A stretch of 64,000 bases of DNA from Brevundimonas guildfordensis (GTDB taxonomy: Bacteria > Pseudomonadota > Alphaproteobacteria > Caulobacterales > Caulobacteraceae), in the NCBI RefSeq assembly GCF_014836405.1, contig NZ_JACSQU010000001.1, positions 1,054,001-1,118,000 of the forward strand, in the 5' to 3' direction. Within the stretch, counting starts at the first letter, position 1, and every line of letters starts with the position of its first letter. Below the pieces are notes generated by a model. The model was not told the DNA's origin, did no database searches, and saw only the letters and a program-made list of their open reading frames with translations. The translations under genes and the position numbers were made by a program. Positions 1 to 64,000 of this stretch are shown here, in pieces.

Positions 1-9
1 CGACGGTGA

Positions 10-2142
10 TCACCGGGCAGCCCCCGTCACGGGCGGCAGCGGCTGGGCCGCGACCGGCGCTGCGGGAGCGATGACCAAAGGCTCGCCTGCGGCAGGCGCG
101 GCGGGCGGTTGGGCCTGCATATAGTCGCGCAGCAGGGCGTCGAGGCTGGGCTCGCGATCGGGGTGAACCCGCTGCTGCTCGCCGCGCATATAGCCCCAGC
201 GGTCCGCCGCCAGCCCCTGTGCGTCAGCAGACGTGCGCAGGATGGTCGGGCGCAGGAAGACCATCAGATTGGTCCGCCCCCGCTCGCGGCTGGTCGAGCG
301 GAACAGGGCGCCGACGCCCGGAAGATCGCCCAGACCGGGCACTTTGCTGATCTCCAGGCGGTCGTTCTGGTCCAGCAGGCCGCCCGCCACGGCGATGTCG
401 CCGTCATCGACGACCAGCGTCGTCTCCAACTCGCGCTTGTCGAGGATCAGGTCGTTAGCGCCGCTGGTCAGCAGGCCGTTGATGCTCGACACCTCCTGCC
501 GCAGCGTCAGGGTGATGGAGCCGCCGGCGTTGATCTGGGGCCGCACCGTCAGGCGCACCCCGATGTCCTTGCGCTCGGTCGTGGTGAAGGGGTTGGAGTT
601 GCCGTCCAGAATGGTCTGGCCGGTGGTGATCGGCACCTCCTGCCCGACCAGGAAGGTCGCCTCTTCGTTGTCCAGCGTCATGATCGACGGGGTCTGCAGC
701 AGGTTGGAGCCCGCGTCGGTCTTGGCCGCATTGATGATGAAGCCGAACAGGCCGTCGCCCCACTTGCCGCCCGCACCGCCGACGAAGCCGTTGGCGCCCA
801 GCAGGCTGTTCAGGGCCAGGTTCTGCAGCCGCTCGCGCAGAGGATCGTCCTTGTCGAGCTGACCGGCCGCCGCCCCGCCCGCGATGGGGACCAATGGCGC
901 GGCGCGGTCGGAATAGTTGGTCAGGCCGACGCCCTGTTCCCCGGCCATCAGCCATTGCACGCCCAGGTCGCGCACGGCCTTGTCGCTCAGTTCGACGACG
1001 ATGGCCTCGATCAGCACCTGCTGGCGGCGCACGTCCAGCTGGCGGATCACCTCGGTCAAAGTGCGTTGCAGGTCCGCCGGGCCGGAGATGACCAAGGCGT
1101 TCGCGCCGGGGAAGCGGGCGATGGTGGCGCGCTGGCCGGTGGCGGTCACGGAGGTCGAGCCGATCGGCCCGCTGTCGCCCTCGCCGGTCGTGGTCAGGCC
1201 GCCCTGCCCCATGCCGCTGGTCGTATTGGTCGCCCCGGCGCGGGCGGTGCGGAGACGCGGAGACGACGGCGTGGCCGCATCGGCAGGCTGGCCCACGATC
1301 TGCTGCAGGACCGGCAGCAACTGCTCGGCGTCGGCGTGCTCCAGGAACACGACGTTGACGTCCTGGCTGGCCCGCGCCCGGCCGTCCAGATCGGCGATCA
1401 GGCCGCGCACCCGCGCCAGCGCCTGGCCGTCGCCGCGCAGCACCAAGGCGTTGGAGCTTTCGACCGGCGTGATCGTCACCAGACCCGGACCGCCGGGGCC
1501 GCCCGTCACCTGTTGCAGCACGCCCGCGATCTCGCGCGCCGAGGCGTTCTCCAGCGCCACCACCTCATAGGCGGAACGGTCCACGTCGATGCGCCCCACC
1601 AGCGCCCGGATGCGCGCCAGGTTGTCGGCGAAGTCGGCCACCACCACGCTGTTGGCGCCGGGATTGGCCAGCACCTGCCCCTGCGCCCCGACCAGCGGCC
1701 GGATCGTCTCGGCGGCCGAGGCGGCGTCGATGTGGCGAAGGGTGAAGACCTCGGTCGAGAAGCGCTCGGCGCCGACGGTTGCCGGACCCTGCGCCGCGCC
1801 CTGGGCCGGACTGATGCGATAGGCGCCCGACGACGTCGGCGTCACCACCAGGCCGTTGGCTCGCAGGGTCGACAGGAAGACCTCGAACAGCTGGGTGCGG
1901 GTCAGGGGCCTCGGGCTGGACACCGTCACCGTGCCGGTCACCGCTGGATCGACGATGAAGGTGCGGCCTGTCGTGCGCGCCACATCCTGCACGAAGGCGC
2001 GGATGTCGGCGTTCTGGACGTTCAGCGTCTGACGCGCCTCCTGTGCTCCGACTTGGGCCATCACAGGTGCGGCGGCCAGCGGCTGAACCGCCAGGACGGC
2101 GGCCAGAACGCCGGTGAGCAGAGAGCGGCTGCGAGCCTTCAT
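10..2142 (-). CDS. gspD: Type II secretion system secretin GspD
   Basis: Outer-membrane secretin that forms the exit channel of the type II secretion system. The 710-residue protein has a signal peptide (about residues 1-29), an N0 domain resembling a TonB-receptor signalling domain (about 38-110), and three N1-N3 repeats with ring-building alternation. The C-terminal secretin domain carries the family motif VPGLGDLPGVGALFR near the end, followed by a short proline/alanine-rich tail. The N3 region has a long Gly/Thr/Ser-rich insertion (about 290-335), typical of GspD. Its start codon overlaps the gspC stop by four bases (ATGA), so the two are translationally coupled. The rest of the gsp operon should lie past the left edge. 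Identification is firm; assignment to T2SS rather than type IV pili rests on gspC next door. Confidence 0.93.
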   Translation of the reverse strand: MKARSRSLLTGVLAAVLAVQPLAAAPVMAQVGAQEARQTLNVQNADIRAFVQDVARTTGRTFIVDPAVTGTVTVSSPRPLTRTQLFEVFLSTLRANGLVVTPTSSGAYRISPAQGAAQGPATVGAERFSTEVFTLRHIDAASAAETIRPLVGAQGQVLANPGANSVVVADFADNLARIRALVGRIDVDRSAYEVVALENASAREIAGVLQQVTGGPGGPGLVTITPVESSNALVLRGDGQALARVRGLIADLDGRARASQDVNVVFLEHADAEQLLPVLQQIVGQPADAATPSSPRLRTARAGATNTTSGMGQGGLTTTGEGDSGPIGSTSVTATGQRATIARFPGANALVISGPADLQRTLTEVIRQLDVRRQQVLIEAIVVELSDKAVRDLGVQWLMAGEQGVGLTNYSDRAAPLVPIAGGAAAGQLDKDDPLRERLQNLALNSLLGANGFVGGAGGKWGDGLFGFIINAAKTDAGSNLLQTPSIMTLDNEEATFLVGQEVPITTGQTILDGNSNPFTTTERKDIGVRLTVRPQINAGGSITLTLRQEVSSINGLLTSGANDLILDKRELETTLVVDDGDIAVAGGLLDQNDRLEISKVPGLGDLPGVGALFRSTSRERGRTNLMVFLRPTILRTSADAQGLAADRWGYMRGEQQRVHPDREPSLDALLRDYMQAQPPAAPAAGEPLVIAPAAPVAAQPLPPVTGAAR

Positions 2143-2981
2143 GGACGCGTCCTTACGGTGGTGGAGCGGACTTGGCCGTCGCGCTCGAACTGGATCTGGG
2201 CCGAGGGAGCGTCGGCGAGCTGGCCGCGCAGGGCGGCGAGCGCCTGCGGGCTGTTCAGGGCCGTGCCGTTGACCGACAGGATGACATCGCCCGAGCGCAG
2301 GCCGGCGTTGCGAAGCTCGCCCCCGTCGCCCGAGGCGGAGACGGTCAGGCCGTTGATCCCCAGCCCCTGGATGCGCGGCCGCAGCCCCGCCTGAGCGATC
2401 AGGCGCTGAGGATCGACCACCGCCCCCTCGGCCGAGGTCGGTTCGGACGCCGCGGCTGCCGGTTGTACGGTTGTCGAAGGCGCTGCTGGCGCAACGCCGG
2501 ACGCCATGTCGGGAAAATCGAGTCGGAACGGCGCGCCGCCGCGCGACAGCATGACGTGATCAGCGGCGACCGAGGTCAGCTTAAGCCCCGGCTCCAGTTC
2601 CTCGCCTGCGCCGACCGAAACCTGGCGGCCGTCCGCCAGGCCGATGATGGCCGAGCCGCCGCCCGCACCGTCCGCGCGCACCCCGAACAGGGTCAGGCCG
2701 CCGCCATCCGACGGCGCCGCCTCGGCCCCGCCGCCGCCGTTGCGGAAGAAGGCGTCGAAGCGCGACAGCACGCCCAGGTCGATGTCCGGCAGGGGCCGCG
2801 CCTGCGGCGCTTCCGGGGTCGGCGCCGCAAACAGCCAGATCACCCGCCCGCCCTGCACCAGAAGCACAAGGATCAGCGCCGCCTCGACCGCGCGCCGCAG
2901 CGGCGGACGGCGAAGGGGCAGGCCGCCCTTGCCCAACGAAACGGCGCTCAATTTGCGAAGGCCAGCGAGCAAGGAAGACAT
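2139..2981 (-). CDS. gspC: Type II secretion system inner-membrane protein GspC
   Basis: Links the inner-membrane platform of the type II secretion system to the GspD secretin. The 280-residue protein has a short cytoplasmic N-terminus, one membrane segment (about residues 33-52), a periplasmic homology region (about 90-165) and a C-terminal PDZ-like domain (about 195-280) with the pattern AGLRSGDVILSVNGT. I chose the ATG at 2981 because it gives MSSLLAGLRK directly ahead of the membrane segment; an upstream in-frame ATG would add 45 arginine-rich residues not expected in the family. First gene of this part of the operon; it overlaps gspD by four bases. GspC proteins diverge strongly, so the call leans on architecture plus context. 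Confidence 0.88.
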   Translation of the reverse strand: MSSLLAGLRKLSAVSLGKGGLPLRRPPLRRAVEAALILVLLVQGGRVIWLFAAPTPEAPQARPLPDIDLGVLSRFDAFFRNGGGGAEAAPSDGGGLTLFGVRADGAGGGSAIIGLADGRQVSVGAGEELEPGLKLTSVAADHVMLSRGGAPFRLDFPDMASGVAPAAPSTTVQPAAAASEPTSAEGAVVDPQRLIAQAGLRPRIQGLGINGLTVSASGDGGELRNAGLRSGDVILSVNGTALNSPQALAALRGQLADAPSAQIQFERDGQVRSTTVRTRP

Positions 2982-3143
2982 CCCCCACGGCCTCTCGCGG
3001 CCGCCATGCCTCCCTAGGCGGATGCTCCGTACCCGGCCCGCTCCGAACCATGACAGCGCCGAGAATTTGTCACGACATATGAAGCGGGTTCGGATGAAAT
3101 GACGCGTAATCGTCACCCACCGCTCTCGTCAGAGGAGGCAATG

Positions 3144-3180
3144 AAAAAAGCCGGGAGACCGCTGAGGACCTCCCGGCTTG
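3144..3180 (-). terminator. Intrinsic terminator of the TonB-receptor operon
   Basis: A 9-bp perfect stem (arms 3149-3157 and 3170-3178) is followed on the minus strand by six Ts. It lies about 20 bases after the TonB-receptor stop codon and separates that operon from gspC. Confidence 0.85.
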
Positions 3181-3201
3181 ATTGTCCGGCGTTGCCGCCG
3201 C

Positions 3202-5907
3202 TTAGAAGCGGGCGGTCAGGCTGACCGAGGCGCTCTGGCCCAGGTCGTACTGGTTGATGCGGATCCGGTTGCCCTTCTCCTGATACTCCTCGAAGTCCGT
3301 CCCGAGCAGGTTGCGCAGCTCCAGGGCGAAGCCCAGGTCGCGGCCCTTCACGGTGAAGTCCTTGCGATAGACGAAGTCGAGGAAGGCCCCCGGCTCCTGC
3401 AGGTAATCCGGCTCGCGCGCCGTGCCGACGCCTGCGCCGCGTGCGGTGATCCGCTCCGAGACGTAGTTCAGGATGAAGGTCGCCTGCGAGCGGGCCGTGT
3501 CGTCTTCCCAGCCCAGTTGCAGATTGGCGACGTGTTCCGACTGGCCTTGCAGACGGCTGCCGTCCTGAATAAAGAAGGCCGCCTGTTCGGGACGTCCGCC
3601 GCCGCCCAGGGTGATGACGGTGTCGCCCTCGCCCACCGAGACGTCAGAGTCTGACCAGGTGTAGTTGGCCTGCACCAGCCAGCGCTTGTTGGAGATGAAG
3701 GACGGCTGGTCGGCGAACTCGAAGTATTTCTTCACCTCGACCTCGACGCCCATGACCGTCGCTTCCGGCGCGTTCAGGAAGGTCTGCTGCCGCTGGTTGC
3801 CGACGTCGACGATCACCGCCTCGACCGGCTTGTCCAGCTTCTTGTAGAAGACGCCCGCCGTCACGAACTGCTGGCGGCCGAAATACCATTCCCAGCGCGC
3901 GTCCAGGTTCAGGATTTCGGTGTCGGTCAGATACGGGTTGCCGATGAAGACGCGGTCGCTTTCCGGGTCCGTATAGGCCTGGGGCGCCAGCTCGCGGAAC
4001 TGCGGACGGCCGATGGTCTTCGACGCGCCGAAGCGCAGCTGCTGGTCTTCGGTGAAGTTCCACGTCGCCGTGAACGACGGCAGCCAGTACTGCTCCTCGA
4101 TCTCCGTCGCGTCATAGGACGTCGTGCCGCCGAACAGGTCGCGCGGGGTCACGCTCTGCTGGCCGTCCTCGAAGCGGACGCCGAAGGTGGTGCGCACGGT
4201 CGGCACGAACTCGGCGTCGACCATGGCGTAAACCGCGTTGACCTTCATGTCGGCGTCGTAGGCGTTGGCGCCGTTCGAGCCGGCGATCTCACGCAGCTGC
4301 AGGGTCCACGGATTGATGTTGAAGTCCGAGAACAGATAGTCGATCCGCGAGTGCCGCTGGCTGTCGGTCAGGCCGTTGACGGCCTCGAACTGCAGGTCGT
4401 GACGCTCGGCCGAGCGGGTGTTGTCCAGGGTCGAGGCGCCGACGCTGATGGTCGCCTCGCGGCCCGCCGCCATCGGCAGCTTGTAGGCCAGGTCCACGCC
4501 GCCGGACCAGACTTCGTCGTCCAGTTCACTGAACGAGATCTGATTGCCCTGGACGTTGTGGATGAAGCGGTCCTGAGCGTCCACGCCGTACTGGAAGCGC
4601 GATTCATAAGGGGCGTCGCGCGACGTCGTGGCGTAGGCCGCACGCCAGTCCAGCTTCCACTCGCCGTCGGCGCCGAAGTAGTGCTCGCCGGCCAACTGGC
4701 TGGTGAACAGCTGGCGCACGAACCACTCGGTGTAATCGTTGCGGATCACGCTGCCGCCGGCGTCAAAGTCCGGCCCGGCCGAGGTGCGCGCGCGCTTGGT
4801 CGTGGTGCGAACGTAGAGGTTGGTCCACTTCACCTCATGATCGTCGGTCGTCAGCGACAGACCGCCCAGGAAGTTCAGGCGCACGTCGTTCTGGTTCGAC
4901 TCGACGTCGAAGGTCGACACCGGCACCAGGTCGTCGCCCTGGAACTGGCCCTCTTCCTGGATCGCCTGACGGGTGCGCCAGGAGTTGTCGTAGCCGGCGA
5001 CGGCGATGACGCCCAGGTCGCCGATCTCGGTCGGCGTACGGAAGCCGCCCGCCAGTTCCAGGCTTCCGTCGACCGGCGTCTGCTGGCGCTGCATCAGGCG
5101 CAGCGGCGCATTGACCAGCGAACGGCCCATGGCCTGCACTTCAGAGGCCGAGAAGTTGGCCAGGTTGATCTGCTTGCCGAGGCGGAAGGCCTGGGCGATC
5201 TGGCCCGGAACCTTGCGCGTCTCGTCGTCGAAGCCGGTCCAGTCGGTGTCCGAGCCGTAGTAGACCAGATTGTCGCGCGCGGTGGTCTCGGTGTTGCCGC
5301 CGACGCCGACCTTGAAGGTCAGGAAGGGATCGGCCGGGGCGTCTACGGTGCGCAGGTCGATGACCCCGCCGCCGAACTCGCCGGGATAGTTGGGGGAATA
5401 GGACTTCTGAACCGTCACGCCCGCCAGGATGCTGGAGGGGAACAGGTCCAGCGGCACCACGCGCTGCAGGGGCTCGGGGCTGGGCAACGGCGAGCCGTTC
5501 AGCAGGGCCGAGGAATAGCGCTCGCCGAGGCCGCGCACATAGACGAAGCGGCCATCGACGATCGACAGGCCGGTCACGCGGGTCAGGGCGGCCGCGGCGG
5601 TGGAATCGCCGGTGCGTTGCAGGTCCTCGGAGGTCAGGAAAGCAGCCACTTCGGCGCTCTGGCGATTCTCCTGCGGGATGTTGCGGCCCAGAACGACGAT
5701 GTCGCCCAGCTGGGTGGCCGGGGTTTGCGACACCTGATCCGGGCTCTCCGGATCGGCGGGCAGTTCAGTGCTCAACGCCACGGCGGCGGCGGGGGCGGCC
5801 GTCTGTGCGACAGCCTGGGCGAGCGCGAGGCTGGGCGCGCCGAATGCGGCGACGAGGGCGCTGCTGGCCAGCAGCACCCCGTTACGGGTCAGGGTCTTGT
5901 TCTTCAT
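3202..5907 (-). CDS. TonB-dependent outer-membrane receptor
   Basis: TonB-gated outer-membrane transporter; substrate unknown. The 901-residue protein has a signal peptide ending near ALAQA (about residue 31), a plug domain (about 60-190) with the motif FVYVRGLGERYSSALLNG and PGEFGGG, and a long beta-barrel ending in a C-terminal phenylalanine (SLTARF), the usual outer-membrane insertion signal. The ATG at 5907 starts the signal peptide; the longer reading frame upstream translates the intergenic spacer. It follows the beta-helix lipoprotein gene by 89 bases on the same strand, so the two are probably one operon, a pairing that suggests the lipoprotein is a surface partner. No ferric-siderophore or cobalamin signature is evident. 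Confidence 0.9.
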   Translation of the reverse strand: MKNKTLTRNGVLLASSALVAAFGAPSLALAQAVAQTAAPAAAVALSTELPADPESPDQVSQTPATQLGDIVVLGRNIPQENRQSAEVAAFLTSEDLQRTGDSTAAAALTRVTGLSIVDGRFVYVRGLGERYSSALLNGSPLPSPEPLQRVVPLDLFPSSILAGVTVQKSYSPNYPGEFGGGVIDLRTVDAPADPFLTFKVGVGGNTETTARDNLVYYGSDTDWTGFDDETRKVPGQIAQAFRLGKQINLANFSASEVQAMGRSLVNAPLRLMQRQQTPVDGSLELAGGFRTPTEIGDLGVIAVAGYDNSWRTRQAIQEEGQFQGDDLVPVSTFDVESNQNDVRLNFLGGLSLTTDDHEVKWTNLYVRTTTKRARTSAGPDFDAGGSVIRNDYTEWFVRQLFTSQLAGEHYFGADGEWKLDWRAAYATTSRDAPYESRFQYGVDAQDRFIHNVQGNQISFSELDDEVWSGGVDLAYKLPMAAGREATISVGASTLDNTRSAERHDLQFEAVNGLTDSQRHSRIDYLFSDFNINPWTLQLREIAGSNGANAYDADMKVNAVYAMVDAEFVPTVRTTFGVRFEDGQQSVTPRDLFGGTTSYDATEIEEQYWLPSFTATWNFTEDQQLRFGASKTIGRPQFRELAPQAYTDPESDRVFIGNPYLTDTEILNLDARWEWYFGRQQFVTAGVFYKKLDKPVEAVIVDVGNQRQQTFLNAPEATVMGVEVEVKKYFEFADQPSFISNKRWLVQANYTWSDSDVSVGEGDTVITLGGGGRPEQAAFFIQDGSRLQGQSEHVANLQLGWEDDTARSQATFILNYVSERITARGAGVGTAREPDYLQEPGAFLDFVYRKDFTVKGRDLGFALELRNLLGTDFEEYQEKGNRIRINQYDLGQSASVSLTARF

Positions 5908-5996
5908 GTTCGGCTGCCTTGCGAAGGTCGAGAGAGGCTGGACGCTCAATGGGTCGGCGGCGGCCCTTTCGGACCGCCGCCTCGCCAGAGGGTTCA

Positions 5997-7505
5997 TCAG
6001 CACTTCAGGTTGGCCGTCAGGCCGCAGGTCCAGCCCTGCCACCAGGTGTCCGAAGCGTTCTTCACGGCGCCGATGTAGTCGGTGTCGGTGAAGGCGGCGT
6101 GGACGCTCGAGGCCTTGACCGGGGTCACGGCGGTCTCGTTGGCGCCGTTGATGAAGGTCAGGGTCTGGTTGGTGATGGTGACGCCCGAGGTCGGGGCGGC
6201 CAGGGTCGAGGTCCCCTTGACCGTGTTGTTCGAACCGGCCGTGAAGATCGGCTCCGAACGAGCGGCGCCGCTGGCGCGGTAGGAGATGCCGCAGGACATG
6301 AAGACCGAGTTGAACACCGGGTTCACGCTGGCGGTGTCGGCGTCGGCGATGTCCAGGCACCCGGACAGCGAGCCGGACACGCTGGTGAAGACCGAGTTGA
6401 CCACGGTCGCCTTCGTGCCCGTGTCGAAGTGGGCGACAGTGTGGGCGTCGGTCGGCGAATTGCGGCCCACCAGCGTCCAGTTGGCGATCTTCGGCTGCGA
6501 GTTGTAGCGCTGGGCCAGCGGCGTCGAGGCCGGAGCGGCCGAAAACTCGAAGCCCGCCGAGCGGCTGGTCGCGTTCGGGGCGCGCTGGGTCACGATGCCG
6601 AACTGGGCGCCGCCGCGCCAGCCGGTGTCGGTGTCGAAGGCGTCGTCGTCAGCGCCGTTGATGACGATGTGCTTCAGGTTGACGTTGCCGCCGAAGATTT
6701 CGATGCCGTCGTCCGACGAATTGAAGGACTGGACGTATTCGATGGTGGTGCCGGCGCCGACGCCCGCCAAGGTGAGGGCCTGCAGCTCGTTGCCCGTCGA
6801 GATTTCAAAGCCCGAGTAGCGGATCTGGACGTAACGCAGACGGCCCGAGTTGTCGTTGGCGTTGCCGCCGCCGTAGAAGGCGTTGGTGCCTTCGACCTGG
6901 CCGGTGCAGGTGACCGGGGCGGTCAGCTGGCAGTTGGCTTGCGGCGCGCGGCCGGCGATGACGATGCCGCCCCACTGGCCGTGCGAGTTCTCGTTGGTCG
7001 TGCCTTCGACGTTCTGGCGGCTGGTGAAGATGATCGGCTGGGCGGCCGTGCCCTCGGCGTAGATCTGCGAGCCGCGGTTGACCAGCAGATAGTCGCCGCC
7101 GCCCGAGGCGAAGATGGTCACGCCCGGCTCGACCGTCAGAATGCCTTGCGTGCCGGAGTTGGCCGAGGCGTCGACGCCCCCGTCCGTGCCCACCGCCGTG
7201 CGGCCCGAGATCGAATAGATGGTGCCGGCGCGCAGCGGCACCGTCAGCGAGCCGTTGATCTGCTGCGGCAGCTGGCAGTTGCGCAGGGTGTTGTTGGCGA
7301 TGGTGCCGACGTTAGCGAAGCCGGTCGGGCAATCCGCCGCCGCCTGGCCCGTACCCGGCGTGCCCGGACCGCCGGGGTTGCCGCCGCCGCCATTGCCGAA
7401 ATCGCCTTCGCCCGGCGAGGCCACCTCGGCGGAGCCGCCGCAGGCCGCCAAGGCCAGGGTGCTGGCCGCCACCACGAGCAGGGTCTTGAAGCTGCTGTTC
7501 ATCAT
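5997..7505 (-). CDS. Beta-helix lipoprotein paired with a TonB receptor
   Basis: Function unknown. The 502-residue protein begins with a lipoprotein signal peptide whose lipobox is LAAC (Cys about residue 22), followed by a Gly/Pro-rich linker (about 25-52). The rest is rich in short Asn/Gly/Thr strands (for example LTVEPGVTIFASGG and PIIFTSRQN) that look like a right-handed parallel beta-helix, plus patterns resembling surface carbohydrate-binding or adhesin helices. Several cysteines in the second half (QANCQL, TCTGQ, SGCLD, SCGIS, and the C-terminal pair) may form disulfides. First gene of a probable operon with the TonB receptor. Two adjacent ATGs (7505 and 7502) are possible starts; both keep the lipobox. 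No catalytic motif recognised. Confidence 0.75.
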   Translation of the reverse strand: MMNSSFKTLLVVAASTLALAACGGSAEVASPGEGDFGNGGGGNPGGPGTPGTGQAAADCPTGFANVGTIANNTLRNCQLPQQINGSLTVPLRAGTIYSISGRTAVGTDGGVDASANSGTQGILTVEPGVTIFASGGGDYLLVNRGSQIYAEGTAAQPIIFTSRQNVEGTTNENSHGQWGGIVIAGRAPQANCQLTAPVTCTGQVEGTNAFYGGGNANDNSGRLRYVQIRYSGFEISTGNELQALTLAGVGAGTTIEYVQSFNSSDDGIEIFGGNVNLKHIVINGADDDAFDTDTGWRGGAQFGIVTQRAPNATSRSAGFEFSAAPASTPLAQRYNSQPKIANWTLVGRNSPTDAHTVAHFDTGTKATVVNSVFTSVSGSLSGCLDIADADTASVNPVFNSVFMSCGISYRASGAARSEPIFTAGSNNTVKGTSTLAAPTSGVTITNQTLTFINGANETAVTPVKASSVHAAFTDTDYIGAVKNASDTWWQGWTCGLTANLKC

Positions 7506-7801
7506 CGTTCCACCGGTTGGGTCAAATAGCTGCGGCGGGAGACGGTCTTTGCCGACGGATGACGTCGACGCCCCTCCTGCCCGGCGGCGAGGGATAGCGA
7601 AAAGCGGGGCAGAAGCTTGCGCAAGGCGGTGACGGATCAGCCTCGGTTTCGTGCCGTTTCAGCGCAGAAATCGTGACGAGAATTCCGCCTTCGGATCAGA
7701 AATTCGGGCCGCAGGTCCGACAGAGCCGCCACGGACCCTTGTAATGGCCGCCTATCCACAGCAAACCCCCTGCCATTACGCACTCCCAGATAGGATCCAC
7801 G
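7506..7801. other. Divergent intergenic region, lipoprotein/permease
   Basis: About 296 bases between divergent genes. No convincing small gene. A GGTGGA-like ribosome site precedes the lipoprotein gene. The side near the permease carries the inverted repeat listed separately. Promoters for both genes must lie here but I could not place them with confidence. Confidence 0.5.
7741..7779. promoter_or_regulatory. Inverted repeat upstream of the amino-acid permease
   Basis: GTAATGGC (7741-7748) and GCCATTAC (7772-7779) are perfect 8-base inverted repeats separated by 23 bases. The second arm ends 22 bases before the permease ATG. Could be an operator for a dimeric regulator or a leader hairpin; no known site is recognised. 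Confidence 0.3.
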
Positions 7802-9217
7802 ATGGGCGGCCCCGACGCGCAACCGCGCTCCAACGCAGACTCAGGCGGCCAGAGCCTCGCGCGAAACCTCAGTTGGCCGCATCTGTTGGCCATGGGCGTG
7901 GGCGCGATCGTCGGCACAGGCATCCTGACGCTGATCGGCATTGGTGCGGACAAGGCGGGCCCCGCCGTCCTGCTGTCGTTCCTGATCGCCGGCTTCGTCT
8001 GCGCCTGCGCCGCCATGTGCTACGCCGAAATGGCCAGCACGGTGACGGCTTCGGGCAGCGCCTATACCTACTCCCGCGTCGTACTGGGCCAGGCCGCCGG
8101 ATGGATCATCGGCTGGAGCCTGATCCTGGAATACAGCCTGGTGGTCAGCGCCGTAGCTGTCAGCTGGGCTGGCTACGCCGCGCCCCTGTTGCGCGACTGG
8201 CTGGGCCTGCCGATGGCCCTGATGCAAGGACCGCATGCTGGCGGGATCGCCAACATTCCCGCGTTGTTCATCATTGTGGCGGTGGGGGCCCTGCTCCTGA
8301 CGGGCGCCAAGAAGAGCGCCACGCTGAACCTGCTGCTGGTGGCGGTGAAGCTGTCGGCGCTGGCCTTGTTCGTCTGGGCCGCCCTGCCCCATTTCAACGC
8401 CGCCAACCTGGAGCCCTTCAGCCCGTACGGCTTCGCTCGCCAAATGGGACCGGATGGCGTCGAGCGCGGCGTCATGGCGGCGGCGGCCATCATCTTCTCG
8501 GCCTTCTACGGCTTCGACGCCATCGCCACGGCGGCCGAGGAGACGCGCAATCCCAAGCGCGACCTGGCCATCGGCATCGTCGGCTCCATGCTGGCCTGTG
8601 CGGCGATCTACACCATCATCGCCACCGTAGCCCTGGGCGCGACGCCCTTCACCCGCTTCGCCAACAGCCCCGAGCCGCTGGCCCTGATCCTGCGCGAAAT
8701 CAACCAGCCCGGCGCGGCTCACTTCCTGGCGGTTACGGCGGTGCTGACGCTGCCGACGGTGATCCTGGCCTTCTTCTACGGCCAAAGCCGCATCTTCTTC
8801 GTCATGGCGCGCGACGGACTGCTGCCGCGTGGTCTGGCTCGCGTGTCCAAGGGCGGCGCCCCGGTCCGGATCACCGTCTTCACCGCCTGCGTGGTCGGGA
8901 CGATCGCCTTGTTCTTCCCATTGGAAGAGATCGTGGCCCTGGCCAACGCCGGCACCCTGGTGGCGTTCAGCGCCGTGGCCCTGTGCATGCTGATCCTGCG
9001 GCGCCGCTCGCCGGACATGCCGCGCGGCTTCCGCACGCCCCTGGGCTGGATCGTCGGCCCGATCGCCATCGCAGGTTGCCTGTATCTGTTGGCCAGCCTG
9101 CCGCAGAGTACGCAGATCTGGTTCGTGATCTGGAACGTGGTCGGCCTGGGCGTCTACTTCGTTTACGGGCGCAAGCGGGCAGCGAAAGCGGCCCAGGGCG
9201 ACGTCACGGAAAGCTGA
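7802..9217 (+). CDS. APC-family amino-acid permease
   Basis: Inner-membrane secondary transporter of the amino acid-polyamine-organocation superfamily, closest in style to bacterial cationic-amino-acid-transporter-like permeases. The 471-residue protein is almost all membrane helices (12-14 predictable by eye). Helix 1 carries the broken-helix motif GVGAIVGTGIL, which in this fold contacts the substrate carboxyl group, and FSAFYGFDAIATAAEETRNP in mid-protein is a second family hallmark. The start at 7802 has only a weak upstream GGA. Monocistronic, with a strong terminator just after it. Substrate specificity cannot be read from sequence. Confidence 0.88.
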   Translation: MGGPDAQPRSNADSGGQSLARNLSWPHLLAMGVGAIVGTGILTLIGIGADKAGPAVLLSFLIAGFVCACAAMCYAEMASTVTASGSAYTYSRVVLGQAAGWIIGWSLILEYSLVVSAVAVSWAGYAAPLLRDWLGLPMALMQGPHAGGIANIPALFIIVAVGALLLTGAKKSATLNLLLVAVKLSALALFVWAALPHFNAANLEPFSPYGFARQMGPDGVERGVMAAAAIIFSAFYGFDAIATAAEETRNPKRDLAIGIVGSMLACAAIYTIIATVALGATPFTRFANSPEPLALILREINQPGAAHFLAVTAVLTLPTVILAFFYGQSRIFFVMARDGLLPRGLARVSKGGAPVRITVFTACVVGTIALFFPLEEIVALANAGTLVAFSAVALCMLILRRRSPDMPRGFRTPLGWIVGPIAIAGCLYLLASLPQSTQIWFVIWNVVGLGVYFVYGRKRAAKAAQGDVTES

Positions 9218-9236
9218 ACCGACGGCTTTCGCCGAA

Positions 9237-9271
9237 CAAAAAGGCCGCCCGAGCGAATCGGGCGGCCTTTT
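9237..9271. terminator. Bidirectional terminator, permease / M14 peptidase
   Basis: A 12-bp perfect stem (9241-9252 and 9258-9269) sits between convergent genes. T-runs on both strands suit both the permease and the M14 peptidase. The loop region contains AGCGAA, close to the AGCGAT loop seen in other terminators here. Confidence 0.85.
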
Positions 9272-9292
9272 CATTTGCATCTGTGCGGAGGC

Positions 9293-12055
9293 TTAGTCGT
9301 CAGCCCCCGTCACGGCCGGTCCGTAGAACAGAGCGTTGAACAGCAGGCGCGAGGAAGCCCGCGCCTGAGCCCGGTTCACCACGTCGGGCCCCAGAACGAT
9401 CACCCGGCCCTCGCCGTGCTCCAGATCCAGCACCGCATCGGCGCCCGACAGTCTGTCCGCCCCGATCGCCCAGCCGCTGGAAACCTCGACCTTCTGCGGA
9501 TAGCGCACCATCGACGCCCCCTCGCCCGCATGACGGAAGCCCGCATTACGGTTGAAGAAGACGTTCATCCGCGACGGTGCCCCGAAGGTCAGCGGACGGC
9601 TGGTATCGACCTCGGTTTGCATCACCGCGCCCGGAATGAAGAAATCCGTCGAGGCCAGAGGCTTGCCGTCCGTTCCCGTCAGCACGTCCTGCACCGGCGC
9701 GCCCATGGCGGCGGCCAGTCGGTGGGCCGAGCCGATGGTCACCACGCTGCCGCCCGCCCGCGCAAAGGCGTCGATCTGTGGCACCGTCTTCTCGGCGGTG
9801 ATGTGGCCCAGCCAGCCGCGGTATTCAGCGGGAATGCTCTCGGGCGCCGGCTGCTCACGCTGCGCCGAGGCGGCCAGGTCGGCCGGGATCATGTCCGAGG
9901 CGAAGACCAGAACGTCGAAATCCTTGTTCAGGTCGCCGGCGTCGAGGCGCTGGGGATAGATGACCTCGAACGGATATTCGAACTGCTCCAGCATCCACTG
10001 GGTCCAGCCCGAGGCCATCGAGCCCCCGTAGCGGTCGACCAGCCCGACACGCACCGGCTTCAGGGCGACGCGGTCACCGCCTGGGGCCCGGGCCACGGCG
10101 TGAGCGTTCAGGCCCAGGTCGCGCACGGCCGCCTCGACGATCGGGCGGGCCTTGTCGTCGGCCGGGATCCACAGGGCGCCGGGCGGCAGGGTCGTGCGGC
10201 CCGCGCGGGTTTCGCCTTCCTGCCAATAGACGGGCACGCCCGCCGCCAGCAGGCGGTTGGTCAGGATGTAGCCGTTGATCGGCGCGTGATCGATCAGCCA
10301 GCCCGCGCGGCCCGTCCCCTCGATGCGGCCCGGCGGCGGGGCCATGACGTCGGCGACGCGCTCGGTCGGCGCCTCGAAGCCGTCCAGGATGCGGTCGAAC
10401 TGAACGCCCATCTGCATCGCCAGGGTGTAGCCGGTCGCGTCATAAGGCAGTTTGGGCGGGCCGCCCGGATACTGCAGGTCGTGCGGGTGGTCCTGCGGCT
10501 CGAACATGTCCAGCACATGCGGGCGATAGGCCTGGGCGGTCTTCACCACATACGAGCCCGCCGGATAGGTCTTAGCCCCGATGGTGAAGGCGCGCGTCGC
10601 CCGCTCCACGTCCACGCCGGTCTTGATCAGGCTGTTCAGGAAGGCGACGGCGGTGGGCAGGTCGGCCTGGTCCGCCGGGATGACATAGGCGCGCGGATCG
10701 CGCCGGGCCGGATCGCGCAGGACGCTGTCATACAGGCCGGGATCGACTCGGCGAGCGTTGTCGCCCGCCGCCGCGTTCAGGGCGTCGATCGCCGAGGGCG
10801 TGACCCGCCAGGTGTCGGCATTGCCCTTATCGATGGCGTTCTGGCCCATGCGCCAGATGTTGAACAGCACCCGGTCCTTGTTGCGCGAGGCGTAGTTCAG
10901 CACCGCGCGGTTGATCGACTGCGAGTAATCAATCGACTGGGCGAAATGCCAGGTTTGCGGCGCCACCGGCATGGGCAGGTCGTTGCGCGGCAGCTGGTTG
11001 TCCGGGATCAGGCTGATCTGGCTGGGCGTCGGATGGCCGGTGATCTCGGTCAGCAGGCCGACGGCGTTGTGGAAGTAGGTGACGGAGCGCTCCATCCCGT
11101 TGTTCCACGTCGAATAGCTAGCCCCGCTGCGCATGGTAGAGCCGGGCTTGCCCTCTTCAATCAGGCGGCTGTGCATGGCGGCCCCGACCTCAGAAAGGGT
11201 GCTCATGACCAGGGGGTCATAGTTGTAGTTGAAGGGGTCGCGGAACGGCGGCATGAAGACCACAGTCCCCGCCGGCGCCGTCTGGTGGTGATTATAGATG
11301 ATCTGCGGGAACCACTCGCGGAAGAACTGCCGGTTGACGTTGGTCGTCTCCGCCATCGCCGACAGGTAGTAGTCGCGGTTGTTATCGTGCCCGACGTACT
11401 TCTGATACAGCCGAGGAATAGAGGCGTATTCGCGCTTCAGCGGGTCCTCGTTGCGCATATACCAGGTCGAGACCAGTTCCCATCCGTCCGGGTTCAGCGG
11501 GGCGAACAGGATGACCACGTCGTCCAGGATCCGCCTTGCCTCGGCGTCCTCGGCCGTCAGCCATTCATAGAGGGCGGCGATCAGGGCCTGGGGCGGCACG
11601 GTTTCGGTGGAGTGCAGGCCGCCGTCGATCCAGACCACGGCCTTGCCCTCGGCAGCCAGGGCGCGGGCCTCGTCCTCGCTGACGCCCTCGGCCTTGGCCA
11701 GGCGCCGCGCGATCTCCTGGTAGCGGTCAATGTTCGCCAGGTTCTGCGGCGAGGAAACGACCGAGAGATATTGCGTCCGCCCTTCGGAGGACTTGCCGAT
11801 CTCCAGCAGCTTCATCCGGTCCGACTGGCCGGCCAGGGTGTGCAGATAGCGCTCGAACTGGGTGTAGGTGATCAGATGATAGTCCGCCCCCACCTCATGG
11901 CCGAAAGCCTCCAGCGGGGTGGTCAGCCCGCGCACGGGCGCTGCCTGGGCGACTATCGCCGCCGGGGCCGAACCGGCCTCCAGCGCCAGGGCGCTGACGG
12001 AAGACAGAGCCAGAATGGCCAGGCTGGCCGCAAGCACGGCGGGCGGACGGGTCAT
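9293..12055 (-). CDS. M14-family zinc carboxypeptidase, exported
   Basis: Zinc-dependent peptidase of the M14 (carboxypeptidase A-like) family, probably periplasmic or secreted. The 920-residue protein has a signal peptide (about residues 1-25). The zinc pair HSTE is at about 148-151, NPDGWE at about 188-193, NNRDYY at about 224-229, a third-ligand region YNHHQ at about 254-258, and the catalytic glutamate in LLTEITG at about 337, so the active site looks complete. The last 500 residues form a large extra region including a glutamine amidotransferase-like fold pattern, as in other long M14 proteins. I chose ATG 12055 because AGGAG sits at ideal spacing; the ATG 21 bases upstream would place that site inside the gene. 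The physiological substrate is unknown. Confidence 0.85.
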   Translation of the reverse strand: MTRPPAVLAASLAILALSSVSALALEAGSAPAAIVAQAAPVRGLTTPLEAFGHEVGADYHLITYTQFERYLHTLAGQSDRMKLLEIGKSSEGRTQYLSVVSSPQNLANIDRYQEIARRLAKAEGVSEDEARALAAEGKAVVWIDGGLHSTETVPPQALIAALYEWLTAEDAEARRILDDVVILFAPLNPDGWELVSTWYMRNEDPLKREYASIPRLYQKYVGHDNNRDYYLSAMAETTNVNRQFFREWFPQIIYNHHQTAPAGTVVFMPPFRDPFNYNYDPLVMSTLSEVGAAMHSRLIEEGKPGSTMRSGASYSTWNNGMERSVTYFHNAVGLLTEITGHPTPSQISLIPDNQLPRNDLPMPVAPQTWHFAQSIDYSQSINRAVLNYASRNKDRVLFNIWRMGQNAIDKGNADTWRVTPSAIDALNAAAGDNARRVDPGLYDSVLRDPARRDPRAYVIPADQADLPTAVAFLNSLIKTGVDVERATRAFTIGAKTYPAGSYVVKTAQAYRPHVLDMFEPQDHPHDLQYPGGPPKLPYDATGYTLAMQMGVQFDRILDGFEAPTERVADVMAPPPGRIEGTGRAGWLIDHAPINGYILTNRLLAAGVPVYWQEGETRAGRTTLPPGALWIPADDKARPIVEAAVRDLGLNAHAVARAPGGDRVALKPVRVGLVDRYGGSMASGWTQWMLEQFEYPFEVIYPQRLDAGDLNKDFDVLVFASDMIPADLAASAQREQPAPESIPAEYRGWLGHITAEKTVPQIDAFARAGGSVVTIGSAHRLAAAMGAPVQDVLTGTDGKPLASTDFFIPGAVMQTEVDTSRPLTFGAPSRMNVFFNRNAGFRHAGEGASMVRYPQKVEVSSGWAIGADRLSGADAVLDLEHGEGRVIVLGPDVVNRAQARASSRLLFNALFYGPAVTGADD

Positions 12056-12212
12056 GGAATCTCCTGATGCGTTCACTCTCAGCCTTCTGCGAGGCTTGGC
12101 GGCAGCTTGGCGTTTTCGCGTCAGGGACGCAATTTGCCCGCCGACCTAAAATGCCCCGCGTTGCAGTTACCCACAGTCCGGCCCGAGATCGCGCCCTGCC
12201 CAGCGCCAGAAA

Positions 12213-12250
12213 ACAAAAAGGGCGACCGGATCGCTCCGGCCGCCCTTTCG
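12213..12250 (-). terminator. Terminator of the alpha (rplQ) operon
   Basis: GC-rich hairpin (arms about 12217-12229 and 12236-12247) followed on the minus strand by TTTTTGTTTT, just after rplQ. The loop is AGCGAT in the transcribed sense. Confidence 0.88.
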
Positions 12251-12274
12251 GCATTCCAGCGATGAAGCCTGAAA

Positions 12275-12694
12275 TCAGGCTTCGTCGTCGCCCTCGATGG
12301 CGAAGACCGGACCAGAGTCCATGCCCTTGGCCTCGACGTCGCGATCCACGAACTCGATGACGGCCATCGCGGCGTTGTCGCCGTGACGGAAGCCCGCCTT
12401 CATGATGCGGATGTAGCCGCCGTTACGCTCGGCGTAACGAGGAGCCAGGGTCTCGAACAGCTTGCCGACTTGCGGCACGTCGCGAACGGCGCTGATGGCC
12501 TGACGACGAGCGTGCAGGTCGCCCTTCTTGGCCAGGGTGACCAGCTTCTCGACGAAGGGACGCAGTTCCTTCGCCTTGGGCAGAGTCGTCGTGATCTGCT
12601 CGTGCTTGATCAGCGAGGCGGCCATGTTGGCGAACATGGCCTGGCGGTGGCTGGCCGTACGGCCGAGCTTGCGATAGGCGGCGCCGTGGCGCAT
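12275..12694 (-). CDS. rplQ: 50S ribosomal protein L17
   Basis: Large-subunit protein near the peptide exit tunnel. The 139-residue product opens with [28 protein letters not shown], of which the RHG..KLGR..HR..M pattern is diagnostic for L17. The C-terminal acidic tail (about residues 123-139) extends beyond the E. coli protein, as is common in alphaproteobacteria. Last gene of the alpha operon. A perfect 9-bp inverted repeat (12264-12272 with 12275-12283) covers the stop codon, upstream of the main terminator. Confidence 0.96.
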
Positions 12695-12811
12695 CGGGGT
12701 CTCTCCTACTCGACCCTGGTTTCTCGTCCCTACTTTGCGGACGAGACCTGGGGCCTCTCATTCTAACCGCCCCAACCGATCCACGCGGGACCTGGGCGGA
12801 GGGGTTAATGA

Positions 12812-13831
12812 TCAGATCTGGTCGTCGAACTTCTTGGCCAGATCTTCGATGTTTTCCGGCGGCCAGTTCGGCACATCCATGCCGAGGCTCAGGCTCATGG
12901 ACGCCAGAACTTCCTTGATCTCGTTCAGCGACTTGCGGCCGAAGTTCGGGGTGCGAAGCATTTCGCCCTCGGTCTTCTGGATCAGGTCGCCGATGTAGAC
13001 GATGTTGTCGTTCTTCAGGCAGTTGGCCGAACGGACCGACAGCTCCAGCTCGTCCACCTTCTTCAGCAGGGCCGGGTTGAAGGGCAGTTCGGGCTTGCCG
13101 TCCGACTGCTCGACAGCCTTGGTCGGCTCATCGAAGGTGATGAAGATCTGCAGCTGGTCTTGCAGGATGCGCGCGGCGTAGGCCACGGCGTCAACCGGCG
13201 AGACGGCGCCGTTGGTTTCAACTTCCAGGATCAGCTTGTCGTAGTCCAGCGACTGGCCCTGACGGGTCGGCTCGACGCGATAGGCGACGCGCTTCACCGG
13301 CGAATACAGGGCGTCGACGGCGATCAGGCCGATCGGAGCGTCTTCCGGGCGGTTCAGTTCGGCGGCGACGTAGCCCTTGCCGTTCTGGACCGTCAGTTCC
13401 ATGCGGACCGAGGCGCCGTCATCCAGGGTGCAGATCACGTGATCCGGGTTCAGCACCTCGATGTCAGCCGGCAGCTCGATCTGAGCCGCCGTCACCGGGC
13501 CGGGGCCCGTGGCGCGCAGCGTCATCCGCTTCGGACCTTCTGCGTGCATACGCAGGGCCAGTTGCTTGATGTTCAGAACGATGTCGACGACGTCCTCGCG
13601 AACGCCTTCCAGCGACGAGAACTCGTGAACAACGCCGTCGATCTGAATGGCCGTGACCGCCGCGCCTTGAAGCGAAGACAGCAGAACGCGACGAAGCGCG
13701 TTGCCGAGCGTCACACCGAAACCGCGCTCGAGAGGTTCGGCGATCAGACGCGCCTTGTGCTGCGGGTCAGACCCGCCCTCGACTTGCGGTTTCTCGGGAC
13801 GGATCAGCTCTTGCCAGTTTCTTTCGATCAT
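12812..13831 (-). CDS. rpoA: RNA polymerase alpha subunit
   Basis: Assembly platform of RNA polymerase. The 339-residue protein has the N-terminal dimerisation domain (about residues 1-235, with the [17 protein letters not shown] signature) and a C-terminal domain (about 255-325, with [16 protein letters not shown]) that binds UP elements and activators such as the Fnr-type regulator in this window. Normal length. Fourth from last position in the alpha operon order rpsM-rpsK-rpoA-rplQ. rpsD, which sits between rpsK and rpoA in E. coli, is absent, as usual in alphaproteobacteria, so S4-type feedback from within the operon is not expected. Confidence 0.98.
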
Positions 13832-13919
13832 AAAGTCCCTCGAACGGGTTTCGGCGGCTCCGTGTTCTCACGTTCAGAACAACAGGAGCCGCCGGGAGAA
13901 GGGGTAGGCGGCGTGAACC

Positions 13920-14309
13920 TTAGACGCGACGGCGCTTCGGCGGACGGCAGCCGTTGTGCGGCATCGGCGTCACGTCGCGGATGGTCGTGATCGTCATGCC
14001 GACGGCCTGCAGGGCGCGCAGGGCCGACTCACGGCCCGAACCCGGACCCGAGACGTTCACTTCCAGCGTCTTGACGCCGTGCTCGGCGGCCTTCTTGCCA
14101 GCGTCTTCCGCAGCCATCTGAGCGGCGTACGGCGTCGACTTGCGCGAGCCCTTGAAGCCCATGTGGCCGGCCGACGACCAGGAAATCGCGTTCCCTTGAG
14201 CGTCGGTGATGGTCACCATGGTGTTGTTGAACGAAGCATTCACGTGGGCGACGCCCGAGGTGATGTTCTTGCGTTCGCGGCGCTTAACGCGACCCGGTTC
14301 CTTAGCCAT
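13920..14309 (-). CDS. rpsK: 30S ribosomal protein S11
   Basis: Small-subunit platform protein contacting mRNA near the Shine-Dalgarno helix. The 129-residue sequence contains the family pattern [15 protein letters not shown] and ends with the conserved PPKRRRV. Lies 16 bases downstream of rpsM in the alpha operon. Confidence 0.97.
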
Positions 14310-14325
14310 CGGTCAGGCCTCTCTC

Positions 14326-14694
14326 TTACTTCTTCTTGCCGGCGATCGGCTTGGCCGGACCCTTGCGGGTGCGAGCGTTGGTGTGGGTGCGCTGGCCGCG
14401 GACCGGCAGGCCCTTACGGTGACGCAGGCCGCGATAGCAGGCCAGGTCCATCAGACGCTTGATGTTCATCGAGGTCTCACGACGCAGGTCGCCTTCGACG
14501 GTGTAGTCGCGGTCGATGGCTTCGCGGATCTGCAGGATCTCCGCGTCGGTCAGCTGGTTCACGCGGCGAGCCGGCTCGATGCCGATCTTGGCCGTGATCT
14601 CCTTGGCGTTGTGCGCGCCAATGCCGTGGATGTACTGAAGCGCGATTTCAACGCGCTTGTTGGTCGGAATGTTGACGCCTGCGATACGGGCCAC
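14326..14694 (-). CDS. rpsM: 30S ribosomal protein S13
   Basis: Small-subunit head protein that contacts the P-site tRNA and the 50S subunit. I start it at GTG 14694, giving (V/M)ARIAGVNIP, the universal N-terminus; GGAG lies six bases before it. A TTG four codons further upstream would add residues that no S13 carries and would consume the ribosome site. The protein is 122 residues and ends in the lysine-rich tail [11 protein letters not shown]. First gene of the alpha operon; the 141 bases upstream, after the TonB-like gene, should carry a promoter unless read-through from spc supplies transcription. Confidence 0.95.
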
Positions 14695-14835
14695 GAAATT
14701 CTCCAAGTACGCGTTAATCAGACGCAGAAACCGCTCCGGTCAACAGACCAGGAGCGTGTACGCCCTTCGCGGAAGGCCGCCCTTATACAGGGGATTCCCG
14801 ATGCGTCAACGGGCAAGCGCCGTGAGCAGGATGGT

Positions 14836-15528
14836 TCAGGGCCATTCAACCCCCACCCGGACCTCTCGACCATCAATCGGCGCTCCGTTCTGCGTCGGAG
14901 GACGAAAGCGGAAATATCGCGAGGCCGCAAGAGCCGCTTGACCGAATCCCATCCCAGGGGGCGCTTCGTCCACCAGGCGGCAGTCGCTTAGGGTGGTGTC
15001 CAGGCGGACGCGGCAGGCCAGCGTCGCCCGCCCTCCCCGCCGCTGGCGGAAGGCTTCAGGAGGATGCAGCGTCCTGAGTTCGCCTACGGTGGGGCCGCGA
15101 ATGATACGCGGCGGCCCGTCACCGACTCCGGGTCCCGAGCCGGAACCGCTGCCGCCGCCGCTACCCGTCCCCTGCCCGCCCTGACCTTGGCCCGGCGTCG
15201 GACCCGGCTCGGGCGCCGCGCCGACGACCAGAGGCTGTTCAGGGGCCGGGCGCGGGGGCGCGACGATTTCGGGCGGAGGCGGCGCGGGCCGCGGACGCGG
15301 GGGACGCACGGTCGAGGCGGCCGCGGGCGCTCCGCCCCCTTGGGTCACGGCCGGCTCAACAGGGGGAGGCGGTGGCGGCTCAGGACGGTCGAACGGGACC
15401 AGGTCGACAATGATGAGCGGCGGCGGCGCGTCGAAGGTCGTCGCGGGCCGCCCTACGCCCAAAAGCACAAAGGCGCCGAGGTGCAGAAGAGCCACAAGCC
15501 CCGCTGCGCCCCAGCGCCATTGTTTCAT
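14836..15528 (-). CDS. TonB-family energy-transducer-like protein
   Basis: Probable inner-membrane-anchored periplasmic protein of the TonB family. The 230-residue product has one N-terminal membrane segment (about residues 7-26), a proline-rich spacer (about 40-95), a Gly/Ser-rich stretch (about 100-125) and a C-terminal TonB-like domain (about 140-230). That domain shows the expected HPPEAFRQRRGGRATLACRV start and an RYFRFRPPTQNG end. Two cysteines within it (ACRV and DCRL) could form a disulfide, which is unusual for TonB. ATG 15528 is preferred over an upstream GTG that would add ten charged residues. It is embedded between adk and rpsM, in the same direction. Whether it serves the receptor at 3202 is unknown. 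Confidence 0.75.
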   Translation of the reverse strand: MKQWRWGAAGLVALLHLGAFVLLGVGRPATTFDAPPPLIIVDLVPFDRPEPPPPPPVEPAVTQGGGAPAAASTVRPPRPRPAPPPPEIVAPPRPAPEQPLVVGAAPEPGPTPGQGQGGQGTGSGGGSGSGSGPGVGDGPPRIIRGPTVGELRTLHPPEAFRQRRGGRATLACRVRLDTTLSDCRLVDEAPPGMGFGQAALAASRYFRFRPPTQNGAPIDGREVRVGVEWP

Positions 15529-15612
15529 TCGTTCCGGTCGCAACCGTCTCTCCCGCACAGGCTTCCGAAAGCTAACGCTTCAGAAGTCGAGGAGATCAGA
15601 CCGCCCGTACGA

Positions 15613-16176
15613 TCAAGCGTCCAGCGCCGCGTCGATGGCGGCGGCCACGGCGCCGATGTCGCCCATGCCGTCCACCTCGGTCAGCTTGCCTTGGCCTTCG
15701 TAGTAGGGAAGCAGCGGCGCGGTCTGGCGGTTGTAGACGGCCAGCCGGTCTTTGAAGGTCTCGGGGTTGTCGTCAGGGCGGCCCTGCTCGGCGAACCGCT
15801 TGCCGATCCGATCGGTCAGGGCGGCGTCGTCGACCTTCAGGCGGATGACGCTATCGATCTTGGCGCCGCGCTTGGCCAGCATGGCGTCCAGCGCTTCCGC
15901 CTGGGCCACCGTGCGGGGGAAGCCGTCGAAGATAGCCCCGCCGGCAGCTTCAGCTTCCGGCAGACGGGCTTCGATCAGTGCGATGACGATCTCGTCGGTG
16001 ACGAGGTCGCCGCGCGCCAGCACGTCCTTGACCTTAAGGCCCAGCTCGGAGCCGGAAGCGATCGCCGCGCGCAGCATGTCGCCGGTCGAGAGCTGGACCA
16101 TGCCGCGCCCTTCGACCAGCCGCTTGGCCTGGGTGCCCTTGCCGGCCGCAGGCGGCCCGAACAGGATCAGGTTCAT
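15613..16176 (-). CDS. adk: Adenylate kinase, short-lid form
   Basis: Interconverts ATP + AMP and 2 ADP in the cytoplasm. The 187-residue protein has the P-loop GPPAAGKGTQ (about residues 7-16), the AMP-binding motif STGDMLR, and FDGFPRTVAQAE. The LID region is short and lacks the four-cysteine zinc site, which explains the length of 187 rather than about 214. Last gene of the spc operon, 24 bases after secY. Confidence 0.96.
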   Translation of the reverse strand: MNLILFGPPAAGKGTQAKRLVEGRGMVQLSTGDMLRAAIASGSELGLKVKDVLARGDLVTDEIVIALIEARLPEAEAAGGAIFDGFPRTVAQAEALDAMLAKRGAKIDSVIRLKVDDAALTDRIGKRFAEQGRPDDNPETFKDRLAVYNRQTAPLLPYYEGQGKLTEVDGMGDIGAVAAAIDAALDA

Positions 16177-16200
16177 TATGTCTTCGGGCCCCCTACCCGA

Positions 16201-17577
16201 TCAGCGACGGGCAGGAGCGGAACCGCCCCGGCCACGGCCGCGCAACTTGGCCTTCTTGATCAGGCCCTCATACTGGTGAGCCAGCAGGTGCGACTGGATC
16301 TGGGCGACCGTGTCCATCGTCACCGAGACCACGATAAGGATGGACGTGCCGCCAAAATACACGGCGTTGCCCAGGCTGCTGATCATGAACTCCGGCAGCA
16401 GGCAGACGGCGGTGATATAGCCGGCGCCGATCACCGTCAGGCGGGTCAGCACGTAGTCCAGATACTCGGCCGTCCGCTTGCCCGGACGGATCCCCGGCAG
16501 GAAGCCGCCGTACTTGCGCAGGTTCTCGGCCGTGTCCTCGGGATTGAAGGTGATCGAGGTGTAGAAGAAGCAGAAGAAGATGATCAGGGCGGCGTACAGC
16601 ACCATGAACACGGGCTTGCCGTGCGTCAGCTGCGCCGTCACCAGCGGCAGCCAGCTCATCCACTCAGGCAGGTTCGCGTTCGCCGTGAACTGAGCCACCG
16701 TCGTCGGCAGCATCAGCAGCGACGAGGCGAAGATGGCCGGGATCACGCCTGCGGTGTTGACCTTCAGCGGCAGGAAGCTGCGCTCGCCGCCCGTCATGCG
16801 ATTGCCTTCCTGGCGCTTCGGATACTGGATCAGAAGACGGCGCTGGGCGCGTTCCATGAAGACGATGAAGACGATGACCGCCACCGCCATGATGGCGATG
16901 AAGAACAGGGTGAAGGCCGACATCTGGCCCTGCTGGGCCAGGCCCAGCATCCGCGCCACCGTCGACGGCAGAACCGCCACGATGCCCGCGAAGATGATCA
17001 GCGAGATGCCGTTGCCGACGCCGCGCGCCGTCACCTGCTCACCCAGCCACATCAGGAACATGGTGCCGCCGGTCAGGACCGTGACCGTCGAAATAATGAA
17101 GAACAGGCCGGGCTGGTCGATCAGGCCGGGCTGGGCGTTCAGGCCCACCGCGATGCCGAAGGACTGAGCCAGGGCCAGGAACACCGTCAGGTAGCGGGTG
17201 TACTGGTTCAGCTGCTTGCGGCCCGACTCGCCGCCTTCCTTCTTCAGCTTCTCCCACGGCGGATACACCGCGCCCATCAGCTGGACGATGATCGACGCCG
17301 AGATGTAGGGCATCACGTTCAGCGCGAACACGGCCATGCGCTCGACAGCGCCGCCCGAGAACATGTTGAACATGTCCAGGATGCCACGTTGGCCATCCGG
17401 ATTCTGGAAGAAGGCCAGGAAGGCCTCGCCATTGATCCCAGGGATCGGAACATAGGTGCCGATCCGATAGACCAGCAGCGCGCCCAGCGTGAACAGCAGG
17501 CGCTTGTGCAGCTCGGTCGCCTTGGCGAACGAGCCCATGTTCATATTGGCAGCAAGTTGTTCAGCGGCCGAAGCCAT
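16201..17577 (-). CDS. secY: Protein translocase channel subunit SecY
   Basis: Pore of the Sec translocon in the inner membrane. The 458-residue protein shows ten membrane helices, the plug region near YVPIPGINGEAF, and the cytosolic loops that receive SecA (FMERAQRRLLIQYPKRQ). It ends in an Arg/Gly-rich tail. Partner SecE is encoded at 58483 in this window. The 159-base spacer upstream contains a GAAAGCGG-type hairpin (about 17628-17657) without a T-run. Confidence 0.98.
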   Translation of the reverse strand: MASAAEQLAANMNMGSFAKATELHKRLLFTLGALLVYRIGTYVPIPGINGEAFLAFFQNPDGQRGILDMFNMFSGGAVERMAVFALNVMPYISASIIVQLMGAVYPPWEKLKKEGGESGRKQLNQYTRYLTVFLALAQSFGIAVGLNAQPGLIDQPGLFFIISTVTVLTGGTMFLMWLGEQVTARGVGNGISLIIFAGIVAVLPSTVARMLGLAQQGQMSAFTLFFIAIMAVAVIVFIVFMERAQRRLLIQYPKRQEGNRMTGGERSFLPLKVNTAGVIPAIFASSLLMLPTTVAQFTANANLPEWMSWLPLVTAQLTHGKPVFMVLYAALIIFFCFFYTSITFNPEDTAENLRKYGGFLPGIRPGKRTAEYLDYVLTRLTVIGAGYITAVCLLPEFMISSLGNAVYFGGTSILIVVSVTMDTVAQIQSHLLAHQYEGLIKKAKLRGRGRGGSAPARR

Positions 17578-17736
17578 CAGGCGCTCCCCACACGGTCACC
17601 ATAGTCATGCCCGTGCTCAGATAGGCGGAAAGCGGCGCTCTTGCGAGGGCCGCTTTCGGAAAATCGTCATCCCTGTCCGGACGTTCCCGGCGGAGGCGCA
17701 GCGAACCGCGCCCCCGACGGATGACGATATCGGATT

Positions 17737-18330
17737 TTAGGCCTTGGCCGCGGCGCGCTTGGCGCGAGCCGAGACCTTGTTGGCGTCGCCCAGCGGAGCC
17801 TTCGGCGCCGGGGCCTTGCCGCGAGCCGCATTGCGCTTCTCGAGACGGGCGGCAGCCTTGGCTTCAGCTTCGATGCGCTCTTGCTTGACCGAACCGCCGG
17901 CGGCTTCCACCGCCTTGATGGCGCCGGCCGAGGCCGACCAGACCACCAGGTTCAGCTTGGCCTTCAGCTCGCCTTCGCCCAGGACGCGCACGCCGTCCTT
18001 GACGCGACGGATCACGCCGGCGGCGACCAGGGCCGCGCCGTTGATCTCGGCCTTGGCGTCCAGCTTGCCGCCGTCGATGGCCTCTTGCAGACGCCACAGG
18101 TTGACTTCAGCCAGCTTGGGCGCGTTCGGCACGTTGAAGCCGCGCTTCGGCATACGCATGTACAGCGGCATCTGGCCGCCTTCGAAGCCGACCTTGCCGC
18201 CGCCCGAACGCGAGTTCTGGCCCTTGACGCCGCGACCGGCGGTCTTGCCCTTGCCCGAACCCGGGCCACGGCCGACGCGCATGCGCTTCTTGGTTGCGCC
18301 TTCGTTGTCGCGGATTTCGTTCAGTTTCAT
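17737..18330 (-). CDS. rplO: 50S ribosomal protein L15
   Basis: Large-subunit assembly protein. Started at ATG 18330, giving [28 protein letters not shown], the standard N-terminus; the longer frame upstream reads through the intergenic spacer. At 197 residues it is longer than E. coli L15 (144) because of a Lys/Ala-rich C-terminal extension (about residues 150-197), a common alphaproteobacterial feature. Separated from rpmD by a 164-base spacer holding a terminator-like hairpin. Confidence 0.95.
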
Positions 18331-18449
18331 TGCCTGATCCTTTCGGGTTCTAGCGCCAGGTCCGCCAGGCGGTCCTGACTCGGCGTTGGAAAAATTGAAG
18401 GGTCGCTGATTAAGCGACCCGCGTCTGCATCGCAAGATGCTTCCTGCAT

Positions 18450-18488
18450 AAAGCGAAAACGCCCTCCCCCGCGAACGGGAGAGGGCGA
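18450..18488 (-). terminator. Terminator-like hairpin inside the spc operon
   Basis: Strong hairpin (18460-18469 with 18477-18487, one bulge) followed on the minus strand by TTTTCGCTTT. It lies just after the rpmD stop and before rplO. It may attenuate transcription into rplO-secY-adk or act as an mRNA processing or stability element. The stem core GCCCTCCC/GGGAGGGC also appears at two other intergenic sites. Confidence 0.55.
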
Positions 18489-18494
18489 ACCGTC

Positions 18495-18689
18495 TTACTT
18501 CTCGACCACTTCGATCATGTGGGCGACCTTGGCGATCATCCCACGGACGGAAGGGGTGTCTTCCAGGGTCGACTCACGGCCGATCTGGTTGAGACCCAGG
18601 CCCACCAGGGTGGCGCGCTGATCGCCCTTGCGGCGGATCGGGCTCCCGACCTGACGGACGGTCACAGTCTTGTTTTCGGTCTTGGCCAT
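18495..18689 (-). CDS. rpmD: 50S ribosomal protein L30
   Basis: Small (64-residue) large-subunit protein. The core [23 protein letters not shown] matches the L30 pattern of a short GSPIGR-like segment followed by LGLN. Three bases after rpsE in the spc operon. Confidence 0.95.
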
Positions 18690-18692
18690 CTA

Positions 18693-19292
18693 TCAGCCCT
18701 CCACGGCTTCCGGCGCCGAAGCGCCGTCATTGCGGCGGCCCATCAGGTCGGACACCTTCTTGCCCCGCTTGGAGGCGATCTGGCGCGGCGACGACTGGAC
18801 CTTCAGAGCTTCGAAGGTGGCGCGGATCATGTTGTACGGGTTCGACGAGCCGGTCGACTTGCCCACGACGTCCTGGACGCCGAGGGTTTCGAGGACTGCA
18901 CGCATCGGACCGCCCGCGATGACGCCGGTGCCCGGAGGCGCCGCACGCATCATGATCTTGCCGGCGCCCCAACGGCCATTGCCGTCGTGGTGCAGGGTGC
19001 GGTTCTCGCGCAGCGGAACCTTGATCATGGTCTTCTTGGCTTCTTCGGTCGCCTTACGGATGGCTTCCGGCACTTCGCGCGCCTTGCCATGACCGAAGCC
19101 GACGCGGCCCTTGCCGTCGCCGACGACCATCAGGGCCGCGAACGAGAACCGGCGGCCGCCTTTGACGGTGGCGGCGACGCGGTTGATGTGCACCAGCTTC
19201 TCGACGATGTCCGAATCCGGACCATCAACGGGAGCGTTGCGGTTGTCGCGACGGTTGCGGTCGCCGCCGCCGCGTTGGGGTTCACGAGCCAT
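18693..19292 (-). CDS. rpsE: 30S ribosomal protein S5
   Basis: Small-subunit protein important for decoding accuracy and for unwinding mRNA at the entry channel. The 199-residue product has an N-terminal double-stranded RNA-binding fold (about residues 28-95, with the [16 protein letters not shown] signature) and a second alpha/beta domain (about 105-175). The first 25 residues form an Arg/Asn-rich extension ([14 protein letters not shown]). Standard position in spc. Confidence 0.97.
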
Positions 19293-19305
19293 GCTTGCCG
19301 TTCCC

Positions 19306-19662
19306 TTAGAAGTTCAGGCCGGCTTCGCGCGCGGCTTCCGCCAACGCCTTGACCCGGCCGTGATAGATGTAGCCGCCACGGTCGAAGACGACGTCGGTGA
19401 CGCCCTTCTCGATGGCGCGCTCGGCGATCAGCTTGCCGATCATGGCAGCGGCTGCGACGTCCGAACCCTTGGACCCCTTGCCGCCTTCCAGCGACGAGGC
19501 GGCAGCCACCGTGACGCCCTGGGCGTCGTCGATGATCTGGGCCGAGATGTTCTTGTCCGAACGGTGAACCGACAGACGCAGGCGACCGTTGGCGACAGCC
19601 TTCAGGCGACGGCGAGTGCGCTCGGCGCGGCGCTTGGCTTGTTGTTGAAGAGAGAGAGCCAT
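19306..19662 (-). CDS. rplR: 50S ribosomal protein L18
   Basis: Binds 5S rRNA together with L5 in the central protuberance. The 118-residue product has the [19 protein letters not shown] strand pair and the C-terminal [25 protein letters not shown], the L18 hallmark. Between rplF and rpsE in the spc operon. Confidence 0.97.
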
Positions 19663-19665
19663 GAC

Positions 19666-20199
19666 TTACTTCTTCTTGCCTTCCTTGCGCCGGACGAATT
19701 CGCCCTGATAGCGCACGCCCTTGCCCTTATACGGCTCCGGCGGACGCATCTTGCGGATGACGGCGGCGATTTCACCAACGACTTGCTTGTCGGCGCCCGA
19801 GATCTTGATCTCGGTCTGCTTCGGCACAGCGAAGGTGACGCCTTCCGGCGGAGCGATGTCGACGTCGTGCGAGAAGCCGAGCTGCAGCGAGAGATCCTTG
19901 CCCTTCAGGGCGGCGCGGTAACCGACGCCGACCAGTTCCAGGGTCTTCTCGAAACCGTCGGTCACGCCGGTCACCATGTTGGCGACCAGGGTACGCGACA
20001 GGCCCCACATGGCCTTGGCGCGCTGCGTGTCCGAACGCGGGGTCAGCGACAGTTCGTCGCCTTCCTGCTTGACTTCGATCTCTTCGGCGACGGTCCAGGA
20101 GCGTTCGCCCTTGGGACCCTTCACGGTGATGTCCTGGCCGTTGAGCGTGACAGTCACGCCCTTCGGCACAGCGATGGTTTTCTTGCCGATACGAGACAT
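19666..20199 (-). CDS. rplF: 50S ribosomal protein L6
   Basis: Large-subunit protein near the factor-binding centre. It has 177 residues, with two tandem homologous domains (about 1-82 and 83-177) and the C-terminal signature [18 protein letters not shown]. Directly abuts rpsH (one base between). Confidence 0.98.
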
Positions 20200-20200
20200 A

Positions 20201-20599
20201 TCAGTAGACCCTGCACAGGACTTCGCCGCCGACGTTAGCGTCGCGGGCGGCGGCGTCGGACATGACGCCCTTCGAAGTCGAAAGGATCGAGATGCCGAGG
20301 CCGTTCTTGATCGGCTTCAGATCGCCGATGGCCGAATAGACGCGACGGCCGGGCTTCGACACGCGGGCGATCTCGGCGATCACCGGCTGGCCGTCGAAGT
20401 ACTTCAGCTCAATCTCGAACTGCGGGAACTCGCCGGGGTTTTGAACCAGCGAATAGCCGCGGATGTAGCCCTCGTCCTGCAGCACGTCCAGGACGCGCTG
20501 GCGCAGGCGGGAAGCCGGGGTGAGCACCGACGAACGCTTGCGGGTGGCCGCGTTCTTGATGCGAGCGATCATGTCGCTCAGGGGATCGTTGATCATCAT
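20201..20599 (-). CDS. rpsH: 30S ribosomal protein S8
   Basis: Central-domain 16S rRNA-binding protein; in E. coli it also represses the spc operon at the rplE start. The 132-residue sequence begins [17 protein letters not shown] and contains the [19 protein letters not shown] segment expected in S8. Two in-frame ATGs three bases apart; the first has the better spacing to GGGGAG. Confidence 0.97.
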
Positions 20600-20614
20600 G
20601 TCTGTTCGCTCCCC

Positions 20615-20920
20615 TTACCAGCTCGACTTCGTCAGGCCGGGGATCTGACCCAGGTTGCCCAGCTCACGCAGGGCGACACGGCTCATCTTGAGCTTACGGT
20701 AATAAGCCCGCGGACGACCCGTCACTTCGCAACGGTTGCGAATGCGGCTCGGGGCCGAGTTGCGCGGCAGAGCCGCCAGCTTCAGGCGCGCATCGAAACG
20801 CTCCTCCAGCGGCAGGCTCTCGTCGTTGGCGATAGCCTTCAGGGCGTCCCGCTTCGCGGCATACTTCGCAACCAGGGCCTTGACGGCTTCGTTGCGGTTT
20901 ACGGCGCTTTTCTTAGCCAT
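20615..20920 (-). CDS. rpsN: 30S ribosomal protein S14 (zinc-independent form)
   Basis: Small-subunit head protein. At 101 residues with [18 protein letters not shown] but no CxxC pairs, this is the long, zinc-independent form, so this locus should not respond to zinc limitation. Between rplE and rpsH. Confidence 0.96.
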
Positions 20921-20939
20921 TGTTCTCTTCCCTTCCCGC

Positions 20940-21497
20940 TCAGTTCACGAACGGGAACTTGAACTCGGTGAGGAGAGCCTTGGCTTCCTCATCGGTCTTG
21001 GCCGTGGTGCAGACGATGATGTCCATGCCCCACATCTGATCGATCTGGTCGTAGTTGATCTCCGGGAACACGATGTGCTCCTTCAGACCCGTGGCGTAGT
21101 TGCCGCGACCGTCGAACGAGGTGCCTTTCAGGCCACGGAAGTCCTTCACGCGCGGAAGGGCGATCGTGATGAACCGGTCCAGGAACTCGTACATCTGGGC
21201 GCCACGCAGGGTGACCTTGCCGCCGATGATCATGCCTTCGCGCAGCTTGAAGCCGGCGATGGAGTTACGAGCCTTGGTCGGCACGGCCTTCTGACCGGCG
21301 ATGGCCGTCAGGTCCTTGAGGGCCGCAGTGGCCTTCTTGGAGTCAGCGACGGCTTCACCGATGCCCATGTTCAGGACGATCTTGTCCAGCTTGGGGATCT
21401 GCATCTCGTTCGTGTAGCCGAACTTTTCCTTCAGGGCGCCGCGAATGCGGTCCTGATATTCGGTCTTGAGACGCGGCATGTACTTGGTGTCGGCCAT
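20940..21497 (-). CDS. rplE: 50S ribosomal protein L5
   Basis: 5S rRNA-binding protein of the central protuberance that touches the P-site tRNA. It has 185 residues with the patterns [15 protein letters not shown] and [17 protein letters not shown]. Its ATG overlaps the rplX stop by one base, implying translational coupling. In E. coli this start is the S8 repressor target; I did not find an obvious copy of that site. Confidence 0.97.
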
Positions 21498-21805
21498 CAG
21501 ATGACGTCTCCCGTCGACTTGGCGAAGCGGACCTTCTTGTCCCCCTCGACCTTGAAGCCCACGCGGGTCGCCTTGCCGTTGCCGTCGACGATGGCGACGT
21601 TCGACAGGTGAAGCGAGGCTTCCTTGTGCTTGATGCCGCCTTGCGGGTCAGCCTGGGTCGGGCGCGTGTGGCGCTGGACCATGTTGACGCCTTGCACGAC
21701 GACGCGGTTCTCGGTCGGCAGGACCTGCAGCACCTGGCCGGTGCGGCCCTTGTCCTTGCCGGTCAGGACGACGACGTTGTCGCCCTTTTTGATCTTGGCG
21801 GCCAT
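21497..21805 (-). CDS. rplX: 50S ribosomal protein L24
   Basis: Assembly-initiating large-subunit protein at the tunnel exit. 102 residues with an N-terminal KOW motif ([25 protein letters not shown]). One base after rplN. Confidence 0.97.
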
Positions 21806-21806
21806 G

Positions 21807-22175
21807 TTACAGGACCTCCGGAGCCAGCGAGATGATCTTCATGTGGTTCTTGGCGCGCAGCTCGCGCGGAACCGGGCCGAAGATACGGGTGCCGACAGGC
21901 TCGTTTTGCTTGTTGACGATGACGGCGGCCGACTTGTCGAAACGGATGACAGAGCCGTCCTTGCGCTGGATGTCCTTGGCGGTGCGCACGACGATGGCGC
22001 GAACAACGTCGCCCTTCTTCACGCGGCCGCGCGGAATCGCTTCCTTCACCGAGGCGACGATGGTGTCGCCGATCGAGGCGTAGCGGCGCTTGGAGCCGCC
22101 CAACACCTTGATGCACATGACCCGGCGAGCGCCCGAGTTATCGGCGACCTCCAGGTTAGTTTGCATCTGGATCAT
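21807..22175 (-). CDS. rplN: 50S ribosomal protein L14
   Basis: Large-subunit protein at the intersubunit bridge. 122 residues beginning [27 protein letters not shown], the near-universal L14 N-terminus. It conventionally opens the spc operon, but here only 18 bases separate it from rpsQ, so S10 and spc are probably transcribed together. Confidence 0.98.
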
Positions 22176-22193
22176 GGGATCCGATCCTTCTTC

Positions 22194-22436
22194 TTACGAA
22201 GCCGAAGACGGGGAAATGATTTCCCAGCGCTTCAACTTGGACTTGGGGGCGCATTCGATAATGCGCGCGATATCGCCGACTTTGAGAGCGTTCGCCTCAT
22301 CGTGAGCGTGGTAGTTCTTGGACTTACGAACCGTCTTGCGAAGCAGCGGGTGCAGCAGGGTGCGCTCGACCTTCACGACGACGGTCTTGTCGCCCTTGTC
22401 GGAGACGACCACGCCTTCAAGAATGCGTTTGGGCAT
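22194..22436 (-). CDS. rpsQ: 30S ribosomal protein S17
   Basis: 16S rRNA-binding assembly protein. I use ATG 22436 ([25 protein letters not shown]), preceded by AAGGAA; a start eight codons upstream is non-standard. It has 80 residues with the C-terminal [24 protein letters not shown] typical of S17. Last gene of the S10 block. Confidence 0.96.
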
Positions 22437-22446
22437 CGGTGTTTCC

Positions 22447-22644
22447 TTACGAGGCCGCACGCTTCTCGCGCAGAAGCGTCGAGATGCGAGCGATGTCCTT
22501 GCGCACTTCCGAGACCCGGTGGGTCTTTTCCATCTGGCCGGTAGCGGCCTGGAAGCGCAGGTTGAACTGTTCCTTCTTGAGCTTCAGCAGCTCGTCGGAC
22601 AGTTGGTCGACGGTTTGCGACCGGAGATCGGCGATCTTGGTCAT
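22447..22644 (-). CDS. rpmC: 50S ribosomal protein L29
   Basis: Small helical protein at the tunnel exit, part of the docking site for trigger factor and SRP. 65 residues, a two-helix pattern with [16 protein letters not shown]. The ATG overlaps the end of rplP by one base. Confidence 0.96.
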
Positions 22645-23081
22645 TAGGCGGCTTGCTCCGTAACGATGCCGGCGTCCAGGCGGGTGACCACCTTGGTGCG
22701 GATCGGCAGCTTGGCGGCGCCGAGGCGCAGCGCTTCACGAGCCACGTCGTCCGGCACGCCGTCGATTTCGAACATGATGCGGCCCGGGGCCACGCGAGCG
22801 GCCCAATGGTCCACCGCGCCCTTGCCCTTACCCATCCGCACTTCGGCCGGCTTGCCGGAAACCGGCACGTCGGGGAAGATACGGATCCAGACGCGGCCCT
22901 GACGCTTCATCTGACGGGTGATCGCGCGGCGAGCCGCTTCGATCTGACGCGCCGTGATGCGCTCCGGCTCAACGGCCTTCAGACCGTAGGAGCCGAAGTT
23001 CAGCGAGAAACCACCCTTGGACGAGCCGTGGATGCGGCCTTTGAAGGCCTTGCGGTACTTGGTCTTTTTCGGTTGCAACAT
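22644..23081 (-). CDS. rplP: 50S ribosomal protein L16
   Basis: Large-subunit protein near the A-site tRNA elbow and peptidyl transferase centre. 145 residues; contains [22 protein letters not shown] and [14 protein letters not shown]. Six bases after rpsC. Confidence 0.97.
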
Positions 23082-23087
23082 GGCCTA

Positions 23088-23831
23088 TCAGCCCTCACGA
23101 CCACGGCGAGGACCGCGATCACCGCGGGGGCCGCCACGGCCTTCGTTGGACGACGGACCCGAGGCTTCCTGGGCCCAGCGCTTGTCCTGAGCCATCGGGT
23201 CGTGCTCGAGCACTTCACCCTTAAACACCCAGACCTTCACGCCAATGATGCCGTAGGTCGTCTTGGCTTCATAGAAGCCATAGTCGATGTCGGCGCGCAG
23301 GGTGTGCAGCGGCACGCGGCCTTCGCGGTACCACTCCATACGAGCGATTTCGGCGCCGCCCAGACGGCCCGAGACGTTGATGCGGACGCCCTTGGCGCCC
23401 AGGCGCATGGCCGACTGCATCGAACGCTTCATGGCGCGGCGGAACGCGATACGGCGTTCCAGCTGCTGAGCGATGTTCTCGGCGATCAGCTGAGCGTCGG
23501 TTTCCGGCTTGCGGACCTCGACGATGTTCAGGTGAACTTCGCCTTCGGTGCGAGCGGCGATGTCCTTGCGCAGCTTCTCGATGTCAGCGCCCTTCTTGCC
23601 GATCACGACACCCGGACGGGCGGCGTAGATCGTCACGCGGCACTTCTTGTGCGGACGCTCGATGATGATGCGCGACACGCCGGCGGCCGACAGGCGTTCC
23701 TTCAGCCACGTGCGCAGCTTCAGGTCCTGGTGGAGCAGTTTGGCGTAGTCGGCGCCGCCGGCGAACCAGCGGCTGTCCCACGTGCGGTTCACGCCGAGGC
23801 GCAGACCGATCGGATTGATTTTCTGACCCAT
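23088..23831 (-). CDS. rpsC: 30S ribosomal protein S3
   Basis: Small-subunit protein at the mRNA entry pore. It has 247 residues with a KH domain (about 40-108, containing [13 protein letters not shown]) and the C-terminal S3 domain. A Gly/Arg-rich tail (about 220-247) extends it. Its ATG overlaps the rplV stop. Confidence 0.97.
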
Positions 23832-24211
23832 CAGGCGGCCTCACCTGCTTCGCGAACCACGATGGTGATTTCGCTGAACGGTTTCAGGATGCGCGACGAG
23901 CGGCCGCGAGCACGGCTCGCGAAACGCTTCATCACCAGGTTCTTGCCCACGAAGGCCTCGGCGACGACCAGGTTGTCGATGTCGAGGTTGTGGTTGTTCT
24001 CGGCGTTCGAGACGGCCGAGTACAGCACCTTGCGGACGTCGCCGGCGATGCGCTTGCGGCTGAATTCCAGCTCGTTGAGAGCCTTCTGTACCGGCAGGCC
24101 GCGGATCGATTGGGCCACCAGGTTCAGCTTCTGCGGGCTGATGCGGACGTTGACCAGCTTGGCGCGGGCCTCGGTCGTCGCAACGCGACGGGGGTTCTTG
24201 GTCTGGGCCAT
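23831..24211 (-). CDS. rplV: 50S ribosomal protein L22
   Basis: Lines the peptide exit tunnel; its long hairpin loop takes part in macrolide sensitivity and arrest peptides. 126 residues; the hairpin region [17 protein letters not shown] looks intact without a loop deletion. Three bases after rpsS. Confidence 0.97.
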
Positions 24212-24214
24212 GGA

Positions 24215-24493
24215 TTACTTCCTCTTGGCCTTCTTGTCCGCCGCGTGGCCCGGGAAGTTCCGGGTCGGGGCGAACTCGCCGAACTTCATGCCGACCATTT
24301 CTTCGGAGACCGACACCGGCACATGCTTCTGGCCGTTGTGGACGCCGAACGTCAGACCGACGAACTGCGGCAGGATGGTGGAGCGGCGCGACCAGGTCTT
24401 GATCACGTCCTTGCGGCCCGACGATTGAGCGGCGTCGGCCTTCTTGAGCAGATACCCGTCGACAAACGGGCCTTTCCAGGAGGAGCGGGCCAT
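24215..24493 (-). CDS. rpsS: 30S ribosomal protein S19
   Basis: Small-subunit head protein that forms bridges to the 50S. 92 residues; begins [16 protein letters not shown] and includes [24 protein letters not shown], both diagnostic for S19. Two bases after rplB. Confidence 0.97.
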
Positions 24494-24495
24494 TC

Positions 24496-25332
24496 TTAGC
24501 GAGCCTTCTTCACGTGGCGAGTACGGATGATGAACTTATCCGTAGCCTTGTTCTTGCGGGTGCGGGTGCCCTTGGTGTCCTTGCCCCACGGCGTAACCGG
24601 GGTACGACCACCAGAGGTCCGGCCTTCACCACCACCATGCGGGTGGTCGATCGGGTTCATGGCAACGCCGCGGACGTGCGGACGCCAGCCCATGTGACGC
24701 TTGCGACCAGCCTTGCCCAGGTTCTGGTTCATGTGCTCGGGGTTCGACACGGCGCCGACCACGGCCAGGCACGAGTCCAGAACCATGCGCAGCTCGCCCG
24801 AGCCCAGACGGATCTGGGCGTAGCCCTGATCGCGACCGACCAGTTGAGCGTAGGCGCCGGCCGAACGGGCCAGCTGAGCGCCCTTGCCCGGCTTCATCTC
24901 CACGTTGTGGATGATGGTGCCGACCGGCATCGAACGCAGGGGCATGGCGTTGCCCGGCTTCACGTCGACCTTTTCACCCGCGACGATGGTGTCGCCGGCG
25001 TGCAGGCGCTGCGGAGCGATGATGTAGGCCTTCTCGCCGTCGGCGTAGTTCACCAGAGCGATGAACGCCGTACGGTTCGGGTCGTACTCCAGACGCTCGA
25101 CCGTGCCGACCACGTCGAACTTGCGACGCTTGAAGTCGATCTTGCGGTACAGCTTCTTGGCGCCGCCGCCGCGGAAGCGGACAGCGATGCGACCGCCCTG
25201 ACCACGGCCGCCCGACTTGGTCAGGCCCTCGGTCAGCGACTTCTCCGGGCGGCCCTTGTGCAGCTCGGAGCGGTCGACCAGCACCAGGGCGCGGCGGCCC
25301 GGCGACGTCGGATTGTAATGCTTCAGAGCCAT
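24496..25332 (-). CDS. rplB: 50S ribosomal protein L2
   Basis: Core large-subunit protein required for peptidyl transfer and subunit joining. Start at ATG 25332 gives [14 protein letters not shown]; the upstream start would add 13 unrelated residues. 278 residues. The conserved C-terminal loop [17 protein letters not shown] contains the histidine implicated in peptidyl transferase activity. Confidence 0.98.
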
Positions 25333-25336
25333 GGTC

Positions 25337-25642
25337 TTAGAGCCCCGTCGTGACGTCGATCGACTGACCATCGGCCAGCGTCACGATCGCTTTCTTGATG
25401 TCCACGCGGCGACCGAGGATGCCCCGGAAGCGCTTGGTCTTGCCCTTTTGAACCAGGGTGTTGACCTTGAGGACGTTGACTTTGAACAGGCTTTCGACCG
25501 CAGCGGCGATCTCATCCTTGGTCGCCGTGCCGGCGACGCGGAAGACGACCTTGTTCTGCTCCGACAGGATCGTGGCCTTCTCGGTGATCACCGGAGCCAG
25601 GATGGTGTCGTAGTGCTTGGCGGTGGGTTGAGCGGCGGCCAT
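25337..25642 (-). CDS. rplW: 50S ribosomal protein L23
   Basis: Tunnel-exit protein that docks trigger factor and SRP. 101 residues; [16 protein letters not shown] at the N-terminus and [15 protein letters not shown] in the extended loop are family hallmarks. Its ATG overlaps the rplD stop (TAATG). Confidence 0.96.
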
Positions 25643-26280
25643 TATGCGGCTTCCTTCTCAGCGAAGCGGGCCTCGATCGCCTCAACGGCGGCCTTGGTCA
25701 GCACCAGTTTGTCCGCCCGCAGGATGTCATAGACGTTCAGGCCGGCGTTCGGCAGCACGTCGATGTGCGGGATGTTGCGCGCGGCCAGGCCGAAGTTGGC
25801 GTCGACTTCCGGACCCGCGATGATCAGAGCCTTGGTCCAGCCCAGCTTGCCGAAGGTTTCGCGCAGGGCGGCCGTCTTGGCTTCCTTGACCGAAACGCTG
25901 TCGACGACGACCAGATCGCCAGCCTTGACCTTGGAGGACAGGGCGTGACGCAGGGCCAGAGCGCGGACCTTCTTGGGCAGCGAGAAGCCGTGGTCGCGAA
26001 CGACCGGGCCGAACGCCGGCGAACCGCCGACGAACTGGGGCGCACGACGCGAGCCGTGACGGGCGCCGCCCGTGCCCTTCTGCTTGTACATCTTCTTGCC
26101 CGTACGAGAGTTCTCGTTGCGGGTTTGAACCTTGTGGGTGCCAGCGCGGCGCTTGGCCAGCTGCCAGTTGACGTAACGGGCCAGCAGGTCGCCGCGGATG
26201 TCGGAGATGCCGAAGACGGCGTCCGACAGCTCAACGTCGCCAGCAGCCTTGCCGTCGAGTTTGATGACCGAGAGTTTCAT
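25642..26280 (-). CDS. rplD: 50S ribosomal protein L4
   Basis: Large-subunit protein with an extended loop reaching the exit tunnel. In E. coli it represses the S10 operon at transcription and translation. 212 residues; the loop motif [21 protein letters not shown] is well conserved. Whether it regulates the structured leader upstream of rpsJ here is untested. Confidence 0.97.
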
Positions 26281-27026
26281 TACGCTTCACCGCCTTCGGT
26301 CGCTTCCACGGCCGGAGCTTCTTCAGCCGGCGTCGAAGCGGGTTGAGCAGCGGCCGACTTCACGGCGCCCGGGAACGGGGCGTCCGACGGGCGGGCCTTC
26401 TTGATGGCGTCGCTGATCTTGACGTAGGCGCCATCGTGACCCGGGACAGCGCCCTTGATCAGGATCAGGCCACGCTCGGCGTCGACGCGGACGACGGTCA
26501 GGTTCTGGGTGGTGACGACTTCCTGGCCCAGGTGACCGGCCATCTTCTTACCCTTGAAGACGCGACCCGGATCCTGACGCTGGCCGGTCGAACCGTGCGA
26601 GCGGTGCGAAATCGACACGCCGTGCGAAGCACGCAGACCGCCGAAGTTCCAGCGCTTCATGGCGCCCGCAAAGCCCTTACCAATGGTATGGCCCTGGATG
26701 TCGACCTTCTGACCCGCGAGGAAGTGGTCGGCCGACAGTTCGGCGCCCACGTCCAGCAGGGCGTCTTCGCCCACGCGGAACTCGGTCACATAGGCCTTCG
26801 GCTCAACCTCGGCCTTCGCGAAAACTTCGCGTTGAGCCTTGGCCGTGTTCTTGGCCTTCTTAACGCCAGCGCCCAGCTGAAGGGCGACGTAACCGTCGCG
26901 CTCCTTGGTACGTTGGCCGACGACTTGGCAGCCGTCGAGCTGGAGTACAGTGACCGGAACGTGTGCGCCGTCATCGGCGAACACGCGGGTCATCCCCAGC
27001 TTCTTGGCGATCACGCCCGTGCGCAT
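26280..27026 (-). CDS. rplC: 50S ribosomal protein L3
   Basis: Early assembly protein reaching the peptidyl transferase centre. 248 residues, with [12 protein letters not shown] and [20 protein letters not shown]; the glutamine in the second segment is the residue methylated by PrmB in other bacteria. A C-terminal Ala/Pro/Glu-rich tail (about residues 218-248) is an extension beyond the E. coli protein. Confidence 0.97.
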
Positions 27027-27049
27027 GTCGGATCCCGCCTCTTTCTTTC

Positions 27050-27355
<306 letters not shown>

Positions 27356-27939
27356 ATCGGTTGTTATTCCCATGCGGCCGGAGCCGCGTCCCTGTGAACC
27401 ATTTCAAAGACCGAAGCCCCGAGACGAAAACTCGTCCCCAGGAAACGCAAATCCGCAAAAACGAGCGGCCCACGCAGTCCCCCGCGAAGGCCGTAAGTTC
27501 CCAAGAAGCTGCAAAGAACAGTAACTTAGGTCGTTCCTGCGGACCGCGTCTGCACCCGAAAGTGCACAGCCGGTCCAACAAGAGGGGCGCTTATGCCCTC
27601 CGATTCCGTTTCCGTCAAGCGTGGAAATCCCCGCCCCGTCAGCGTTTGCGACTCGCAGGGCCCGCACGCCCCTGCGACGGGGTTCAGCGACATAACACAG
27701 GCCTTTCGTTAGGAACTGAGGCTGGATAACGGCCAGATGAACGCGCCGATAAGGCGCCGCCGCATTGCCTACTGCATGCTGACGCAGTTCTGCCGCAATG
27801 CGTCGCTTTTGGGCAACATTGCCCCTGATGTGACGACGCCATGACATGTTTGTTACGGCAAAGCGCGAAAGTGCGACCTATGTCTTGCGCATCGCCGGGC
27901 GGCTCAGCTTGCTCGGCGGCAGTACATAAGGACAAAAAA
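27356..27939. other. Divergent region between the S10 operon and a porin-like gene
   Basis: 584 bases without a supported gene. The minus-strand side holds a candidate promoter and a structured leader: outer arms GGACC/GGTCC (27541-27545, 27572-27576) enclose TGCAC/GTGCA. The plus-strand side leads to the barrel gene; only its AAGGA ribosome site is clear. The open frames here are shadows with no start context. Confidence 0.5.
27591..27618 (-). promoter_or_regulatory. Candidate S10 operon promoter
   Basis: Minus-strand -35 TTGACG (27613-27618) and -10 GCATAA (27591-27596), 16 bases apart. This would start transcription near 27584, giving a leader of about 230 bases before rpsJ. Fits a housekeeping sigma promoter only moderately at the -10. 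Confidence 0.35.
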
Positions 27940-28698
27940 ATGAAAACCGTCTTTCTCGCTTCGGTCGCCGCCGCGACCCTGATCGCCGCTCCCGCTTTCG
28001 CTCAAGACGCCATCGGCTCGGTCGGCGTCGCTTACAACTACGCCGACGTTGAAGGCGTGGACGTGAACCGCGGCGTCATCGACGGCACCGTCGCCTCGTC
28101 GGTGTTCGGCGACTGGACCGTCACCTTCAACGCTGAAGGCGCCTACACGGACATCGACGGCGCGGGCGACGAAACGACCCTGGCCGGCGCCGTCCACCTG
28201 TCGAAGAAGATCGAAGACATGCGCTTCGGCGGCTTCTACGGCGCTTCGGAACTGGGCGCGACCACGCTGAACACCTTCGGCCTGGAAGCCCAGAAGTACC
28301 TGGACCGCGCCACCCTGACCGGCGTCGTCTCGTACGGCTCGGCTGCTGACGCCGACATCTGGACCGTGGCCGGCGACGCCGCCTTCTACGCCACGCCGCA
28401 ACTGCGCCTGAGCGGCGGCGCCGCCTACACCAACGTCGACGCCGACAACATCTTCGTCGGCGCTGGCGACGTGGACGCCTGGTCGGCTGGCGTGGCGGCT
28501 GAGTATCAGTTCGCTGACTCGCCGTACTCGGTCTTCGGCGGCTACGACTACGTCGAGTCCTCGGACCTGAACATGGACGCCAACGTCTTCACCATCGGCA
28601 TGCGCTACAGCTTCGGCGGCGGTCTGCAAGCTCGCGACCAAGCCGGCGCCAACCTGGGCCGCACGCACAACGGCGTCTCCGCCCTGTTCGGCCGCTAA
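27940..28698 (+). CDS. Outer-membrane beta-barrel protein, porin-like
   Basis: Probable outer-membrane channel or structural barrel; exact role unknown. The 252-residue protein has a signal peptide (residues 1-21, cut after AFAQ), then alternating hydrophobic/polar strands separated by short acidic turns (for example VGVAYNYADVEGVDV and GFYGASELG). It ends close to NGVSALFGR rather than in a classic terminal phenylalanine. The mature protein is strongly acidic. ATG 27940 sits after AAGGA and begins the signal peptide. Codon use is strongly biased (GGC, GCC, GAC, TCG), suggesting high expression. Monocistronic with a strong terminator. Confidence 0.75.
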   Translation: MKTVFLASVAAATLIAAPAFAQDAIGSVGVAYNYADVEGVDVNRGVIDGTVASSVFGDWTVTFNAEGAYTDIDGAGDETTLAGAVHLSKKIEDMRFGGFYGASELGATTLNTFGLEAQKYLDRATLTGVVSYGSAADADIWTVAGDAAFYATPQLRLSGGAAYTNVDADNIFVGAGDVDAWSAGVAAEYQFADSPYSVFGGYDYVESSDLNMDANVFTIGMRYSFGGGLQARDQAGANLGRTHNGVSALFGR

Positions 28699-28736
28699 GC
28701 AGTCTGTGCGGCCTGCAAGGGCCGCTCGGAAACAGG

Positions 28737-28770
28737 AAACCCCGGCGGATCGCTCCGCCGGGGTTTTTTG
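28737..28770 (+). terminator. Terminator of the porin-like gene
   Basis: Perfect 9-bp GC stem (28740-28748 and 28755-28763) followed by six Ts. The loop is ATCGCT, the same hexamer (or its complement) found in several other terminators of this window. Confidence 0.92.
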
Positions 28771-28858
28771 TTTGCCGCCGTCCGCGCAACGGCAGGCGTG
28801 AAAAAGGCCCGGAGGGTTCCACGCTTCCGGGCCCTTTCTTCAGAGGCTTCGTGCGGCG

Positions 28859-29755
28859 TCAGCGGCCGATACGAAGATCCCCCGATCCGACGATCGAGCG
28901 CGACACCCGACCGGTAGCTTCAGCCACCCGCACATCGCCCGACCCGGCGATCGACGCCGACACGTCGCCAGCCTCTCCTTCAAAGCGCACGTCGCCGGAC
29001 CCGCCGATCGAGACCCTCAGCACCGGTGCGTGGCCGCCGCGGACGCGCACGCCGCCAGAGCCGCCGATCGCGATGGCCGTCTCGCCATCCACTCGGGCGA
29101 CATCTACGCTGCCCGAGCCGCCGACGCTGGCGTCCAGCGTCCCAGTGGCGCCTGCGAACACCGAACCAGAGCCGCCGACTGCAGCTTCCAGATTGCGCGA
29201 CGTGCCTGCGCGGATGCTGCCCGAACCGCCGACCGACAGCTCCACATCTCCATCCACGTTGGCCACCGTCCAAGAACCGCAGCCGCCAGAACCGAGGTCT
29301 ACCGAGCGAGCGCCGCGGCCGACGGCGCCGAACACGGCCCCACCCCCATTGACGTCAACGTCTCTGGGGGTCCGCAGCACGATCAGCGGCGCATCTTCCA
29401 TGCGGATCCGCCCCTTGCCCCGAACCTCGACCGTTGCGCCTTCGCCCGGTTGGCGCGCATCAGCCGGTCCGCTGTTGCATGAGCCTATCGGTCCGCCGTT
29501 GAAGCTCATGCCCCGCCCGCGGCCCAGGCCGCCGTCTATGCGCACCTGGCCCCCTCGGCGCTCGAGGCGCAGTTCCGGCAGGTCCGCCGAGCCTTGCGTG
29601 ATCTCGACACCCACATCTGCGCGGTCTTCAGGAATCACGATCACGCGCGCCACCGCATTGCGGATGGTCACTTCAGCGGCGAATGCGGGCGCCGCAAGCA
29701 CGGCGGATACAGCCAGCGCGGATCCCAAGGCGGCGGCGATAGCGGCGGGTTTCAT
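28859..29755 (-). CDS. Exported repeat protein, GIN/DUF2807-like
   Basis: Exported protein of unknown role resembling the head GIN domain of auto-transporter-adhesin-like proteins. The 298-residue product has a signal peptide (about residues 1-25, after AFAA). The C-terminal half consists of seven units of roughly 20 residues built on S(V/I)GGSGS/D(V/I), for example DASVGGSGSVDVARVDGE, consistent with a repeating beta-structure such as a beta-helix. Two cysteines (GSCNS, GGCGS) may pair. ATG 29755 follows GGGAGA and begins the signal peptide. The repeats also create a long but spurious open frame on the other strand. Confidence 0.7.
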   Translation of the reverse strand: MKPAAIAAALGSALAVSAVLAAPAFAAEVTIRNAVARVIVIPEDRADVGVEITQGSADLPELRLERRGGQVRIDGGLGRGRGMSFNGGPIGSCNSGPADARQPGEGATVEVRGKGRIRMEDAPLIVLRTPRDVDVNGGGAVFGAVGRGARSVDLGSGGCGSWTVANVDGDVELSVGGSGSIRAGTSRNLEAAVGGSGSVFAGATGTLDASVGGSGSVDVARVDGETAIAIGGSGGVRVRGGHAPVLRVSIGGSGDVRFEGEAGDVSASIAGSGDVRVAEATGRVSRSIVGSGDLRIGR

Positions 29756-29841
29756 CAGCGAGCTCTCCCTGTCTCTGTGTCCAGACAAGACTGAGGTCCC
29801 CGCACCGCAAAGTCAGTTTAAATCGAGGTCATGAACCCCTT

Positions 29842-30774
29842 TTAACCTTGGCCTCCCGCCGCCTCGGCGTTCAGTCGACCGGCGCCGTCCACGGCGCCCG
29901 CCTCTGGCACGAAGTCGCGCTCGAAGTCCTCCAGGCGGCTCTTGAGAGCGCCCGTCTTCTTCAGCAACACCGACGCCGCCCAGCGCGCGGCCAGTTCAGG
30001 CGTTCCCATCTGATCGGTCGAACGGGGCGCCCCTCCCCGGCTTCGCAGCACGGCGTTGGTGTAGAGGGCGCCTCGTCTCAGGCGCGAGCTCCAGGTCTGG
30101 AAATCGACCGACAGGGAGACGCAGAACCGGTCCAGATTCTCCACCCGATGCGGCGCAAAGAAGGGCCAGGTCAAAGCCTGACCAGGCTCCAGGTCGATCG
30201 CTCGAGCGTCCTGCTCAAACGCGCGGACATAGGGAATCTCCTCGGTCGTCTGCCGCGCAATCACCTGCTCCATGCTGTGCTCGGACAGATGCGCCTCATC
30301 GCCGGGAAAGACGAACAGCCGCTTGCGGCCGCGCATGTGGAACAGGATCACCCCGGACGCGTCGAAGTGATAGGGCACCCGCGCCTTCGGCGACGACAGG
30401 ATCAGCTGGCCGTTGCGACTGACCGCCTTCAGGCCCGGATAGGCGTCGCCCATGATCCGGTCGAACTCAGCCATGGTCGCCTGCCACAGCTCGGGCCAGC
30501 CGCGCTCGACATCGCGCATATTGACCCACAATCGGCCCTGCTGGATCGCTTCCAGAAGCTCGGCGCCGTTCAGCCGCCCGCGCGCGCCGGTGCGCAGGCT
30601 GACCTGTCCCTCGTCGTCGTAGTCATACAGGTTGATGTCGAACAGGTCGGCCGGATAGCGGTCCAGGACCTCGGCCAGCGCCTGATCCTCGGCGAAGCCG
30701 CTGGCGACCAGGCTGTGAGGATGCACCTCGGCCTGGCTGATCGGGCCCGCATAGCGCGTCATGGCATTCGTCAT
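29842..30774 (-). CDS. JmjC/cupin-like putative 2-oxoglutarate oxygenase
   Basis: Resembles bacterial cupin-like (JmjC-type) proteins. A candidate Fe(II) site is present: HFD at about residues 136-138 and H209 in FAPHRVEN, the HxD...H order of 2-oxoglutarate oxygenases, with FHMRGRKRLFVFPGDE between them. 310 residues, no signal peptide, so cytoplasmic. Start at ATG 30774 after AGGGAA; a second ATG four codons later is possible. It follows the FemAB-like gene by 39 bases on the same strand, and the two are likely cotranscribed. The substrate, perhaps a protein or a peptide/lipid made by its partner, is unknown. Confidence 0.65.
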   Translation of the reverse strand: MTNAMTRYAGPISQAEVHPHSLVASGFAEDQALAEVLDRYPADLFDINLYDYDDEGQVSLRTGARGRLNGAELLEAIQQGRLWVNMRDVERGWPELWQATMAEFDRIMGDAYPGLKAVSRNGQLILSSPKARVPYHFDASGVILFHMRGRKRLFVFPGDEAHLSEHSMEQVIARQTTEEIPYVRAFEQDARAIDLEPGQALTWPFFAPHRVENLDRFCVSLSVDFQTWSSRLRRGALYTNAVLRSRGGAPRSTDQMGTPELAARWAASVLLKKTGALKSRLEDFERDFVPEAGAVDGAGRLNAEAAGGQG

Positions 30775-30813
30775 CGCGTTTCCCTGCTTCAGCGGCCGTG
30801 ACGGCCGCCCTTT

Positions 30814-31947
30814 CTATTTCCGCACCATGTCCACGGCGGCGCGCAGCGCTCCCGAGGTTCGACCCGTCCAACTCGTCTCGCACGCCTCGATCACGGACCA
30901 GCGACGCTGGGTGCTTGTCCGCAACCGCCGGGCCCGCTCGCGCCCCACCAGGCCGACGACGGCGCTCGCCGAGTCGCAAAGCGCCTTGGTTAAGCCAGGT
31001 CGGGCCACGAGGCCTTCAACAGTCACAAGACCCCCGTCATCGTAATACTTCTTGTAATTGCCGCCTACGCCTACGCCGTAGTCAAAGACACGGTAGCCGC
31101 GCCCGGCCCCCAAACGGATGGTCTCCTGCGTCAGGACTATGCCCGGAGACCAGCGCGCCACCTCCTGCGCATAGACGGGGAACCACAGGTGGAAATGACG
31201 CCCCGCGTGCATCGAATACTCCATCGCCACCACGCGCCCGTCGACCCGCAGCACCGCCATCGAGGCGCCGAAGCCGTCTTCGCCTTCGCTGTCCATCAGA
31301 GCGTGCAGCACCTGGCCCGTCCAACCGCAGGAGAAAATGTCATGATGGCCGGTTCGGCGATACTGCTCGCTCTTCTCGATGATCAGGCGCTCCAGCAGGG
31401 CGTGATCCCGCAGGCAGATTTCGATCTCGACCGTCCCGAAGGCCCCGTCCAGCCCTCGACGCGAACGTTCCTTGTCCTTGAAGTACTTCGGAAAGGCCTT
31501 CCTGCGCCGCGCGTACCAGGCGTCAAAGCCGCCGTCGTCGGGCACGATCGACACCACGCTGGAGTAGCGCGGCATCTCTGCAGGGGCCTCGCCGATCCAG
31601 GCCGCCGCCGCGAACCTCGGTGCTCGAAGCAGGCGCGCGGCTTCCTGCATCGACGGCTTCAGGTCGCGAGGGCCGATAACTCCGTGATAGTCGTTCATTG
31701 GCGCGGCCAGCGGCTGGATCGTCCCGCCCCGACGCTGATGCGGATAATAGCCGACCACGCGACCGTCCCGTTTGAAGACAGCGACAGCCGACCCAGGACA
31801 GATGGGGCCCGCCGTCCGGGCGAACTCCCAGCGAAAATAGGGGCTGCTCAGGTCGGGATCCGCGCGCGCCCAGTCATTCCACTGCGCGCCCTCACCAGCC
31901 GACAGCTCAGCCACGCTACGAATTTCGACTGATAGTGGTCCCGACAT
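30814..31947 (-). CDS. FemAB/GNAT-like acyltransferase
   Basis: Predicted acyl- or aminoacyl-transferase of the GNAT superfamily, in the FemAB/CelD-like branch. The 377-residue protein has an N-terminal half with YFRWEFARTAG and an Arg/Lys-rich central segment, then a C-terminal acetyltransferase-like core (about 180-330: GASMAVLRVDGRVVAMEYSMHAGRHFHLWFPVY and a DYGVGVGGNYKKYYDDGG end). These proteins typically transfer acyl or aminoacyl groups in capsule, polysaccharide or peptidoglycan pathways, but nothing here identifies the substrate. ATG 31947 follows GGAAGGGAG; the longer upstream start is not favoured. First gene of a two-gene unit with the cupin-like protein. Confidence 0.65.
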   Translation of the reverse strand: MSGPLSVEIRSVAELSAGEGAQWNDWARADPDLSSPYFRWEFARTAGPICPGSAVAVFKRDGRVVGYYPHQRRGGTIQPLAAPMNDYHGVIGPRDLKPSMQEAARLLRAPRFAAAAWIGEAPAEMPRYSSVVSIVPDDGGFDAWYARRRKAFPKYFKDKERSRRGLDGAFGTVEIEICLRDHALLERLIIEKSEQYRRTGHHDIFSCGWTGQVLHALMDSEGEDGFGASMAVLRVDGRVVAMEYSMHAGRHFHLWFPVYAQEVARWSPGIVLTQETIRLGAGRGYRVFDYGVGVGGNYKKYYDDGGLVTVEGLVARPGLTKALCDSASAVVGLVGRERARRLRTSTQRRWSVIEACETSWTGRTSGALRAAVDMVRK

Positions 31948-32096
31948 GACGCTCCCTTCCGGAACAAGCACAGCAAGTCCCGTTCCAAGCCTGGCTGATA
32001 CGTCCAAGCTCTTGAGGCCGGGTTAGCATCCGGCGGACAGCATCAAGGAACGGAGCCTCTTGTCCGCCCCCGCATTGTCTTGGGCAGGAGGTACCC

Positions 32097-32261
32097 ATGA
32101 CAACGCCCCGCCCCAAGACCCGAGAAACCGAGAACGAAGACCTGCGACCCGACACGGCCGGCCATCCGCCCCGCCCTGCCACAGAGCCGCGAGGCGCCGA
32201 GGGCAGCAGCAACTCTGGCCGCACCGAAACCGACCCGGCCACCGGCGAACCGAACGACTGA
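32097..32261 (+). CDS. Small hydrophilic protein, 54 residues
   Basis: Unrecognised. The ATG at 32097 is preceded by a perfect AGGAGG six bases upstream, much stronger than average here. The product is Pro/Thr/Glu/Arg-rich with no hydrophobic core, starts MTTPRPKTRETENEDLR and ends TGEPND, and is probably disordered. It is divergent from the FemAB-like gene, 149 bases apart. No frame as short as this can be certain without conservation, but the start signal and the clean stop support a real gene. Confidence 0.55.
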   Translation: MTTPRPKTRETENEDLRPDTAGHPPRPATEPRGAEGSSNSGRTETDPATGEPND

Positions 32262-32264
32262 CAG

Positions 32265-32300
32265 CAAAACGGCCCCCAGATCGCTCCGGGGGCCGCTCTG
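32265..32300 (-). terminator. Terminator downstream of tuf
   Basis: GGCCCCC/GGGGGCC stem (32271-32277 and 32288-32294) with loop containing AGCGAT in the minus sense, followed on the minus strand by GTTTTGC. It lies about 150 bases past the tuf stop and also just after the small plus-strand gene. Confidence 0.6.
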
Positions 32301-32319
32301 TTACGCTTTACGCTTGGCC

Positions 32320-32390
32320 TAACGCCCTTGCGGGCTGCTTGAGGCCATTACTGCGGCCTGCCGCCCTTTCGGGCTGCGTGAGGCCGGTAC
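32320..32390. repeat. Short hairpin direct repeat in the tuf 3' region
   Basis: Two near-identical units, GCCCTTGCGGGCTGCTTGAG and GCCCTTTCGGGCTGCGTGAG, about 40 bases apart. Each contains a GCCC..GGGC hairpin. Function unknown; together with a CTGGCGAACCAG hairpin at 32403 they form a structured 3' untranslated region. Confidence 0.5.
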
Positions 32391-32402
32391 GCTTACTCGT
32401 TA

Positions 32403-32414
32403 CTGGCGAACCAG
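32403..32414 (-). other. Post-stop hairpin of tuf, shared with rplL
   Basis: CTGGCGAACCAG, read on the minus strand as a CTGG/CCAG stem with a TTCG loop, about 35 bases after the tuf stop. The identical 12-mer lies just after rplL (51853-51864). Confidence 0.45.
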
Positions 32415-32448
32415 CGAGGGCCGAAGCCCCCGCCCATTCTGACGTCGA

Positions 32449-33639
32449 TTACTCGACGATCTTGGCCACGACGCCGGCGCCGACGGTGCGGCCGCCTTCA
32501 CGGATGGCGAAGCGCAGCTTCTCTTCCATCGCGATCGGCGTGATCAGCTCGACGTCCAGCTCGGCGTTGTCGCCCGGCATGATCATTTCCACGCCTTCCT
32601 TCAGGTGCACGATGCCGGTCACGTCGGTCGTGCGGAAGTAGAACTGCGGACGGTAGTTCGTGAAGAACGGCGTGTGACGGCCGCCTTCTTCCTTGTTCAG
32701 GATGTAGGCTTCAGCCACGAACTTGGTGTGCGGGGTGATCGAACCCGGCTTGCACAGCACCTGGCCGCGCTCGACGTCTTCACGCTTGGTGCCGCGCAGC
32801 AGCACGCCCACGTTGTCGCCGGCTTGACCCTGGTCCAGCAGCTTGCGGAACATTTCAACGCCCGTGCAGGTCGTCTTCTGAACCGGACGGATGCCGACGA
32901 TTTCGACTTCTTCACCGACCTTGACGATGCCGCGCTCGACGCGACCCGTCACCACGGTGCCGCGGCCCGAGATCGAGAACACGTCTTCGACCGGCATCAG
33001 GAACGGCATGTCGATCGGGCGTTCCGGTTGCGGGATGTAGGCGTCGACCGCCGCCATCAGCTCTAGGATGCGCTCTTCGCCGATGTGGGCGTCGCGGTCT
33101 TCGACGGCGGCCAGGGCCGAGCCCTTGACGACCGGGATGTCGTCGCCCGGGAACTGGTACGAGCTGAGCAGCTCGCGCACTTCCATTTCGACCAGCTCCA
33201 GCAGTTCCTCGTCGTCGACCATGTCGACCTTGTTCAGGAACACCACCAGGGCCGGAACGCCGACCTGACGCGACAGCAGGATGTGCTCGCGGGTCTGCGG
33301 CATCGGGCCGTCAGCGGCCGAGCACACCAGGATCGCGCCGTCCATCTGAGCGGCGCCCGTGATCATGTTCTTCACGTAGTCGGCGTGGCCCGGGCAGTCC
33401 ACGTGCGCGTAGTGACGGTTGGCCGTCTCATATTCCACGTGCGACGTGTTGATGGTGATGCCGCGCGCTTTTTCTTCCGGCGCGTTGTCGATGTCGGCGT
33501 AGTTCATCGCCTTGTTGCCGCCGGCCTTCGCCAGCGTCATCGAGATCGCCGCCGTCAGCGTCGTCTTGCCGTGGTCAACGTGGCCGATCGTGCCGATGTT
33601 CACGTGCGGCTTATTACGTTCGAACTTTTCCTTGGCCAT
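32449..33639 (-). CDS. tuf: Elongation factor Tu
   Basis: GTPase that delivers aminoacyl-tRNA to the ribosome. The 396-residue protein has P-loop GHVDHGKT (about 19-26), DCPGH (about 81-85) and NKVD (about 136-139), then two beta-barrel domains. Standard length and a strong AGGAG. Last gene of the str operon, 111 bases after fusA; that spacer can fold into GGGGCG...CGCCCC and CCCCAAA...TTTGGGG stems. Only one tuf copy lies in this window; a second elsewhere is common in proteobacteria. Confidence 0.98.
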
Positions 33640-33750
33640 TCTCTAGCTCCTGGAATCCCCAAAACGGGGGTCCAAATGGGTTTGGGGATAGATGGGGCGA
33701 TTTGTGCTCAAACCGCCCCGTTTTCAAGTGGGCCCGTCAGAAAGACGGAC

Positions 33751-35829
33751 TTAGGCGTACTTCTTGATCACTTCGTCGGCGACGTGTTGCGGCACCGATT
33801 CATAGTGGTCGTACTGCATGGTGAACTGGGCGCGGCCCTGCGACATGCCGCGCAGCGTGTTCACATAGCCGAACATGTTGGCCAGCGGCACGAAGGCGTT
33901 CACGACGACGGCGTTGCCGCGCATGTCCTGACCCTGGATCATGCCGCGACGGCCGTTCAGGTCGCCGATGATCGAACCCAGGTACTCTTCCGGGGTCACG
34001 ACCTCGACGGCCATGATCGGCTCGAGCAGCTTCGGTCCGCCCTTTTCCTTCAGTTCACGGAACGCGGCCCGCGAGGCGATTTCAAACGCCAGCACCGAGG
34101 AGTCGACGTCGTGGAAGGCGCCGTCGATCAGGGTCGCCTTGACGTCGATGACCGGGAAGCCGGCCAGCAGGCCGTTGTCCTTGGCCGACTTCAGGCCCTT
34201 TTCCACGCCCGGGATGTATTCCTTGGGCACGGCGCCGCCGACGATGGCCGACTCGAAGACGAAGTCCGAACCCGGCTCGCCCGGCTCGAACACCAGCTTG
34301 ACGCGGGCGAACTGACCCGTACCGCCGGTCTGCTTCTTGTGGGTGTAGTCGATCTCGGCCTTGCGGCTGATGGACTCGCGATAGGCCACCTGCGGCGCGC
34401 CGATGGTCGCTTCGACCTTGTAGGTGCGCTTCAGGATGTCGATCTTGATGTCCAGGTGCAGCTCGCCCATGCCCTTCAGGATCGTCTGGCCCGACTCGTG
34501 GTCGGTCGAGACGGTGAAGGACGGATCTTCCGAAGCCAGCTTGGCCAGGGCGACGCCCAGCTTCTCCTGGTCGGCCTTGGTCTTGGGCTCGACGGCGATC
34601 TCGATCACCGGCGCCGGGAATTCCATCTTCTCCAGGATGACCGGCGACTTCAGCGGATCACACAGGGTGTCGCCGGTGCGAGTTTCCTTCAGGCCTGCCA
34701 GGGCGACGATGTCGCCGGCGTAGGCTTCCTTGATGTCTTCACGGTTGTTCGAGTGCATCAGCAGCATGCGGCCGACACGCTCGCGCTTGTCGCGCGACGA
34801 GTTCAGCAGCGACTGGCCGGTTTCCATCTTGCCCGAGTAGATGCGGCAGAAGGTGATCGAACCGACGAAGGGGTCGTCCATGATCTTGAACGCCAGAACC
34901 GACAGGGCTTCGTCGTCCGAGGCCTTACGCGTGGTCGGCTCTTCGGTCTTGAAGTCGATGCCCGGGATGGCGGGGATGTCCAGCGGCGACGGCAGGTAGT
35001 CGACAACCGCGTCCAGCAGGGGCTGCACGCCCTTGTTCTTGAACGCCGAGCCGCACAGCACCGGATAGAAGTGACCTTCGATCACGGCCTTACGGATGCA
35101 GCGCTTCAGGACTTCGACCGACGGCTCTTCGCCGCCCAGGTAGGCTTCCATCGCCTCGTCGTCGAGTTCGACGGCGTTGTCGACCAGGTACTGACGCGCG
35201 GCAGCGGCGGCGTCGGCCAGCTCAGCCGGGATGTCGCCGACGATGGCGGCGGCGCCGACCTGATCGGTTTCCCAGATCAGACCCTTCATTTCGACCAGGT
35301 CGATCACGCCCTTCAGGTTCGATTCCGAACCGATCGGCAGTTGAATCGGCACAGCCTTGGCGCCCAGGCGGTCGCGGATCGACTCGACCGACTTCTCGAA
35401 GTCGGCGCCGATCTTGTCCATCTTGTTGACGAAGACGATGCGCGGAACGCGGTATTTGTCGGCCTGGCGCCAGACGGTTTCCGTCTGCGGCTCGACGCCG
35501 GCGTTGCCGTCCAGCACCGTCACGGCGCCGTCGAGCACGCGCAGCGAACGTTCGACTTCAATGGTGAAGTCCACGTGGCCGGGGGTGTCGATGATGTTGA
35601 GGCGCTTTTCTTTCCAGAAGGCGGTCGTCGCGGCCGACGTAATGGTGATGCCGCGTTCCTGCTCCTGGTCCATCCAGTCCATCGTGGCCGAACCGTCGTG
35701 GGTCTCGCCCATCTTGTGGTTCTTGCCGGTGTAGAACAGAATCCGCTCGGACGTCGTCGTCTTGCCCGCGTCGATGTGGGCCATGATGCCGAAGTTGCGG
35801 TAGTCTTCGATTTTATGTGTGCGGGGCAT
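33751..35829 (-). CDS. fusA: Elongation factor G
   Basis: Translocation GTPase, also acting with RRF in ribosome recycling. 692 residues; G1 AHIDAGKTT (about 17-25), G3 DTPGHVDF (about 86-93), G4 NKMD (about 140-143), then domains II-V. Third gene of the str operon, 149 bases after rpsG. That spacer contains a 10-bp perfect stem of the type GGCGCGGGCG/CGCCCGCGCC without a T-run, so it may mark mRNA processing. Confidence 0.98.
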
Positions 35830-35978
35830 TCGATTTGCCTTCCGGGAGCTTCGCGGACGCGCGAGCGCCCTGGGGTGTCGGATATGACGGCGCGGGCGGT
35901 TCAGTCTGAACGCCCGCGCCGGATCGTCTGATTGGCGACCGTCCCATTATCCGAAGAACAGGGACGGTTTTAAGACGT

Positions 35979-36452
35979 TTACCAGCGGTAGTGGCTGAAG
36001 GCGCGGTTCGCCTCGGCCATCTTGTGGGTGTCTTCGCGCTTCTTGACCGCGGTGCCGCGGTTGTTCGAAGCGTCCAGCAGTTCGGCAGCCAGCTTTTCCG
36101 TCATGGTGTTCTCGCCGCGGTTGCGCGCAGCGTTGACCAGCCAGCGGATGGCCAGGGCGCGACGACGGTCCGGACGGACCTCGACCGGCACCTGATAGGT
36201 GGCGCCGCCGACGCGGCGCGAACGGACTTCGACGGCCGGGGCGACGTTTTCCAGCGCAGCGTGGAAGGTCTCGACCGCAGTCTGCTCCTTCTTCTTGTCA
36301 GCCAGGATGTCGAAGGCGCCGTAAACGATGTTTTCGGCGACGGCCTTCTTACCTTCGTACATGACGTAGTTCATGAACTTGGTGACCACCAGGTCGCCAA
36401 ACTTCGGATCCGGCAGAACTTCACGCTTCTGAGCGCGGTGACGACGGGACAT
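35979..36452 (-). CDS. rpsG: 30S ribosomal protein S7
   Basis: Nucleates the 30S head and contacts E-site tRNA; it is the autogenous repressor of str in E. coli. 157 residues; begins [20 protein letters not shown] and includes the [17 protein letters not shown] pattern. 40 bases after rpsL. Confidence 0.97.
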
Positions 36453-36492
36453 GGATGTATCCTCTTAAATCTGTAGGGCGCTAAGGAGCGGA

Positions 36493-36867
36493 TTACTTCG
36501 GACGCTTGGCGCCGTAGTGCGAACGACGCTGCTTGCGGTCCTTGACGCCCTGGGTGTCGAGCACGCCGCGCAGGATGTGGTAGCGAACGCCGGGCAAGTC
36601 CTTCACGCGGCCGCCGCGGATCAGCACGACCGAGTGCTCCTGCAGGTTGTGGCCTTCGCCGGGGATGTAGCACACGGCTTCGACGCCGTTCTTGGCCAGG
36701 CGGACCTTGGCGACCTTACGCAGGGCCGAGTTCGGCTTCTTCGGGGTCGTGGTGTACACGCGGGTGCAGACGCCGCGACGCTGGGGCGAACCCTCCAGGG
36801 CCGGGACCTTGTTGCGGACCGGCTTCGGCTTACGGGGCTTGCGGATCAGCTGGTTGATCGTGGGCAT
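36493..36867 (-). CDS. rpsL: 30S ribosomal protein S12
   Basis: Decoding-centre protein and classic streptomycin locus. Start at ATG 36867 ([15 protein letters not shown]); the reading frame extends 40 codons upstream into leader sequence without a plausible start. 124 residues. Lys43 is present in [11 protein letters not shown], and the [10 protein letters not shown] region carrying the methylthio-Asp site is normal, so no streptomycin-resistance change is seen at those positions. First gene of str. Confidence 0.97.
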
Positions 36868-36987
36868 TCGAATTCGTCTCTTTTCGATGTGGAGGCGTGT
36901 GTCTTTCGACCGGAGCGCCTCATGAGCCTTCTTTTGGACGAGGCCGAAGCCCCGCCCGGGTGTTATCGAGCCGAACGAGACGCCCAA

Positions 36988-37025
36988 ACAGAAAAACCGG
37001 AACGCGCGCTTCGGGCGTTCCGGCG
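36988..37025 (-). terminator. Attenuator-like terminator in the str leader
   Basis: Nine-bp perfect stem (36997-37005 and 37015-37023) followed on the minus strand by TTTTTCTG. It lies downstream of the candidate str promoter and about 125 bases before rpsL. No minus-strand gene lies between it and the promoter, so it most likely acts within the leader. Confidence 0.55.
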
Positions 37026-37071
37026 GGCACAGCCCGTCCGTTCGATTGTCACGATCTGAGCGAACGGCGAA

Positions 37072-37096
37072 CCGCCCACTTCTCGAAAGTGGGCGG
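37072..37096 (-). other. 5' leader hairpin of the str transcript
   Basis: CCGCCCACT/AGTGGGCGG, nine perfect pairs with a seven-base loop. If transcription starts where the promoter predicts (near 37090), the RNA begins inside this structure. Confidence 0.45.
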
Positions 37097-37125
37097 CTTC
37101 TACGCGCGATCCGTTAACAGGTCAA
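37097..37125 (-). promoter_or_regulatory. Candidate str operon promoter
   Basis: Minus-strand -35 TTGACC (37120-37125) and -10 TAGAAG (37097-37102), separated by 17 bases. Five of six -35 bases and four of six -10 bases match the housekeeping consensus, and the position suits rpsL. Confidence 0.5.
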
Positions 37126-37260
37126 GGGATTCGCGCACGCGGCCCGCCCGTCGATCGCCAAGGTCCGCCGCTGAGCGAGCGCGGTTCCCCATACGCTGAT
37201 TTGCGCCCATATATGGCCATGCTTGGCTTGGCATGATCGCTCCACACGGGGGGAGGCTCA

Positions 37261-38298
37261 ATGAGCGTTGCAGTTCTGGCCCAACTGAAGGCCCGGCGGC
37301 AACGCCCTGGCCTTCGACGCGCACTGACCGGCGCCGCATCGGTGCTGATGCATGTCGTCGTCTTCGGCGGCATGGCGCATATGGCGGCCAGAGACAAGCT
37401 GGCCCAGCCGTCCACTCCGCCCCCGCCGACCATCATACAGGTGGAGATCCAACGCCGGGAAATCCTCCCAGAGCCCCCACTGCGGCTCCCTCAGCCGACG
37501 CCCATCCCCACGCCGCCGCGCCCGGCGGAACGCGAGCGCCAGATCCCCGCTCCGGCCGAGGCGCCTCCCAGGCCGGCGCCGGCCGCGGCTGCGCCCCAAA
37601 CGCCAGCGCCGGTTCCGGCTGCCGCTGAAACACCCCGACCGGCGGCGCCTGCGCAGGTTCCCGCTCCCGCCCTCGCACCGCCCGCCGCTGCCCCGGAACG
37701 AGCGCCCGCCGCTCCTGCGGTCGTCGCCCCGATCATTCGCCGCAAGAAGGACGAGGACGAAGGACGGGAAGGCGCGCCCGCCCCGCCGGCGCCGCGTCTG
37801 GCCAATCCGGCGGCCGGGGCCCCCTCCGCCGCAGCGTCCGGGGTTGCCGGGGTGTCTGACGCGTGGCGCGTGGCGCCCGAAAGCCAGGCCGACGCGAATG
37901 CCCGCGCGTTACGGACTTCCCCCGCCGGTTGCCCAGCGACGCAGATGCTGAGAAACGGCGAAAAGCTTATCTGCGACGAGCGCTACAACGAGCGAGCCGC
38001 AGAAGGCGCCGAGCGCGGCCGAATAACCGGCACTGGCAACGCCGGGCGCGACGCCCGCTTCGCTCGCGAAGGCGCCCGCGAGATGCAGCGCTATGAGGAA
38101 AGCCGTCGGCCGCCCAGCGGGGGCATCGGCATTACCCGCCCGCGGGACTGTCCCGGCTCCAATTTGGGCAGCGGCTGCGCCGGCGACCTTCTGGACCCGT
38201 CCATGCGCATGGATTCGACCCAGAACATCCGCACGTCCCGCGACGGCCCGGCGACTTCCGCGACGCCTGCGCCGCGGCCCCCTGCACGGCGACAGTAG
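37261..38298 (+). CDS. Proline-rich single-pass envelope protein
   Basis: Unknown function. The 345-residue product has one membrane segment (about residues 21-43) near the N-terminus and a long Pro/Ala-rich periplasmic stretch (about 55-165), an architecture like TonB. The C-terminal domain is not the TonB fold: it has two cysteines in AGCPATQML and LICDERY, a basic helical segment (about 240-280) and a low-complexity end (CPGSNLGSGCAG). A strong GGGGGAGG precedes the ATG. It lies on the opposite strand between rpoC and rpsL. Role could be envelope anchoring; I would not assign TonB. Confidence 0.6.
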   Translation: MSVAVLAQLKARRQRPGLRRALTGAASVLMHVVVFGGMAHMAARDKLAQPSTPPPPTIIQVEIQRREILPEPPLRLPQPTPIPTPPRPAERERQIPAPAEAPPRPAPAAAAPQTPAPVPAAAETPRPAAPAQVPAPALAPPAAAPERAPAAPAVVAPIIRRKKDEDEGREGAPAPPAPRLANPAAGAPSAAASGVAGVSDAWRVAPESQADANARALRTSPAGCPATQMLRNGEKLICDERYNERAAEGAERGRITGTGNAGRDARFAREGAREMQRYEESRRPPSGGIGITRPRDCPGSNLGSGCAGDLLDPSMRMDSTQNIRTSRDGPATSATPAPRPPARRQ

Positions 38299-38324
38299 CC
38301 CGCGCTCGGCAAGGATTAGCGACA

Positions 38325-38362
38325 AAGAAAAAGAGCGGCGCCTTTCGACGCCGCTCTCTTCA
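38325..38362. terminator. Bidirectional terminator, rpoC / proline-rich gene
   Basis: Eight-bp perfect stem (38333-38340 and 38349-38356) between convergent genes. On the minus strand it is followed by CTTTTTCTTTG for rpoC; on the plus strand by a weaker TCTTCAGTCTTT. Confidence 0.85.
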
Positions 38363-38385
38363 GTCTTTCAGGATCTGAACCCGGA

Positions 38386-42579
<4,194 letters not shown>

Positions 42580-42638
42580 CTTTTTTCCTTCTGCGGGACT
42601 GCCCCGCGAAAATCATTCAGAGAGGAGAACAGGCGGAC

Positions 42639-42668
42639 CGCCCTCCCCCGCCGAGGCGAGGAAGGGCG
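42639..42668. repeat. REP-like hairpin between rpoB and rpoC
   Basis: CGCCCT/AGGGCG arms (42639-42644 and 42663-42668) around a GC-rich core. Same GCCCTCCCC core as the hairpins at 18460 and 46936; no T-run. Confidence 0.4.
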
Positions 42669-42678
42669 CTTGATCCGA

Positions 42679-46794
<4,116 letters not shown>

Positions 46795-47117
46795 TCTGTT
46801 TTCCCAATCGCGGCCCCTTGCGAGGCCCGCTCTCAATGCAGCAGCCACGGCGCGCCGACCGGCGATCCGTGACCGTTAAATGTCTCTCGGCGTCCACCCT
46901 CGATCCGCTCGCGGATCAGGACGCCTGGATGTATCCGCCCCCTTGGGGAGGGGCGACGCCTTCGCACCGGTCGGAGGGCGACAAACCGGGCCTCGGCGCT
47001 TTCGCGCGGGATTCATGGAATCTGCGGAGCGCGCATATATACGCCCTTCTTCGGCGAAATAAAGACCCCCGCACGCGGGCAGGTGACAGTTTCGATTAGC
47101 GTGATAAGCCTTGCTTC
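46795..47117. other. Divergent region, rpoB / FKBP lipoprotein
   Basis: 323 bases with no supported gene. Contains a REP-like CGCCCCCTTGGGGAGGGGCG palindrome (46936-46955) and a minus-strand TATATA (47036-47041). The promoters of rpoB and the FKBP gene should both be here, but neither was placed with confidence. Confidence 0.5.
46936..46955. repeat. REP-like palindrome upstream of rpoB
   Basis: CGCCCC...GGGGCG palindrome with a minimal loop, related in core to the sites at 18460 and 42639. Confidence 0.4.
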
Positions 47118-47633
47118 ATGAAGCACATCGCCCTGCCCCTTCTCGCCGCCGTGTCGCTCGCCGCCTGCGCCTCGACGCCCGATGTCGGCTACCCCGGCCT
47201 GCGAGAGGCGGTCGGCCCGGCGACCCAGGAGAACTGGGAAGTCGGTCAGGCCGCCTATCTGATGTGGAACAGCCAGCGTCGCGGCTGGACCTCGACGCCG
47301 TCGGGGCTGCAATACCGGCTCGTCAGCAAGGCCAACCCCGAGGGCGCGCAGCCGACCGCGACAGACACGGTCAAGGTCCACTATCGCGGCACCTTCATCG
47401 ACGGGCGCGAGTTCGACAGTTCCTATTCGCGCAATGAACCCGCCACCTTCCCGCTGAACCGCGTCATCAAGGGCTGGACCGAGGGCGTGGCTCTGATGCG
47501 CGAGGGCGAGACCTATGAGTTCGTCATCCCCGCCGACCTGGCCTACGGCTCACGCTGGATGGGGACGGAAATCCCCGCCAACTCGGCGCTGCGCTTCACG
47601 GTCGAACTGCTGGAAGTGAATCCGCAGGGCTGA
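47118..47633 (+). CDS. FKBP-type peptidyl-prolyl isomerase, lipoprotein
   Basis: Predicted periplasmic proline-isomerase anchored by a lipid. 171 residues: signal peptide with lipobox LAAC (Cys about 17), linker, then a complete FKBP domain (about 75-168). VKVHYRGTFIDGREFDSS, VIKGWTEGVALMREGE and IPANSALRFTVELLEV hold the active-site aromatics. Its ATG is preceded by a weak site. 112 bases before the first M61 peptidase and on the same strand, so possibly part of one envelope-proteostasis unit. Confidence 0.88.
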   Translation: MKHIALPLLAAVSLAACASTPDVGYPGLREAVGPATQENWEVGQAAYLMWNSQRRGWTSTPSGLQYRLVSKANPEGAQPTATDTVKVHYRGTFIDGREFDSSYSRNEPATFPLNRVIKGWTEGVALMREGETYEFVIPADLAYGSRWMGTEIPANSALRFTVELLEVNPQG

Positions 47634-47745
47634 CGGACCGTCCGCGACACGGAATCGTCATCCGTCTTGACGACGCCTGCGACACGCTGTCGTCTGCGCC
47701 TCCTTGTCGAGGTCGCGTGGGGGCGGCCGTCCTGAGATAGCCGTC

Positions 47746-49689
47746 ATGCAACGTTTCCTTCTGGCCGCCAGCGCCTCGGTTCTCCTGTTCGCGACGGGCG
47801 CGCCCGCGCTGGCGCAGGTCGGCACGCCCGCCCTTCCCGTCGCCCTGGCGCCGATTCCGGCGGCCAAGGACGAGGCCTATCCGGGCGTCATCAAGCTGGA
47901 TGTCGACGCCACCGACATCGACCGCCGCCTGATCCAGGTGCGCCAGACCATCCCCGTCAGCGGCCCCGGCCCGCTGGTGCTGTTCTATCCGCAATGGATT
48001 CCCGGCCAGCACGGCCCGGTCGGCCCGGTCGCCAACGTCGGCGGCCTGACCTTCACCGCCAACGGCCAGCGACTGGAATGGGTGCGCAACACCGTCCAGC
48101 CATGGGCCTATCAGATCGAGGTTCCCGCCGGGGTGAGCGAGGTCGATGTCGCCTTCCAGTGGCTGACGCCGATCGAAGGCGCCCAGGGCCGCGTCGTCGT
48201 CACGCCCGAGATGCTGAACATCCAGTGGGAGAAGGCCCTGCTCTATCCGGCCGGCTATTACTCGCGCCAGATCACCTTCCAGCCGACGCTGAAGCTGCCG
48301 CAGGGCTGGAACTACGGCGCCGGGCTCGACACCGTCAGCTTCGAGAACGGCCTGGCGACCTTCGCCCCCATCACGCTTGAGCATCTGGCCGACAGCCCTG
48401 TCTTCGCCGGCGCCCACTATCGCCAGATCGACCTGGACCCGGGCGGCCGCTCGCCGGTGCGCCTGAACGTCGTCGCCGACACCGCCAAGATGCTGGAAGC
48501 GAGCGACGAGCATATCCAGTTGCACCGCAATCTGGTGCAGCAGGCCGACCGCCTGTTCGGGGCGCGCCACTACAACCACTACGACTTCCTGCTGGCAGTG
48601 ACGGACAAGCTGGGCGGCATCGGCCTTGAGCATCACCGCTCGTCCGAGAACAGCGTCGATGTGAAGTATTTCACCGACCGCGAGGCGACCCTGGCCGACC
48701 GCGACCTGCTGGGCCACGAATACACCCACAGCTGGAACGGCAAATGGCGCCGCCCGGCCGACCAGCTGACGCCCAATCTGAACGAGCCGCTGCAGAACTC
48801 GCTGATGTGGGTCTATGAGGGCCAGACGCAGTATTGGGGCCTGGTCCTGACCGCGCGCGCCGGACTGATGTCCAAGCAGCAGGCGCTGGACGTGCTGGCC
48901 ATGAGCGCGGCCAGCTTCCAGAACATCCCCGGCCGCCAGTGGCGCGCCATGCAGGACACCACCAACGACCCCATAATCAGCCAGCGTCGGTCGCAGCCGT
49001 GGGGCTCCTATCAGCGCAGCGAGGACTATTACCGCGAAGGCTCGCTGATCTGGCTGGACGCCGACACCCTGATCCGCGAGCGGACGGGCGGGAAGCAGTC
49101 GCTGGACGACTTCGCCAAGGCCTTCTTTGGCGTCGAGGACGGGAACTGGGATCCGGCCCCCTACACCTTCGCCGACGTGACCTCGACCCTGAACGGGGTG
49201 CAGGCCAACGACTGGGCCGCCTTCCTGCGCGAACGGCTGGACGCGGTCGGCCCCAACTCGCGCGGCCCCTTGGACGGCATCGAGCGCGGCGGCTACCGCC
49301 TGGTCTTCAAGGAGCAGCCGTCCGGCTACATGGGCGCCCTCTATAAAGAGCTGGGCCGCAACGACTTCACCTATTCGCTCGGCTTCATGATGAACGGGTC
49401 GAACAAGATCACCTCCGTCCTGTGGGGCGGCCCGGCGTTCGAGCTGGGCCTCACCTCGGGCTGGGAAGTGGTCGCTGTCGGCGGCCGCGCGGCCTCGGCC
49501 GATGTGCTGAAGGAGGCGGTCACAGCCGCCAAGGAATCCTCCGAGCCCATCGAGCTGATCCTGAAGAACGGCGAGCGCTTCAAGACGGTGCGCTTCGACT
49601 ATCACGACGGCCTGCGCTACCCGCACCTGGAGCGGATCGAAGGCACGCCGGATCGGCTGGGCGACATCCTGTCGCCTCGCCGTCGCTGA
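47746..49689 (+). CDS. M61-family metallopeptidase with PDZ domain, copy 1
   Basis: Zinc aminopeptidase of the M61 (glycyl aminopeptidase) family, likely periplasmic. 647 residues: signal peptide (about 1-24, cut near ALAQ), N-terminal beta domain, HEYTH at about 324-328 with the downstream glutamate in WVYEGQTQYWG, and a C-terminal PDZ-like region (about 540-615). It ends in DYHDGLRYPHLERIEG..GDILSPRRR. ATG 47746 begins the signal peptide. The next gene is a close paralogue; the two end with almost the same residues. Confidence 0.88.
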   Translation: MQRFLLAASASVLLFATGAPALAQVGTPALPVALAPIPAAKDEAYPGVIKLDVDATDIDRRLIQVRQTIPVSGPGPLVLFYPQWIPGQHGPVGPVANVGGLTFTANGQRLEWVRNTVQPWAYQIEVPAGVSEVDVAFQWLTPIEGAQGRVVVTPEMLNIQWEKALLYPAGYYSRQITFQPTLKLPQGWNYGAGLDTVSFENGLATFAPITLEHLADSPVFAGAHYRQIDLDPGGRSPVRLNVVADTAKMLEASDEHIQLHRNLVQQADRLFGARHYNHYDFLLAVTDKLGGIGLEHHRSSENSVDVKYFTDREATLADRDLLGHEYTHSWNGKWRRPADQLTPNLNEPLQNSLMWVYEGQTQYWGLVLTARAGLMSKQQALDVLAMSAASFQNIPGRQWRAMQDTTNDPIISQRRSQPWGSYQRSEDYYREGSLIWLDADTLIRERTGGKQSLDDFAKAFFGVEDGNWDPAPYTFADVTSTLNGVQANDWAAFLRERLDAVGPNSRGPLDGIERGGYRLVFKEQPSGYMGALYKELGRNDFTYSLGFMMNGSNKITSVLWGGPAFELGLTSGWEVVAVGGRAASADVLKEAVTAAKESSEPIELILKNGERFKTVRFDYHDGLRYPHLERIEGTPDRLGDILSPRRR

Positions 49690-49739
49690 CGCCGCCTGCC
49701 AAGCCAAGACCTGACTGCTTTCCGAGTTCTGGATACCTG

Positions 49740-51731
49740 ATGACCCGACGCCTGCCCGCCGCCGCCCTCGCCCTGCTGCTGACCTCGGCCGCCTCGACCG
49801 CCCTCGCCCAGCAATGGACCGGCCCGCAGGCGCCGGTCGCGCCCACGCCGCAGAACACGCCCCTGGCCCTGCCCCGCGCCCTGCCGCCGATCCCGGCCCC
49901 GACGGCCGAGGCCTATCCCGGCGTCATCCGCTACGAGGTCGACGCGACGGACGTCGAGAAGAAGATCGTCCGCGTGCGCCAGACCATCCCGGTCACGCCC
50001 GGCCACCTGGTTCTGCTCTATCCGAAATACCTGCCCGGCAACCACGCCGCCACCGGCCCGATCCAGCTGGTTTCCGGCGTCACAGTCCAGGGCGGCGGGG
50101 CGCGCATCGACTGGCTGCGCGACACCATCGACCCCTACGCCTTCCACATCGACGTGCCGCAGGGCGTCAGGGAGATCACCGTCGACTTCCAGTGGCTGAC
50201 CCAGCCGGACAACTCGACCTGGCGCGTCGTCATGACGCCCGAGATGGTCAATCTGCAGTGGGAGAAGGCCCTGCTCTATCCGGCGGGTTATCGCTCGACC
50301 GGCATCACCTTCGCCCCGTCGATCCGCCTGCCGCAGGGTTGGCAGTACGGCGTCGCCCTCGACACCGAGAGCTTCGTCGACGGCCTGGCGACGTTCGCAC
50401 CGACCGACCTCTACACCCTGATCGACAGCCCCCTGTTCGGCGGCGCCCACTTCCAGCGCATCGCCATCGACCCGCGCCGAGGGAACGGCGAAGGCGCCGT
50501 GCACCTGAACATCATGGCCGATACGGCCAAGGATCTCGCCCCCACGGCCGCGCAACTGAGCTGGTTCGAAAATCTGGTGACCCAGACCGACCGTCTGTTC
50601 GGCGCCCGCCCCTATGACCGCTACGACTTTCTGCTGGCGGCGACGTCCAAGCTGGGCGGCATCGGGCTGGAGCATCACCGCTCGTCGGAGAACTCGGTCC
50701 CGGCCGACTTCTTCACCAACTGGGGCAAGAGCCTGGGCGCGGTCGGCCTGCTGCCGCACGAGTTCACCCACGCCTGGAACGGCAAGCGCCAGCGCCCGGC
50801 CGACGAACTGACCGCCAACCACAACATCCCGACCCAGAACACCCTGCTGTGGGTCTATGAGGGCCAGACCGAATACTGGGGCGACGTGCTGACGGCGCGT
50901 TCGGGCCTGGCCTCCAAGGCCGACATCCTGACCAGCTTTGCCGAGGTCGCCGCCTTCTACGACAACCAGCCGGGCCGCGAGTGGCGTCCGCTGCAGGACA
51001 CCAACAACCACAACCTGCTCGGCTACCGCACCGGCAATCCCTATTCGTCGTGGATGCGCGGCACCGGCGACTACTATCGCGAGGCCCTGCTGATCTGGCT
51101 GGACGCCGACACGCTTATTCGCGAGGCGACGGGTGGGAAGAAGTCGCTGGATGACTTCGCCAAGGGCTTCTTCGGCGGCGACGACGGCTCCTGGGCGCCG
51201 CGCGGCTATGTCTTCGACGACGTGGTCGCCGCCCTGAACGCGGTCCATCCGTATGACTGGGCGACCTTCCTGCGCACGCGCCTCGACGCCAACGGGCCGG
51301 ACGCCAAGGCGCCGCTCGACGGTCTGGCGCGCGGCGGCTATCGCCTGACCTACACCGACAGCCTGTCCGCCGACGAGAAGCGCATCCAGTCGGGCTGGGC
51401 TAACGACTTCCAGTATTCGCTGGGCTTCACGCTGTCCTCGACCAACAAGCTGACCGGCATCCGCTGGGGCGGCCGCGCCTTCGAGGCCGACATCGGGCCG
51501 GGCTGGGAATTGGTCGCCGTCAACGACGTCGCCGCCTCGGCCGAGAAACTGCGCGACGCCGTCACCGCCGCCAAGGGAACCGACGCGCCGATCCGCCTTC
51601 TGCTCAAGAACGGCGACCGCTATCGCACGGTCGACTTCGACTACCACGACGGCCTGCGCTACCCGCGCCTGGAGCGCATTCCTGGCGCCCCGGACCGCCT
51701 GGGCGACATCCTCAGCCCCCGCCGGCGCTGA
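49740..51731 (+). CDS. M61-family metallopeptidase with PDZ domain, copy 2
   Basis: Tandem paralogue of the preceding gene. 663 residues: signal peptide (about 1-23), HEFTH at about 340-344, the WVYEGQTEYWG glutamate and the C-terminal PDZ-like region. Catalytic residues are retained in both copies, so neither looks like a decaying duplicate. It starts 50 bases after the first copy's stop with no terminator between, so they are likely cotranscribed. Identity around the active site looks near 60% by eye, which argues for an old duplication. Confidence 0.88.
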   Translation: MTRRLPAAALALLLTSAASTALAQQWTGPQAPVAPTPQNTPLALPRALPPIPAPTAEAYPGVIRYEVDATDVEKKIVRVRQTIPVTPGHLVLLYPKYLPGNHAATGPIQLVSGVTVQGGGARIDWLRDTIDPYAFHIDVPQGVREITVDFQWLTQPDNSTWRVVMTPEMVNLQWEKALLYPAGYRSTGITFAPSIRLPQGWQYGVALDTESFVDGLATFAPTDLYTLIDSPLFGGAHFQRIAIDPRRGNGEGAVHLNIMADTAKDLAPTAAQLSWFENLVTQTDRLFGARPYDRYDFLLAATSKLGGIGLEHHRSSENSVPADFFTNWGKSLGAVGLLPHEFTHAWNGKRQRPADELTANHNIPTQNTLLWVYEGQTEYWGDVLTARSGLASKADILTSFAEVAAFYDNQPGREWRPLQDTNNHNLLGYRTGNPYSSWMRGTGDYYREALLIWLDADTLIREATGGKKSLDDFAKGFFGGDDGSWAPRGYVFDDVVAALNAVHPYDWATFLRTRLDANGPDAKAPLDGLARGGYRLTYTDSLSADEKRIQSGWANDFQYSLGFTLSSTNKLTGIRWGGRAFEADIGPGWELVAVNDVAASAEKLRDAVTAAKGTDAPIRLLLKNGDRYRTVDFDYHDGLRYPRLERIPGAPDRLGDILSPRRR

Positions 51732-51747
51732 TCGACACGAGACGCCG

Positions 51748-51780
51748 AAACGGCCCGGGAGCGATCCCGGGCCGTTTTCT
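51748..51780 (+). terminator. Terminator of the M61 pair
   Basis: Nearly perfect 13-bp inverted repeat (51748-51760 and 51765-51777) with loop core AGCGAT, followed by TTTTCT. Ends the FKBP-M61-M61 unit. Confidence 0.9.
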
Positions 51781-51799
51781 TATGCGCGCGCCTAGCAGC

Positions 51800-51836
51800 C
51801 AAGAAAAACGGGCCGGAGGTTTCCCTCCGGCCCGCT
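51800..51836 (-). terminator. Terminator of rplJ-rplL
   Basis: Eleven-bp stem (51809-51819 and 51824-51834) followed on the minus strand by GTTTTTCTT. Placed about 45 bases after the rplL stop and next to the plus-strand terminator of the M61 pair, so the convergent units each have their own. Confidence 0.9.
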
Positions 51837-51850
51837 TCGCTTTGACTTGT

Positions 51851-51866
51851 CTCTGGCGAACCAGAG
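51851..51866 (-). other. Post-stop hairpin of rplL, shared with tuf
   Basis: CTCTGG/CCAGAG stem with a TTCG loop in the transcribed sense, 15 bases after the rplL stop. Its 12-base core is identical to the hairpin after tuf. Confidence 0.5.
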
Positions 51867-51881
51867 GCCAGTTCCGAAATC

Positions 51882-52265
51882 TTACTTGATTTCGACCTTG
51901 GCGCCGGCAGCTTCCAGCTTGGTCTTCAGCTCTTCAGCGGCTTGCTTCGAGACGTTCTCGACGACCGGCTGCGGAGCGCCTTCGACCAGGTCCTTGGCTT
52001 CCTTCAGACCCAGGTCGGTGCGGACGCCGCGGACTTCCTTGATGACGTTGATCTTCTTGTCGCCGCCGTCCACCAGGACAACGGTGAACTCGGTTTGCTC
52101 TTCAGCAGCTTCGGCCGGAGCGGCGGCGCCGCCGGCGGCAGCAGCGACGGCGACCGGAGCGGCGGCCGAGACGCCCCACTTCTCTTCCAGCAGCTTCGAC
52201 AGTTCAGCGGCTTCCAGGACGGTCAGAGCCGACAGTTCTTCAACGATTTTGGCGAGATCAGCCAT
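51882..52265 (-). CDS. rplL: 50S ribosomal protein L7/L12
   Basis: Stalk protein that recruits EF-Tu and EF-G. 127 residues: N-terminal dimer helix pair (about 1-30), an alanine-rich flexible hinge (about 37-55) and the factor-binding C-terminal domain (about 58-127, ending in [11 protein letters not shown]). 55 bases after rplJ. Multiple copies bind L10. Confidence 0.98.
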
Positions 52266-52320
52266 GTTAGTCTTCCTTCGGTAGGATGAGGTTCAGAGAG
52301 ATATGCAGAGATGACGGGGC

Positions 52321-52836
52321 TTAGGCGGCGTCTTTGGTCGCGTACGCGTTGAAGACGCGCGCCAGTTGGCCGGCCGGCGCCTGCAGGACGCCAGCAACCT
52401 TGGTCGCCGGGGCTTGCAGCAGGCCGATGAGCTTGCCGCGCAGTTGATCCAGCGACGGCAGCTTGGACAGGGCCTCGACGCCCTTGGCGTCCAGAACCTT
52501 GTCGCCCATGAAACCGCCAAGGATGTTGAACTTGTCGTTCCCCTTGGCGAATTCGGCCGTGACCTTGGCGGCGGTGACGGGGTCGGCTGCATAGGCGATG
52601 CCCACGGGGCCCTTGAACAGGCTGTGGTACTCGCTGCCTTCCTCAACGCCCAGCGCCTTGAGCGCCAGACGGTTCTTCACCACCTTGAACGCGGCGCCTT
52701 CTTTACGAAGACGACCACGCAGGTCTTCCATCTCCACAACGGTCAGACCCAGGTTGTGGGTCACGACCACGGCGCCCGCGTCGGCGAACACGCTCTTCAG
52801 CTGTTCGATCGACTCGGCTTTTTGTGCGCGGTCCAT
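52321..52836 (-). CDS. rplJ: 50S ribosomal protein L10
   Basis: Base of the ribosomal stalk; in E. coli L10 with L12 represses its own leader. Start ATG 52836 (MDRAQKAESIEQL), with GGAG six bases upstream; a start seven codons earlier would swallow that site. 171 residues, with the C-terminal helical part (about 130-171) that binds L12 dimers. First gene of the rplJL unit. Confidence 0.97.
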   Translation of the reverse strand: MDRAQKAESIEQLKSVFADAGAVVVTHNLGLTVVEMEDLRGRLRKEGAAFKVVKNRLALKALGVEEGSEYHSLFKGPVGIAYAADPVTAAKVTAEFAKGNDKFNILGGFMGDKVLDAKGVEALSKLPSLDQLRGKLIGLLQAPATKVAGVLQAPAGQLARVFNAYATKDAA

Positions 52837-53167
52837 TGTGGTCTCCAGTTTTGGCATTCGCCGCCGGGCTTATTCCCGACGACGGATTTGGCTTAAGCGC
52901 CATGCATCGCTGCACAGCGTTCAGGCCGGTCTTATTGTCCGAAGGAAGCGCGGCCCGCCCGCCGGATACCGGCAGGACGAAAGCTCTTTGCATCCCCATC
53001 TCCCCACGGCGCCAGAGGGCTCTCTGGACGATTATGACGCGGGCGACCCCCGCATCCCGAAGTTCTCGGACAGGCATCGTCAGAACCGAGGTCCTGACGA
53101 GATGCGGGGTCTATACACGGCCCTGCGGGAAAATCAACGGCTGGGCGTGGGCGGGACGCAAAGCGCC
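52837..53167. other. rplJL leader and promoter region
   Basis: 331 bases. On the minus strand a promoter (listed separately) gives a leader of about 265 bases. In related bacteria this leader carries the L10 binding structure; I see GC-rich stems but cannot name the site. No gene is supported. Confidence 0.5.
53110..53137 (-). promoter_or_regulatory. Candidate rplJL promoter
   Basis: Minus-strand -35 TTGATT (53132-53137) and -10 TATAGA (53110-53115), 16 bases apart. The start near 53103 suits rplJ. The best housekeeping-type match seen in the window. Confidence 0.5.
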
Positions 53168-53614
53168 CTACTCGGGCGCGCCGCTTGGCTGGAAATGAAG
53201 GATCAGCTCGGCCAGTTCCGCCTCGTCCACCACGGCTGCAGCGTCCTCAACCGACATCCAGCGACGTTCGCGCTGGGCGTCCTCGGGCCAGGCGCCCAGT
53301 TGGATGAAGACCTCCAGCGGATAGACGCTGGCGATGGTGGCCTGGACCCGGCCTGACTTGAGCCGCTTGCCGTACCGGAACCAGCCGATGGGGGCGCCCA
53401 TGACGTCGCCCTGAACGCCCGCCTCCTCATAGGCTTCGATCACGGCGGCCTCGGCGTCGGTCTTGCCGGCCATGCGATTGCCCTTGGGAATGACCCAGCG
53501 GCGCGTCTCGCGCGAGGTGATCATCATGATCTCGACGCCGTCCGGGCCGTGCCGCCAGGGCAAAGCCGCGACCTGGCGCGTTTCCGATGACAGGGTGCGG
53601 GGCTTGCTCGACAT
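53168..53614 (-). CDS. Nudix-family hydrolase with variant box
   Basis: Probable pyrophosphohydrolase of the Nudix fold. 148 residues. The Nudix box (about 43-66: PKGNRMAG..EAYEEAGV) keeps the terminal EAYEEAG but has Lys and Ile at the positions of the usual second glutamate and arginine. That variant is seen in a subfamily resembling diphosphoinositol/diadenosine polyphosphatases and is not proof of inactivity. The ATG overlaps the pit stop codon (ATGA), so it is the last gene of a DUF47-pit-nudix unit. Substrate unknown. Confidence 0.8.
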   Translation of the reverse strand: MSSKPRTLSSETRQVAALPWRHGPDGVEIMMITSRETRRWVIPKGNRMAGKTDAEAAVIEAYEEAGVQGDVMGAPIGWFRYGKRLKSGRVQATIASVYPLEVFIQLGAWPEDAQRERRWMSVEDAAAVVDEAELAELILHFQPSGAPE

Positions 53615-54615
53615 CAGGTCAGGAACAGGCCGCCCAGGGCGTAGAACAGGGCGCCGATGGCGGCCGCGGCGGGCATGGTGATGAACCAGGCGGTGACGAT
53701 GCTGCGCGCGACGCTCCAGCGCACGGCCGAAACGCGCTTGGCCGCCCCGACGCCGATGATGGCGCCGGTGATGGTGTGGGTGGTCGACACCGGGATGCCC
53801 ATGCTGGTCGCGGCGAACAAGGTGATCGCCCCGCCGGTTTCAGCGCAGAACCCCTGCTGGGGGCTCAGCCGTGTGATCCGCGACCCCATGGTGTGCACGA
53901 TCTTCCAGCCGCCGAACAGGGTACCCAGGGCGATGGCCGCCTGACAGGTGATGACCACCCAGAAGGGCACATGGAACTCGCCGCCCAGCATGCCGCGTGA
54001 ATAAAGCAGGATGGCGATGATCCCCATCGTCTTCTGGGCGTCGTTGCCCCCGTGCCCCAGGGAATAGGCCGAGGCCGACACGAACTGCAAACCGCGGAAG
54101 ATCCGGTCCGCGAAGTTCGGATTGGCCTTGGCGAACAGCCAGGACACGATCAGCACCAGAAGCAGCGCCAGCAGGAAGCCGATCGCCGGAGACATGAAGA
54201 TGGCGCCAACCGTCTTCAGCACGCCGCTGACGACCACGGCCCCGCCGCCCGCCTTGGCGATCCCGGCCCCCAACAGGCCGCCGATCAGGGCGTGCGAGCT
54301 GGACGACGGGATCCCGAACATCCAGGTGATGACGTTCCAGCTGATGGCCCCCATCAGGGCGCCGAAGATCACCTGATCCGAGATCACGTCAGGAGAAATG
54401 ATGCCCCGGCCGATCGTGTCCGCGACGTGAAGGCCGAAGAACAGGAAGGCGATGAAGTTGAAGAAGGCCGCCCACCCCACCGCATAGATCGGCGGCAGGA
54501 CGCGCGTCGCCACGATGGTGGCGATGGAGTTGGCCGCATCGTGCAGGCCGTTCAGAAAATCGAACAGCAGGGCGACGCCGATCAGGAAGATCAGGATCAG
54601 GAGGGCGTGGTCCAT
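53614..54615 (-). CDS. pit: PiT-family inorganic phosphate transporter
   Basis: Low-affinity phosphate (or metal-phosphate) symporter in the inner membrane. 333 residues and about ten membrane helices. The two duplicated PiT motifs are visible: DFLNGLHDAANSIATIVATRV (near residues 18-38) and SLGHGGNDAQKTMGI (about 185-199). Start at ATG 54615, after GTAGGA, eight bases past the DUF47 stop. Symbol pit is by family; the exact orthologue is not fixed. Confidence 0.88.
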   Translation of the reverse strand: MDHALLILIFLIGVALLFDFLNGLHDAANSIATIVATRVLPPIYAVGWAAFFNFIAFLFFGLHVADTIGRGIISPDVISDQVIFGALMGAISWNVITWMFGIPSSSSHALIGGLLGAGIAKAGGGAVVVSGVLKTVGAIFMSPAIGFLLALLLVLIVSWLFAKANPNFADRIFRGLQFVSASAYSLGHGGNDAQKTMGIIAILLYSRGMLGGEFHVPFWVVITCQAAIALGTLFGGWKIVHTMGSRITRLSPQQGFCAETGGAITLFAATSMGIPVSTTHTITGAIIGVGAAKRVSAVRWSVARSIVTAWFITMPAAAAIGALFYALGGLFLT

Positions 54616-54622
54616 GACGGTC

Positions 54623-55279
54623 CTACAGGTGCTCGACCAGCACGCCATTGATGCGGTTGGCCACGTCCTCGAAACGATCGATCACCTTCTCCAGGTGATC
54701 CAGCAGTTGGCTGCCGATGATGAAGCCCAGAGTGTTGCCGCCCGTGCTGTCATGGCGGTGCGCCTCATACAGGGCCTTCATCCCGGCGTCGTAAAGGTCG
54801 TCGCTGCGCGCCTCCAGATCCGTGATCTGCTCGGTCAGAAGGTTCAGCCGGTCATGATTCTTGCGCATGGCCGGCAGCAGGGTGAACGCCTCCTGCGTCA
54901 GCGCCGCGCACTGGACGGCGATGTCGGCGAGCTCCTGCATCTTTGGCGAGAAGGCGCGCATCTCATACAGGGTGACGACCTTGGCCGCCTTCTGCATCTG
55001 GTCGATGGTGTCGTCCAGCGAGTTGGTCAGGCCGCGGATGTCCGCGCGGTCGAACGGCGTGATGAAGCTGCGGCGCACGGCGAACAGAACCTCGCGCGCG
55101 ACCTCGTCGGCTTCTTCCTCATGGGCGACCACCTTGGCGCACCAGTCGCCCGTCTCCGGGCCGCCGTCCATCATCTTGCGCAGCGCGGCGGCGCCGTGGA
55201 CCAGGCTCAGAGCATGGGCGTCGAATAGCCGAAAGAAGTTGTCTTCCTTAGGCAGCAGCGCCTGAAACCAGTTGAGCAT
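54623..55279 (-). CDS. DUF47/PhoU-like phosphate transport partner
   Basis: Helical protein of the DUF47 (PhoU-like) family that usually accompanies PiT transporters and is thought to control them. 218 residues starting MLNWFQALLPKEDNFFRLFD, with GLTNSLDDTIDQM in the middle as in the family; all-alpha, no membrane helix. ATG 55279 follows GGAGAGG. First gene of the DUF47-pit-nudix unit. Confidence 0.87.
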   Translation of the reverse strand: MLNWFQALLPKEDNFFRLFDAHALSLVHGAAALRKMMDGGPETGDWCAKVVAHEEEADEVAREVLFAVRRSFITPFDRADIRGLTNSLDDTIDQMQKAAKVVTLYEMRAFSPKMQELADIAVQCAALTQEAFTLLPAMRKNHDRLNLLTEQITDLEARSDDLYDAGMKALYEAHRHDSTGGNTLGFIIGSQLLDHLEKVIDRFEDVANRINGVLVEHL

Positions 55280-55372
55280 GAAGCCTCTCCGATGCGGTCG
55301 CCGCAGGGCGCACGGGCTCCAAGACCGGATTCCCCCCCTCCCCGTCAAGTCGTCCGGGTACAGAACAGTGGA

Positions 55373-55798
55373 TTAGACGCCCGCGTCCCTTCCATCATAC
55401 GCCGATTGCGACGCTGCGACCTGCGCCATGCGCGTTTCGGCCCAGTCGATCATTGGGCGCAGGGACTGCACCAACTCCTGTCCCAGCGGCGTGATCGCAT
55501 AGGTGACCGATACGGGCACGCTGGCCTCCACCGTGCGGGTGACCAGACCGTCGCGCTCGATCTGACGCAAGGTCTGGCTCAGCATCTTCTGGGACACGCC
55601 CTCTATCCGGCGCTTCAGTGCGTTGAAGCGCATCGGGCCGTCGTCAAGCGTCGTCAGCAGCAGAACCGTCCATTTATCGGCGATCCGGTCCAGCAGCAGC
55701 CGCGTCGGACAATCGGCGGCGTAGACGTCGCCGCGCCCCTTATCCCGCGGAGCGGTCACCGTCGGGGAACCTGGTGAGGAAACAGTGCCTTCTTGCAT
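55373..55798 (-). CDS. HxlR-family transcriptional regulator
   Basis: Winged-helix DNA-binding protein, often a sensor of redox, quinone or aldehyde stress. 141 residues, with the family segment PTRLLLDRIADKWTVLLLTTL (about 29-49) and GVSQKMLSQTLRQIERDGLV (recognition region). The single conserved cysteine (DCPTRLL) is the likely sensor. Divergent from the oxidoreductase pseudogene 55 bases away, the usual arrangement of such regulators with their target gene. ATG 55798 follows GGGGA. Confidence 0.88.
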   Translation of the reverse strand: MQEGTVSSPGSPTVTAPRDKGRGDVYAADCPTRLLLDRIADKWTVLLLTTLDDGPMRFNALKRRIEGVSQKMLSQTLRQIERDGLVTRTVEASVPVSVTYAITPLGQELVQSLRPMIDWAETRMAQVAASQSAYDGRDAGV

Positions 55799-55820
55799 GA
55801 TTGATCCCCATATCACACCT

Positions 55821-55837
55821 GGTACCCATTGGTAACC
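55821..55837. promoter_or_regulatory. Palindromic element between HxlR and its target
   Basis: GGTACCC (55821-55827) and GGTAACC (55831-55837) form an imperfect palindrome in the divergent intergenic region, placed where an HxlR dimer could control both genes. Inferred from position only. Confidence 0.4.
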
Positions 55838-55853
55838 TTAAGGGATCAAATCG

Positions 55854-56465
55854 ATGAAAGTGACTGTCTTGGGCGCCAGCGGTCGCGCCGGTTCGGAGAT
55901 CGTCAAGGAACTGGCCCGGCGCGGCCATACGGTAACCGCCGTCGCCCGGCGGCCTGAACGAGTTCCAGCAGCGCCGGGCGTGACTGCCGTGGCCGGGGAT
56001 GTGAATGAACCCGAGACCCTCCCCCCTGCCCTGAGCGGCGCCGACGCCGTCGTCAGCGCCATCATGTTCGTCGACAGCAACCCGGAGCTGTTGATCAAGG
56101 CGGTCAAGGATGCTGGCGTCTCGCGCTATCTGGTCGTCGGCGGCGCCGGCAGCCTTGAGGTCGCCCCCGGAAAGGCCCTGGTCGACACCCCCGACTTTCC
56201 CGAGGCCTACAAGGCCGAAGCCTAGGCCGGCGGCCGTTTCCTAGAAGCGTTGCGGGCAGAGCCGGAACTGACGTGGACCTTCCTGTCGCCCTCCGCCCTT
56301 TTCGACGGATCAGAGCGCACCGGAACCTTCCGCCTGGGCGGCGACGCCCTGCTGACAGACGATCAGGGGAACAGCCGCATCTCCTTCCCCGACTACGCGA
56401 TCGCCATGGTCGATGAGATTGAAGCCCCCCGCCATCCGCGCGCCCGCTTTACCGTCGGCTATTGA
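55854..56465 (+). pseudogene. NAD(P)-binding oxidoreductase, interrupted by amber codon
   Basis: An SDR/NmrA-like NAD(P)H oxidoreductase of about 204 codons. The N-terminal nucleotide motif VTVLGASGRAGSEI is intact, as is RYLVVGGAGSLEVAPG. After codon 123 a single TAG (56223-56225) interrupts the frame. Translation continues without frameshift as AGGRFLEALRAEPELTWTFLSPSALF through ISFPDYAIAMVDEIE to a normal stop, matching the family's C-terminal half. Family proteins have a sense codon at the stop position, so it is a recent nonsense mutation, a sequencing error, or a rare read-through. The regulator next door is intact. Confidence 0.8.
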
Positions 56466-56511
56466 GCAACTCGCTCCCAAGCCGCGCCTAGGAGCATGGC
56501 TCAGAGCAAAG

Positions 56512-56548
56512 AAAACGGCCCCGGAAGATCGCTCTTCCGGGGCCGTCG
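56512..56548 (-). terminator. Terminator of rplK-rplA
   Basis: Thirteen-bp perfect stem (56515-56527 and 56534-56546) followed on the minus strand by TTTTC, just after rplA. The loop is AGCGAT in the transcribed sense. Confidence 0.9.
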
Positions 56549-56571
56549 TCATTCTTAGCCGTGAAGCCTTA

Positions 56572-57261
56572 TCAGGCGCCCAGCGAAGCCGGGTCGACCT
56601 TGAAGCCCGGGCCCATCGTCGAGGACAGGGCGATGCGCTTCACATAGGTGCCCTTGGCGCCCGACGGCTTGGCGCGGACGAGGGCGTCCACGATGGCCTT
56701 GACGTTGGCTTCCAGGGCGTCCTGGGTGAAGGAGGCCTTGCCGATGCCGGCGTGGACGATGCCCGCCTTTTCGACACGGAACTCAACGGCGCCGCCCTTG
56801 GCGTCCTTGACGGCCTGAGCGACGTTCGGGGTCACGGTGCCGACCTTCGGGTTCGGCATCAGGCCGCGCGGGCCCAGCACCTTACCCAGACGGCCGACCA
56901 GGGCCATCATGTCCGGCGACGCGATCACGCGGTCGAACTCCATGAAGCCGCCGGCGATCTTCTCGTACAGGTCTTCAGCGCCGACGTGCTCGGCGCCGGC
57001 CGCCTTGGCTTCTTCAGCCTTGGCGTCCTTGGCGAAGACGGCGACGCGGACGTCACGGCCGGTGCCCGAGGGCAGGTTCACCACGCCGCGGACCTGTTGG
57101 TCGGCGTGACGCGGGTCGACGCCCAGGTTGATGGCGATTTCGATCGATTCGTCGAACTTGGCCTTGGCGTTGTCTTTCACCAGCTTGATGGCGTCCGAGA
57201 AGACCAGCAGGTCTTCGGTGACGCCCGTGCGGGCCTTATGGGCTTTGGTCTGCTTAGCCAT
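56572..57261 (-). CDS. rplA: 50S ribosomal protein L1
   Basis: L1-stalk protein moving with E-site tRNA; also the translational repressor of rplK-rplA in E. coli. 229 residues with [25 protein letters not shown] and [15 protein letters not shown] signatures. Three bases after rplK. rplA ends in a terminator here, so L10 is not cotranscribed, unlike the usual rplKAJL order. Confidence 0.98.
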
Positions 57262-57264
57262 GGA

Positions 57265-57696
57265 TTAGCCCTCCACCACTTGAATGCCGATGGCGCGGGC
57301 CGAGCCCTCGATGATGCGCGACGCGGCGTCCAGGTCGTTCGCGTTCAGGTCCTTCATCTTCTTCTCGGCGATTTCGCGCAGTTGCGTCTGCGTGATCTTG
57401 CCAGCGAACTCGCGGCCGACGAGCTTGGAGCCCGACTTGATGCCGGCGGCTTGCTTCAGATACCAGGTCGCCGGCGGCGTCTTGGTGATGAAGGTGAACG
57501 ACTTGTCCTGATAGACGGTGATGACGGTCGGAAGCGGGGTGCCCTTGGCTTCCTTCTCGGTCCGCGCATTGAACTCCTTGCAGAAGCCCATGATGTTCAC
57601 GCCGCGCTGACCCAGAGCCGGGCCGATCGGGGGCGAAGGCGTGGCCGAGGCGGCCGGCACTTGCAGCTTGATATAGCCGAGAATCTTCTTGGCCAT
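57265..57696 (-). CDS. rplK: 50S ribosomal protein L11
   Basis: GTPase-associated-centre protein needed for RelA activation and for thiostrepton binding. 143 residues; N-terminal domain with [22 protein letters not shown] and a C-terminal RNA-binding domain. Opens the rplK-rplA pair; the 197-base spacer from nusG holds the nusG terminator. Confidence 0.98.
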
Positions 57697-57835
57697 TGGT
57701 CTCTCCTATGAATGACCCGATGACGATGCGTCGGGCCGGTGAGCCGTGGTCGGGCATGGCTGCCTCCCACGGATTTGACGCCGAGCGACTCGAGGGTCGT
57801 CCAGCGAAGGCGCGCGTTTAGCAGGCAGACCCTGA

Positions 57836-57870
57836 AAACGCAAACGGGACCGCCCTGAGACGGTCCCGAT
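57836..57870 (-). terminator. Terminator after nusG
   Basis: Eight-bp stem (57845-57852 and 57861-57868) followed on the minus strand by TTTGCGTTTT. It separates tRNA-secE-nusG from rplK-rplA, although some read-through is plausible. Confidence 0.75.
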
Positions 57871-57893
57871 CTCTGCGTGGCGTCAGCGGCCGA

Positions 57894-58469
57894 TCAGGCG
57901 CTGACCTTCTCCACCTGATTGTATTCCAGATCGACCGGGGTCGGGCGGCCGAAGATCGAGACGGCCACGCGCAGGCGGGCGTTCTCTTCGTCGACGCTTT
58001 CGACCTGACCGTCGAAGCTGGCGAACGGACCGTCGGTGACCTTGACGTTCTCGCCGATGTCGAAGCGGATGGTGGGCTTCGGACGCTCGACGCCCTCTTC
58101 CACCTGGCCGATGATGTTCTGGACTTCACGTTCCGAGACCGGCAGCGGCTTGGTGCCGCCCGCGGCGCCCAGGAAGCCCGTGACCTTCGGCGTGTTCTTG
58201 ACCAGGTGATAGGCCTCGTCGGTCATCTCCATCTTCACCAGCACATAGCCGGGGAAGAATTTGCGCTCGGCGTTGACCTTCTTGCCGCGGCGGATCTCGA
58301 CGACATCCTCGGTCGGGACCAGGATTTCAGAGAAGGCGTCTTCCAGGCCCTGTTGCTTGGCCTGGTCGCGCAGCTGTTCCGCGACCTTCTTCTCGAAGTT
58401 GGAATAGGCGTGGACGATGTACCACTTGTGGCGGGGATTGGCCGCCGGCTTGGGCGCTGCATCGGTCAT
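57894..58469 (-). CDS. nusG: Transcription antitermination factor NusG
   Basis: Binds RNA polymerase and links it to Rho or the S10 protein. 191 residues: N-terminal NGN domain starting KWYIVHAYSNFEKKVAEQL and a C-terminal KOW domain (about 138-191, containing NVKVTDGPFASFDGQVESVD). Start ATG 58469 follows AAAGGAGA; an upstream start would overlap secE. 13 bases after secE. Confidence 0.97.
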   Translation of the reverse strand: MTDAAPKPAANPRHKWYIVHAYSNFEKKVAEQLRDQAKQQGLEDAFSEILVPTEDVVEIRRGKKVNAERKFFPGYVLVKMEMTDEAYHLVKNTPKVTGFLGAAGGTKPLPVSEREVQNIIGQVEEGVERPKPTIRFDIGENVKVTDGPFASFDGQVESVDEENARLRVAVSIFGRPTPVDLEYNQVEKVSA

Positions 58470-58482
58470 ATGCGCGTCTCCT

Positions 58483-58782
58483 TTATTGGCCAAGGCTGAG
58501 GATAATGCGGGACGCGAAGCCAAGGCCCGTATCCACGATCCAGAAGAAGGCTGCGGCGATCAGCACCATGATGAAGACCATCACCGAAGTGATCCAGGTC
58601 TCCTTGCGGCTGGGCCAGGTGATCTTGCGGGCCTCAGCGCGAACTTCGCTGATGAACTGGGGGATAGACGTCTTTTTCTTCGGCGCGGGCGCGTCGACGG
58701 CCACGGTCGCTGCGCCTTGCGCGGCTGCTGCGGTCTTGGTCCCCGTGGTGCGGCGGCCGCCGGGGGTCTTCGCCTTGGCCAT
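58483..58782 (-). CDS. secE: Preprotein translocase subunit SecE
   Basis: Essential partner of SecY. 99 residues, a one-membrane-helix form: an Ala/Pro/Lys-rich N-terminus, the amphipathic RAEARKITWPSRKETWIT region and one membrane segment (about 70-92), as in the shorter alphaproteobacterial SecE. Start ATG 58782 (MAKAKTPGG). 70 bases after tRNA-Trp and on the same strand. Confidence 0.95.
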   Translation of the reverse strand: MAKAKTPGGRRTTGTKTAAAAQGAATVAVDAPAPKKKTSIPQFISEVRAEARKITWPSRKETWITSVMVFIMVLIAAAFFWIVDTGLGFASRIILSLGQ

Positions 58783-58852
58783 TTGACGTCTCTTCAACCT
58801 CTGGATCCTGCTGCTCCACATGGGAAGTCCCAGGCGATAACAACAGGGGGAA

Positions 58853-58928
58853 TGGCAGGAGTGGAGGGACTCGAACCCCCGGCCCTCGGTTTTGGAGACC
58901 GATGCTCTACCAGCTGAGCTACACTCCT
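58853..58928 (-). tRNA. trnW: tRNA-Trp (CCA anticodon)
   Basis: 76-base cloverleaf on the minus strand: acceptor AGGAGTG with CACTCCT, a D-arm with AGCTCAGCTGGTAGAGC, anticodon CCA in an 11-base arm with CGGTCTCCAAAACCG, T-arm GGGGTTCGAGTCCCT, and an encoded CCA end. It precedes secE as in many bacteria, so the tRNA and secE-nusG are likely one transcript processed at the tRNA ends. Confidence 0.98.
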
Positions 58929-59066
58929 AGTGTCCCGGACAAAGATCAGCGCGCCGTGGAAATCGTTCCAGCGGCGCGACCCTCGCCAGAGGGGGGCGTA
59001 TGCCCGAGCCCCACGGCCATTTCAAGGGCCATCTGCGCCGCAGACGCATGAAGTCGCGGATTTTCC

Positions 59067-59597
59067 TCAGAACAACCGCGCGACCGCGCTCGGCTCATAG
59101 CTCAGGCCTTTGACCAGAGCGTCAGCGTCGCCGATCGAGAACGTCTGGGCGCGACTGCGGCCATCGATCACCGCCACAGCCTCGATCTCTTCGGGAACAA
59201 CCTTGACCACCGCCACGGCGTCCCCGCCCGGCGCCCACGGGCTGACTTCTGGCGAGCGCTTGATGATCAGATCATTGACCCGCTTCACCTCGTCGCCGTC
59301 CGTAACCTCTTCGGCGCGACCGTCGATGGAGACGCCGACCGCCTCGCCCTCTTCGCCCACGCCGCGCACGGCCACGCCCACGCGCGGATCTGCGGTCAGG
59401 TTCTTCAGCTTCTCGCTGTCGCGGCCAGTGACGAAGTAGAGGTTCAGGCCGTCGTTCAGATAGCCGAGCGTGGCAGCCTGAGGCCGCCCATCCGCCCGGT
59501 TCACCGCCAGGGTCATCAGCTTCTGACTGTCCAGCAGCTTCAGGATAGCGGCGACCGCCCCGCCATGGATCGGGGTCGTGCGCGAGGTCGAGCTCAT
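59067..59597 (-). CDS. Pyridoxamine-phosphate-oxidase-fold flavoprotein
   Basis: Small FMN-binding split-barrel protein. 176 residues, with LKLLDSQKLMTLAVNRADGRPQAATLGYLNDGLNLYFVTGRDSEKLKNLTADPRV, the typical N-terminal strands of the PPOX/general-stress group. ATG 59597 after TTGGAGA is the only start with a good site. Divergent from the 134-residue gene at 59701. The consensus FNR box (59653-59666) lies 56 bases upstream of its ATG. Confidence 0.8.
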   Translation of the reverse strand: MSSTSRTTPIHGGAVAAILKLLDSQKLMTLAVNRADGRPQAATLGYLNDGLNLYFVTGRDSEKLKNLTADPRVGVAVRGVGEEGEAVGVSIDGRAEEVTDGDEVKRVNDLIIKRSPEVSPWAPGGDAVAVVKVVPEEIEAVAVIDGRSRAQTFSIGDADALVKGLSYEPSAVARLF

Positions 59598-59652
59598 GGC
59601 GATTCTCCAAAAGAAGGCGACAGCAGACTGGGCCGCCAGCTTCGACCCGGCC

Positions 59653-59666
59653 TTGACGCAGATCAA
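59653..59666. promoter_or_regulatory. Consensus FNR/FixK box
   Basis: TTGACGCAGATCAA, a near-exact match to TTGAT-N4-ATCAA. It lies between divergent genes and about 530 bases from the fnr-type regulator, so it probably controls the flavoprotein gene and perhaps the 59701 gene. Centred 62 bases upstream of the 59597 ATG and 41 bases upstream of the 59701 ATG. Confidence 0.75.
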
Positions 59667-59700
59667 GGCGGCTGGACCCCGCTTCGGTTCCAATCGCCTC

Positions 59701-60105
59701 ATGACAGAGTCCCGCCTCGCGCCTGAAGCGCCTCGTCTCGAGGTGTCCCCCCTCAGCAAAGCCGAGGCGCCCGCCGCCTTTGCGCTGGCGCGGTTGTGGC
59801 GCCCCAATCTGGAGCCCGCTCAGTGGGACGCCTTCCTGTCAGCCTGGCGCGCCGCGCCCGAAAGCCGGGGCATCCTCAGCGCCCGCAATCAGCGCGGCGG
59901 GGTTCTGGGCTTCGTCAGCTGGTGGCGGCAACCCGATCTGGAGTATGGCGAGACGCTGTGGGCCGGCCCCTTCGTGGTGCGCGAGATGGGCGTGCGGCCG
60001 CTGGTGCGTCAGAGCCTGGCCGTCGAGCTGACCGCTCTCGCCGCCCAACTGGGCGCTCGGCTGCGCTATGCCGAAGAGGCCCCTACTCCGGACAGCGCCG
60101 GCTAA
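59701..60105 (+). CDS. Small acetyltransferase-like protein, uncertain
   Basis: Unrecognised 134-residue protein with no membrane helix. It contains ALARLWRPNLEPAQWDAFLSAWRAAPESRGILSARN and VRQSLAVELTALAAQLGARLRYAEEA, faintly like part of a GNAT fold (a beta strand then a long helix). The start is ambiguous: ATG 59701 has no clear ribosome site and could be leaderless, given the FNR box centred about 41 bases before it. An upstream frame from 59596 would cross that box. Expression is therefore uncertain. Confidence 0.45.
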   Translation: MTESRLAPEAPRLEVSPLSKAEAPAAFALARLWRPNLEPAQWDAFLSAWRAAPESRGILSARNQRGGVLGFVSWWRQPDLEYGETLWAGPFVVREMGVRPLVRQSLAVELTALAAQLGARLRYAEEAPTPDSAG

Positions 60106-60184
60106 TGACGGCTAGGACAGGCTGACCTATTCGGATTCCGCGACGCATCGCCTAGACTGCCCCGTCATCCGGGAGACGACCTTC

Positions 60185-60925
60185 GTGAACACCGCTGCGG
60201 CCCAGCCCCCAAATGAACAGGTGCGTCTGGCGGACGTGCATCCGTGCGCCAACTGCGGCGCCCGTCCGCTGGGCGTCTGCGCCGACCTCAAGGGCCATGA
60301 GCTGCAAAGCATGGCCTGCGCCAGCGAGACCGTTACCGCACAGCCCGGACAGGCTCTGTTCCACGAAGGCGATCCGAATCCTTTCGTCTTCAACGTGGTG
60401 GACGGGGCGGTGAAGCTGTACCGGCTTCTGCCCGACGGCCGTCGCCAGATCACCGGCTTCCTCTTCCAGGGCGATTTCCTGGGCCTTGGCGGACGCGGAG
60501 CCTCCAGCTTCACCGCCGAGGCGCTGACGCCGCTGAGCGCCTGCCGATTCCGACGCAGCGACTTCGATCAACTGCTGAACGCCCTGCCCGCACTGGAACA
60601 CCGTCTGGTGGCCCTTGCCGGGGATGAGCTGATGGCGGCCCAGGAACAGATCGTCCTTCTGGGCCGCAAGACGGCGCGCGAACGGCTGGCCAGCTTCCTG
60701 ACCCGCCTCGCAGAACGTCAGGTGCAGTTGGGTGGCCGAAAAGGCCAGCTTCACCTGCCGATGACGCGGCTCGACATCGCCGACTACCTGGGCCTCACGA
60801 TCGAGACAGTCAGCCGGGTCTTCACCCAGTTCAAGACCTCCGGGCTGATCCAGCTGCTGCCGGGCAACGAGGTCGCCCTGCCCGATCCGGCGGCGCTCAA
60901 GGCGCTGGGCGAAGGCGCCGCCTGA
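60185..60925 (+). CDS. fnr: Fnr/FixK-family oxygen-responsive regulator
   Basis: Crp/Fnr-superfamily regulator for low oxygen. 246 residues, with a GTG start after GGGAGA. Cys21, Cys24, Cys32 (pattern CANCGARPLGVC) and Cys120 fit the four ligands of an oxygen-labile [4Fe-4S] cluster, with the wider C-x7-C spacing typical of alphaproteobacterial FnrL/FnrN proteins. Next come a cyclic-nucleotide-like sensory domain (about 50-145), a dimer helix (about 150-180) and an HTH (about 190-215). The recognition residues ETVSR (207-211) match those that read TTGAT-N4-ATCAA. The symbol is a family assignment; the exact orthologue (fnrL, fnrN or fixK) is open. Confidence 0.85.
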   Translation: MNTAAAQPPNEQVRLADVHPCANCGARPLGVCADLKGHELQSMACASETVTAQPGQALFHEGDPNPFVFNVVDGAVKLYRLLPDGRRQITGFLFQGDFLGLGGRGASSFTAEALTPLSACRFRRSDFDQLLNALPALEHRLVALAGDELMAAQEQIVLLGRKTARERLASFLTRLAERQVQLGGRKGQLHLPMTRLDIADYLGLTIETVSRVFTQFKTSGLIQLLPGNEVALPDPAALKALGEGAA

Positions 60926-60948
60926 TCCATTCCGGCAAATAGGGTTGA

Positions 60949-60976
60949 GGGGACGCGGCCTGACGTTCCGCGCCCC
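60949..60976. terminator. Possible terminator, fnr / ompW
   Basis: GGGG-CGCGG / CCGCG-CCCC stem with one bulge (60949-60958 and 60968-60976) between convergent genes. No T-run, so only a weak call. Confidence 0.35.
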
Positions 60977-60990
60977 TGCCCGCCTCGGCT

Positions 60991-61644
60991 TTAGAACTTG
61001 CGGCCCACGCCCACCGACAGGACCCAAGGATCCAGACTGACGCTGCTCTTGAGCGCGCCGCCGTTGATCTTGGCGTCCGTGTCGAACCATACCTTCTTGG
61101 CGTCCGCGTTCAGCGTCCACGGCCCGGAAATATTCCAGTCGGCCCCGGCCTGCAGCGCCACGCCGAAGCCGTCGTCCAGGTCGACCTCGAAGCCGTTTTT
61201 GTCCTTGCCGCTGAAGAAGGCCATGTAGCTGACGCCCGCGCCGACATAGGGGCTGACCGTCGCGTTCGGCGTCGGCCGGTATTGCAGCGTCACCACCGGC
61301 GGCAGCACCCAGGTCTCATGCACCGCTACATCCGTTCCCGCCCCCTTGGCGCGGACCTCATGCTGGGTCGCGCCCAGAATGGCCTCGACGGCCCAGTGAT
61401 CGGCGACGAAATAGGTGAAGCCCAGCGTCGGCATCCAGTCGTCGCCCACATCAACCTTCAGGCCGCTGGCGGCCCCGGCGGCGGTGACGAGGGCGTCGTC
61501 GGCCTGGGGCAGGACGCCGGTCGTGCGGGCGGTGACGATCAGCGAGCCCTTGCCAACCGGTTCGAGGGTGGTCGTCTGGGCCGAAGCTGCGCCCGCAATG
61601 GCCAACAGGCTGACAGAGGCGATAAGGGCGGCGGCGGTTTTCAT
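60991..61644 (-). CDS. ompW: OmpW-family outer-membrane protein
   Basis: Eight-stranded outer-membrane barrel of the OmpW family, a small hydrophobic-molecule channel frequently induced in low oxygen. 217 residues; signal peptide to about ASAQ (residue 23), then strands with LGFTYFVADHWAVEAILGATQHEV and LPPVVTLQYRP. C-terminus GVGRKF ends in phenylalanine. ATG 61644 begins the signal peptide. A half-matching FNR site lies 90 bases upstream, next to the Fnr gene and the bd oxidase, so oxygen control is plausible. Confidence 0.88.
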   Translation of the reverse strand: MKTAAALIASVSLLAIAGAASAQTTTLEPVGKGSLIVTARTTGVLPQADDALVTAAGAASGLKVDVGDDWMPTLGFTYFVADHWAVEAILGATQHEVRAKGAGTDVAVHETWVLPPVVTLQYRPTPNATVSPYVGAGVSYMAFFSGKDKNGFEVDLDDGFGVALQAGADWNISGPWTLNADAKKVWFDTDAKINGGALKSSVSLDPWVLSVGVGRKF

Positions 61645-61727
61645 CGGTTCAATCCCCGACATTCGCCGGGTCGGAGGGCCCGGCTTCGATGTCCTGATCA
61701 CCCTGCGCCCGCCCCGTCCGCTTCGCC

Positions 61728-61741
61728 TTGATCCATCGCAA
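61728..61741 (-). promoter_or_regulatory. FNR-like half-site upstream of ompW
   Basis: Read on the minus strand, TTGCGATGGATCAA: the right half ATCAA is perfect, the left half TTGCG matches three of five. Weaker than the site at 59653 but well placed upstream of ompW. Confidence 0.35.
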
Positions 61742-61769
61742 GCAACGGATATTCCGTCGGTTTCGTCCA

Positions 61770-61803
61770 AGAAAAATCCCCTCCGGCGGGCGCCGAAGGG
61801 GAC
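61770..61803 (-). terminator. Terminator of cydABX
   Basis: Twelve-base stem with one mismatch (61777-61788 and 61791-61802) followed on the minus strand by TTTTTC, just after cydX. Confidence 0.85.
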
Positions 61804-61832
61804 AATTCAGTTCAGGCTGTCAGAGGACGGGA

Positions 61833-61952
61833 TCAGGGCTCCGAGTGCCCCTCATCGCCCTCGTCGAACAGGCGGAACTCGTGCCACAGGCCGTTCAGGA
61901 CGCCGAACGCGACCGCCAGGCCGAGGCCCAGGATCCAGGCGAAATACCACAT
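61833..61952 (-). CDS. cydX: Cytochrome bd small subunit CydX
   Basis: 39-residue single-helix subunit that stabilises the cytochrome bd heme centres. The sequence starts MWYFAWILGLGLAVAFGVLNG, the almost universal CydX N-terminus, and continues LWHEF; a short acidic tail (DEGDEGHSEP) is cytoplasmic. AAGGAG sits eight bases upstream of the ATG. It lies 22 bases after cydB on the same strand. Genes this short are routinely missed by default length cutoffs. Confidence 0.93.
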   Translation of the reverse strand: MWYFAWILGLGLAVAFGVLNGLWHEFRLFDEGDEGHSEP

Positions 61953-61974
61953 GGAATGATCTCCTTTCGCGGGA

Positions 61975-63123
61975 TCAGTAAAGGTCGGGATTGGTCTTCA
62001 GCGCGTCCATCGTCGAGCGGCCCCACAGCACCTTGTAGACCCAGGCGGTGTAGAGCAGGACGACCGGCATGAAGACCGCCGTCACGATCAGCATGATGAA
62101 CAGGGTCGTGTGGCTGGATGAGGCGTTCCACACCGTCAGGCTGGACTGGGCGTCAATCGAGCTGGGCAGGATGAAGGGGAACATCGACAGGCCGACCGTC
62201 GAGATGATCCCGACCGCAGAGGCCGACGACCCGCCGAAGGCGAGCAGAGCCGACCGGCGCCACATGCCCAGCAAACCGACCGCCGCGCCAGCAAAGCCCA
62301 AGACCGGAGCAATGATCATCCACGGATAGCGGCCGTAGTTGTCCATCCAGGCGCCGGGCGCCGCCTCGACCGCCGTGCGCAGCGGGTTCGAAGCGCCGGC
62401 GGTGTCGAGCACGCCGGTAATGCGGAAGCCCATGTCGCCGAACGCGACCATGGCGCCGCCGATGGCGAACAGCGCCAGGCTGAGGACCCCGGCGCCCGTC
62501 CCGATGGCGCGCGCTCGGTTCAGCACCGGACCTTGCTCCCCCTTGATGGCCAGCCAGGCGGCGCCGTGCAGGACCAGCATGGACACCGACAGCAGGCCGC
62601 AGATCAGGGTGAAGGGCGTGAACAGGCCCAGCAGGCTGCCCTCATAGAAGCTGCGCAGGTCGCTGGTCAGGCGGAAGGGCGCTCCCATCAGGACGTTGCC
62701 CACCGCCACGCCGAACACCAGGGCCGGCACGAAGCTGCCGACGAACAGGCCCCAGTCCCACATCGAGCGCCAGCGCGCCTCGGGCCGCTTGGAGCGGTAT
62801 TTGAACGACACCGGCCGCAAGATCAGCGCGGCCAGCACCAGGAACATCGCCAGGTAGAAGCCCGAAAAGCTGACCGCGTAAACCTGGGGCCAGGCGGCGA
62901 AGATCGCCGCCCCGCCGACGATAAACCAGACCTGGTTGCCTTCCCAGGTCGCGCCGACGGTGTTGATCACCATGCGGCGCTCTTCATCCGTCTTGGCCAC
63001 GAAGGGCAGCAGGGCGCCGACGCCCATGTCGAACCCGTCGGTCAGGGCGAAGCCGATCAGCAGCACGCCCAGCAGTCCCCACCAGATCAGGCGGAGGGTG
63101 GTGTAGTCGAGGGGAAGTTCCAT
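61975..63123 (-). CDS. cydB: Cytochrome bd ubiquinol oxidase subunit II
   Basis: Integral membrane subunit of the bd quinol oxidase. 382 residues, eight to nine membrane helices, starting MELPLDYTTLRLIWWGLLGVLLIGFALTDGFDMGVG, the diagnostic CydB N-terminus. GATWEGNQVWFIVGG is also conserved. 24 bases after cydA. With CydA and CydX it makes a high-oxygen-affinity terminal oxidase suited to microaerobic growth. Confidence 0.96.
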   Translation of the reverse strand: MELPLDYTTLRLIWWGLLGVLLIGFALTDGFDMGVGALLPFVAKTDEERRMVINTVGATWEGNQVWFIVGGAAIFAAWPQVYAVSFSGFYLAMFLVLAALILRPVSFKYRSKRPEARWRSMWDWGLFVGSFVPALVFGVAVGNVLMGAPFRLTSDLRSFYEGSLLGLFTPFTLICGLLSVSMLVLHGAAWLAIKGEQGPVLNRARAIGTGAGVLSLALFAIGGAMVAFGDMGFRITGVLDTAGASNPLRTAVEAAPGAWMDNYGRYPWMIIAPVLGFAGAAVGLLGMWRRSALLAFGGSSASAVGIISTVGLSMFPFILPSSIDAQSSLTVWNASSSHTTLFIMLIVTAVFMPVVLLYTAWVYKVLWGRSTMDALKTNPDLY

Positions 63124-63147
63124 CTCTCTTTTCCTTCAACGACCGGG

Positions 63148-64000
63148 TCAGGCGACCGCGGGCTCGCCTTCCGTGCGGGCGTCTTCTTCGAGCGCTTCCT
63201 GTTCAGCGAACGGTCCCTTCTTGACCGCGCGCAGGATCAGTCCGACCTCGACCACGGCGAGAGCGCCGTACAGCAGGGTGAAGCAGACGATCGTGGTCCA
63301 CAGGTGCGTGGTCGTCAGGCTGGATGCGCCCAGGAAGGTCGGCAAGACGCCTTCCACAGCCCAGGGCTGACGCCCCACCTCGGCCAGAATCCAACCCGAC
63401 TCGATAGCGATCCACGGCAGCGGGATGGCCAGGACGGCCAGGCGCAGGAACCACTTCGTTTCATGCTTGCGCAGGGTGCACAGCACGAAGGCGGTGGCGA
63501 ACAGTCCGATCATCAGGAAGCCGATGCCGGCCATGAATCGGAAGACCCAGAACATCAGCGGCACGTTCGGCACCGTCGACCAGGCCGCCAGCTTGACCTG
63601 GTCCGGGGTCGCCAGGCGCGGGTCCTCGACGTAGCGCTTCAACAGCAGGCCGTAGCCCAGGTCGTTGCGGACCGTCTCGAACTGGCCGCGGGCGGCCATG
63701 TCGGTCGGATCGGCCTTGACCTTCTCCAGGGCGTCATAGGCGACGACGCCGCGCTCGATGCGGTCTTCAGCGACGGCGACCAGCTCGAGGATGCCTACGA
63801 CCGGCTTGTCCAGGCTTCGCGTCGAGATCAAGCCCAGCGCATAGGGCACCTTGATCTCGTAATGGGTGTGGCGGTCGTCCAGATTGGGCAGCCCGAACAG
63901 GGTTAGACCTGCCGGCGCCGGTTCGGTGCGCCACATGGCTTCCAGAGCCGCCAGCTTCATCTTCTGGTTGTCGGTCAGGGCGTAGCCCGACTCATCGCCC
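63148..64000 (-). CDS. cydA: Cytochrome bd ubiquinol oxidase subunit I (5' end outside window)
   Basis: Heme-bearing subunit of cytochrome bd. Only about 284 C-terminal residues are present; the frame runs out at the right edge and continues upstream. The region after the Q-loop shows ESGWILAEVGRQPWAVEGVLPT, whose GRQPW motif is invariant, and the helix with PLMFWVFRFMAGIG that includes a heme-ligand methionine. First gene of cydA-cydB-cydX on the minus strand. Its promoter lies beyond the window. Confidence 0.95.
   Translation of the reverse strand, partial: GDESGYALTDNQKMKLAALEAMWRTEPAPAGLTLFGLPNLDDRHTHYEIKVPYALGLISTRSLDKPVVGILELVAVAEDRIERGVVAYDALEKVKADPTDMAARGQFETVRNDLGYGLLLKRYVEDPRLATPDQVKLAAWSTVPNVPLMFWVFRFMAGIGFLMIGLFATAFVLCTLRKHETKWFLRLAVLAIPLPWIAIESGWILAEVGRQPWAVEGVLPTFLGASSLTTTHLWTTIVCFTLLYGALAVVEVGLILRAVKKGPFAEQEALEEDARTEGEPAVA

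Follow-up and report, generated by a model that had tools for sequence, protein, structure and literature searches.

Few known biological glues are as strong as the holdfast. In Caulobacter crescentus it is abolished by the triple deletion hfsK cc2278 cc1244 (PMC5362036). According to the excerpted text of the same report, CC2278 and CC1244 are paralogues of the acyltransferase HfsK; deletion of cc1244 alone has no obvious phenotype, and the gene contributes to the holdfast in multiple mutants. CC1244 was a capture hit with c-di-GMP, CC2278 was not captured, and the exact role of HfsK was called unclear by its discoverers (PMC5362036). The gene of one paralogue, cc2278 (CCNA_02361), shares an operon with an adjoining holdfast glycosyltransferase gene, hfsL (CCNA_02360), as given in passages of three papers (PMC5362036, PMC6372794, PMC8545394). 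In Hirschia baltica the holdfast does not require hfsK or either of its paralogues, and one paralogue, hbal_1184, seems to serve another polysaccharide pathway (PMC8449245).

The window analysed here, 64,000 nucleotides of Brevundimonas guildfordensis, holds a gene of this family directly followed by a gene for a cupin/JmjC-like protein. HfsK-type acyltransferases are already known; a probable oxygenase partner that accompanies them in two paralogous settings did not turn up in the open-licence PMC papers searched. The source genome measures 2.88 Mb. Judged by the cupin (96-97% identity), its nearest named relatives are B. diminuta 470-4 and B. naejangsanensis.

The two genes and their surroundings

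The features of the locus are the following.

32265..32300, minus strand: strong stem-loop followed by a T run, lying between the pair and tuf and probably the terminator of tuf
32074..32103, minus strand: weak promoter-like match upstream of the pair (pattern scan: 1 in 29600-32700 versus 0.2 expected)
31947..30814, minus strand: predicted FemAB/GNAT (Acetyltransf_6) acyltransferase, HfsK family, CC1244-type; ATG start, 377 aa
30775..30813, minus strand: intergenic gap between the FemAB gene and the cupin gene, 39 bases
30774..29842, minus strand: JmjC-fold ("Cupin_8") probable 2-oxoglutarate oxygenase; ATG start, 310 aa; candidate metal triad H136/D138/H209, candidate 2-oxoglutarate lysine K151
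28859..29788, minus strand: head-GIN/DUF2807 gene, 3' of the cupin gene at a distance of 53 bases, given a start at 29788, which is uncertain

The pair had been described as two genes on the same strand 39 bases apart, and so it is: both reading frames run on the minus strand and the gap spans 30775-30813. It sits between tuf and the S10 ribosomal operon. The stem-loop near tuf was chosen by eye and is absent from the output of the pattern scan; the 45-base stretch around it (32258-32302) folds at -32 kcal/mol with a z of -6.3. A stem-loop of this strength after tuf means that the pair is probably transcribed separately from tuf. The promoter-like match is no evidence of function. Rfam matched nothing over 27000-33000, and NCBIfam matched nothing in either of the two window proteins.

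The surroundings are conserved to different degrees. At Brevundimonas-type loci a head-GIN (DUF2807) gene lies 3' of the pair in 72 of the 72 loci from genome contigs; where there is enough sequence, rpsJ is found downstream in 59 of 59 and tuf upstream in 27 of 45. At the rpsJ-side loci the unit may include the DUF2807 gene as a third member. This gene also remains beside FemAB at three loci that lack the cupin (L163, L164, L167). The L163 gene has the same length, 840 bases, as C. crescentus CCNA_01303, whose transcript co-purified with the sRNA GsrN.

The first protein of the pair matches Pfam Acetyltransf_6 (PF13480) with E 2.3e-29 (102.9 bits) and has a C-terminal extension with helices 317-376 past this domain. 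The same build, Acetyltransf_6 plus a C-terminal extension with conserved arginines, was described for HfsK, CC2278 and CC1244 in the pertinent part of Sprecher et al. 2017 (PMC5362036). By its sequence, the window acyltransferase is assigned to the HfsK family of holdfast modifiers. In the FemAB tree, which left out 11 distant FemABs and one duplicate reading frame, the window-type proteins and six solo genes form one group (100/100) and the hfsL-type proteins another (97/86). Four of the six solo genes (L132, L163, L164, L167), all from other Caulobacteraceae and without a cupin, lie just before rpsJ. The ribosomal operon of C. crescentus is given as CC_1245-CC_1273 in an excerpt of PMC13001252; as CC1244 is an HfsK paralogue and this operon starts at CC_1245, the window gene occupies the place of CC1244. 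Tree and position together make it the likely orthologue of CC1244.

The arginines RR348-349 occur in 110 of 110 aligned FemAB rows. We dropped them as a c-di-GMP signature, since the cc2278-type group shows the same invariance and its member in C. crescentus escaped c-di-GMP capture. The FemAB model has a pLDDT of 89.3, and its best folds include MprF/LPG-synthase-type domains, FemX and two aminoacyl-tRNA-dependent synthases of the streptothricin pathway. The FemX-like entries 7z6a, 1xe4 and 1ne9 were matched with E 1.2e-8 to 1.6e-8 and TM 0.50-0.57; a profile sequence search of the PDB with the same protein gave no match.

The cupin is a member of Pfam Cupin_8 (E 2.5e-7, 31.3 bits, cut-off 27.4); its score against JmjC_2 (PF08007) is 20.4 bits, under the curated cut-off of 22. 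An AlphaFold2 model built on a 20-row alignment has a pLDDT of 91.7 and adopts the beta-helix JmjC fold. YxbC, FIH, YcfD, NO66, JMJD5 and TYW5 rank high in Foldseek and VIA, the best VIA match being to 4nub (Z 16.1, 181 residues, 3.5 A). A profile sequence search of the PDB yielded nothing below E 0.1; TYW5 came closest with E 0.14.

The HxD motif at 136-138 and the histidine at 209 lie where the original prediction had put them, and they are conserved. H136, D138 and K151 are each present in 110 of 110 aligned cupin rows and H209 in 109, rows that are partly non-independent because some places enter twice, e.g., L030 and L128. The one exception is a gap in an hfsL-type row, evidently L120, whose reading-frame match ends at query residue 157. 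The set came from 131 regions, 130 of them with a cupin, after removal of 20 repeats or partial sequences by hand. Alignment A1, which has 20 rows, shows each of the four residues in 20 of 20. The motif reads H136-F-D138, and K151 follows 13 residues past the aspartate. We take K151 to be the 2-oxoglutarate lysine by analogy with K214 of FIH, which likewise lies 13 residues past its aspartate. With a modelled JmjC fold and a conserved triad, the idea of a 2-oxoglutarate oxygenase gains support, and the cupin is a probable Fe(II)/2-oxoglutarate oxygenase of the JmjC type.

FemAB diverges faster than the cupin. Over 65 loci the median identity to the window proteins is 50% for FemAB and 74% for the cupin, with FemAB the lower in 60. 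The reverse is seen at five loci of B. diminuta and its kin (L042-L045, L047), where FemAB reaches 82-89% and the cupin 78-81%; it looks as if FemAB alleles had been exchanged there and the cupin retained.

Distribution of the pair and of the holdfast genes

A cupin of this family is found in 86 of 149 Caulobacteraceae genomes, and all 86 also have a FemAB match; FemAB alone occurs in 17. The co-occurrence across genomes that had been proposed as a check is thereby borne out. Families that do not co-occur and metal residues that vary had been named as signs against the pair; the families do co-occur and the residues are conserved. Among the 149 genomes, 41 of 41 window-type cupins (at least 44% identity) have a FemAB match on the same strand, 39-212 bases upstream. 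Both genes are present in 71 of the 72 loci from genome contigs, and the 72nd (L111) begins inside the cupin at the end of its contig. Together with 67 cupins of other types, the 41 make up the 108 cupin places used out of 113; the five not used are an additional fragment in G013 and four matches of low strength (E 1.9e-4 to 9.1e-4).

The other-type cupins are more varied. At least 36 of 67 have a FemAB within 3 kb among the matches listed. Of the remaining 31, 20 were inspected: 12 have a FemAB adjacent or across a GT2 gene and 8 do not. One further case, in G109 (L117), is FemAB-positive and brings the number added by inspection to 13. The FemAB-less cases include L175, with GT2 and cupin only, and L187, a weak relative. 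The usual order of this second type is FemAB - GT2 - cupin; L171, a Brevundimonas locus, has the second-type FemAB and cupin without the GT2. In the cupin tree three groups emerge, the window-type (100/99), the hfsL-type (99/99) and an orphan group (98/96). Window-type and hfsL-type proteins thus split in parallel in the cupin tree and in the FemAB tree. The pairing is more than chance neighbourhood. A single gene of 702 aa that fuses FemAB and cupin (L104:4807-6915) was given no weight, because its metagenome-assembled source is full of N and the sequence is garbled near the end of FemAB; the fusion is probably a sequence error.

The orphan cupins without FemAB number at least six (L169, L172, L173, L179, L185, L188). 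No neighbour is common to more than two of their loci.

HfsL-type GT2 genes occur in 25 of 26 genomes of the genus; in the window genome the gene is about 0.7 Mb away from the pair. In C. crescentus the cupin of the hfsL operon would, by gene order, be CC_2276/CCNA_02359. Two hfsL-type cupins were tested against Pfam: L165 gave nothing at E 0.01, and L114 gave only an unrelated match at E 0.13. The original prediction saw no known pathway around either gene and ranked the pair among the least explained of the window. This finds no support: the FemAB protein belongs by sequence to the HfsK family, and a paralogue of the cupin is encoded beside an hfsL-type gene.

In a sample of the alphaproteobacterial class the cupin is found in 13 of 289 genomes (E <= 1e-10), three of which belong to the window's own genus. 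Seven of the ten others have a FemAB-family gene adjacent or one gene off, identified by profile and PF13480 match in L149, L152 and L156 and by profile alone (E 1.5e-6 or better) in L150, L153, L154 and L155. The longest reading frames of the pair overlap by 4 bases in L149, L150, L152 and L156; the gene caller had been trained on seven window genes, and plain reading frames were used for the AT-richer loci. L149 lies in a cluster with genes for a Wzx flippase, a Wzy polymerase, a Wzz chain-length protein, Wza export, a glycosyltransferase and a deacetylase. L152 has GT2 and Wzy genes near the pair, L153 has a flippase gene between FemAB and cupin, and the gene lists of L155 and L156 contain no glycan cluster. 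The three genomes without a neighbouring FemAB are L151 (on a 7.7-kb contig), L157 and L158. In L157 (9032-10909), judging from sequence, two tandem distant cupins stand beside large polyketide/non-ribosomal-like genes, without FemAB.

The holdfast anchor gene product HfaA (NF037934) served for comparison. It is found in 104 of the 149 genomes, 103 over the cut-off and G002 below it. If every match to the HfsK family is counted and not just those of the CC1244 type, 101 genomes have both, 43 neither and 5 are discordant (100, 43 and 6 with the strict cut-off), though these agreements are not independent events, as relatives share losses. In this order the dimorphic life cycle has been lost convergently, as described in an excerpt of PMC12700997. 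The discordant genomes are G013 and G083, with cupin and FemAB and without HfaA, and G020, G062 and G069, with HfaA and without FemAB or cupin. Flagellin is present in 132 of 149; FemAB and HfaA are both missing from 27 of the genomes with flagellin and both present in one without it. The HfsK family tracks HfaA, not flagellin. Within genera, FemAB and HfaA are both present or both absent in 7 and 16 genomes of g6, 20 and 2 of g22, and 2 and 14 of g21; g20 fits less well, with both in 2, neither in 1 and HfaA only in 3. The cupin is missing in 20 of the 104 HfaA-positive genomes and is hence not required for the holdfast.

The window genome itself encodes hfaABD, each of which scores above its cut-off. 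It also has an hfs-like locus that comprises Wza-type export, a GT2 of the HfsL type, an HfsG-like GT2 (432 bits, below the cut-off of 500), a flippase and a sugar transferase. A FemAB profile search found the family in 58 of 61 genus genomes, among them 50 of 50 good ones. It returned one copy in the window genome, where 31 of 53 first-look candidates were scored; a single-protein search, with 7 of 7 scored, also gave one match. Two more Acetyltransf_6 proteins of this genome fall outside the HfsK profile. The pair thus comprises the only members of both families that the searches found in this holdfast-coding genome.

Proposed function and its alternatives

We consider it reasonably probable that the two enzymes form a conserved module, one acylating and the other hydroxylating precursors of the holdfast or a related exopolysaccharide. 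What speaks for it is the modelled fold with its conserved active-site residues, the pairing, the existence of two paralogous copies of which one surrounds an hfsL-type gene, the exopolysaccharide clusters around some distant pairs, and the shared distribution of the HfsK family and HfaA. Against it stand the silent cc1244 deletion, the dispensable hfsK paralogues of Hirschia, the 20 HfaA-positive genomes without a cupin, and the cupins and FemAB genes that occur singly. The FemAB protein would act as an N-acyltransferase on a cytoplasmic, lipid-linked precursor of such a polysaccharide and would transfer an acyl or aminoacyl group to it. The acceptor may be an amine that a deacetylase, for instance HfsH, has exposed. 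The cupin would then hydroxylate the same product, either at the newly added group or at a neighbouring sugar. From neighbours and distribution we infer a polysaccharide precursor; the action on one shared molecule, the substrate itself, the order of steps and the chemistry are inferences too. The original prediction had the two enzymes modify one peptide, lipid or surface component; the joint modification of a surface component is largely borne out, the evidence leans to a polysaccharide, and lipid and peptide found no support. A more specific version, which is speculative and rather unlikely to be right in full, has FemAB add a tRNA-borne amino acid to an amino sugar in the repeat unit of holdfast or exopolysaccharide and the JmjC enzyme hydroxylate that amino acid, so that the glue is crosslinked or hardened. 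It derives from the fold neighbours: side-chain hydroxylases for the cupin, tRNA-dependent aminoacyl transferases for FemAB.

The pair might instead modify an envelope polysaccharide other than the holdfast, i.e., a capsule, an O-antigen or a further exopolysaccharide, and be linked to the holdfast by paralogy only. We rate this as a minor possibility, yet one of some weight. Some distant pairs lie in exopolysaccharide clusters of bacteria from other families, G083 retains the pair without HfaA, the cc1244 deletion alone is silent (PMC5362036, in excerpt), and the Hirschia paralogue hbal_1184 appears to act elsewhere (PMC8449245, in excerpt). However, the HfsK family and HfaA are concordant in 144 of 149 genomes, among them the 27 flagellated ones with neither, the window genome has holdfast genes and no second HfsK-profile match, and cc1244 does contribute to the holdfast in multiple mutants (PMC5362036, in excerpt). 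It is also conceivable, if improbable, that the two enzymes share a pathway and not a substrate, FemAB acylating a glycan and the cupin hydroxylating a surface or anchor protein. FIH, JMJD5, YcfD and YxbC, all fold neighbours of the cupin, are known or putative hydroxylases of amino-acid side chains, and an envelope protein could be hydroxylated before export. But no candidate protein substrate was noticed as a constant neighbour of the pairs, glycan genes are what is conserved around them in the distant clusters scanned, and the GIN protein is a neighbour only at rpsJ-side loci.

The position at the S10 operon would be explained if the targets of the pair were ribosomal proteins, with the cupin serving as ribosomal oxygenase and the GNAT protein as ribosomal acetyltransferase. 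The constancy of rpsJ downstream (59 of 59 Brevundimonas-type loci with enough sequence) agrees with this, as does the presence of the ribosomal oxygenases YcfD and NO66 among the closest folds. The cupin, however, stays below the JmjC_2 cut-off, and another gene of the window genome is a far better match. Moreover, tuf is upstream in only 27 of 45 loci and separated from the pair by the strong stem-loop, no rpsJ appears on the retrieved stretches around the window-type pairs L126, L127 and L129 or, according to the gene lists, around hfsL cassettes or distant pairs, and the presence of the HfsK family tracks HfaA. We reject the ribosomal explanation as very improbable, on the grounds of the JmjC_2 score, the rpsJ-less loci, the tuf counts, the better JmjC_2 gene and the stem-loop. 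That better match, L198:5541-6674 (377 aa, 87.1 bits), is a separate JmjC_2 protein and a candidate for the true ribosomal oxygenase.

Comparison with known systems

A dedicated oxygenase partner of the cc1244-type and cc2278-type acyltransferases would be a concrete missing step in the chemistry of holdfast cohesion, and the finding points to an overlooked gene beside hfsL. We found no mention of the partner in the main texts of the open-licence PMC papers searched; as to the gene next to hfsL, the two main papers have neither its likely locus tag nor the words cupin, oxygenase or hydroxylase in their main texts.

In the excerpted publication the acyltransferases HfsK, CC2278 and CC1244 are treated without an oxygenase, whereas the window gene is paired with one (PMC5362036). 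The closest arrangement is the hfsL operon (cc2278 - hfsL - next gene): loci matching it carry a paralogous FemAB and a paralogous cupin. They have a glycosyltransferase gene between the two, whereas the window pair has no such gene between. FemX and its tRNA-dependent relatives resemble the window FemAB model in fold, yet Pfam FemAB (PF02388) gave nothing at E <= 10 with the window protein. The JmjC superfamily is best known from proteins and tRNA, and would, if the proposed function is true, extend into glycan modification. YcfD/RoxA, NO66, JMJD5, FIH, TYW5 and YxbC share with the window cupin the JmjC fold, the HxD...H triad and a lysine 13 residues past the aspartate, at an identity of 10-19% among the matches listed. 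Unlike them, the window cupin family has a context of glycan genes at several loci.
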